From IMG/VR virus record IMGVR_UViG_3300042465_002035, positions 1 through 30,760 of that record: a stretch of 30,760 nucleotides of DNA; one strand, written 5' to 3'. Below are positions 1 through 30,760 of this stretch, piece after piece. Source of the stretch: a virus. The notes beneath the pieces are model-generated. The model worked only from the letters and a program-made list of their open reading frames with translations. It made no database searches and was not told the DNA's origin. Position numbers and translations under genes: made by a program. Position 1 is the stretch's first letter; each line of letters begins with the position of its first letter.

Positions 1-200
1 TTAGTGGATCGCGGCAAAATAGCGAGGACCAAATGGTTATCAAAAACCAATGGGAGGTAATTATTCGCGACAATCCCTTGGTTACAATTACCAAGTCCAT
101 GCATATTAATTACGCTGGCAAAACTTTGGTAATTAGCGAAATAATTGACGTGAACGAATACGAGCGCATGATTAAATTAATTGCAACACAACGAGACTAA
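1..200 (+). CDS. Head-tail adaptor (head closure), 5'-truncated second copy
   Basis: This is the C-terminal 65 codons of a head-closure protein; the reading frame enters at base 3 and stops at TAA 198-200. It corresponds to the complete gene at 29002-29343 and differs from it by about 14 substitutions over 200 bases, plus one extra A just before the next start codon. Head-closure proteins of this size seal the connector and form the interface with the tail. The 5' part is missing only because the contig begins here. Identification rests on the complete copy and its position between the connector and a gp10-like protein. Confidence 0.8.
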   Translation, partial: SGSRQNSEDQMVIKNQWEVIIRDNPLVTITKSMHINYAGKTLVISEIIDVNEYERMIKLIATQRD

Positions 201-201
201 A

Positions 202-645
202 ATGTTAAGCATTGAATTTAACAAGCAAAGCCTTAATACGTTTTATAAGTATTTAAAAAACTTAGAGGACCAAGTTTCCGACTATGTACGGGCGGAGGTG
301 GAGGATTCAATGCTGGCAATTGAAAGCGAAGCGGCAAGTAATGTGGCCGTTGATACTGGAGCGCTAAAAAATAGCATTCAATCAACGCCAATAAAAGTAT
401 CTAAAAACGAAGTTACTGGAGGCGTGGAAGTTGGCGCCAATTACGCGGCTTATGTTGAGTTTGGAACTGGGACCAGGGTAAAGGTCCCAAGCGAGTTAAG
501 CGATTTCGCGGCCCAATTTAAAGGCGACGGAATAAAAGAAGTTAACTTACCAGCAAGACCGTTTTTTTATCCTGAAGTATTTAAACAACGGACGGAATTG
601 CCGAAAAACATTGAGCGCACCTTAAAAAAATTACTTGCTAAATGA
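202..645 (+). CDS. HK97 gp10-like tail-completion protein (left copy)
   Basis: The 147-residue protein resembles the HK97 gp10 family, which acts at the head-tail junction or tail terminator. Typical features are an N-terminal helical stretch, the segment VDTGALKNSI (about residues 52-61) and AAYVEFGTGTR (about 82-92). ATG 202 is chosen because the second copy starts at the equivalent ATG 29344, directly after the upstream stop. A TTG further upstream is in frame only because of the extra A in this copy. It differs from the second copy at about ten residues, making it the most divergent gene in the repeat. It overlaps the next gene by ATGA. Confidence 0.85.
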   Translation: MLSIEFNKQSLNTFYKYLKNLEDQVSDYVRAEVEDSMLAIESEAASNVAVDTGALKNSIQSTPIKVSKNEVTGGVEVGANYAAYVEFGTGTRVKVPSELSDFAAQFKGDGIKEVNLPARPFFYPEVFKQRTELPKNIERTLKKLLAK

Positions 646-1067
646 GAAATATTAAACCATTTATTCGCAAAGCTTATTGGACGGCTTTAAATAATACGAT
701 TACTTATAAAGGTGCGCTTGTCCCTTGTTACGATACCTTTGCGCCTGACACGGCGGTTTTTCCGTACATTTTGATTGGCAACCAAACGCAAGAAGACGAC
801 AAAGACAACCAGGAGTATAATTACATTACCACAATTACCTTGGACGTTGTAACGGCTGGGATTGCGCCATACGGACGCATTGACGCTGATCTAATCGCCG
901 ACTCTATTTTACAAATTGTTTGCCTTTATCCCGAGAATTATTTGGCGCTTCAGTTTGGCAAAATTGTAACGGCAAAGCTTGTGCAACAAACTAGCCTTTC
1001 AAGTATTACGGACACAAACATTGTGCATCGTGAAATAATGACAATTGAGAACTGGATAAATGGCTAA
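642..1067 (+). CDS. Tail completion/terminator protein, DUF3168/gp17-like (left copy)
   Basis: The 141-residue protein lies between the gp10-like protein and the tail-tube protein. The tail terminator (HK97 gp17 or lambda U type) is normally encoded in this position. The sequence shows the expected small alpha/beta pattern with a central ITTITLDVVT strand and no membrane segment. It overlaps the preceding stop by four bases and the next start by eight, so it is translationally coupled. Only one residue (F/V near position 105) separates it from the copy at 29784. Family assignment is mainly by position, size and general resemblance. Confidence 0.7.
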   Translation: MRNIKPFIRKAYWTALNNTITYKGALVPCYDTFAPDTAVFPYILIGNQTQEDDKDNQEYNYITTITLDVVTAGIAPYGRIDADLIADSILQIVCLYPENYLALQFGKIVTAKLVQQTSLSSITDTNIVHREIMTIENWING

Positions 1068-1524
1068 GGTAAATGGCTCCGCTTTATTTGTAACGGTTGG
1101 ACTCAATCAAGTTGCCAAGTCAACCAGTTACGAGTTGTCCGCTGAAATGGGACAACTTGATAAGACAAGCAACGAGTCGGGGTTTTTTGCTGACCATATT
1201 TCCAAGCTTGCGTCTTGGTCATTATCTAGCGAATCCTTATACATTCAAGACGGCTTTTCTTTTAGCGATTTATTCAACGCTTACGTTAATCGTGAGCGCG
1301 TTTATTTGTCAGCTGGCCAAGACGATAATTTAACCTTTATAGGTTTGGCAATGATTGAGTCAATAAGCCAGTCGGCTCCAATGGAAAACGTTGCAACAAT
1401 TTCGGCAAGCTTTAAAGGTGTTGGCGGACTTTATCCAACGATTTTACCAGCCGAGCGGTTTATTGTTGACGAATTATTTGAAATTATAATTGACCAAGAC
1501 GGCAACTTTTTGGTCTACACTTAA
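1060..1524 (+). CDS. Major tail (tube) protein paralogue 1 (left copy)
   Basis: The 154-residue protein is of the phage tail-tube type. It has an N-terminal strand (GSALFVTVG), an STSYELS segment, an LDKTS motif, a GFFADHISKLASWSLSSES block, and a C-terminal strand-rich half. The same block layout occurs in the next gene (CKDDGGWADHIAGLRDWSVS), so the two are tandem paralogues. Tube proteins polymerise into the tail shaft. The extra copy may be a minor tube or initiator subunit. It differs from the right-hand copy only by K/R and S/G. A 71-base gap with a promoter follows. Confidence 0.75.
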   Translation: MAKVNGSALFVTVGLNQVAKSTSYELSAEMGQLDKTSNESGFFADHISKLASWSLSSESLYIQDGFSFSDLFNAYVNRERVYLSAGQDDNLTFIGLAMIESISQSAPMENVATISASFKGVGGLYPTILPAERFIVDELFEIIIDQDGNFLVYT

Positions 1525-1534
1525 AATTTATTGT

Positions 1535-1566
1535 TTTGCAATTATTCAAAGTCCTTTTATTTTTAA
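1535..1566 (+). promoter_or_regulatory. Promoter for the second tail-tube gene
   Basis: TTTG at 1535-1538, a 19-base spacer and TATTTTTA at 1558-1565 match the Bacteroidota promoter form and the two other strong candidates at 14402 and 25366. The start codon follows 30 bases later after an A-rich leader. The identical sequence recurs at 30677-30708 with no substitutions although flanking coding DNA diverges, which supports function. Confidence 0.65.
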
Positions 1567-1595
1567 AAAAAATTAGAATTTAACCTAACACAAAT

Positions 1596-2018
1596 ATGGC
1601 AACTGCTGGCAAATTTAATGGCACCCTTTTAAACGTTTACCTTGACAACGTTATGATTGGATGCGCAACCTCTTCTGAATTATCCGTAAACGTTGACCTT
1701 GCGGATGCAACTTGCAAAGACGATGGCGGATGGGCCGACCATATCGCTGGATTGCGTGATTGGTCCGTTTCAACTGACGGATTGGTTGCATTTGACGACA
1801 CAAACAACGTAGGCGACATTTATACGCTATTAAGCGGTCGTACTGTTGTTGCGTTAAAATTCACTACCAACATTACTGGCGACCTTGTATTTTATGGCAA
1901 CGCGTCGGTTGCATCAATCAGCGTATCGGCTGAAATGGAGGCCGCGGTAACTTATTCTGTAGAATTTACAGGAAAAGGTCCTTTACTAAAGGCAACCGTA
2001 GTTCCAGCATCAACTTAA
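1596..2018 (+). CDS. Major tail (tube) protein paralogue 2
   Basis: The 140-residue protein resembles TP901-1-type major tail proteins: SSELSVNVDLADATCKDD near residues 26-43, a GWADHIAGLRDWSVSTDGL block near 45-63, and a C-terminal EFTGKGPL strand. It has its own promoter and leader (AACACAAATATG), unlike paralogue 1, which is embedded in overlapping genes. This suggests it is the more abundant tube subunit. It lies directly before the tail-assembly chaperone genes, the usual place for the tube gene. The first 23 bases recur at the right end of the contig. Confidence 0.8.
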   Translation: MATAGKFNGTLLNVYLDNVMIGCATSSELSVNVDLADATCKDDGGWADHIAGLRDWSVSTDGLVAFDDTNNVGDIYTLLSGRTVVALKFTTNITGDLVFYGNASVASISVSAEMEAAVTYSVEFTGKGPLLKATVVPAST

Positions 2019-2036
2019 TTCGTTTATATTTGGCCT

Positions 2037-2405
2037 ATGAATCACACAGGCAGAACAATTATAACAATTAATGGCGGCACCCATACTTTAAAATTTGGTA
2101 TGGGTGCTTTGATGTATTTTAGCGATGGCTTAGGCTACGACGTCCAAGAGACAATTGAAGCTTTAACCAAGCCAGGCGTTGGTCAGATTAAAGCAATTGC
2201 AAAGTTTATTTTTGCCGCTCTTTATGTCGATGCTCTTTACAATGACAAAGAGTTTAATTTGGAGCAAATTGATATTATTGACTGGGTCGACTCTAACCCA
2301 ACGGACGAAGTTGGAAAGGTTGTTACAGTTATCATGCAAGGCATTAGCTCAATTACTAAGATTGATTACCCAGGCGATGTAGCTGAGGACTCAAAAAAAA
2401 AATAA
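2037..2405 (+). CDS. Tail assembly chaperone, short form (gpG-like)
   Basis: The 122-residue protein lies between the tail-tube and tape-measure genes, the position of the lambda gpG-type chaperone that coats the tape measure during tail assembly. The N-terminus (TGRTIITINGGTHTLKFG) and the helical middle fit small Bacteroidota tail chaperones. It ends at codons TCA AAA AAA AAA TAA, an unbroken run of ten A at 2393-2402. A -1 slip on this run bypasses the stop and continues into the next frame to 2764. ATG 2037 is preceded by TATATTTG at 2025-2032, so close that a transcript from it would be nearly leaderless. Confidence 0.75.
   Translation: MNHTGRTIITINGGTHTLKFGMGALMYFSDGLGYDVQETIEALTKPGVGQIKAIAKFIFAALYVDALYNDKEFNLEQIDIIDWVDSNPTDEVGKVVTVIMQGISSITKIDYPGDVAEDSKKK
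2393..2405 (+). promoter_or_regulatory. Programmed -1 ribosomal frameshift site (A10 slippery run)
   Basis: Ten consecutive A residues are read in frame as AAA AAA AAA and followed immediately by TAA. This contains the canonical A-AAA-AAA slippery heptamer. The stop in the next codon could stall the ribosome on the run. No strong downstream stem was seen by eye. Its position between gpG-like and gpT-like frames is the conserved place for such a shift in siphophages. Confidence 0.75.
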
Positions 2406-2764
2406 CATTTAACGACGTTTGCCATTACGCAATAGGGGAGTTGGGATTAAATCCTGACTCCTTTTATTTTATGTCGTTTGCCGAGTATCAATCCATCGCT
2501 TACGGTCACCAAATTAGGCAAAGCAAAGAGGAGAATTTATTTAGAACTATTTGGGTCCAATTAAACAACGTGAATGTTACAAAGAAAGCCGACCTAATCC
2601 GTAAGCCTGAAAAGTTTTGGCGAATTCCTTTACTAGACGCCAAGCCAATCGTAATCCCAACCGCTGAAGAAAAGGCAAAAGCCTATGAAATTGGACTTAC
2701 TTGGCAAAACCTTAAATTTGAAGAACAAGCCAGTTTTGACACGATAACCAATAAAATACAATGA
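2402..2764 (+). CDS. Tail assembly chaperone extension (gpT-like), made by -1 frameshift
   Basis: This reading frame is -1 relative to 2037-2405 and is open from the A10 run (2393-2402) to TGA 2764. After a slip it adds about 120 residues starting ITFNDVCHYAIGELG. The segment FYFMSFAEYQSIAYGH resembles the C-terminal portion of Bacteroidota GT chaperones, which recruit the tape measure. The only in-frame internal start early on is a TTG at 2441, which would cut off the ITFNDVCHYA block, so frameshifted expression is more likely than independent initiation. It overlaps the tape-measure ATG by four bases. Confidence 0.8.
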   Translation: MTFNDVCHYAIGELGLNPDSFYFMSFAEYQSIAYGHQIRQSKEENLFRTIWVQLNNVNVTKKADLIRKPEKFWRIPLLDAKPIVIPTAEEKAKAYEIGLTWQNLKFEEQASFDTITNKIQ

Positions 2765-4683
2765 GCGCAAAATTAAATGTTGACATTGTTGCCCAGCTAA
2801 AGGATTTTAATAAAGCAATGACCGAGTTAAAATCGGAAGTTGGCGATTTAAATAAGCAAGTAAGCAAGGGAAATAATGACAGTATAAAGTCAACAAACGC
2901 ATTGTCTAGCGCTTTTTCTAGCGTTGGCAAAACGTTGGCTGGGTTATTTGCGGCTGATATGCTTATTAATTTTGGCAAAGCAGTCATTGAGACAACCGCG
3001 GAATTTCAAAAGATGGAGGCGGTTTTAACCAATACTTTGGGCAGCAGTTCATTGGCGCAACAATCAATGGCCCAAATTGTGGCCTTTGCATCTAAAACAC
3101 CTTTCCAAGTAAACGAATTAACCGAGTCCTTTGTAAAATTAGCCAACCGAGGATTTAAACCAACAATGGAGGAAATGACCGCGTTGGGAGACGTGGCCTC
3201 ATCAACGGGCAAATCTTTTGATCAGTTAACAGAGGCGGCTTTGGACGCAATGACTGGCGAATTTGAGCGTTTAAAAGAGTTTGGTATTCGTGCGGCAAGT
3301 GAAGGAGACCGAGTACAATTTACTTTTAAAGGAGTAACGACAGAGGTTAAAAAAACCGATACCGCCATTAAGGATTATTTAATAAGCCTTGGACAAGCTG
3401 AAGGCGTCAGCGGCTCAATGGCTGCAATTTCTGAAACCGTAGGCGGTAAAATTTCCAACTTAGGCGATAATATTGACCAATTACATTTGGCAATCGGTAA
3501 CCAAACAAGCGGAGTATTTGCGGCAACAATTGACTGGTTGTCGGCTTTTGTAATGCATGCTGGATTAAGCTTAAAAAGTATCAGCGAAATTAAAAAAGAG
3601 GTTGGCGATTTACAATTTAATTCAAACGTTAGTGAAATTGCAAAAGAGGTTGATTTTTTAGTTGCCAAATATAAATCCATTTACCCTGAGTTAAGCAATA
3701 CGGCTTTAATTGATAAGGCCATTAATACAGTTTCGGAGTCTTATAAAGGATTATCTAAAACGTCTTTACAAAATGGAAGCATAACAGTTGGACAACTTTG
3801 GTCGATTCAAGACGAGTTGGATAATTACGGACTTAAGTTAAAGGAAACCGCGGTTATTTCTTCTTTGTCGTCTAAAGAGGAAATTGAAGAATTAAAGAAA
3901 AAGGCAGAGGCGCAAAAGAGAGCGCACGACGAAAGAATTAAACAACTTAGATCCGAATCTGTAGAATTTCAAAAGCACGTTAGAGAAACCTATAAGTTAG
4001 TGGTTAGGGACCCTTTTGGGGGACCAGCGCCTGACTCAAATAGAAATGCAGATGCAGAGCGCCAACAAATAATGGCTAACGCAGCGGCTAAAATTTTATC
4101 AATTAATAAGCAAATTGCTTTAACAATGCCAGGAATAATTATTCCTGAGGACGCCGTTGTAAGGTTACAAGCATATAATGCCGCTCAAACTCAATTAGCT
4201 AACGAAACGGCTTTAGTTGCTCAAAACATGGGGGCCGCTTTGTTTGTTGGGGATATGTTTGGCCAAGTATTATCGGGATTAGGAGAGACTGGAAAAGTTT
4301 CGTTTCAAGGTATTTTTGATGCGTTAAAACAAATGGTTATTAAATTTGCCGCAGCAATTGCAGCCGCATTTACTTTAAATATTTTAACTGGCGGTTTAGT
4401 AATGCAAGCTGGAGGCGGAGGGAAAGGTTTAGGAGCATTAATAAAAGGCGGAAAGTCTTTTGGCATTGGTGGCCTTACGCCGTTTGCTGCTGGAGGTATT
4501 GTAAGCGGTCCAACTGCTGCGCTTGTTGGCGAATACTCAGGCGCCAAAACAAATCCCGAGGTTATCGCACCTTTGAGCAAATTGCAAAATATGATGGGTG
4601 GAAACGTTACCTTTACAATTAGCGGCGACTCTTTAGTTGGCACGCTAAACAGGGCAAATAAAACAAGAGCTAGAAAATTTTAA
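2761..4683 (+). CDS. Tape measure protein
   Basis: The 640-residue protein sets tail length and occupies the tail lumen. Visible features are an N-terminal coiled-coil-like segment (about 10-35), a conserved tape-measure core near 85-235 (MEAVLTNTLGSSSLAQ, FASKTPFQVNELTESFVKL, GEFERLKEFGIRA), a charged coiled coil near 375-415, a hydrophobic Ala-rich segment near 520-550 and a Gly-rich tail (AAGGIVSGPTAALVGEYSG) typical of this family. At about 1.5 angstrom per residue it predicts a tail of roughly 90-100 nm. No lysozyme or peptidase domain was recognised. The start overlaps the chaperone stop (ATGA). Confidence 0.88.
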   Translation: MSAKLNVDIVAQLKDFNKAMTELKSEVGDLNKQVSKGNNDSIKSTNALSSAFSSVGKTLAGLFAADMLINFGKAVIETTAEFQKMEAVLTNTLGSSSLAQQSMAQIVAFASKTPFQVNELTESFVKLANRGFKPTMEEMTALGDVASSTGKSFDQLTEAALDAMTGEFERLKEFGIRAASEGDRVQFTFKGVTTEVKKTDTAIKDYLISLGQAEGVSGSMAAISETVGGKISNLGDNIDQLHLAIGNQTSGVFAATIDWLSAFVMHAGLSLKSISEIKKEVGDLQFNSNVSEIAKEVDFLVAKYKSIYPELSNTALIDKAINTVSESYKGLSKTSLQNGSITVGQLWSIQDELDNYGLKLKETAVISSLSSKEEIEELKKKAEAQKRAHDERIKQLRSESVEFQKHVRETYKLVVRDPFGGPAPDSNRNADAERQQIMANAAAKILSINKQIALTMPGIIIPEDAVVRLQAYNAAQTQLANETALVAQNMGAALFVGDMFGQVLSGLGETGKVSFQGIFDALKQMVIKFAAAIAAAFTLNILTGGLVMQAGGGGKGLGALIKGGKSFGIGGLTPFAAGGIVSGPTAALVGEYSGAKTNPEVIAPLSKLQNMMGGNVTFTISGDSLVGTLNRANKTRARKF

Positions 4684-4686
4684 ACA

Positions 4687-7600
4687 ATGGCATACGGATT
4701 AAAATATACGATTCCATTTAAGGACGTCGACAATTATTCCAACCTAGTCGAAATCTACCAGGACGGTTTTGTTGGCACGTCAACGGAATTAATTGCAACC
4801 GAGCAACCAGCGACGCACAAATACGAGCGCGAAGACAACGAGGACATTACAGACCCAATAATGTCTAGCACGTTTACGATTGCTTTTTACTCAACGGAAA
4901 CGACAGACTTTCGCAATTTCTTTAGTTATTCGGACCGCGAGTTTTTAGTTGTGCATAAATTCGAGGGAAACATTGTCTTTAAAGGCTACTTATTAAACGA
5001 CATAACTGGCGAACCATTTCAAGACCCTCCTTATCCTGTTATCTTAACGGCAACGGACGGATTGGCTCAATTAAAAGAAATTGATTTAACTGGTTCTTCA
5101 TTAGAATTTTCCCTTGCATTTAATTTTTTAATTAATTTGAATGAATTAGGTTTAGAATTAAATCTTGAGGTTTGTAATGATCTTTATGAGGGCCTTGTAA
5201 TGGACAACACAAAGTCTATTTTTGACCAAGATCCAGGCAAAGAATTAATGATTCAAACCTTTACATTTGATGAATTACAAATAAACGCTTACGAATTTTT
5301 GCAAGAAATTTGCCGAACTTTTGGTTGGGTATTAATGCAAAAAAATGGACGTTGGCTAATTCAACGACCAATTGCAAGAAATATTGAGGGGACAATGATT
5401 TATGTTCATAGTTACCAAAATGGCGAAGTGATTGCAAGTTATCCAAACAATACAAGCGCAGCCATTACACAATGGACCAACGTTTTTATGGCCGTGTCTC
5501 CCATTTTCCGAGGCGTTGTATATGGAAACGGAATTTTTGTGGCAACCGCTGGTCCTTTTCGTTCTTATTCATTTGACGGAATAACTTGGACACATCAAAC
5601 CCCAGGTGGCTGGCAATGCGATCAAATAGTTTTTGCAAATGGCTTATTTGTTGGGGTTGGATATGCACTTGTGTCGGGAGTTCCTACGGCCTATGTTTTT
5701 ACGTCAAGCGACGGATTAAATTGGACTAGCAGAACGCCAGCGGCGGCATTGTGGTGGCAAGCAATTACATACGGAAACGGCCTATATGTTGCGGTTGCAC
5801 AAACTGGAACAGGAAACCGAGTAATGACCTCGCCTGACGGAATTAATTGGACAAGTAGAACAACGCCAATGGATGCAGATTTTCAAGGCGTAGCTTACGG
5901 TAATGGAGTTTTTGTTGCGGTAAGTACAAGCGGCGCTGGGGTAACTGGCGGAAACGTCATGACATCAATCGACGGCATTACTTGGACTCAACGAAATTTA
6001 GCTTGGACCACATTCACAGTATTTTTTGCCAATGGAAAATTTACGACAGGTTATCGTTATTCGGCTGACGGAATTACTTGGAGTACTGCTAATATTAATT
6101 TTAATCCTGAAGGCATTACTTACGGAAATGGATATTTTGTTGGAGTTTTAGAAACGGGAGCTAATCAAATTTATTATTCAACGGACGCAATTACTTGGAC
6201 GGCAATAGCATGGTCTACGGTAAACCAATACCAATCAATAACCTTTGGAGAAAATACATTTGTTGCGGTTGCAAATACTGGCCCTAATAGGATAATGTTT
6301 AATTTTTTTGAAGTAATCCAAAGCGAAATAATTGGCGACCAAGACACGGCCAACACAACTTGGATTCCCGTTGGTGGCGACCAGCTTTTGCAATACCAGC
6401 GACCAATTAAAAAGCTAACCGTTAAGCAAGGCGGCTTGGGTCAGTCAATAATTACAAACGGCGAAAGCTTAAACGAATCTAGCTGGTTTCTTGAGGGTCC
6501 TTACAAGCTTTACGATTGGACAATAACGCCTGATCCCGATACGCCAGTAATCCAAATTTTCCCAAATAATATTCCTTCTCAAACTGGGTACGACGACGAG
6601 CAAGGCGTTTCTTGGGATATTCGATTTATGGCCAATGGCGACGAGACCGACCAGCCAATTACATCAAAGCCAGTTTTCTTGGACTTTGCTGGATTAAGCT
6701 TGGACCTAGAGGTTGACATTAACTATTCGACCGCATCTAGCGGATTAGGTATTGCATTAAAACACGTTGATTCTACTGGGACCAGCAGATACTTGGGAAC
6801 CGCCATTGTAGGCTCTTTAAATCTTTTGGCTTGGGACGCGGCATATAACACGTTTGTTTTTTATTCCACTAGAGACGACGATACAAGAAAGTTTAAACTG
6901 TCCTCTTTTGTATTGCCAACGGCTGGCTTTTTGTCTCTTGAGCTTAAATATTTTGGACTTACTGGCAGCGCGGTTGTAACGGCGGCAAAGATAATTCCAA
7001 CGTTTGAAGGACGACGCAACCCAACCGAGGTAACAAAGATTTATGAGACGGCGCGCGATTATACAAGCCTAAGAGACGATACCTTAAGGTTTAGCGACCT
7101 AGCAATTACGGCATCAAAGAACTGGCTTAAAATTGGCGATTTGCCAGCCATTGTATTTGTGGAAAAATCTTTGGCATCAACGCCTGGCATTATCCAGGTG
7201 CCAAGCGGTGCGGTTACTCAAGTAAACAGATTAACCGATACTTTAGGCGCCAATACGCTCGACTTTACTGGCGGAGTTATAAATGGTCAGTATCAACGTC
7301 AATATGTGGCAGCTGCTGGATTTACTATTGATTCGACTTTTATTTTGGTAAATAGTTTGTCGGGAACAATTCCAACAGGAACAGAGGTTTTGCCAATTGT
7401 TACCACAATTTCAAGTCAACAAAGAAATTTAACGGTAACCTTTGACGATTACGATTATACAGAGGAGGCAAACGTACAAATTCAAGTCTTTTTAAAGGAC
7501 TCAAATAGTAATGATTACCAGGTTTCAACCTTTCTTTTGCAAACAAACGCCAACGGGACCATTACTTATTCGCAAACAAACATATCTTTTGAAAACCAAG

Positions 7601-7869
7601 CGCTTTTAGGCGGCTATTCGCCACGTTTGCGCGATTGTTACGCGCGTAATGTCTTGACTATATACAACGCTTTAAGCTATCGTTTGGAGGGGTCATTTAG
7701 GCGCAAGGGCGACACGTTTGGAAATGGTTATATAGGTACACAATTAGTATATACTGGTTTTTCAACCGTCCGATTGCAAGTAATTGGCTGGGAGTATGAC
7801 TTGGCAAGTCGAGTGGCAAGAATTACCTTTGGACAAGTACCGACGGCGTACGTTTACCCAATAAATTAA
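4687..7869 (+). CDS. Tail hub/tip protein with inserted seven-repeat beta-propeller
   Basis: The 1060-residue tail protein follows the tape measure. Residues 1 to about 260 resemble the Bacteroidota tail-hub N-terminus (IPFKDVDNYSN, ATDGLAQLKEIDL, FLQEICRTFGW). Residues about 265-540 are a distinct insert with seven repeats: a strand of type YGNGxFVAV followed by an Asp-box-like SxDGIxWTxR segment. Six boxes are clear and the last is degenerate, consistent with a seven-bladed propeller. Residues about 555-1060 resume a tail-protein fold (TARDYTSLRD, PTAYVYPIN at the end). The propeller is a candidate glycan- or receptor-binding module. Hub assignment is by position and general similarity. Confidence 0.75.
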   Translation: MAYGLKYTIPFKDVDNYSNLVEIYQDGFVGTSTELIATEQPATHKYEREDNEDITDPIMSSTFTIAFYSTETTDFRNFFSYSDREFLVVHKFEGNIVFKGYLLNDITGEPFQDPPYPVILTATDGLAQLKEIDLTGSSLEFSLAFNFLINLNELGLELNLEVCNDLYEGLVMDNTKSIFDQDPGKELMIQTFTFDELQINAYEFLQEICRTFGWVLMQKNGRWLIQRPIARNIEGTMIYVHSYQNGEVIASYPNNTSAAITQWTNVFMAVSPIFRGVVYGNGIFVATAGPFRSYSFDGITWTHQTPGGWQCDQIVFANGLFVGVGYALVSGVPTAYVFTSSDGLNWTSRTPAAALWWQAITYGNGLYVAVAQTGTGNRVMTSPDGINWTSRTTPMDADFQGVAYGNGVFVAVSTSGAGVTGGNVMTSIDGITWTQRNLAWTTFTVFFANGKFTTGYRYSADGITWSTANINFNPEGITYGNGYFVGVLETGANQIYYSTDAITWTAIAWSTVNQYQSITFGENTFVAVANTGPNRIMFNFFEVIQSEIIGDQDTANTTWIPVGGDQLLQYQRPIKKLTVKQGGLGQSIITNGESLNESSWFLEGPYKLYDWTITPDPDTPVIQIFPNNIPSQTGYDDEQGVSWDIRFMANGDETDQPITSKPVFLDFAGLSLDLEVDINYSTASSGLGIALKHVDSTGTSRYLGTAIVGSLNLLAWDAAYNTFVFYSTRDDDTRKFKLSSFVLPTAGFLSLELKYFGLTGSAVVTAAKIIPTFEGRRNPTEVTKIYETARDYTSLRDDTLRFSDLAITASKNWLKIGDLPAIVFVEKSLASTPGIIQVPSGAVTQVNRLTDTLGANTLDFTGGVINGQYQRQYVAAAGFTIDSTFILVNSLSGTIPTGTEVLPIVTTISSQQRNLTVTFDDYDYTEEANVQIQVFLKDSNSNDYQVSTFLLQTNANGTITYSQTNISFENQALLGGYSPRLRDCYARNVLTIYNALSYRLEGSFRRKGDTFGNGYIGTQLVYTGFSTVRLQVIGWEYDLASRVARITFGQVPTAYVYPIN

Positions 7870-7871
7870 TT

Positions 7872-10205
7872 ATGGCAAATAGAAGGTTTATAGATTTTCC
7901 AATTGCGGCAAGTGTTGGCGACAACGACATTGTTTTAATTTGGCAAGACGGTTTAAACAAACAGACCACAAAGGCGACGCTTTTGCAAGGCTCACCAAGT
8001 AGCCTGGCTGGATTAACCGACGTTGACATTGCAGCGCTTACCAATGGTCAGATTTTGCAATATAATTCAACCACAAGCAAATGGGAGAACGTAGATAGAA
8101 CGGACATAAATTTGTCAGAGCTTGGCGACGTTACAATTGTGGCGCCAACAAACGGCCAAGTTTTGGTTTATAATTCGTCAACCTCTAAATGGGAAAACTC
8201 TAGCGGTGGTTATGTTCCTTATACTGGCGCCGTTACTACGGTTAACCTTGGCGCCCAATCCATTTTGGCTGGTTCTTTTGTAAAAGCTGGCGGCACGTCT
8301 GCACAATTTTTAAAGGCGGACGGATCAGTTGACTCTAGCACCTACGGAACGGGAACAGTAACCTCGGTTGCGTTAACCATGCCGACCGCGTTTAGCGTTG
8401 CAAATAGTCCAGTTACTACGGCTGGAACTTTGGCAGTTACGGCAACGGGAACAACCTCGCAATACATTCGAGGCGATGGCTCTTTGGAAACTTTTCCAGC
8501 TTTGACAGGCTTTGTGCCTTATACTGGCGCAACGGCGGACGTTAATTTAGGCACGCACGACTTAGCGGCGGAGCGTGGCACGTTTGCAAATAACGGCTCA
8601 AGTGACACGCTAACTGTTAACCATACAAGCGGCAGCGGTTACGGAATAATAGTAACTAAAGGCGGAAATAATGAGGCTTTATATGTAAGCAAAACAAGTG
8701 GCAGCGGAAACGCAATGAGCGTTGTTGGCGGCCGTACCTCATTGGTTGACCTTGCATTGTCTAGCGTTACAAATACGGCTGGCGATTTTTTAACGCTTAG
8801 CGGTGGCGTTGTGCATAAAAGAACTGCGGCACAAACATTGACCGATATAGGCGGCCAAGCGGCTTTAACTAATCCAGTAACGGGAACAGGGACAAGCGGA
8901 CAAGTTGCTTATTTTACAGGAACGTCTGCAATTAGCAGCGAGTCCAATTTATTTTGGGATGCTACAAACGATAGACTTGGTATTGGTACGGGAATCCCTG
9001 ATTTTATATTAGACGTACAAAAAGCAGAAGTTGTAACTAGGTTATTGTCAACAACAGGAACAAATTCATCTTCTACAAGATGGTCTAATACTGGTGGGAG
9101 TTTATATGTAGGCATTGAACAATCAACAACTGGAGCGCTATTAACTGGAGATAGTGCTTACGCTGGCGTTATTGCTCGAACAGGTGCTTATCCATTACAA
9201 TTTGGTACAAATGATATTTTGCGTTTTACTATAACCTCAGGCGGAAACATTGGTATTGGAACAGATACCCCATCAAGAAAATTTGTTGTTTCAAATGGAG
9301 GTGCGGAGGGATTAGAAATAAGTACTGGAACAGGTTCAACAACTATAATTTCCTATAACCGTTTAACCTCAGCGTTTATACCTCTTGTATTACAAGAGGG
9401 AACTGGCCCTGTTATAATTGGAACAACTTCAAATAATGGGGAAAGGTTGCAAGTTAATGGAAAGGCTACCTCATTAGCTTTAGATATTATTTCCTCAAGT
9501 GGTGTTGGCAGTTCTACGGCAAGCGGTTTAGCTAGATTTATAACGGCTGGAACTACTACGGCAATAAGCGTTGGACAAGCTAATAGTGCTAGAAGACTAG
9601 ATATTGGCTCGCAAACAATTACAGTAAATGGAGAGCAATTAAATATTACAACCTCATCTAATCATCCAATAATTTTTTCTACTAACGCATTGGAAAGAGT
9701 TTGGATAACAAACGGCGGCACAGTAGGAATTAATACGGCAACAACAGGATTTGACTTAACTAGGATGGCCTCACCTACTGCTACTCAAAATTGCTTAGGC
9801 TTAGTATCTACTGACGATTCCAATAATGGTGCTTTTATTCAATTTAGAAATAGTTCAATTACATCTATTGGAAGCATTACAAGAGTTGGAACAACAAATG
9901 CAGTTCTTTATAATACTACCTCTGATTATAGGCTTAAAGAAGACTTTAAAGAAATAAAAGGATTGGAAGTATTGTCTTCTATAAAAGTTTATAACTTTAA
10001 ATGGAAAAATCACGAATCTCGAATGGATGGTGTGCTTGCTCATGAACTTTCAGAGGTTTTACCATACGCAGTTTATGGCGCAAAAGATGGAATTGATGAA
10101 GATGGAAACGATAAAATGCAAGGGGTGGATTATTCCAAAATTGTTCCAATTCTCATAAAAGCAATACAGGAAATAAAACAACAATTTGACACTTTCAAAA
10201 AATAA
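7872..10205 (+). CDS. Tail fibre with C-terminal S74 intramolecular chaperone
   Basis: The 777-residue fibre begins two bases after the hub gene. Near the N-terminus two tandem units share the pattern TNGQxLxYNSxTSKWEN. Two VPYTGA...VNLG units follow. The C-terminal domain is a peptidase S74-type chaperone: TSDYRLKED places Ser684 and Lys689 five residues apart, matching the Ser-Lys dyad known from endosialidase chaperones, with self-cleavage expected just before Ser684. The released tail runs through VLAHELSEVLP and a terminal coiled coil. Composition changes sharply near base 8985: one 60-base line at 8521 is 60% G+C, one at 9841 is 28%. The distal fibre therefore looks recently exchanged. 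Confidence 0.9.
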   Translation: MANRRFIDFPIAASVGDNDIVLIWQDGLNKQTTKATLLQGSPSSLAGLTDVDIAALTNGQILQYNSTTSKWENVDRTDINLSELGDVTIVAPTNGQVLVYNSSTSKWENSSGGYVPYTGAVTTVNLGAQSILAGSFVKAGGTSAQFLKADGSVDSSTYGTGTVTSVALTMPTAFSVANSPVTTAGTLAVTATGTTSQYIRGDGSLETFPALTGFVPYTGATADVNLGTHDLAAERGTFANNGSSDTLTVNHTSGSGYGIIVTKGGNNEALYVSKTSGSGNAMSVVGGRTSLVDLALSSVTNTAGDFLTLSGGVVHKRTAAQTLTDIGGQAALTNPVTGTGTSGQVAYFTGTSAISSESNLFWDATNDRLGIGTGIPDFILDVQKAEVVTRLLSTTGTNSSSTRWSNTGGSLYVGIEQSTTGALLTGDSAYAGVIARTGAYPLQFGTNDILRFTITSGGNIGIGTDTPSRKFVVSNGGAEGLEISTGTGSTTIISYNRLTSAFIPLVLQEGTGPVIIGTTSNNGERLQVNGKATSLALDIISSSGVGSSTASGLARFITAGTTTAISVGQANSARRLDIGSQTITVNGEQLNITTSSNHPIIFSTNALERVWITNGGTVGINTATTGFDLTRMASPTATQNCLGLVSTDDSNNGAFIQFRNSSITSIGSITRVGTTNAVLYNTTSDYRLKEDFKEIKGLEVLSSIKVYNFKWKNHESRMDGVLAHELSEVLPYAVYGAKDGIDEDGNDKMQGVDYSKIVPILIKAIQEIKQQFDTFKK

Positions 10206-10209
10206 TAAA

Positions 10210-10491
10210 ATGAAAAAAATTGAATCAGTAACAATTTGGAAAAATGGCGAAAGCCAAGAAGCTAATTTATTAAACGCTTATATTGTAAACGATAATCTTG
10301 CAACGTCTTGCGCGTTTTACTATTCTCTTTTAAGTAGCGGAGACGGAACGGAATTAATGCCATTAATGATTAGCCAAACTCTTGCAGAGGGAAACATTAC
10401 TATGAGCGGCGACACTTATTTGGCTTGGGACGGAGACAATAATTACGCCTTTACCTATATTGCCGAAAAATTAAACTTAACACTTATATGA
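10210..10491 (+). CDS. Small protein downstream of the tail fibre
   Basis: The 93-residue protein starts at ATG 10210 after the A-rich leader AATAATAAA; an upstream in-frame start would overlap the fibre gene. It is acidic and rich in aromatic residues (ATSCAFYYSLL, DTYLAWDGDNNYAFTYIAEKLN), with no signal peptide or membrane helix. Its position between the fibre and the terminator suggests a fibre assembly factor or minor tail component. No family was recognised and the function is unknown. The next gene overlaps its stop by four bases. Confidence 0.65.
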   Translation: MKKIESVTIWKNGESQEANLLNAYIVNDNLATSCAFYYSLLSSGDGTELMPLMISQTLAEGNITMSGDTYLAWDGDNNYAFTYIAEKLNLTLI

Positions 10492-10775
10492 TTGTAAATT
10501 TAGCAATTGCCTTAACAGACATTGAGGGCAACAAAATTAAAAATGAAAACGGCGAGGAAATGCTATTGTCTAAAATGGTAGGAAACGCTTTATTTTCCGC
10601 TGAAGAAAAAGACGACCCGATAAGACTTTATGAGCTTGCTAAGAAAATTTACTATTCCGAGGCCGACATTGAGCTATCAAAAAGCGATGCCGATTTAGTA
10701 AAGGAAAAGGTCAAAGCCAAAGGCTTTACTGTGCTTGTTTTGGGGCCGCTTTACGAGGCTTTAAAGGAAAAGTAA
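10488..10775 (+). CDS. Conserved-looking small phage protein, last gene of the tail operon
   Basis: The 95-residue soluble protein starts NLAIALTDIEGNKI and has a charged helical C-terminal half (DDPIRLYELAKKIYYSE, ELSKSDADLVKEKVKAKG). Similar small proteins occur after fibre genes in Bacteroidota siphophages, but I cannot name a family. It overlaps the preceding stop (ATGA) and is followed 9 bases later by a strong intrinsic terminator, so it closes the structural operon. The function is unknown. Confidence 0.6.
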   Translation: MIVNLAIALTDIEGNKIKNENGEEMLLSKMVGNALFSAEEKDDPIRLYELAKKIYYSEADIELSKSDADLVKEKVKAKGFTVLVLGPLYEALKEK

Positions 10776-10784
10776 TGGTAATAC

Positions 10785-10809
10785 AAGGGCTAAAATTTAG
10801 CCCTTTTTT
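10785..10809 (+). terminator. Intrinsic terminator after the tail operon
   Basis: A perfect 9-bp stem AAGGGCTAA/TTAGCCCTT (10785-10793 with 10797-10805) with a three-base loop runs into a T tract (10804-10809). It ends the structural operon and immediately precedes the lysis promoter. Confidence 0.85.
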
Positions 10810-10835
10810 ATTTGCTTTAAAATGCCTTATTTTTG
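10805..10835 (+). promoter_or_regulatory. Promoter for the lysis operon
   Basis: TATTTTTG at 10828-10835 matches the Bacteroidota -7 box TAnnTTTG exactly. At the usual 19-base spacing the -33 position falls on TTTT inside the T tract of the preceding terminator. A transcript would begin near 10842, about 17 bases before the start codon at 10859. The -33 box is weak, so confidence is moderate. Confidence 0.5.
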
Positions 10836-10858
10836 GTAAACGAAAAGCAATTACTTAG

Positions 10859-11053
10859 ATGAATTTATTAAAAAGCGATGAGCTGGGAGTACCGTCTACT
10901 TTCCTAGCAATTTTTGCAAATGTCACGGCAATGGCTGGCTTGCAAATGATAAACGTAGTTTTTACCTCGGTAATTTCGGTTTTATCGATTGTTTATTTGG
11001 TTTATAAAATACGAGGCGAAATAAAGAAGCTCCAAGATAATGGCAAAGGCTAA
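10859..11053 (+). CDS. Small single-span membrane protein, possible holin
   Basis: The 64-residue protein has a hydrophobic stretch of about 30 residues (about 15-48: FLAIFANVTAMAGLQ, VVFTSVISVLSIVYLV) and a basic C-terminal tail (YKIRGEIKKLQDNGKG). Size, charge and position as first gene of the operon leading to the M15 endolysin suggest a holin or antiholin. No named holin family was recognised, and a second membrane-protein gene at 11165 is an equally good candidate. It overlaps the next small gene by 14 bases. Confidence 0.6.
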   Translation: MNLLKSDELGVPSTFLAIFANVTAMAGLQMINVVFTSVISVLSIVYLVYKIRGEIKKLQDNGKG

Positions 11054-11168
11054 AGCATCGACCAGCGCAATAAAAATAACCTTTGGAACACGTCGAAACG
11101 GCAAAGCTAAAAAAGCCTATTCCAAAGCATTAAACAAACCTAAAAAATACAGAGGGCAGGGACGATGA
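11040..11168 (+). CDS. Tiny basic protein in the lysis operon
   Basis: The 42-residue, strongly basic protein (Lys/Arg in about a third of positions) ends KKYRGQGR. ATG 11040 lies inside the end of the preceding gene, and its TGA 11166-11168 overlaps the ATG of the next gene (11165), so it is fixed between two translationally coupled neighbours. That arrangement, and absence of an alternative use of the 110-base gap, is the evidence that it is real. The function is unknown; a nucleic-acid or membrane-surface binding role is only a guess from charge. Confidence 0.6.
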   Translation: MAKAKASTSAIKITFGTRRNGKAKKAYSKALNKPKKYRGQGR

Positions 11169-11389
11169 ATAAGTTTTTTACATGGGCAAAAGGTTTCCTT
11201 TCCGAGCATGGGCAAGCATCTAGCAAAAGACTTGTTGGTGTCCTTACTGCTATTGCTCTTTGTTGGACTTTGTATTTTAATCCTAACGACGCTCTTGTTT
11301 ATTCGGTGGCTGCATTAAGTGCGGCCGCTTTAGGTATAACGGCAGCGGAAAAAATATTTAAAAAAACAGACAATGAAAATAAGTCCTAA
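11165..11389 (+). CDS. Holin-like membrane protein
   Basis: The 74-residue protein has two hydrophobic segments (about 23-37, GVLTAIALCWTLYF, and 44-62, LVYSVAALSAAALGITAA) flanked by SSKRL and a charged tail EKIFKKTDNENKS. The topology matches class II holins, and the gene directly precedes and overlaps the endolysin by 17 bases. In Bacteroidota phages small proteins of this layout (SSKRLxG, then two spans, then EKI) are common next to lysis genes. It is the better holin candidate of the two membrane proteins here, but the assignment is by topology and context. Confidence 0.65.
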   Translation: MNKFFTWAKGFLSEHGQASSKRLVGVLTAIALCWTLYFNPNDALVYSVAALSAAALGITAAEKIFKKTDNENKS

Positions 11390-11834
11390 TTTAAACCTTG
11401 CCGAAATTACCAGGAGCGACACGGCCAAGCGTCATGGCATTGACAACACGCCAACCGCGGAGCATCTTGAGAATTTCAAGTTACTAGCGGACAAAGTTTT
11501 TGAGCCAATAAGGGAGCATTTTAAAACTCCTATTTTTATTTCTAGTGGTTACCGTTCCAAGGCTTTAAATGATTTTATAAAAGGAAGCGCAAGCTCCCAG
11601 CATTGCAAAGGCCAAGCCATCGACATTGATATGGACGGCAGCAACGGCGAAGTTACCAACCGAATGGTTTTTGATTACATAAAAAACAAGTTAGATTTTG
11701 ACCAGCTAATATGGGAGTTTGGAACGGATTTTAATCCTGACTGGGTCCACGTTAGCTATGCAAAAACAGGAAATAGAAAGCAAAAGCTAAAGGCCGTTCG
11801 GTCTAAAGGCAAAACAACCTATATACCAATTTGA
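11373..11834 (+). CDS. Endolysin, peptidase M15-type zinc peptidase
   Basis: The 153-residue peptidoglycan peptidase is of the M15 (D-Ala-D-Ala carboxypeptidase/VanY-like) family. The zinc ligands are visible: His77 and Asp84 in SSQHCKGQAIDID, and His126 in DWVHVSY. The active-site-side motif SSGYRS lies at 57-62. It spans the whole short family domain with no cell-wall-binding domain or signal peptide, so it needs the holin to reach the wall. It begins inside the holin-like gene, and its stop overlaps the next ATG. Confidence 0.9.
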   Translation: MKISPNLNLAEITRSDTAKRHGIDNTPTAEHLENFKLLADKVFEPIREHFKTPIFISSGYRSKALNDFIKGSASSQHCKGQAIDIDMDGSNGEVTNRMVFDYIKNKLDFDQLIWEFGTDFNPDWVHVSYAKTGNRKQKLKAVRSKGKTTYIPI

Positions 11835-12715
11835 TGGAAATCAAAAAAATGTCGAGGAACTTACACCAAATAAGCCTCGGCCAAACAGAGTCCAAAATTG
11901 CTTTATTATCTGACATACATTGGGACAATCCCAAATGTGACCGAGAGAAGCTAAGGCGCCATTTAGACTACTGCAAAGAGCAAGAAATGCCAATTTTTAT
12001 AAACGGAGATTTCTTTTGTTTAATGCAAGGCAAGTACGACCCTAGGAGAAGCAAAAAGGACGTATTGCCCGAGCATAACAAGGCAAACTATATTGACGCG
12101 GTAATTGAGGATGCCGTAGATTGGTGGACACCTTACGCGAATTTGCTTACGGTTATTGGTTACGGAAACCACGAGACCGCAATTATAAAAAACTTAGAAA
12201 CTGATCCTTTGCAGCGGTTTGTTGATTTGCTTAATTATACTAACAAAACAAGCGTATATACTGGGGGTTATGGGGGTTGGCTAGTCATTAAAAAGCAACT
12301 AGAAACCAACACTTTCATGACAAAAAATTTGAAGTATATGCATGGGGCAGGTGGTGGCGCAGTTGTTACCAAGGGCGCCATAAACCTAACTAGAGCGCTA
12401 GAGCTTTACGAAAATATGGACGTATTTGTAATGGGCCACATACACGAAAACGCAAGCCGTAACGATGCACGCGATACAATACAGTACAACCCTGGTAAGC
12501 ATTACCACGAGTTAGTGCAAAAGCAAATTCACCTAGCAATCGTTGGATGCTATAAGGAAGAATACGAGGACGGCTTTGGAGGTTGGCACGTTGAACGTGG
12601 CGCCCCAGTAAAGCCGACAGGAGGCCGAATTTTAACCTTAGAGGGTCGACGAATTAGAACAAAGGATATTGACACTTGGGAAATGCTTGTAGACAGTTGT
12701 AAATTTCCGTTATGA
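11834..12715 (+). CDS. Calcineurin-like metallophosphoesterase
   Basis: The 293-residue protein shows the full metallophosphoesterase motif set: SDIH (Asp27, His29), NGD (Asp59), GNHE (Asn112, His113), an isolated His170 in MHGAGGG, and GHIH (His202, His204). These ligate two metal ions. Substrates in this superfamily range from DNA ends (SbcD/Mre11) to nucleotides and phosphoproteins; no accessory domain identifies one here. ATG 11834 overlaps the endolysin TGA, so it is part of the lysis operon, an odd place for a nuclease. A TTG one codon upstream is an alternative start. Confidence 0.85.
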   Translation: MEIKKMSRNLHQISLGQTESKIALLSDIHWDNPKCDREKLRRHLDYCKEQEMPIFINGDFFCLMQGKYDPRRSKKDVLPEHNKANYIDAVIEDAVDWWTPYANLLTVIGYGNHETAIIKNLETDPLQRFVDLLNYTNKTSVYTGGYGGWLVIKKQLETNTFMTKNLKYMHGAGGGAVVTKGAINLTRALELYENMDVFVMGHIHENASRNDARDTIQYNPGKHYHELVQKQIHLAIVGCYKEEYEDGFGGWHVERGAPVKPTGGRILTLEGRRIRTKDIDTWEMLVDSCKFPL

Positions 12716-12933
12716 AAGCAATTTTAGAATATTATTTACCCGAGGAAAACGACGATTTCCAAGCGGCAATAAATGGCCATAACTATAAGAGCGCCATTTG
12801 GGATTTTGATCAATTGCTACGCTCTGAAATGAAGTACAAAGAATTATCGGACGAAACTTACCAGGCTTATAAATATTGCCGAGATGAGTTACGCAAAATA
12901 CTAGAGCAAGACAATTTATTTATTGAGCAATGA
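12712..12933 (+). CDS. Small acidic helical protein
   Basis: The 73-residue acidic, mostly helical protein (FQAAINGHNYKSAIWDFDQL, then TYQAYKYCRDELRKILEQ) has no membrane segment. It overlaps the phosphoesterase stop and the next gene start by four bases each, so all three are coupled. The layout suggests a partner of one of its neighbours. No family was recognised. Confidence 0.65.
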   Translation: MKAILEYYLPEENDDFQAAINGHNYKSAIWDFDQLLRSEMKYKELSDETYQAYKYCRDELRKILEQDNLFIEQ

Positions 12934-13478
12934 ATTTCTCGACCGACAACCAAAAAATTAAAATAGCAACGCTGGCCTTTTTTGCTGGTGTACTTGTTGC
13001 CTACATATTTTTCCCAAAGACCGAAAGCGAGACGGTATACAAGTTTGAAACCGTGACAAATACGGACACTTTGATTGTCGAGGTAAAAGACACGGTTTAC
13101 GTCCCTAAAACAAAGATAAAAACCCAAGTTTTAAGGGACACAGTACTAATTAATTTTAAGCCACAAATTAGCCAGTTTAACGCGTCCTTTCCTTTTGAGT
13201 ATGGAAGTACCAACGTAAGCGGCGAAGTCTTGGGAGAGGTGCTTAAAATGACCGCAACAAGCGATTTTAAAATACCAGTCGTTACCAACACGATTACAAA
13301 TACAGAAACTAAAACAATTGTCGAAAAAGCTAAAGGGATTTATTTGGGCGCATCGGTAAACTCTTTGTTACAACCAGGCGCAAAAGTTTCCTATTTGGAC
13401 AACAAATACATTTTTCAATATCAATTTCAACCTTTGCAAAAATTACATACACTTTCTGTAAGTAAAAAGTTATTCTAA
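12930..13478 (+). CDS. Membrane-anchored periplasmic protein, spanin-like
   Basis: The 182-residue protein has one N-terminal membrane span (about 11-28, KIATLAFFAGVLVAYIFF) followed by a periplasmic stretch rich in Thr/Val repeats (VTNTDTLIVEVKDTVYV; VTNTITNTETKTIVE). Its C-terminal 45 residues have alternating beta-strand character (GIYLGASVNSLLQPG, FQYQFQPL) and end in Phe (SVSKKLF), recalling the C-terminal signature of outer-membrane proteins. As last gene of the lysis operon it is a plausible spanin linking inner and outer membranes. No known spanin family was recognised; this is inference from topology and position. Confidence 0.6.
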   Translation: MNFSTDNQKIKIATLAFFAGVLVAYIFFPKTESETVYKFETVTNTDTLIVEVKDTVYVPKTKIKTQVLRDTVLINFKPQISQFNASFPFEYGSTNVSGEVLGEVLKMTATSDFKIPVVTNTITNTETKTIVEKAKGIYLGASVNSLLQPGAKVSYLDNKYIFQYQFQPLQKLHTLSVSKKLF

Positions 13479-13681
13479 ACGTTTATAAAAGTTCCCATTC
13501 TGTGAACTTATAGGTTTCTATTCGGTAAAATTTCGAATTGCTTGTTACCTTTTTACATAAATCCGTAACAAAAATCGACAATATTTGGGACCAACCGTCG
13601 ACATTTTGGCGACGGTTGCATGAATTTTTACTAATTGTGGCAGATTCGCCATAATTGCACCATAATTGCGTCAATTGCTTC
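13479..13681. other. Gene-free gap between convergent gene groups, with dyad and phased repeats
   Basis: This 203-base gap separates the rightward lysis operon from the two leftward genes. It contains a perfect 9-bp dyad CAACCGTCG/CGACGGTTG (13592-13600 with 13610-13618). It also contains two 10-base direct repeats CCATAATTGC at 13649 and 13660 plus a partial third, CAATTGC at 13672, giving an 11-base period. Neither dyad arm is followed by a T run, so it is not an ordinary terminator. A 63-codon leftward open frame (13674-13483) exists but has no recognisable features. An attachment site, operator or captured element are possibilities. Confidence 0.5.
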
Positions 13682-13882
13682 TTATTTAGGTTTCACAATA
13701 TCTTGAAGCTGATCCCAAACACTTTGCGCATTATCGCCCCAGTACATTTCACATTTACCATCCTTAATTGGTGAATTAATAAAAAACGATTGCATATACT
13801 CGCTTGGCTTTGCAGTAAAGCGGTAACAACTTTCTTTGTGGGGACAATTTGTCCCTGGGCACATGGTAATATCAGGACTCAT
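13682..13882 (-). CDS. Small four-cysteine protein (possible metal binding)
   Basis: The 66-residue leftward protein has Cys8, Cys13, Cys19 and Cys44 (CPGTNCPHKESCYRF, then DGKCEMYW), a spacing suited to one zinc ion or an iron-sulfur centre. A short acidic C-terminus follows. Small proteins with this Cys block are frequent in Bacteroidota phages and genomes but I cannot name the family. A -7-like TATTTTTA on the minus strand (13948-13941) lies about 60 bases upstream of the start. It is transcribed against the lysis and early operons, as host-modifying accessory genes often are. Confidence 0.7.
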   Translation of the reverse strand: MSPDITMCPGTNCPHKESCYRFTAKPSEYMQSFFINSPIKDGKCEMYWGDNAQSVWDQLQDIVKPK

Positions 13883-13988
13883 AATTATATTTATTTAGGC
13901 GTTTTATTGCACTTTTGTCCGATTTATACGGCATTGAGTATAAAAATAGCCGTTAATGCGTAGTATATCTTACATTATTTACCCTTTT

Positions 13989-14004
13989 GTAAACTCTAGT
14001 TTAC
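13989..14004. promoter_or_regulatory. 16-bp interrupted palindrome, possible operator
   Basis: GTAAACT-CT-AGTTTAC is a perfect 7-bp inverted repeat around a two-base centre. It overlaps the stop codon of the leftward gene 14001-14345 and lies upstream of the leftward gene 13682-13882. A two-base loop disfavours an RNA hairpin, so a dimeric repressor site is more likely. Confidence 0.35.
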
Positions 14005-14345
14005 TTTAAAGGCAAATCTTTATCAATAATGCCATGAGCAATCCAATACCAACCAGCGTTGGCGTCATTCTTAAAAGTCTTTTTTTCGTCATAATATTCC
14101 TTAAATGATTTGTAAGCGTCGCCAAACGTGTATTGGCTACTTTTGTATTTAGATCGTCCTTTTTTTACTAGCAATCCATCGGCAAACAAAACGTAAAATT
14201 CGTTTTCCTCGACCGCCTGGTTAAACTCCAAGTATTGCATCCACCAATCGACAGGCTTTCGGTTTTCGTCTAGCACCTTAGATGCTATGCCGTAGCCAAA
14301 CGGATTTATAATTTGGTCCTCATTCATGCTGCAAGATAAAAGCAT
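14001..14345 (-). CDS. Probable surface lipoprotein (start uncertain)
   Basis: The ATG-initiated frame gives 114 residues beginning MLLSCSMNEDQ. The same frame stays open upstream without an ATG and encodes ILIKTQSFVLVLIF directly before it. Together these make a good lipoprotein signal: Lys, about 14 hydrophobic residues, lipobox LLSC, then a Ser and acidic residues, resembling the Bacteroidota export signal for surface lipoproteins. An ATT codon at 14387-14385 is a possible start. The mature part is soluble and aromatic-rich (WWMQYLEFNQAVEENEFYVLF, WYWIAHGI). Phage lipoproteins often block superinfection; that role is inference. Confidence 0.6.
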   Translation of the reverse strand: MLLSCSMNEDQIINPFGYGIASKVLDENRKPVDWWMQYLEFNQAVEENEFYVLFADGLLVKKGRSKYKSSQYTFGDAYKSFKEYYDEKKTFKNDANAGWYWIAHGIIDKDLPLK

Positions 14346-14401
14346 AAAAATTAAGACTAAAACAAAAGATTGCGTTTTGATTAAAATATTTTTAGAAATT
14401 G

Positions 14402-14433
14402 TTTGGAATCTAATAAATACCTTGTATTTTTAC
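14402..14433 (+). promoter_or_regulatory. Early promoter
   Basis: TTTG 14402-14405, a 19-base spacer and TATTTTTAC 14425-14433 are the same arrangement as at 1535 and 25366. The predicted leader (about 14440-14472) is an unstructured run of AAC triplets followed by AACCCTAAAGCA and the start codon 14473. It would drive the rightward early region. Confidence 0.65.
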
Positions 14434-14472
14434 ATCAGTAATAACAACAACAACAACCAAAACCCTAAAGCA

Positions 14473-14649
14473 ATGAAAACTGAAACAAAAAATTTTACTG
14501 GCGAGTACATCAAATTTGAAAATGGAAACGTGATGTCGGTTTATAGTCAATTTACAAAAAACGGAATGAGATATTACAGATATTTCAGAGGTAGATTCCA
14601 AGTAATATCAAGAACAGAAATTGAAATGAGAATTTACGAAAACAATTAA
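14473..14649 (+). CDS. Small first early protein
   Basis: The 58-residue basic protein begins MKTETKNFTGEYIKF and continues with RYYRYFRGRFQVISRTEIEMR. ATG 14473 is chosen because it follows the promoter and a typical A/C-rich leader; the open frame upstream overlaps the promoter. The fold looks like a short beta-rich domain, and the charge suggests nucleic-acid or host-protein binding. No family was recognised. First early genes often encode host take-over factors, but nothing in the sequence proves this. Confidence 0.6.
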   Translation: MKTETKNFTGEYIKFENGNVMSVYSQFTKNGMRYYRYFRGRFQVISRTEIEMRIYENN

Positions 14650-14654
14650 TAACC

Positions 14655-14668
14655 GCCCCCTCGGGGGC
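14655..14668 (+). other. Compact GC-rich hairpin between early genes
   Basis: GCCCCC-TC-GGGGGC can form a very stable small stem (five pairs with a CUCG tetraloop). There is no T tract, so it is probably not a terminator. It sits 6 bases after one early stop and 16 before the next start, where it could protect or separate mRNA segments. Confidence 0.4.
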
Positions 14669-14683
14669 ATAACTTCTACACCT

Positions 14684-14950
14684 ATGAATTACGACACCGA
14701 AACCCATTACGACAAGCAAGTAAATTTTATTTACGAAGGCTTTGAATACGTTTGGTATGGCGATTATACCGTTACCAACTGCGGCGAAGACGAAAGCGAG
14801 TACGCGCCAGCCTACGGCGAAACTGAGATTTCGATAGACCATACGAACAGTCTGTTTTATTACAACGAAACAACCGACGAAGTCATTGACGTGATCCCAA
14901 CGCCAAGCATTTTAATTGAATTAGAGATAGAAATTGAACGCAACCTTTAA
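14684..14950 (+). CDS. Acidic small early protein
   Basis: The 88-residue very acidic protein (GEDESEYAPAYGETEISIDH, and C-terminal LIELEIEIERNL) has many Tyr residues and no membrane segment. The start follows the characteristic leader ACACCTATG without Shine-Dalgarno pairing. The extreme acidity recalls DNA-mimic or inhibitor proteins, but no specific family is recognised and I assign no function. Confidence 0.65.
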   Translation: MNYDTETHYDKQVNFIYEGFEYVWYGDYTVTNCGEDESEYAPAYGETEISIDHTNSLFYYNETTDEVIDVIPTPSILIELEIEIERNL

Positions 14951-14963
14951 ACAACAAACACCA

Positions 14964-15521
14964 ATGAAAGAATTAATTTTAATCCAAGCGGAGTTAAAAG
15001 CTCCAAAAAACCAGTATAACGCCTTTGGGAAATATAAGTACCGATCCGTTGAGGATATTTTAGAGGCGGTTAAACCGTTGCTTTTAAAATACGAATGCAC
15101 GTTGATAATTGAGGACGAAGTTAAAGAGGTTGGCAGCATTGTTTTTATTGAGTCAACCGCGAGCATTCAAAAAGAAGGGGAGGGCAGAATGGAGGGCCGA
15201 GCGGTAACGGCCCAGGCTGGAATCGACATTAACCGCAAAGGTATGGACGTGGCGCAAAGTTTCGGAAGCAGCAGCTCATACGCTCGAAAGTACGCGCTTA
15301 ACGGTCTTTTCCTTATCGACGATACAAAGGACCCCGACTCAACAAACGACCACGCGCCAAAGGTTGCAGCGGTTGTAAAGACCAAACCAACCAACGAGCA
15401 ATTTGCTTTTATAGTTAAATATCTTAACGGAACGGACGCCCAGCAAAAACAAGCTAAAGAGGCGATAACGAAATACGAATTTACCCAGGATCAAAAAGAC
15501 ACCTTAGACGGATTAATTTAA
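14964..15521 (+). CDS. erf: ERF-family single-strand annealing recombinase
   Basis: The 185-residue protein matches the ERF superfamily. The N-terminal block has NAFGKYKYRSVEDILEAVKP (about 20-39). The hallmark GSSSSYARKYAL (about 101-112) is followed by FLIDDTKDPD. It anneals complementary single strands during phage recombination and genome circularisation. ATG 14964 follows AACAAACACCA, a leader repeated before the gene at 16761. A TTG upstream would overlap the previous gene and is less likely. The C-terminal part (about 130-185) is a small helical region. It forms a pair with the next gene, Gp157. Confidence 0.9.
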   Translation: MKELILIQAELKAPKNQYNAFGKYKYRSVEDILEAVKPLLLKYECTLIIEDEVKEVGSIVFIESTASIQKEGEGRMEGRAVTAQAGIDINRKGMDVAQSFGSSSSYARKYALNGLFLIDDTKDPDSTNDHAPKVAAVVKTKPTNEQFAFIVKYLNGTDAQQKQAKEAITKYEFTQDQKDTLDGLI

Positions 15522-15537
15522 ACTAACCTATACAACT

Positions 15538-16020
15538 ATGAATCTTTACGAAATAACAAGAGACGCCCAAGAGTTAGCTTTTCTATTGGAAACCGAAGAG
15601 CTGACGCCCGAGCTGGAGGCAATGCTAGTAATTAACCAGGACCAGCTTCAGGCAAAGGCTGGCAACTATGCCAAGGTAATCGCAAATATCCAAAGCGATA
15701 GCGACGCAATCGACCAAGAAATAAAGCGATTAAAAGCAATGAAAGACAGTAAGGACCGAGCCATTACAAGGCTCAAGGACGCGCTTAGGGAGGCAATGCT
15801 AGTAAGTACAATCGACAAGATAGAAAGTCCTTTATTCAAGCTTAGTTTACGCCGTAGCGAGTCGGTCGAGGTCGACATTGTCGAGGCTTTGCCAAGCCAG
15901 TTTATAAACATTAAAAACGTGGTAACCGCCGACAAGGTAGCAATCAAAGAAGCCATTAAACGCGGCGAAAATATTACTGGCGCTAGACTAATTGAAAATT
16001 TTAATTTGCAAATAAAATGA
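15538..16020 (+). CDS. Siphovirus Gp157-family protein
   Basis: The 160-residue protein fits the Gp157 family: N-terminal NLYEITRDAQELAFLLE, a long coiled coil near 45-100 (DAIDQEIKRLKAMKDSKDRA, ITRLKDALREAM), then the strand FKLSLRRSESVEV and a C-terminal GENITGARLIEN. Members usually lie beside phage single-strand annealing proteins, as here. In Streptococcus thermophilus phages a Gp157 homologue was linked to phage resistance. Its molecular role is unsettled, probably accessory to recombination. It overlaps the next start by four bases. Confidence 0.85.
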   Translation: MNLYEITRDAQELAFLLETEELTPELEAMLVINQDQLQAKAGNYAKVIANIQSDSDAIDQEIKRLKAMKDSKDRAITRLKDALREAMLVSTIDKIESPLFKLSLRRSESVEVDIVEALPSQFINIKNVVTADKVAIKEAIKRGENITGARLIENFNLQIK

Positions 16021-16256
16021 AACAGACGGCAATTAATCAAGCAATTTTAATGGTTAGGAATAGGATAGAAATAATAGACGAAACCTTAATGGGCAAACAT
16101 ACTGCTCATCATCTGCAACAAATCGAACGAGAATTATATGTTTTGCTTGAAGAAGAAAAAGAGCAGATTATAAACGCTTTTAAAGATGGTGCTTTTTATC
16201 CTGGTTATGAATTACAAGCTCAACAGTATTATTGGGAAAACTACAAAAACAAATGA
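16017..16256 (+). CDS. Small helical early protein
   Basis: The 79-residue protein is largely helical with a charged coiled-coil-like centre (QQIERELYVLLEEEKEQI) and a C-terminal aromatic block (FYPGYELQAQQYYWENYKN). The latter half is more A+T-rich than the Gp157 gene before it. It is coupled by ATGA overlaps on both sides. Similar short proteins are seen in early regions of Bacteroidota phages. The function is unknown. Confidence 0.65.
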   Translation: MKQTAINQAILMVRNRIEIIDETLMGKHTAHHLQQIERELYVLLEEEKEQIINAFKDGAFYPGYELQAQQYYWENYKNK

Positions 16257-16390
16257 AACCATACTTATACTTAGGCAAATTTATACAACGCCCTGGGGAC
16301 CTAGCGCCCAGGGGCGTAGCCTCGACCTACAACGAAGAAAAATTAAGCTTTAACGAAACCTTTGAAAGACTATGGAACTTGATGCGATAA
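16253..16390 (+). CDS. Tiny early protein overlapping its neighbours
   Basis: The 45-residue protein starts MKPYLYLGKFIQRPGDLAPR. ATG 16253 overlaps the previous TGA (16254-16256), and its stop TAA (16388-16390) lies 19 bases inside the next gene. Without it there would be an unexplained 115-base gap in an otherwise tightly packed operon. The coding DNA contains an imperfect GC-rich inverted repeat (about 16290-16319). No family was recognised. Confidence 0.55.
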   Translation: MKPYLYLGKFIQRPGDLAPRGVASTYNEEKLSFNETFERLWNLMR

Positions 16391-16704
16391 TGCAACAAAT
16401 TAAAACGCTTTACTTGGAAGGGTTGACACGCAAAAAAATTGCAAAGGCCCTTGGACTAGACGACCAAAAAGTTGGGTATTTGCTTTATACAAAAATGAAG
16501 TTGCACGAGCTTTACCCTCGAAAGTTGATGGACGAAAATATTTTTCAAATCCTGAGCGACCACCAAATTAGCAGAATTTTAACTTTGGCAACTTATGGCT
16601 ATTGCTGCCGAGAAATAGCAGAGGATCAAAACATTGAATTTCGCAAGGTAAAAAAGTTGCTTGACGTGGCCGAGGCTAAAAACATGATTGAGAAAAAAGT
16701 ATAA
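16372..16704 (+). CDS. Protein with two helix-turn-helix segments
   Basis: The 110-residue protein has two similar HTH-like units. The first is at about 13-36 (LYLEGLTRKKIAKALGLDDQ), the second at about 68-92 (ILTLATYGYCCREIAEDQNI). Each has the pattern of a sigma-region-4 or resolvase-like HTH. Tandem HTHs suggest binding to a direct repeat, so a transcription or replication regulator is likely. The start overlaps the tiny upstream gene. A possible promoter follows the gene. Confidence 0.65.
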   Translation: MELDAIMQQIKTLYLEGLTRKKIAKALGLDDQKVGYLLYTKMKLHELYPRKLMDENIFQILSDHQISRILTLATYGYCCREIAEDQNIEFRKVKKLLDVAEAKNMIEKKV

Positions 16705-16708
16705 AATC

Positions 16709-16741
16709 TTTGTTATTAATTAGAATCTTTAGATATTTCGA
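16709..16741 (+). promoter_or_regulatory. Weak candidate promoter
   Basis: TTTG at 16709-16712 is followed after 21 bases by TATTTCGA (16734-16741), which matches only part of the -7 consensus. It lies in the 56-base gap before the membrane micro-protein gene at 16761. Confidence 0.25.
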
Positions 16742-16760
16742 AACATTTAAACAAACACCA

Positions 16761-16862
16761 ATGAAAAAAGCACTTAAAGTAATCGGAAAAATCATTTACA
16801 CAGTCTTGGCCTTGTCGCCAATCTTTGCGCTGGGTTATATGCTCGGCTTAAAATTATTGTAA
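16761..16862 (+). CDS. 33-residue membrane micro-protein
   Basis: A basic start (MKKALKVIGK) is followed by one hydrophobic span (IIYTVLALSPIFALGYML). The leader ACAAACACCAATG is nearly identical to that of the ERF gene, a strong hint that it is translated. The insertion into the host inner membrane could serve exclusion or membrane sensing, but there is no direct evidence of function. Confidence 0.55.
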   Translation: MKKALKVIGKIIYTVLALSPIFALGYMLGLKLL

Positions 16863-16885
16863 ACACTAAAACCAAATAAACACCT

Positions 16886-17173
16886 ATGGAAAATTTTAAG
16901 ATTAAAACAACCCAAATTGTTGTCGCAGAAATTGAATTGCCGCAGTATTTTAAAGTAGGAGACCTAAATTTTATTAAGGTATTAAGCGATGATATGCACA
17001 TTCATGTAAGCAAAGCAGATTTCAAAATTCAACTTTATCCCGAAATTAAATTAAAACCTAATAAAATCCTTTATTGGTTTGATGCTCACAAATGGACTGA
17101 AATAGTCGATACTGAATTTTATTCAGTTTATTTTGAAACTAGAAATTTAATTGAAAACATTGCAGATTTATGA
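16886..17173 (+). CDS. AT-rich early protein of unknown function
   Basis: The 95-residue protein alternates predicted strands (TTQIVVAEIELPQYFKVGD, NFIKVLSDDMHIHVS) with a C-terminal WFDAHKWTEIVD segment. Base composition is lower in G+C than in the flanking HTH gene at 17170, so it may be a recent insertion. The leader AAACACCTATG resembles that at 14684. No family was recognised. Confidence 0.6.
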   Translation: MENFKIKTTQIVVAEIELPQYFKVGDLNFIKVLSDDMHIHVSKADFKIQLYPEIKLKPNKILYWFDAHKWTEIVDTEFYSVYFETRNLIENIADL

Positions 17174-17379
17174 AGGCTATCGACTCACAAAACGCGCTAA
17201 TAAAAGGCTGGCTATTAAACGGCTATTCCATAACGCAGCTGGAGGCTTTGACCCAGTTTGGATGCTTTAGGCTGGCCGCTAGGATTGCAGACCTTAGAGA
17301 CAAAGGTTTAAACGTGGTAACCGACATGGTCACGCTAGAAAATGGAAAACGAGTTGCTCGTTATTTTGTAAAAAAATGA
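17170..17379 (+). CDS. Helix-turn-helix domain protein
   Basis: The 69-residue protein is a single winged-helix/HTH module: WLLNGYSITQLEALTQFG is followed by FRLAARIADLRDKGLNV and a beta wing ending VARYFVKK. This corresponds to the short phage HTH domain seen in PF14090-type proteins. It overlaps genes on both sides by four bases. With the 49-residue HTH protein downstream it lies just before the replication leader, so control of replication genes is plausible but not shown. Confidence 0.7.
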   Translation: MKAIDSQNALIKGWLLNGYSITQLEALTQFGCFRLAARIADLRDKGLNVVTDMVTLENGKRVARYFVKK

Positions 17380-17525
17380 GAGGCCGCAATTTAACAGAAT
17401 ACCAAAAAGAGTTAATTTTTGAAGCCTGGCAAGACCGAAAGCAAATAAAGGTAATTGCTCAAGAAATGGGCCGCTCTTATGCTTGCATTTATTTTCACCT
17501 AAAAAGGCGTTGCTTGGTTGGATAA
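17376..17525 (+). CDS. 49-residue helix-turn-helix micro-protein
   Basis: The protein begins MRGRNLTEYQKELIFEAWQD and continues with an HTH-like IKVIAQEMGRSYACIYFHLK. The ATG overlaps the preceding TGA, so it is coupled to the previous HTH gene. The layout is that of a Hin/resolvase-type DNA-recognition module without a catalytic domain. Its stop overlaps the promoter region of the RNA element that follows, making it an obvious candidate regulator of that element. Confidence 0.65.
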   Translation: MRGRNLTEYQKELIFEAWQDRKQIKVIAQEMGRSYACIYFHLKRRCLVG

Positions 17526-17545
17526 ATTAAAAAGGTTTATATTTG
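17517..17545 (+). promoter_or_regulatory. Promoter of the leader RNA / replication initiator
   Basis: GTTG (17517-17520), a 17-base spacer and TATATTTG (17538-17545), an exact TAnnTTTG -7 box, predict a transcript starting around 17551-17552. That is precisely the first base of hairpin 1 of the RNA element. The same 17-base spacing occurs in the promoter at 19828. Confidence 0.65.
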
Positions 17546-17551
17546 TGTATT

Positions 17552-17640
17552 GAATTATTCCTGAGGTGAGAGGCAAGAATAATTCCCTAGGTTGATACCT
17601 AACCGCCCGACAGACTCTCACCTGTTGGGCTTTTTTATTT
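17552..17640 (+). ncRNA. Three-hairpin leader or small RNA with complementary loops
   Basis: Hairpin 1 is GAATTATTC/GAATAATTC (17552-17560 with 17577-17585; 9 bp, 16-nt loop). Hairpin 2 is TAGGT-TGAT-ACCTA (17588-17601). Hairpin 3 is GCCCGACAG/CTGTTGGGC (17605-17613 with 17622-17630; one G-U pair), followed by TTTTTT. AGGTGAGAG in loop 1 (17564-17572) is perfectly complementary to CTCTCACCT (17615-17623), which is loop 3 plus its closing bases. So either a kissing interaction forms or the upstream strand disrupts the terminator. It is either an attenuator for the replication initiator or an independent RNA of about 85 nt. Confidence 0.75.
17605..17636 (+). terminator. Intrinsic terminator within the leader element
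   Basis: A 9-bp stem with an 8-base loop runs directly into six T. It ends only 7 bases before the start codon of the replication initiator, so if it works constitutively the initiator can be expressed only by read-through or antitermination. Confidence 0.75.
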
Positions 17641-17643
17641 ACA

Positions 17644-18396
17644 ATGAAAAAAGAAGCTTATTACTTTTCGCACGATTCAAACGCGAAAGATGATCCAAAG
17701 ATTTTACAACTACGGATGGAAATGGGTTGGGAGGGTTACGGTCTTTTTTGGGCCGTAATTGAAATGCTCAGGAATGAAAAGGATTTTAGGATGCGAAAGC
17801 ATTACTCAAGCATTGCGTTCGCATTGCAATCGCAAGAGTTTAATATTAGGAATTTAATAAACGATTTTAATTTATTTGAAATTGACGAGGAGTTTTTTTG
17901 GTCTGAAAGCCTTTTAAAGCGTATGGAATTAAAAGAAGAGCGTTCCGAAAAGGCTAGAGAATCGGCCAAGAAACGCTGGAATAAGGATTACGATGCGAAC
18001 GCATTGCCATCGCATAACGATCGCAATGCGGATGCAATGCAATTAAAAGAAAGTAAAGGAAAAGAAATAAAAGAAATTAAAGAAAAAGAAAGTAAAGTAA
18101 ATGAGGATTCACATAATACGATTTTTCGTCAATTATGGAATAATAAGATTTGGCTTGAAGGATTAGCGATAACTTGGAAGGCAGATTTAAAAGAAGTTCA
18201 AGACCATTTAAATACCTTTCGCCAAGAATGTATTTTTAAAGCTGAGTATAAAGAAAATGAAAAGCTTGCCAAAGAGCATTTTTTTAATTGGGTTAAAAGA
18301 GGCAACCCAGTTCCAAAAAAAGAAAGCAAAGGGAAAAACATATTTGACGAACTTTACGAGGATTTGCAAAAACAAAAACAACTAAAAAATGAATGA
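17644..18396 (+). CDS. Replication initiator-like protein (Lin1244/Lin1753 N-terminal domain)
   Basis: The 250-residue protein has an N-terminal domain (about 4-95) like the Lin1244/Lin1753 family: FSHDSNAKDDPKILQLR, GWEGYGLFWAVIEMLR and LFEIDEEFFWSESLLKRM. This domain occurs in phage replication proteins and resembles winged-helix DNA-binding initiators. A low-complexity linker (about 110-158, Asn/Asp/Ala, then Lys/Glu) follows, then a C-terminal helical domain (about 158-230, IWLEGLAITWKADLKEVQDH). The linker DNA carries iteron-like repeats, as in lambda O. No ATPase motif is present. It overlaps the next gene by eight bases. Confidence 0.75.
   Translation: MKKEAYYFSHDSNAKDDPKILQLRMEMGWEGYGLFWAVIEMLRNEKDFRMRKHYSSIAFALQSQEFNIRNLINDFNLFEIDEEFFWSESLLKRMELKEERSEKARESAKKRWNKDYDANALPSHNDRNADAMQLKESKGKEIKEIKEKESKVNEDSHNTIFRQLWNNKIWLEGLAITWKADLKEVQDHLNTFRQECIFKAEYKENEKLAKEHFFNWVKRGNPVPKKESKGKNIFDELYEDLQKQKQLKNE
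17815..17834 (+). repeat. Upstream copy of iteron-like 20-mer
   Basis: The 20-mer beginning GCGTTCGCATTGC matches the one at 17995-18014 at 17 of 20 positions, exactly 180 bases away and in the same frame of the initiator gene. An additional GCATTGCG lies just before it (17810-17817). They encode different protein contexts, so the shared DNA may matter more than the protein. Confidence 0.45.
17995..18105. other. Candidate replication origin inside the initiator gene
   Basis: The dyad CGCATTGC/GCAATGCG (18000-18007 with 18023-18030) has additional symmetric CG pairs inside. A further GCAATGC follows at 18034-18040, an 11-base step from that at 18023. An almost C- and T-poor A/G tract (about 18041-18105) follows, suitable as a melting region. 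The array lies in the linker-coding part of the initiator gene, matching the lambda O/ori arrangement. Confidence 0.55.
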
Positions 18397-19018
18397 GACA
18401 ATTTTAACGCACCTCCGAAAAATGGAGTTTGTTTGTGGCCTTAAACAATTTAAGGAATACAAAAAAGAAGAGGCAACAGAATTGCTGGATTGCCTTAGCA
18501 AGTTATTTGGCTCTTATGGCTGGATTACCGAAGACCGAGTTAACTACATTTTACACGCTGGAATGAGGGGCCAGTACGGCGATTTTTACCACGTTAACGA
18601 GAAGACCGTTAGCGTTTGGATAAATCAATATTACGCGCACCACCAAAGCCAAATCGTGCAAGAAATCCAGGCTTTAAACAACCAAGAAAAACAATATAGC
18701 GACGAAGAAATTGAGCATTGGAAAGAAATTGGACGCCAAACCTTTAGAGACAATTACCAAAACGCCAAAGAAACTGGACATTGTAAGCACATAGCCGACT
18801 GGGGCATATACTGGTTTAACAGATTACAAGAAAAAGGAATTTTAAAACCTTGGGAGTTTAATGTTGAAGAAATAGAAAGCGACGTTAGAAGGGAATTGCG
18901 ATTAACAACCCGATACGTTGAAGAGTCAACAGTTGGCGCCAAGACAAAGAATAAGATTTGGAAATTATTTATTTTACAGGCAATTAAGGACAATAAAAAT
19001 TTAGATCAATTAATTTAA
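18389..19018 (+). CDS. Replication accessory protein of unknown family (helicase-loader position)
   Basis: The 209-residue soluble, helical protein starts MNETILTHLRKMEF and includes GSYGWITEDRVNYILHAGMR, a segment VSVWINQYYAHHQSQI and a C-terminal WKLFILQAIKDNKNLDQLI. There is no Walker motif. Its place directly after the initiator, overlapping it by eight bases, corresponds to the helicase loader (lambda P) or a primosome factor. This is contextual. Similar proteins appear downstream of Lin1244-type genes in Bacteroidota phages. Confidence 0.6.
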   Translation: MNETILTHLRKMEFVCGLKQFKEYKKEEATELLDCLSKLFGSYGWITEDRVNYILHAGMRGQYGDFYHVNEKTVSVWINQYYAHHQSQIVQEIQALNNQEKQYSDEEIEHWKEIGRQTFRDNYQNAKETGHCKHIADWGIYWFNRLQEKGILKPWEFNVEEIESDVRRELRLTTRYVEESTVGAKTKNKIWKLFILQAIKDNKNLDQLI

Positions 19019-19029
19019 ACAAAACAACT

Positions 19030-19320
19030 ATGACCAAAATTTACGGCGGAAACGCAAAATTAGTTCAAACCAAATTTGGAGAAATTTGGAAAGTAAGCCA
19101 ATCAAGAAAAGACTTAGAAGGACTTTTACAATACCTAAACGACAACGATGCTGAATGGGTAAACCTAGACATTAAGGAAAAGCCACAAATTTTGGAAGGT
19201 AAGCCAACGCACTATTTACAAGTTTGGCAAAAGGAAGCCGTACAAGTAGCAAACAAAAATGAGGGCAATTTTAAGCCGACAGAGAAACGCATTGTCGAAA
19301 ACGATAACTTACCTTTCTAA
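19030..19320 (+). CDS. Small protein with an SSB-like C-terminal tip
   Basis: The 96-residue protein starts MTKIYGGNAKLVQTKFGEIW and ends RIVENDNLPF. The final acidic-hydrophobic DNLPF closely resembles the DDDIPF tip by which bacterial single-strand DNA-binding proteins recruit partners. The core (about 1-75) is a compact mixed alpha/beta segment (EGLLQYLNDNDAEWVNLDIK) and too short for a standard OB fold to be obvious. Location between replication genes and RusA fits a DNA-transaction role. The leader AACAAAACAACTATG lacks a Shine-Dalgarno site. Confidence 0.65.
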   Translation: MTKIYGGNAKLVQTKFGEIWKVSQSRKDLEGLLQYLNDNDAEWVNLDIKEKPQILEGKPTHYLQVWQKEAVQVANKNEGNFKPTEKRIVENDNLPF

Positions 19321-19470
19321 ATGAAAAAAAACGATTTGTACGCAATCTTTGTGGCGCTGGTAGGCATTACCCTACTGGCGCTCCTAAAGGTTTCTAGTTT
19401 GCTGCTTTTTGTAGTGGCTTTGGCTTTGTGGACTTTAGCTTGGTCTTGGGTTTACAAAAAATGTAAATGA
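19321..19470 (+). CDS. 49-residue two-span membrane protein
   Basis: After MKKNDLY come two hydrophobic segments (AIFVALVGITLLALL and LLLFVVALALWTLAWSWVY) and a basic end YKKCK. The ATG directly follows the preceding stop, and its TGA overlaps the RusA start (ATGA), so it is embedded in the operon. The function is unknown; a membrane-targeted exclusion or lysis-timing role are possibilities. Confidence 0.6.
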   Translation: MKKNDLYAIFVALVGITLLALLKVSSLLLFVVALALWTLAWSWVYKKCK

Positions 19471-19808
19471 TCCAGTTTAAGATAAACGAAAAGCCTTTAA
19501 GCGTAAATTTAGCTTGGCAAGGTAAGCGCTATAAAACGCCAGCATACAAAGATTACGAAAAGGCAATGCTTTTGCGTATGCCAGCGTCTAAGGTGGACCC
19601 AGCGCAAATGCTTAGAGTTGAATTTTTCTTTGGCTTTAGCAACCAAGCCAGCGATCTAGACAACCCAGTTAAATTGCTTATGGATATTGCGCAAAAAAAA
19701 TACGGCTTTAATGATAAAAACGTTTTTGAGTTAAACGTTCGCAAATGCCTAGTCGAAAAAGGCGACGAATTTATACAAATGGGGATTTATAATTTATTGC
19801 CGTTTTAA
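19467..19808 (+). CDS. rusA: RusA-family Holliday junction resolvase
   Basis: The 113-residue protein matches RusA: the motif SDLDNPVKLLMD supplies Asp63, Asp65 and Lys69, and FNDKNVFEL supplies Asp83. These correspond to the catalytic Asp70, Asp72, Lys76 and Asp91 of the Escherichia coli enzyme, with one residue difference in spacing. It cuts four-way junctions made during recombination and replication, complementing ERF. It is slightly shorter than E. coli RusA (120 residues). Confidence 0.88.
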   Translation: MIQFKINEKPLSVNLAWQGKRYKTPAYKDYEKAMLLRMPASKVDPAQMLRVEFFFGFSNQASDLDNPVKLLMDIAQKKYGFNDKNVFELNVRKCLVEKGDEFIQMGIYNLLPF

Positions 19809-19827
19809 ACAAAAATCACGTTTATAA

Positions 19828-19856
19828 CTTGGAATCATATCGGAATCCTATATTTG
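19828..19856 (+). promoter_or_regulatory. Promoter with internal direct repeat (likely operator)
   Basis: CTTG (19828-19831), a 17-base spacer and TATATTTG (19849-19856) form a Bacteroidota promoter. Within the spacer GGAATC occurs twice with an 11-base period (19831-19836 and 19842-19847), one helical turn apart. The regulator gene begins 17 bases downstream, so autoregulation by its product is likely. Confidence 0.65.
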
Positions 19857-19872
19857 CCTAAAGATTAAAACG

Positions 19873-20091
19873 ATGAGCATTTACGAGGGATTATTTATAC
19901 GAAAATCACGCAAAGCCGCTGGCTACACGCAGGAGCAATTGGCCGACAAAATAGGACTGTCCTTGGCACCAATTAACCAGGTGGAAAACGGCTGGGAGTC
20001 TATAAGCTTAAACAGACTTAGGCAGATTTGCGAGGCAATTGGATTAGAGGTTGTAATAAAAATTAAAGATGCCAAGAATACCGCCAGTTAA
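19873..20091 (+). CDS. XRE-family transcriptional regulator
   Basis: The 72-residue protein is almost only an XRE/Cro-type HTH: IRKSRKAAGYTQEQLADKIG, a recognition-helix region LSLAPINQVENGW and the third-helix segment LNRLRQICEAIGLEV. It binds DNA as a dimer and probably represses its own promoter at 19828. No partner repressor or integrase is present, so it is not evidence of lysogeny by itself. It overlaps the next gene by 23 bases. Confidence 0.85.
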   Translation: MSIYEGLFIRKSRKAAGYTQEQLADKIGLSLAPINQVENGWESISLNRLRQICEAIGLEVVIKIKDAKNTAS

Positions 20092-20317
20092 AACCGACTA
20101 TTCGTTAGAAATTAGATACCGAAAAAGAGACGGGCAATGGTCGGATTGGTCCAATAAAGGCAACGGCAAGTTTGAAACAATAAAGCTTGTGCAACTACAA
20201 ATAAGAATGTTGGCAAGCGCTTACCAGGGCCGCGACAAAGAGGTTAGATTTGAATACAACGGTAAGCTTTGCAACTTTGTAGGCGAGCCGACTGGCAATG
20301 TTATAAGTTTGATTTGA
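20069..20317 (+). CDS. Small beta-rich protein coupled to the XRE regulator
   Basis: The 82-residue protein begins MPRIPPVKTDYSLEIRYRKR and includes KGNGKFETIKLVQLQIRM. It is basic, with strand-rich ends and one central helix. Its start is 23 bases inside the regulator gene, so it is co-transcribed with it and could be a toxin-like or co-regulator partner. Nothing diagnostic is visible. A terminator follows. Confidence 0.6.
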   Translation: MPRIPPVKTDYSLEIRYRKRDGQWSDWSNKGNGKFETIKLVQLQIRMLASAYQGRDKEVRFEYNGKLCNFVGEPTGNVISLI

Positions 20318-20340
20318 TTGGGTTTGTTGATGTTTAAAAG

Positions 20341-20367
20341 CCTTGGCTACTAAGCCAGGGTTTTTTT
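20341..20367 (+). terminator. Intrinsic terminator after the XRE operon
   Basis: CCTTGGCT-ACTA-AGCCAGGG forms an 8-bp stem with one T-G wobble, followed by TTTTTTT (20361-20367). It separates the regulator operon from the methyltransferase. Confidence 0.8.
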
Positions 20368-20385
20368 CTAATAAAAAAAAGCAAA

Positions 20386-20946
20386 ATGAAAATAAACGAT
20401 TTAGGATTTTGGGAAACAACGGACGCAACTGGTCATATTCACGATCCAAGCATTGCCGCGGCTTTGTCCAATTATTTAGCAGAAAAACAAGCCAAGACAG
20501 TTGTCGATTTTGGATGTGGGATGGGTGACTATGCGAAAGCTTTTAAAGCTGACGGCTATAAGGTGGAGGCATACGACGGCAACCCAAATACCGAAGCGCT
20601 AAGCGATGGAATTGGCAAAGTGCTGGATCTATCTAAGCCGTTTTATTTGCGTAAAATGTTTGACGTTGTTTTGTCTCTTGAAGTTGGCGAACATATCCCA
20701 GCGGAATTTGAAAACCAATTTATTGATAACATTTGCAAGCACGCCAAAAAGCATTTGGTTATTAGCTGGGCAATTGAGGGGCAAGGCGGAAGCGGACACG
20801 TTAATTGCAAGAATAACAACTATATAATTGGCCAAGTTGAGGATCGTGGCTTTAAATTTAATTTTAACGATAGCGAAAAAATTAGAAAAGCCGCAACAAA
20901 TGCGTCGTGGTTTGGATACACAATTATGGTTTTTGATAAGGTTTAA
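20386..20946 (+). CDS. Class I SAM-dependent methyltransferase
   Basis: The 186-residue enzyme shows motif I VVDFGCGMGD (39-48), an acidic residue after strand 2 (Asp64 in EAYDGNP), and a post-motif DVVLSLEVGEHIP (93-105). There is no DPPY/NPPY or PC motif, so it is not a typical DNA base methylase. The C-terminal EGQGGSGHVN is of the kind found in small-molecule or sugar methyltransferases. With two glycosyltransferases in the genome, methylation of a virion or cell-surface glycan is a reasonable idea, unproven. The leader is AAAAAAAAGCAAAATG. Confidence 0.8.
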   Translation: MKINDLGFWETTDATGHIHDPSIAAALSNYLAEKQAKTVVDFGCGMGDYAKAFKADGYKVEAYDGNPNTEALSDGIGKVLDLSKPFYLRKMFDVVLSLEVGEHIPAEFENQFIDNICKHAKKHLVISWAIEGQGGSGHVNCKNNNYIIGQVEDRGFKFNFNDSEKIRKAATNASWFGYTIMVFDKV

Positions 20947-20965
20947 TTTTGGTAAGCCTTTTTTA

Positions 20966-20973
20966 TAACTTTG
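20966..20973 (+). promoter_or_regulatory. Possible -7 box directly before the small terminase gene
   Basis: TAACTTTG exactly matches TAnnTTTG but lies only four bases before ATG 20978, so a transcript would be leaderless or nearly so. The same spacing occurs at 2025-2032 before ATG 2037. A TTTTGG lies about 14 bases upstream, short for a -33 box. Confidence 0.3.
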
Positions 20974-20977
20974 TAAT

Positions 20978-21358
20978 ATGAGCGGACGACCAAAAGAAAT
21001 CTTTGATTTACCACAAGATTGGTATAATAAAATACTTAGCCTTTATCAAGAAGGGGCCTCCGACGTTGAAATTAAAGCCTTAATTTACCAATGGAGAGGC
21101 TCGTTTTCCAATGACCTTTGGGACCGTTGGATTAAAGAAGAGGAGCAATTTTCGGAAACCATAAAAATAGGTAAGCTAATTTCTGAAGCTTGGTGGTCTA
21201 AGTCAGGTCGTAAAAACTTGGAAAACAGGGATTTTAATTATACTGGTTGGTACATGAATATGAAAAATAGATTTAATTGGACCGATAAGCAATCCGTAGA
21301 CGTCACAAGTCTTGGTGATAAGGTGACGCCACCAATTCAATGGCTTACTAGCGAGTAA
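20978..21358 (+). CDS. terS: Terminase small subunit
   Basis: The 126-residue protein lies directly before the large terminase and overlaps it by one base. The N-terminal region [20 protein letters not shown] and [15 protein letters not shown] forms an HTH-like DNA-binding part. The [19 protein letters not shown] segment and [19 protein letters not shown] are typical of the oligomerisation core of Bacteroidota phage small terminases. It recognises the packaging site and stimulates the large subunit. Confidence 0.8.
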
Positions 21359-22575
21359 TGAACTCAATAAAATTACTTGACAAATACAAGCCTCTTTTTT
21401 TAGAAAAGCCTAAAACTCGTTATTACCTTATCACTGGCGGCCGAGGCTCGGGAAAATCCTGGACATTGTCGATGTTTCTTTTAAACCTAACTTACGAGGA
21501 AGGGCACGTTATCCTCTTTACCCGTTGGACTTTGACCAGTGCGTTTATTTCGATTATTCCCGAATTTATAGACAAAATTGAGTTAATGAATAAGTTGGAC
21601 GATTTTGAAATTACCCAGTCTGAAATTATAAATAAACAGACAGGATCAAAGATTTTATTTCGTGGAATTAAGACCAGCCAAGGGACCGCAACGGCTAATT
21701 TAAAGTCAATCGCTGGCGTTACAACCTTTATTCTTGACGAGTCCGAGGAGTTAATGGATGAGGATGTTTTTGACCGCATCGACCTATCTATTCGTGCCGT
21801 TAACAAACCCAACCGCGTTATTTTGGTAATGAATCCAAGTTACAAAAGCCATTGGATTTACGGGCGATTTGTAAAGCTAACGCGAGACGATACCAGTTAC
21901 ATTCATACGACTTACTTGGACAACGTGCAAAATTTAAGCCAGTCATTTATTGACCAGGCTAAACGCGTTGAACAAGAAAACCTCCACCGTTACGAGCATT
22001 TATTTTTAGGCAAATGGTTAGAGGACGCCGAGGGATTGCTATGGAATCGGCCGATAATTGAACGCGCAAGGGTAAGCGCCAAGCCTGAATTGTCGCGCAT
22101 TGTGGTTGCCATTGATCCAGCAACAACCGCGTCAATGGATAGCGACGAGACTGGGATTATTGTTTGTGGTAAGGATGCCAACGGCAAGGGTTATGTACTT
22201 GAGGACCTAAGCGGCAAATATTCGCCGACTGAATGGGCCAGCGTCTCATTGCAAGCTTTTAAAAATTGGAATGCTGATTGCATCGTTGCAGAAAAAAACC
22301 AAGGCGGCGACATGGTCGAAAGCGTTTTAAGGTCGCAAAACACGACCGCAAGAATTAAATTGGTAACGGCAACTAAGGGCAAATATGTAAGGGCCGAGCC
22401 TGTTTATTCCCTTTATGAGCAACATAAAATTTTCCACGTTGGCAGCTTTCCAATACTTGAAAACCAAATGGTTACTTTTGAGCCTGACAAAGGCAAATCG
22501 CCTGACCGAGTGGACGCGATGGTTTGGGGTTTTACAGAATTAATGGTAACTGGCCAAGATTTTTGGCACGTTTAG
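21358..22575 (+). CDS. terL: Terminase large subunit
   Basis: The 405-residue packaging motor is of the PBSX/Terminase_3 type. The ATPase part has Walker A GGRGSGKS (27-34), Walker B FILDE (124-128) and a coupling-motif region VMNPS (157-161). The RNase H-like nuclease has Asp253 in AIDPATT, Glu312 in VAEKNQGGD and Asp386 in DRVDAMVW as the acidic metal ligands. It is full-length for the short members of this family. The mode of packaging (headful or cohesive end) cannot be read from the sequence alone. Confidence 0.95.
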   Translation: MNSIKLLDKYKPLFLEKPKTRYYLITGGRGSGKSWTLSMFLLNLTYEEGHVILFTRWTLTSAFISIIPEFIDKIELMNKLDDFEITQSEIINKQTGSKILFRGIKTSQGTATANLKSIAGVTTFILDESEELMDEDVFDRIDLSIRAVNKPNRVILVMNPSYKSHWIYGRFVKLTRDDTSYIHTTYLDNVQNLSQSFIDQAKRVEQENLHRYEHLFLGKWLEDAEGLLWNRPIIERARVSAKPELSRIVVAIDPATTASMDSDETGIIVCGKDANGKGYVLEDLSGKYSPTEWASVSLQAFKNWNADCIVAEKNQGGDMVESVLRSQNTTARIKLVTATKGKYVRAEPVYSLYEQHKIFHVGSFPILENQMVTFEPDKGKSPDRVDAMVWGFTELMVTGQDFWHV

Positions 22576-22579
22576 AATA

Positions 22580-22615
22580 TTGAATCATTTTTTTATTTTA
22601 TTACCCTATTTTTAC
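22580..22615 (+). promoter_or_regulatory. Weak candidate promoter before portal gene
   Basis: TATTTTTAC (22607-22615) equals the -7 box seen at 14425 and 25389. The best TTG (22580-22582) is 24 bases away, longer than at the other sites. It lies in the 54-base gap before the portal gene. Confidence 0.35.
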
Positions 22616-22629
22616 AAAAAAACAAAAGC

Positions 22630-24006
22630 ATGAATTACATTGATAAAATAAAGGCCGCGCTTGGCTTTAATCAAAAAGATGCAACTTACCTAAATGCGGT
22701 TTTTCCTTACCTGGGAAACAATGTGATTTGGACCGCTCCAACAACGCAAAACTTTATAGAGAAAGGCTTATATCTTAACTCAGACCTTTACGCCATTATT
22801 AATCTAATTATCAACAAGGTAAGCACGGCGCCAATTGTGGTTTATGAAGTAAAGGACCAAAAGGCTTTAAAGTACTACAAATCCATGTCGGGCAACTTTG
22901 ATAATTCGGGTGCCAAGTTTCAGGCTCAACAATTTAAAGCAAGAGCATTGGAAGAGGTAAGCATTCCCGAGCTAGACCGACTATTTAAAAAGCCAAATGA
23001 GTTCCAAACTTGGGACAACCTTTTAAAAGAAATTGCCGCATTCCGTTTGATAACTGGCAACGCATACATTTACGGCTCAAGACGCGGCGAGCAACCAAAC
23101 GCGCCAATTATTGCGTTGTATTCTTTGCCAGCGCAATTCATGGAAATTATAAGCGGTGGATTAAACCAGCCGATTAAGGAATACCGATTGACGTACAACG
23201 GTTACGAGCGGATAAGCGCCAATAACGTTGGACATTTAAAAAATATTAATTTAAGTTACACGGCTGGAACGGCTAATCACCTTTATGGCGCCTCACCTTT
23301 GCGGTCCGCGGTCCGCGATCTAACCACGTCAAACGATGGCAAGCAAGCCCTTTTAAGTATGCTGCAAAATATGGGAGCGCGTGGCATCCTTACAGGCGAC
23401 GGAACGGTTAACATTACACGCGAGCAAGCGCAAGGATTAAAAGAGGATTACTCATCTAATTACCAAGGCGCCAATAGAGCTGGCGACGTAATTATTACGC
23501 CAGCCAAATTGTCTTGGGTTCAAATGGGAATGAACGCGGTTGATATGTCAATTATTGACACGCAAAAAGTAATTTTAAGGTCGTTGTGCCGCGTTTACGG
23601 CGTCGATGCTAAGTTACTAGGCGACACAGAGGCAAGCACGTTTAACAATACTGAAACGGCTTACAAGGCGCTAATTAATAACGTTGTTCGTCCGTTGCAT
23701 ATTGAAATTAGGGACGTGCTAAACAACTGGCTTTTGGAATCGTACGGTAATAAAAATCTATTCTTAGATTTTGATTACATGGCTTACCCTGAAATGCAAG
23801 ACGACATGGATAAGCTCGTAAACCAATTGTCAGCGGCTTGGTGGTTAACACCAAACGAAAAGCGTGCGGCCATGAATTACGGCGAATATCAAAACAGTTT
23901 AATGGAACAACCATTTATTCCGCAAGGATTAATGACTTTGGCCGAGTTCCAAGCGTCAGAAGTTGACAACATAGACAATATGGGAGACTATGCCCCAGCC
24001 AACTAA
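22630..24006 (+). CDS. Portal protein
   Basis: The 458-residue protein resembles the HK97-type portal family. Visible features are an N-terminal clip-side segment (LYAIINLIINKVSTAPIVVY), a central NAYIYGSRRGEQPN and LYSLPAQFMEI, a wing region (LRSAVRDL, GARGILTGDGTVNITREQAQ) and a C-terminal crown helix (WWLTPNEKRAAMNYGEY). It forms the dodecameric ring for packaging and tail attachment. It overlaps the next gene by 17 bases. Confidence 0.88.
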   Translation: MNYIDKIKAALGFNQKDATYLNAVFPYLGNNVIWTAPTTQNFIEKGLYLNSDLYAIINLIINKVSTAPIVVYEVKDQKALKYYKSMSGNFDNSGAKFQAQQFKARALEEVSIPELDRLFKKPNEFQTWDNLLKEIAAFRLITGNAYIYGSRRGEQPNAPIIALYSLPAQFMEIISGGLNQPIKEYRLTYNGYERISANNVGHLKNINLSYTAGTANHLYGASPLRSAVRDLTTSNDGKQALLSMLQNMGARGILTGDGTVNITREQAQGLKEDYSSNYQGANRAGDVIITPAKLSWVQMGMNAVDMSIIDTQKVILRSLCRVYGVDAKLLGDTEASTFNNTETAYKALINNVVRPLHIEIRDVLNNWLLESYGNKNLFLDFDYMAYPEMQDDMDKLVNQLSAAWWLTPNEKRAAMNYGEYQNSLMEQPFIPQGLMTLAEFQASEVDNIDNMGDYAPAN

Positions 24007-24781
24007 AAAGGATTTAGCGCTTGCAAATCAATTGGACGCATTGCAGAGGCGATATGAAAGGCGATATGAAAAGCAAATATTTACCGCTCTTAAAAAGCAA
24101 ATGCAACCTTATTTGGATGCAATTAAACAGGCTGACGGAAATATTAACCGCTTTGACTTAATAACTCCAGCGCCTTTGGCTGACACCTTGGAAAGCCTTT
24201 ACGTTGTGGCTGGCACGGCATACGCCGAGGCTATGTATAACGCAATCCAACCGCCGACAAAAGCAACAAAAGAAGCGTTACGCGCTGGCTGGCGTGACTT
24301 TATGCGTTTGTTTGCAGTTAGAAACTTGCCGCAAACGTTGATAAGCATTAACGAGACCAGCCAAAAGATAATCCGAGCCATTGTACTTGCTGGATTAAAT
24401 GAGGGCCTTGGCGCCTTAGAAATCGCCACAAACATACAACAAAGCATTTCTTTAATATTTAGAAACCGAGCCAAGTTAATTGCCAGGACTGAAATGGTTA
24501 TAGCAACTAATAACGCGGCTATGCAATCGGCTGCAACCTCAGATTTTATGTACGAAAAGAAATGGATTCCAGCAACCGACACGCGCACGCGTCCTGATCA
24601 TGCAGAAATGAGAGCAAAGGATTGGATTCCATTCGACCAAAACTTTATTGTCGGCGGTAACGATATGCGACAACCAGGCGATGGCTCCCAAGGTGCTGGC
24701 GCTGACCAAATATGTAATTGCAGATGCAAGGTTGTATTTAGGATTATGCGAGACGCTGACGGCTTACCTATGCGTAAATGA
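23990..24781 (+). CDS. MuF-like head morphogenesis protein
   Basis: The 263-residue protein has a helical N-terminal half and a C-terminal MuF domain. The latter includes RNRAKLIARTEMVIATNNAA, TRTRPDHAEMRAKDW and ICNCRCKVVF, close to the family pattern RxxH and NCRC. MuF proteins sit with the portal inside the procapsid and may be ejected. Its position immediately after the portal agrees. It overlaps the next gene by four bases. Confidence 0.88.
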   Translation: MPQPTKKDLALANQLDALQRRYERRYEKQIFTALKKQMQPYLDAIKQADGNINRFDLITPAPLADTLESLYVVAGTAYAEAMYNAIQPPTKATKEALRAGWRDFMRLFAVRNLPQTLISINETSQKIIRAIVLAGLNEGLGALEIATNIQQSISLIFRNRAKLIARTEMVIATNNAAMQSAATSDFMYEKKWIPATDTRTRPDHAEMRAKDWIPFDQNFIVGGNDMRQPGDGSQGAGADQICNCRCKVVFRIMRDADGLPMRK

Positions 24782-25356
24782 TTGCTTACGTTATTAACTT
24801 AGATCAACGCAAAGACAAATGGCGCGCGTCAATGCAAGAGTTGGCGCCTCACTTTAATTTGGAAAGGGTAAGCGCAATAAAAAACGATTGGGGTTGGCTT
24901 GGTTTGTGGCAAACATTTAAAAAGATTTTTCAAGAATGCGAGGGCGACGTTTTAATTTTTGAAGACGATGCAACATACCGAGGTTGGGCGACCAGTTTAC
25001 AAAATGCAATCAATGACTTGCCAGCTGACTGGGATATGTTAATGCTAGGGGCTAATATAAAAGATTCAAGACTTGACCGCGTAAGCAATAAATTGGTCCG
25101 CACTTATGGATCGTGGACAACGCATGGAATTTTGTATTCGTATCACTTTGCAAAGGAAATGGCCGAACTAGATTTAACGATACCAATTGACGAATACTTT
25201 AGGACAATAGTCCATCCAAAAGGTAATTCTTATATTTGCGTGCCGTTTTTGTCTTATCAACGACCAAGCGAAAGCGACATTGAGGGCGGTTATAAAAATT
25301 ATACAAGTATCTTTGAGGATAGTGAGGCGAAAGCTTTGCATTTTGTCAATCAATAA
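24778..25356 (+). CDS. Family 25-like glycosyltransferase within the head operon
   Basis: The 192-residue protein resembles glycosyltransferase family 25 (LPS/collagen type). The N-terminal AYVINLDQRKDKW is the family hallmark, GWLGLWQTFKKIF lies near 39-51, and LIFEDDA (Glu62-Asp64) is the metal/nucleotide-sugar site, with LMLGANI and a Tyr-rich C-terminus after it. It is shorter than bacterial LPS enzymes. It is translationally coupled to MuF (ATGA), so it is co-expressed with virion proteins. That suggests it glycosylates a structural protein and not the host LPS; this is inference. Confidence 0.8.
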   Translation: MIAYVINLDQRKDKWRASMQELAPHFNLERVSAIKNDWGWLGLWQTFKKIFQECEGDVLIFEDDATYRGWATSLQNAINDLPADWDMLMLGANIKDSRLDRVSNKLVRTYGSWTTHGILYSYHFAKEMAELDLTIPIDEYFRTIVHPKGNSYICVPFLSYQRPSESDIEGGYKNYTSIFEDSEAKALHFVNQ

Positions 25357-25365
25357 TTTTATAGG

Positions 25366-25397
25366 TTTGCATTTTTTTTTAACCTTTTTATTTTTAC
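25366..25397 (+). promoter_or_regulatory. Promoter for prohead protease and major capsid protein
   Basis: TTTG 25366-25369, a 19-base spacer and TATTTTTAC 25389-25397 are followed by an A-rich leader and ATG 25411. The terminator at 27361 ends the unit. A dedicated promoter suits the high demand for capsid protein. Confidence 0.7.
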
Positions 25398-25410
25398 AAA
25401 AAAAGACGCA

Positions 25411-26124
25411 ATGATTTACAAGAATTTAAGCGAGGGAATAATTGAGGACGTCGACGACGTAAAGGGAATCGTAACTGGTTACTTTTCCGCGTTTAACAAT
25501 ATTGATTCCGACGGTGACGTTATCGTTTCAGGCGCTTACAAAAAAACAGTTGCCGAAAACGGACCAATGGGACGCAATCGGATTATGCACTTGCTACAAC
25601 ATAATCCTTTAATGCCATTGGCAAAACCTATGGAATTAATGGAGGATGCCAAAGGCTTGCGTTTTACCTCAAAGATTACCGAAACCAGCTACGGCAAGGA
25701 CGTAATAAAGCTTTACAAAGAGGGCGTTTTTAACGAGCATTCTGTTGGGTTTGAAATTATTAAGTCTGACAATAAATCAGCTTACCGAGAAATAAGAGAA
25801 ATCAAACTTTGGGAGGGTTCGACCGTTACCTGGGGGGCCAACGCAAACACGCCAATCGAATCAATGAAAGGCTGGGATTTACCAAAGAGCGAGGAAATGA
25901 TTGTTAAATTTGGTAACATTCTTAGAAAGGGAGACGTTACCGACGAAACAATGTTACAACTTGAAATTTGCTTAAAACAAATCGAAGAACATTTAAAGGA
26001 CTTGCAATTAAAATCAGTTTTGGCCGTGGAATCCGAGGCAACTCAATTCGTAACCGAGCAAGACCCGAGCTTAGCAATGGCCTTGGAATTTGAATATATA
26101 CCGAAACTTAAAAAATTTATTTAA
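25411..26124 (+). CDS. Prohead maturation protease (HK97 family S78)
   Basis: The 237-residue protease shows the S78 fold: VTGYFSAFNNIDSDGDVI (about 21-38), the catalytic His64 in LLQHNP, Ser111 in FNEHSVGFEI, and WEGSTVTWGANANTP closing the domain near 150. The C-terminal third is a helical, probably scaffold-like tail that is removed on maturation. It precedes the major capsid gene by seven bases. Confidence 0.9.
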   Translation: MIYKNLSEGIIEDVDDVKGIVTGYFSAFNNIDSDGDVIVSGAYKKTVAENGPMGRNRIMHLLQHNPLMPLAKPMELMEDAKGLRFTSKITETSYGKDVIKLYKEGVFNEHSVGFEIIKSDNKSAYREIREIKLWEGSTVTWGANANTPIESMKGWDLPKSEEMIVKFGNILRKGDVTDETMLQLEICLKQIEEHLKDLQLKSVLAVESEATQFVTEQDPSLAMALEFEYIPKLKKFI

Positions 26125-26131
26125 AAACAAA

Positions 26132-27334
26132 ATGGAAGCTATTAAAAATCAATTAGACACAGTATTGGCAAAATTGGAAGGCAACGAGGCGTTGATTTCC
26201 GATGTAAAGTCAATGAAAGAAGCTGGCGAAGAATTCAGAAAAAATCTTTCTGCTGAAACGTCCAAGCTAAACGAAAAGGCAACTGCGCTACAGGCTCAGC
26301 TTGACCAAGTAGACGCAAGAACTCAGGCGGGTTTCGCAAGCGCTCAAAAAAGTTATTCTTTCTCAAGCGAATTAGAGAAAGCGTTTAACTCTGACGCATT
26401 CGGAAACTACAAAAGCGGAAACGCAAACAAAGTAAAGTTGGACCTTGAATTGAAAGGTGCCGACATGACAGTTGGAAACGCTTATACTGGCGAAGTTATC
26501 CCAGCGGACAGAGTTCCTGATCTAAAGTTTGTTCCTAACCGTAAGGTTAACGTTCGTCAATTGTTGCCAGTTGGACAGACTAGCTCTAACCTTATCCGTT
26601 TCGTACGCGAGTCAGCTTACGACAACGCAGCGGCTCCAACCGCGCAAGGTTCCGCAAAGCCTCAATCTGATTTCGATTTGACTGCGGTAGATCGTTCTAT
26701 TAGAACAATCCCTACTTTCATGCGTTTGACAAAAGAAATGTTGGACGACACCCCTGGCTTGATTGCTTATCTTTCTAGCCGTGCGCCAAGCAAATTGTTG
26801 AACGTTGAAGATACCCAACTTTTGTACGGAAGCGGAAGCGGTCAAAACTTGCATGGTTTCGCAACTGACGGCTCAGCTTGGACAACTGTTAATTTTGGAA
26901 CATCTATTAACAGATTTGACGTGTTGGCGGCTGCGGTTGTTCAAACTACTAAGGACGAATACGCGCCTAACGCAATCATGATTAATCCAACTGATTACTT
27001 GAAACTAGTTTCCACTAAGGAAAGCGCTGGAGCTTACATTTTGCCATCTTATGTTACAATGACTGGCGGACAAATGTTTATCTTGGGCGTCCCAGTTTAC
27101 GCAATCAATGGCGTTGTTGCTGGTGATTTCTTCGTTGGTGACTTTGCACTTGGCTCCCAATTGTTCGTTCGTCAGGGCGTTACTTTGGAGTTCTTTGAGC
27201 AAGATGCTGACAACGTTACTAAGAACTTTGTAACTGTACGCGTTGAGGAGAGAATTGCTTTGGCAGTTTACACCTCTCAATCTATTGTTTACGGAAGCTT
27301 TGCAGCCGCTTTGGCTAACGGTTCCGCATCATAA
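26132..27334 (+). CDS. Major capsid protein (HK97 fold)
   Basis: The 400-residue protein begins with a charged helical delta-like region (about 1-85, LAKLEGNEALISDVKSMKEA and QAQLDQVDARTQ). The HK97-type core follows: GEVIPADRVPDL, TFMRLTKEMLDDTP, EDTQLLYGSGSGQNLHGF and TVRVEERIALAVY. Maturation would cut near residue 80-110. ATG 26132 follows a TTTAAAAACAA leader; an upstream TTG would overlap the protease gene. Its codon use (more CGT, GTT, TTC, CTT) is unlike its neighbours, as expected for a highly expressed gene. Confidence 0.9.
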   Translation: MEAIKNQLDTVLAKLEGNEALISDVKSMKEAGEEFRKNLSAETSKLNEKATALQAQLDQVDARTQAGFASAQKSYSFSSELEKAFNSDAFGNYKSGNANKVKLDLELKGADMTVGNAYTGEVIPADRVPDLKFVPNRKVNVRQLLPVGQTSSNLIRFVRESAYDNAAAPTAQGSAKPQSDFDLTAVDRSIRTIPTFMRLTKEMLDDTPGLIAYLSSRAPSKLLNVEDTQLLYGSGSGQNLHGFATDGSAWTTVNFGTSINRFDVLAAAVVQTTKDEYAPNAIMINPTDYLKLVSTKESAGAYILPSYVTMTGGQMFILGVPVYAINGVVAGDFFVGDFALGSQLFVRQGVTLEFFEQDADNVTKNFVTVRVEERIALAVYTSQSIVYGSFAAALANGSAS

Positions 27335-27360
27335 GTAAAATAGGTGTTTTGTTTTAAAAG

Positions 27361-27388
27361 GGTCGCCAAATATTGGCGGCCTTTTTTT
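27361..27388 (+). terminator. Intrinsic terminator after the major capsid gene
   Basis: GGTCGCCAA-ATA-TTGGCGGCC forms a 9-bp stem (27361-27369 with 27373-27381, one T-G pair) and is followed by seven T (27382-27388). It isolates the protease/capsid unit. Confidence 0.88.
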
Positions 27389-27413
27389 ATTTATCTAAAA
27401 ATCAATACCTTTC
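27383..27413 (+). promoter_or_regulatory. Candidate promoter overlapping the terminator T tract
   Basis: TACCTTTC (27406-27413) matches TAnnTTT of the -7 box. At 19-base spacing the -33 element is TTTT inside the terminator T run, as at 10805-10835. It would drive the glycosyltransferase and connector genes starting at 27436. Confidence 0.35.
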
Positions 27414-27435
27414 AACGAATCAAAAATAAAAAAGC

Positions 27436-28422
27436 ATGAATATCGTTTTTTTTGTACACGCCTGGGCTGGCACTCATAACTCGGGCGCCGAGTGGACCGT
27501 CCAACATTACGCCAAATATTTTCACGAAAAAGGGTGCAAGGTCGAGGTCATTTTACCTGAAAGCCAAATTTATCCCGATGGCGAAAAGTTTGCTTTTATC
27601 AAATTTATTACTGGTTATTATTCAAACGATTTTTTTCTAGCCTTACAAAATGCAAGCGTTGTATTTACCCATTTAGATAATACAGGCGTTGCAATAAATT
27701 GGTCAAGACAATTTAAAAAGCAATTAATTTTTTTAAGCCACAACGATTCCGATTATAGGAATGTCCGTTTTAAGCAGCATAACATTCACGTTGTTTATAA
27801 CAATAAAGCCAACGAAAAGAACTTACAGAACGGCGCTTACCCAAACGCGTCGATAGTTTGCAAACCTCCAATTTTTCCCGAGGATGTAAAGTACAACCGC
27901 AAGCATGGGCAAAATGTGACGTTGATAAATTGCAACGAAAATAAAGGCGGTCAGATATTAATTGAACTTGCCAGGCGATTACCTAAAATTAAATTTCTTG
28001 GCGTGCTTGGCAGCTACGGCGAGCAAATCATTGACGACACTTTAAAAAATTTAAAGTATGTGGCGCAAACGCCTGACGTCCATTTGATTTATGGCAAAAC
28101 AAACATTGTTTTAGTGCCAAGTACCTACGAAAGTTACGGTCGCGTTGGTTTAGAGGCGGCCATTAATCGGTTGCCAGTTATTTGCACACCGACGGACGGA
28201 CTAAAGGAATGTCTTGGCGCAGCTGGCTTATACTTTGATCGTGACGACTTAAACGGCATGGCTGCAAAGATTGACGAATTAATGAGCGACGAAATCCTTT
28301 ACGATTTCCATCAAAACATTATGCGCAACCTAGCGGACGAGCGGCTAAAATACCAAGAACAAGAACTAGAGCATTTTTATACCTTTATTGTTGACAAAGC
28401 AAAAAAACCATACAATGAGTGA
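27436..28422 (+). CDS. GT4-like (GT-B fold) glycosyltransferase
   Basis: The 328-residue enzyme begins NIVFFVHAWAGTHNSGAEW, the glycine-rich acceptor loop of GT-B enzymes. The C-terminal domain carries the family signature PSTYESYGRVGLEAA, with Glu232 and Glu240 forming E-x7-E, followed by LPVICTPTDGLKE. It uses a nucleotide sugar to build or extend a glycan. It lies between capsid and head-tail connector genes and overlaps the latter, so it is expressed late with virion parts. With the GT25-like enzyme it may decorate the capsid; the acceptor is unknown. Confidence 0.85.
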   Translation: MNIVFFVHAWAGTHNSGAEWTVQHYAKYFHEKGCKVEVILPESQIYPDGEKFAFIKFITGYYSNDFFLALQNASVVFTHLDNTGVAINWSRQFKKQLIFLSHNDSDYRNVRFKQHNIHVVYNNKANEKNLQNGAYPNASIVCKPPIFPEDVKYNRKHGQNVTLINCNENKGGQILIELARRLPKIKFLGVLGSYGEQIIDDTLKNLKYVAQTPDVHLIYGKTNIVLVPSTYESYGRVGLEAAINRLPVICTPTDGLKECLGAAGLYFDRDDLNGMAAKIDELMSDEILYDFHQNIMRNLADERLKYQEQELEHFYTFIVDKAKKPYNE

Positions 28423-29005
28423 TTTATTATACAGTTTAGGAAATGGCAGTTTTACAGGGTATTCCATCCAGTTTGCAGACGTGTCGCCAGTTACCGAGCC
28501 AATCACATTGGCCGAGGCTAAAGATTACGCAAGAATTGACGGAAGTTCCGAGGACACTTTAATTACTAGCCTTATCAAAGTGGCGCGCCTACATTGCGAG
28601 TCGTACATGGGCAAGGCAATTATTCGCAAAACAGTTACAATCGAATCGTTTGGATTTCCATACCAATGGCAAATTCCTTACGGTCCTTTGGTTGCGGCTG
28701 GCGATGTTACAAAGGTCGTGACACTTGACCAAAACAATGTCGAGACGACTTTAAATTACCAGCTAAACGTCGGATTATTTCCAAAGATTAACATTATAGG
28801 CGGCGCACAATCTTACAAATTTAAGATGGTTTACATTGCTGGATTTACAACCGTTCCTGAGGATATTAAGCTTGCCGTTAAAATGATGGTTAACACGCTT
28901 TACGAACGTCGTGAGGATTTTAGCGACTTACAGGCTATTCCATCACCTTTGGGCGTTAAAGCTTTGTTAATGCCTTATAAGACTTATAACTGGTTTGGCG
29001 CGTGA
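28415..29005 (+). CDS. Head-tail connector protein (gp6-like)
   Basis: The 196-residue protein shows the connector pattern PITLAEAKDYARIDGSSEDT, then LITSLIKVARLHCESYMGKA. A C-terminal helical block (PEDIKLAVKMMVNTLYERRE) follows. This corresponds to HK97 gp6/PF05135-type adaptors that dock under the portal. ATG 28415 overlaps the glycosyltransferase stop by eight bases; an upstream TTG (28388) is less likely. The next gene starts with GTG inside the stop. Confidence 0.85.
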   Translation: MSDLLYSLGNGSFTGYSIQFADVSPVTEPITLAEAKDYARIDGSSEDTLITSLIKVARLHCESYMGKAIIRKTVTIESFGFPYQWQIPYGPLVAAGDVTKVVTLDQNNVETTLNYQLNVGLFPKINIIGGAQSYKFKMVYIAGFTTVPEDIKLAVKMMVNTLYERREDFSDLQAIPSPLGVKALLMPYKTYNWFGA

Positions 29006-29343
29006 GGACTAATAAGGAACTTAAAGCGGGCGACTTGCGTGAGCGCATTTCGTTTTACAATTCCAATCTATTTGGCGATGGTTACGGCGGTTTTTATTCA
29101 GAGCCTGGATTGTCATACACTTGTTGGGCAAAGGTTACCAATCTTAGTGGATCGCGGCAAAATAGCGAGGACCAAATGGTTATCAAAAACCAATGGGAGG
29201 TAATTATTCGCGACAATCCATTGGTTACAATTACCAAGTCCATGCACATTGTTTACGCTGGCAAAACGCTTATAATTAGCGAAATAATTGACGTAAACGA
29301 ATACGACAGAATGATTAAGTTAATCGCAACACAACGAGACTAA
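29002..29343 (+). CDS. Head-tail adaptor / head closure protein (complete copy)
   Basis: The 113-residue protein has the small beta-barrel pattern of head-closure proteins (SPP1 gp16 type): ELKAGDLRERISFYN at the N-terminus, CWAKVTNLSGSRQNSEDQM in the middle and ISEIIDVNEYDRMIKLIA at the end. It begins at GTG 29002 overlapping the previous TGA and ends at TAA immediately before the next ATG (29344). The last 65 codons are repeated at bases 1-200. Confidence 0.8.
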   Translation: MRTNKELKAGDLRERISFYNSNLFGDGYGGFYSEPGLSYTCWAKVTNLSGSRQNSEDQMVIKNQWEVIIRDNPLVTITKSMHIVYAGKTLIISEIIDVNEYDRMIKLIATQRD

Positions 29344-29787
29344 ATGCTAAGCATTGAATTTAACAAGCAAAGCCTAAACGCCTTTTATAAGTATTTAAAA
29401 AACTTAGAGGACAACGTTTCCGATTATGTACGGGCGGAGGTTGAAGATTCAATGTTGGCGATTGAAAGCGAGGCGGCAAACAAAGTTAGGGTCGATACTG
29501 GAGCGCTAAAAAATAGTATTCAATCAACACCAATTAAAGTAAGTAAAAACGAAATTACTGGAAGCGTGGAGGTTGGCGCTAATTACGCGGCTTATGTTGA
29601 GTTTGGAACTGGGACCAGGGTTAAGGTCCCAAGCGAGTTAAGCGATTTCGCGGACGAATTTAAAGGCGACGGAATAAAAGAAGTTAACTTACCAGCAAGA
29701 CCGTTTTTTTATCCTGAAGTATTTAAACAACGGACAGAATTGCCAAAAAACATTGAGCGCACATTAAAAAAATTACTTGGAAAATGA
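29344..29787 (+). CDS. HK97 gp10-like tail-completion protein (right copy)
   Basis: The 147-residue protein is the counterpart of 202-645 and has the same family features, VDTGALKNSI and AAYVEFGTGTR. About ten amino acids differ, including a cluster NKVRVD against SNVAVD near residues 46-52 and DE against AQ near 103-104. ATG 29344 directly follows the adaptor stop, which fixes the start. The variable residues probably lie on an exposed surface. Confidence 0.85.
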   Translation: MLSIEFNKQSLNAFYKYLKNLEDNVSDYVRAEVEDSMLAIESEAANKVRVDTGALKNSIQSTPIKVSKNEITGSVEVGANYAAYVEFGTGTRVKVPSELSDFADEFKGDGIKEVNLPARPFFYPEVFKQRTELPKNIERTLKKLLGK

Positions 29788-30209
29788 GAAATATTAAGCC
29801 ATTTATTCGCAAAGCTTATTGGACGGCTTTAAATAATACGATTACTTATAAAGGTGCGCTTGTCCCTTGTTACGATACCTTTGCGCCTGACACGGCGGTT
29901 TTTCCTTACATTTTAATTGGAAACCAAACGCAAGAAGACGACAAAGACAACCAGGAGTATAATTACATTACCACAATTACCTTGGACGTTGTAACGGCTG
30001 GTATTGCGCCATACGGACGCATTGACGCTGATCTAATCGCCGACTCTATTTTACAAATTGTTTGCCTTTATCCTGAAAATTATTTGGCGCTCCAGGTTGG
30101 CAAAATTGTAACGGCAAAGCTTGTGCAACAAACTAGCCTTTCAAGTATTACGGACACAAACATTGTGCATCGTGAAATAATGACAATTGAGAACTGGATA
30201 AATGGCTAA
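29784..30209 (+). CDS. Tail completion/terminator protein (right copy)
   Basis: The 141-residue protein is identical to the left copy (642-1067) except for Val in place of Phe near residue 105. Most of the roughly nine base differences are silent, which shows strong purifying selection. It overlaps the upstream stop by four bases and the tail-tube start by eight. Function as for the left copy: tail terminator by position and size. Confidence 0.7.
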   Translation: MRNIKPFIRKAYWTALNNTITYKGALVPCYDTFAPDTAVFPYILIGNQTQEDDKDNQEYNYITTITLDVVTAGIAPYGRIDADLIADSILQIVCLYPENYLALQVGKIVTAKLVQQTSLSSITDTNIVHREIMTIENWING

Positions 30210-30666
30210 GGTAAACGGCTCCGCTTTATTTGTAACGGTTGGACTCAATCAAGTTGCCAAGTCAACCAGTTACGAGTTGTCCGCTGAAATGGGACAACTT
30301 GATAAGACAAGCAACGAGTCGGGATTTTTTGCAGACCATATTTCAAGGCTTGCGTCCTGGTCCTTATCTAGCGAATCCTTATACATTCAAGACGGCTTTT
30401 CCTTTGGCGATTTATTCAATGCTTACGTTAATCGTGAGCGCGTTTATTTGTCAGCTGGCCAAGACGACAATTTAACTTTTATTGGCCTGGCAATGATTGA
30501 GTCAATAAGCCAGTCGGCGCCTATGGAAAACGTTGCAACAATTTCCGCAAGCTTTAAAGGTGTTGGCGGACTTTATCCGACAATTTTACCAGCCGAGCGC
30601 TTTATTGTCGACGAACTATTTGAAATAATTATAGACCAAGACGGCAACTTTTTGGTCTACACTTAA
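30202..30666 (+). CDS. Major tail (tube) protein paralogue 1 (right copy)
   Basis: The 154-residue protein is the counterpart of 1060-1524. Some 26 base differences produce only two amino-acid changes (Lys to Arg in HISK/R, Ser to Gly in FSFS/GD), so selection on the protein is tight. The block ADHISRLASWSLSSES aligns with the second tube paralogue at 1596. The promoter copy at 30677-30708 follows. Confidence 0.75.
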   Translation: MAKVNGSALFVTVGLNQVAKSTSYELSAEMGQLDKTSNESGFFADHISRLASWSLSSESLYIQDGFSFGDLFNAYVNRERVYLSAGQDDNLTFIGLAMIESISQSAPMENVATISASFKGVGGLYPTILPAERFIVDELFEIIIDQDGNFLVYT

Positions 30667-30676
30667 AATTTATTGT

Positions 30677-30708
30677 TTTGCAATTATTCAAAGTCCTTTT
30701 ATTTTTAA
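30677..30708 (+). promoter_or_regulatory. Promoter for the second tail-tube gene (right copy)
   Basis: This is an exact duplicate of the 1535-1566 promoter: TTTG, 19 bases, TATTTTTA. Confidence 0.6.
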
Positions 30709-30737
30709 AAAAAATTAGAATTTAACCTAACACAAAT

Positions 30738-30760
30738 ATGGCAACTGCTGGCAAATTTAA
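30738..30760 (+). CDS. Major tail protein paralogue 2, 3'-truncated start
   Basis: Only the first 23 bases (MATAGKF and part of the next codon) are present before the contig ends. They are identical to 1596-1618, where the full gene lies. Confidence 0.75.

What the first reader, a model, noticed from the sequence alone, without database searches (positions are those of the whole stretch)
17517..17643. Compact RNA element with complementary loops just ahead of the replication initiator
Promoter TATATTTG (17538-17545) would start a transcript at hairpin 1. Hairpin 1 (9 bp), hairpin 2 (5 bp, TGAT loop) and a terminator hairpin 3 (9 bp plus six T) follow within 85 bases. The loop-1 sequence AGGTGAGAG is a perfect 9-nt complement of loop 3 and its closing base pairs. 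Pairing of the two would either form a kissing complex or open the terminator stem, giving an on/off switch for the initiator that starts 7 bases after the T run. It could also be a free small RNA of about 85 nt acting in trans or dimerising. Loop 1 also resembles a Shine-Dalgarno core and loop 3 the anti-Shine-Dalgarno core. I recognise no known RNA family.
Basis: partly seen in the sequence, partly recalled or inferred. Interest (0 to 1): 0.85.

Follow-up and report, generated by a model that had tools for sequence, protein, structure and literature searches.

The report
Kissing-loop RNA before phage replication genes
Just in front of its DNA-replication genes this virus of Bacteroidota bacteria makes a short folded RNA whose first and last loops match each other letter for letter, and hundreds of related and unrelated viruses keep that match while changing the letters, which points to an undescribed RNA switch that controls when, and perhaps against which rival virus, replication is turned on.

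Summary
In 95 distinct homologues found by scaffold alone, 93 keep at least 7 uninterrupted Watson-Crick pairs between the loops; two have one mismatch. I verified 28 different loop pairs. The RNA is single-copy per genome, matches no Rfam family, and stands ahead of at least five non-homologous replication genes or inserted homing endonucleases, so it belongs to the replication operon rather than to one initiator. The same plan lies ahead of replication operons in cultured Flavobacterium, Olleya and Cellulophaga phages. In elemoviruses of a single host strain the two hairpins are exchanged together between 98-100% identical flanks and around an unchanged linker. Loop alleles switch at least 17 times on the initiator-gene tree. 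Best explanation: an ~87-nt self-terminating leader RNA whose loop-loop pairing sets read-through into the replication operon, with the terminated RNA probably acting in trans as feedback and allele-specific exclusion, like a single-transcript version of P4 CI RNA or plasmid kissing-loop control. The pairing is shown by covariation; the direction of control and trans action are inferred.

The parts
17518..17545 (+). Bacteroidota-type promoter: TTG of the -33 element at 17518-17520 and -7 element TATATTTG 17538-17545; predicted start of transcription about 17550
   Evidence: match to the TTTG/TAnnTTTG consensus and TSS spacing from PMC6847099; TAnnTTYG kept upstream of the hairpins in homologues
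17552..17585 (+). Hairpin 1 (9 bp + mismatch + 2 bp closing), at the very 5' end of the transcript
   Evidence: compensatory changes in homologues
17564..17572 (+). Loop-1 specificity sequence AGGTGAGAG (7-nt core GTGAGAG)
17588..17601 (+). Hairpin 2 (5 bp, TGAT loop), linker between the kissing hairpins; not kept as a separate hairpin in group B
17605..17630 (+). Hairpin 3, stem of the intrinsic terminator (9 bp, 8-nt loop)
17615..17623 (+). Loop-3 specificity sequence CTCTCACCT, complement of loop 1
17631..17636 (+). T run; expected 3' end of the ~87-nt RNA
17644..18396 (+). First gene of the controlled operon: Lin1244_N replication initiator/replisome organizer
   Evidence: Pfam PF14297 E 3.6e-12; PHROG 2562 replication initiation protein E 4e-22

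Best explanation
It is a self-terminating regulatory leader RNA of Bacteroidota phages, an RNA-only attenuator of the replication operon. Transcription from the phage's own promoter makes hairpin 1, then the terminator hairpin 3 whose loop is complementary to loop 1. SHOWN here: the architecture, the loop-loop pairing (by covariation), its conservation ahead of unrelated replication genes, and its rapid change of specificity. INFERRED: (1) while hairpin 3 is still being made, loop 1 can catch the emerging loop-3 sequence in cis. The linker is short, so full loop pairing and a complete terminator stem compete, and some polymerases read through into the replication genes. (2) Polymerases that do terminate release a stable ~87-nt RNA. 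As it accumulates it pairs in trans with the loops of new transcripts (loop 3 of the free RNA with nascent loop 1, or the reverse), removes the cis competitor and favours termination. The result would be an early pulse of initiator and then shut-off. (3) Because the free RNA only recognises leaders with the same loop letters, it would also dampen a co-infecting phage of the same allele, which would favour new alleles.
For: Loop pairing kept in 93/95 distinct scaffold-located homologues, with 28 verified loop pairs. Covariation in group B beats all shuffles and slides. T-run terminator and promoter stay with the hairpins while the first gene is replaced by DUF6291, DUF1376-like, two further organizer types, HNH or GIY-YIG genes. 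Single copy per genome in 25/25 records with a hit. Cultured phages: lillamy-/muminviruses with three alleles, elemoviruses with two, Harreka_1, Cellulophaga phi19:3 and phi18:3, phage 11b. Promoter-led scan of cultured phages: 14 hits observed versus 1.2 in shuffles; 6 of the 14 are identical copies from related phages and a few look like chance. Elemoviruses on one host: hairpins 1 and 3 both replaced while linker and both flanks stay 98-100% identical. Loop allele changes at least 17 times on the tree of the downstream gene and can be replaced between close flanks, as expected of a specificity under selection. With hairpin 2 folded, the linker is too short for a collinear kiss with both stems complete in 31 of 47 cases.
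Against: No transcript data: neither the ~87-nt RNA nor read-through has been seen. Pairing is mostly confined to the loops, so it does not by itself exclude the terminator stem; the competition argument rests on a crude rod model. No integrase in 30 related records, and the cultured lillamy-/muminviruses are lytic (PMC7077304), so a prophage-immunity role as in P4 does not apply. Allele swapping could partly be ordinary phage mosaicism. Some phages searched had no such leader (phi40:1 part, 6H, P12024L).
Confidence: 0.5

Rival explanations
1. Cis-only attenuator: loop 1 and loop 3 pair only within one transcript and set a fixed or factor-dependent ratio of termination to read-through (timing device), with no action in trans.
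For: Loops always on the same transcript and covary; promoter, hairpins and terminator are contiguous; nothing but the structure is conserved.
Against: A cis-only helix has no obvious reason to switch among a limited set of alleles at least 17 times or to be exchanged whole between identical flanks; full cis kissing is strained by the linker.
Confidence: 0.27
3. Translational control: the folded leader near the AUG hides or exposes the start region of the first gene.
For: The AUG lies 7 nt after the T run; structure near the start lowers translation in Flavobacterium (PMC6847099).
Against: A strong terminator with T run would be superfluous; HNH, GIY-YIG and five other start regions follow the same RNA; in lillamy-/muminviruses about 60 nt lie between T run and first gene.
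Confidence: 0.06
4. Chance complement in an ordinary promoter plus upstream-operon terminator.
For: Both parts are common in phages.
Against: Compensatory changes in the loops of many groups and 14 against 1.2 in shuffled cultured-phage promoters.
Confidence: 0.01

Closest known systems
Satellite phage P4 CI RNA / leader termination (and P1/P7 c4 antisense RNA)
   Same: A short phage RNA derived from the leader of the replication operon pairs with complementary leader sequences and controls premature transcription termination ahead of replication genes (PMC4825925).
   Different: P4 CI is processed from a longer transcript, works in lysogeny and pairs with seqA/seqC outside itself. Here both partners are loops of the same self-terminating 87-nt unit, the phages appear lytic, and no sequence or Rfam match is found.
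ColE1 RNAI/RNAII kissing loops (from general knowledge)
   Same: About 7-bp loop-loop recognition whose letters differ between relatives and set specificity (incompatibility); control of replication initiation.
   Different: There the partner is a countertranscript from the opposite strand and the target is a primer RNA; here both loops lie on one strand and one transcript, and an antisense promoter was seen in only 3 of 147.
pT181/pIP501-type attenuation of rep mRNA by antisense RNA (from general knowledge)
   Same: Kissing hairpins decide whether a terminator forms ahead of a replication-initiator gene.
   Different: No antisense RNA gene; the antagonist would be the terminated leader itself.
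phi29 packaging RNA (pRNA) right/left loops (from general knowledge)
   Same: Two loops of one phage RNA are mutually complementary and covary among relatives, allowing intermolecular pairing.
   Different: pRNA builds a packaging motor; this RNA has a terminator and lies before replication genes.

Membership tests
P4-type CI RNA immunity | Short leader-derived RNA complementary to other sites of the same leader that act in termination | tested here: met
   Loop 1 complementary to the terminator loop in every group
P4-type CI RNA immunity | Functions in lysogeny of a temperate element | tested here: not met
   No PF00589 integrase in 30 related records; cultured carriers described as lytic
P4-type CI RNA immunity | RNA causes premature termination in trans | not testable with these tools
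   Needs expression of the RNA from a plasmid
Any Rfam family (4227 models, incl. C4, pRNA, ctRNA) | Match at or near the family's covariance score | tested here: not met
   No match at gathering threshold in the window; no match at E<=1 at the leaders of eight representative sources
pT181/ColE1-type countertranscript control | Antisense RNA gene on the opposite strand of the leader | tested here: not met
   TTG-N15-24-TAnnTTTG on the minus strand in only 3 of 147 distinct leaders
pT181/ColE1-type countertranscript control | Kissing of about 7-nt loops with changeable specificity | tested here: met
   28 loop pairs, 7-9 bp
Shine-Dalgarno sequestering leader | Conserved SD/anti-SD sequences | tested here: not met
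   Loop letters vary to non-SD sequences; Bacteroidota lack SD
Riboswitch or leader-peptide attenuator | Conserved ligand core or conserved leader ORF | tested here: inconclusive
   No block of conserved unpaired bases in A1/A2. Most leaders hold some short ORF (125/147); read by eye, the one opening in homologues is stopped after two codons in the window and loop alleles break others, but conservation was not tested systematically
phi29 pRNA-like oligomer | Intermolecular loop-loop assembly into a ring on the packaging motor | not testable with these tools
   Complementary loops met; assembly not tested

The most novel reading that the evidence does not exclude
A new class of phage RNA, widespread in Bacteroidota phages, in which one transcript carries both the signal and its receptor. 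The terminated leader recognises leaders of its own kind by 7-9-nt kissing loops, shuts down the replication operon as it accumulates, and excludes co-infecting phages of the same loop allele, so loop alleles behave as RNA-only incompatibility groups of lytic phages under diversifying selection. Some phages carry two orthogonal pairs (tooticki6-1).
Probability: 0.35. Interest if true: 0.92.

Novelty: new variant of a known kind. Interest (0 to 1): 0.83.

Why it matters
The regulation of lytic Bacteroidota phages is little described. This gives a defined, single-copy, strongly covarying RNA directly before the replication operon in many of them, including cultured phages on lab-grown Flavobacterium and Cellulophaga strains. 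Elemoviruses that infect one strain and differ locally almost only in this RNA are a ready-made natural experiment for allele-specific exclusion between lytic phages. Self-paired loop alleles would also be a source of orthogonal RNA transcription switches, and the model lets homologues be found where sequence search fails.

Tried and rejected
Rfam at gathering and E<=1: nothing at the leaders. DNA similarity of the leader and initiator gene in isolated phages: none; relatives came through protein searches and scaffold patterns instead. Trans targets elsewhere in the window: no second exact copy of the loop. Lysogenic immunity: no integrase. Antisense promoter: 3/147. SD mimicry: rejected. Bacterial contigs encoding Lin1244 relatives: only chance-like hits. 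Phages without a recognised leader of this kind: phi40:1 first 50 kb, 6H, P12024L, Porphyromonas phage005b region. MAFFT alignment A1 shifts the 8-nt loops of alleles GTGGTAG/GTGGAAG by one base, so pair counts were made on group B (A2) and by direct parsing instead. Search of Bacteroidota chromosomes with the covariance model could not be run (needs a G handle).

Full report
WHAT IS THERE. All coordinates of the finding hold. A Bacteroidota-type promoter (TTG 17518-17520, TATATTTG 17538-17545) should start transcription near 17550, using the -12 to -5 placement of the -7 element mapped in Flavobacterium johnsoniae (PMC6847099). Hairpin 1 (17552-17585), hairpin 2 (17588-17601) and a terminator hairpin (17605-17630) with six T follow; the start codon of a Lin1244-type replication initiator (Pfam PF14297; PHROG replication initiation protein) lies 7 nt later. 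AGGTGAGAG in loop 1 and CTCTCACCT in loop 3 are exact complements and the only exact copies of that 9-mer in the window. The fold is better than all 200 shuffles. No Rfam family matches.

A protein search for the initiator gave 78 loci. Their leaders keep promoter, three hairpins and T run, and the loops change together: GTGAGAG/CTCTCAC, GTAGGAG/CTCCTAC, GTGGTAG/CTACCAC, GTGGAAG/CTTCCAC, GTCGGAG/CTCCGAC. A second group (B) with a diverged scaffold has CTGCGAA, AGTCCAG, AGTCGAG, GTACGAA, GAGCGAA, CTACGAA and GTAGTAG with their complements. On 14 group B leaders the kissing helix is paired in 100% of cells and 6 of its 8 pairs have changes on both sides; the whole structure beats 500/500 shuffles and all slid versions. 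To avoid circularity I located elements by scaffold patterns that ignore the loop letters and then compared the loops: 38/38 distinct group A and 55/57 distinct group B elements have at least 7 uninterrupted Watson-Crick pairs. The automatic count was 33/38 and 47/57; the other 13 accepted cases were mis-parsed hairpins that I read by eye from the printed sequences. The two exceptions are single mismatches (CTACGAAC with GTTCGCAG in L354; AGTCGAGC with GCTGGACT in the L097 set) and look like steps between neighbouring alleles.

IT IS A PROPERTY OF THE REPLICATION OPERON, NOT OF ONE GENE. Of 162 distinct downstream regions (some on the opposite strand or truncated), those with a readable first gene put the same RNA, with the same loop alleles, ahead of Lin1244 proteins, DUF6291 proteins, DUF1376-like proteins, two further organizer-like families without Pfam match, and HNH or GIY-YIG homing endonucleases that inserted between the RNA and the initiator. 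It is present once per genome. None of 30 related records has a tyrosine integrase.

THE PLAN EXTENDS TO CULTURED PHAGES WITH UNRELATED SEQUENCE. Following DUF6291 relatives led to isolated phages. Ahead of their replication operons: tooticki6-1 and relatives GTGAGACG/CGTCTCAC; morran9-1 GTGAGAAG/CTTCTCAC; mumin6-1 and snusmum9-1 GTGGAACG/CGTTCCAC; elemoviruses GTGAGATG/CATCTCAC or TGAGAGC/GCTCTCA; Olleya phage Harreka_1 GTGGTGG/CCACCAC; Cellulophaga phi19:3 CTCTCACAA/TTGTGAGAG; phi18:3 CTTCTGAC/GTCAGAAG (read by eye and confirmed); phage 11b CGGGCAGG/CCTGCCCG, whose downstream gene was not identified. A promoter-anchored scan of the cultured set finds 14 such leaders among 600 promoter-like sites against a mean of 1.2 in local shuffles; six of the 14 are copies of one leader in related phages and a few look like chance. 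Third-group leaders ahead of Lin1244 genes use short 7-nt loops (GTCGCAT, GTCGGAT, GTCAGAT, GTAGGAT). I verified 28 different loop pairs with promoter and T run.

SPECIFICITY TURNS OVER. On a tree of the downstream gene the five group A alleles need at least 17 changes. Pairs of phages with close flanks on both sides can carry a quite different element (L040/L043: 8% upstream, 2% downstream, 34% in the element). The clearest case is the elemoviruses, all isolated on Flavobacterium sp. BAL314: two leader alleles (4 and 59 records) differ in promoter, hairpin 1 and terminator hairpin, while the linker between the hairpins and both flanks are 98-100% identical. The loops change as a matched pair and almost nothing else nearby does.

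HOW IT MOST LIKELY WORKS. A terminator placed directly before essential replication genes must be passed by some polymerases. Loop 1 is made first and can catch the loop-3 sequence as it emerges. A 7-bp kiss between two complete stems forms a nearly collinear rod of about 76-93 A in most cases, longer than the linker can span when hairpin 2 is folded in 31 of 47 sequences (crude estimate); so in cis, full pairing and full terminator should compete (inference). The RNA released by termination has both loops ready to pair with new transcripts or with another copy of itself. Pairing in trans would free the terminator to form, a negative feedback through RNA alone (inference). Recognition by loop letters would make this allele-specific and so favour new alleles in co-infections, which would explain the turnover (inference). 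Confidence about 0.5 for this combined model, 0.27 for a cis-only attenuator, 0.13 for a free or dimeric RNA with other duties.

COMPARISON. In function it is nearest to the CI RNA of satellite phage P4, which stops expression of the P4 replication genes by premature termination through pairing with seqA and seqC of the same leader (PMC4825925), and to plasmid kissing-loop control. It is not a member of these: no lysogeny genes in the relatives tested, lytic cultured carriers, no countertranscript, no Rfam match. Full-text searches returned no description of it; subscription journals and preprints were not searched.

Noticed in passing
L515:1098-1190 (Flavobacterium phage tooticki6-1): A second promoter-hairpin-terminator leader with a different kissing pair (GTCGTCG/CGACGAC) stands directly before an endonuclease gene, so one phage may carry two orthogonal pairs.
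   Followed up: partly
L354 (about 5985, minus strand); L097, L174, L079, L425, L475: Natural single-mismatch loop pairs, apparently intermediates between alleles (CTACGAA/CTGCGAA and AGTCGAG/AGTCCAG).
   Followed up: no
window 17561 and 17576; group A and B hairpin 1: Hairpin 1 often has a mismatch or weak pair (C.A, G.A, A.A, A.C, U-A) two pairs below the kissing loop; a possible bend or protein site.
   Followed up: no
L069, L072, L110-L118, L127-L129, L135, L141, L408: HNH or GIY-YIG endonuclease genes inserted exactly between the RNA leader and the replication initiator.
   Followed up: partly
L071:2460-2885: Small protein with a DnaA C-terminal (DNA-binding) domain just upstream of the leader in group B phages.
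   Followed up: no
L145, L147, L309, L307 downstream genes: Replication organizer genes with interchangeable N-terminal families behind one promoter/RNA unit; group B variants share similar C-terminal halves (modular exchange).
   Followed up: partly
L068:2860-3000, L157:1623-1717, L138, L142, L236, L246: Other leaders before Lin1244-type or early genes with long complements (up to 12 nt, GTTAGAGCTACA in L157) between an upstream segment and a terminator-like loop but different scaffolds.
   Followed up: no
window 19829-19856: Another well-formed TTG...TATATTTG promoter, just ahead of a small Cro/CI-like regulator gene (19873-20091).
   Followed up: no
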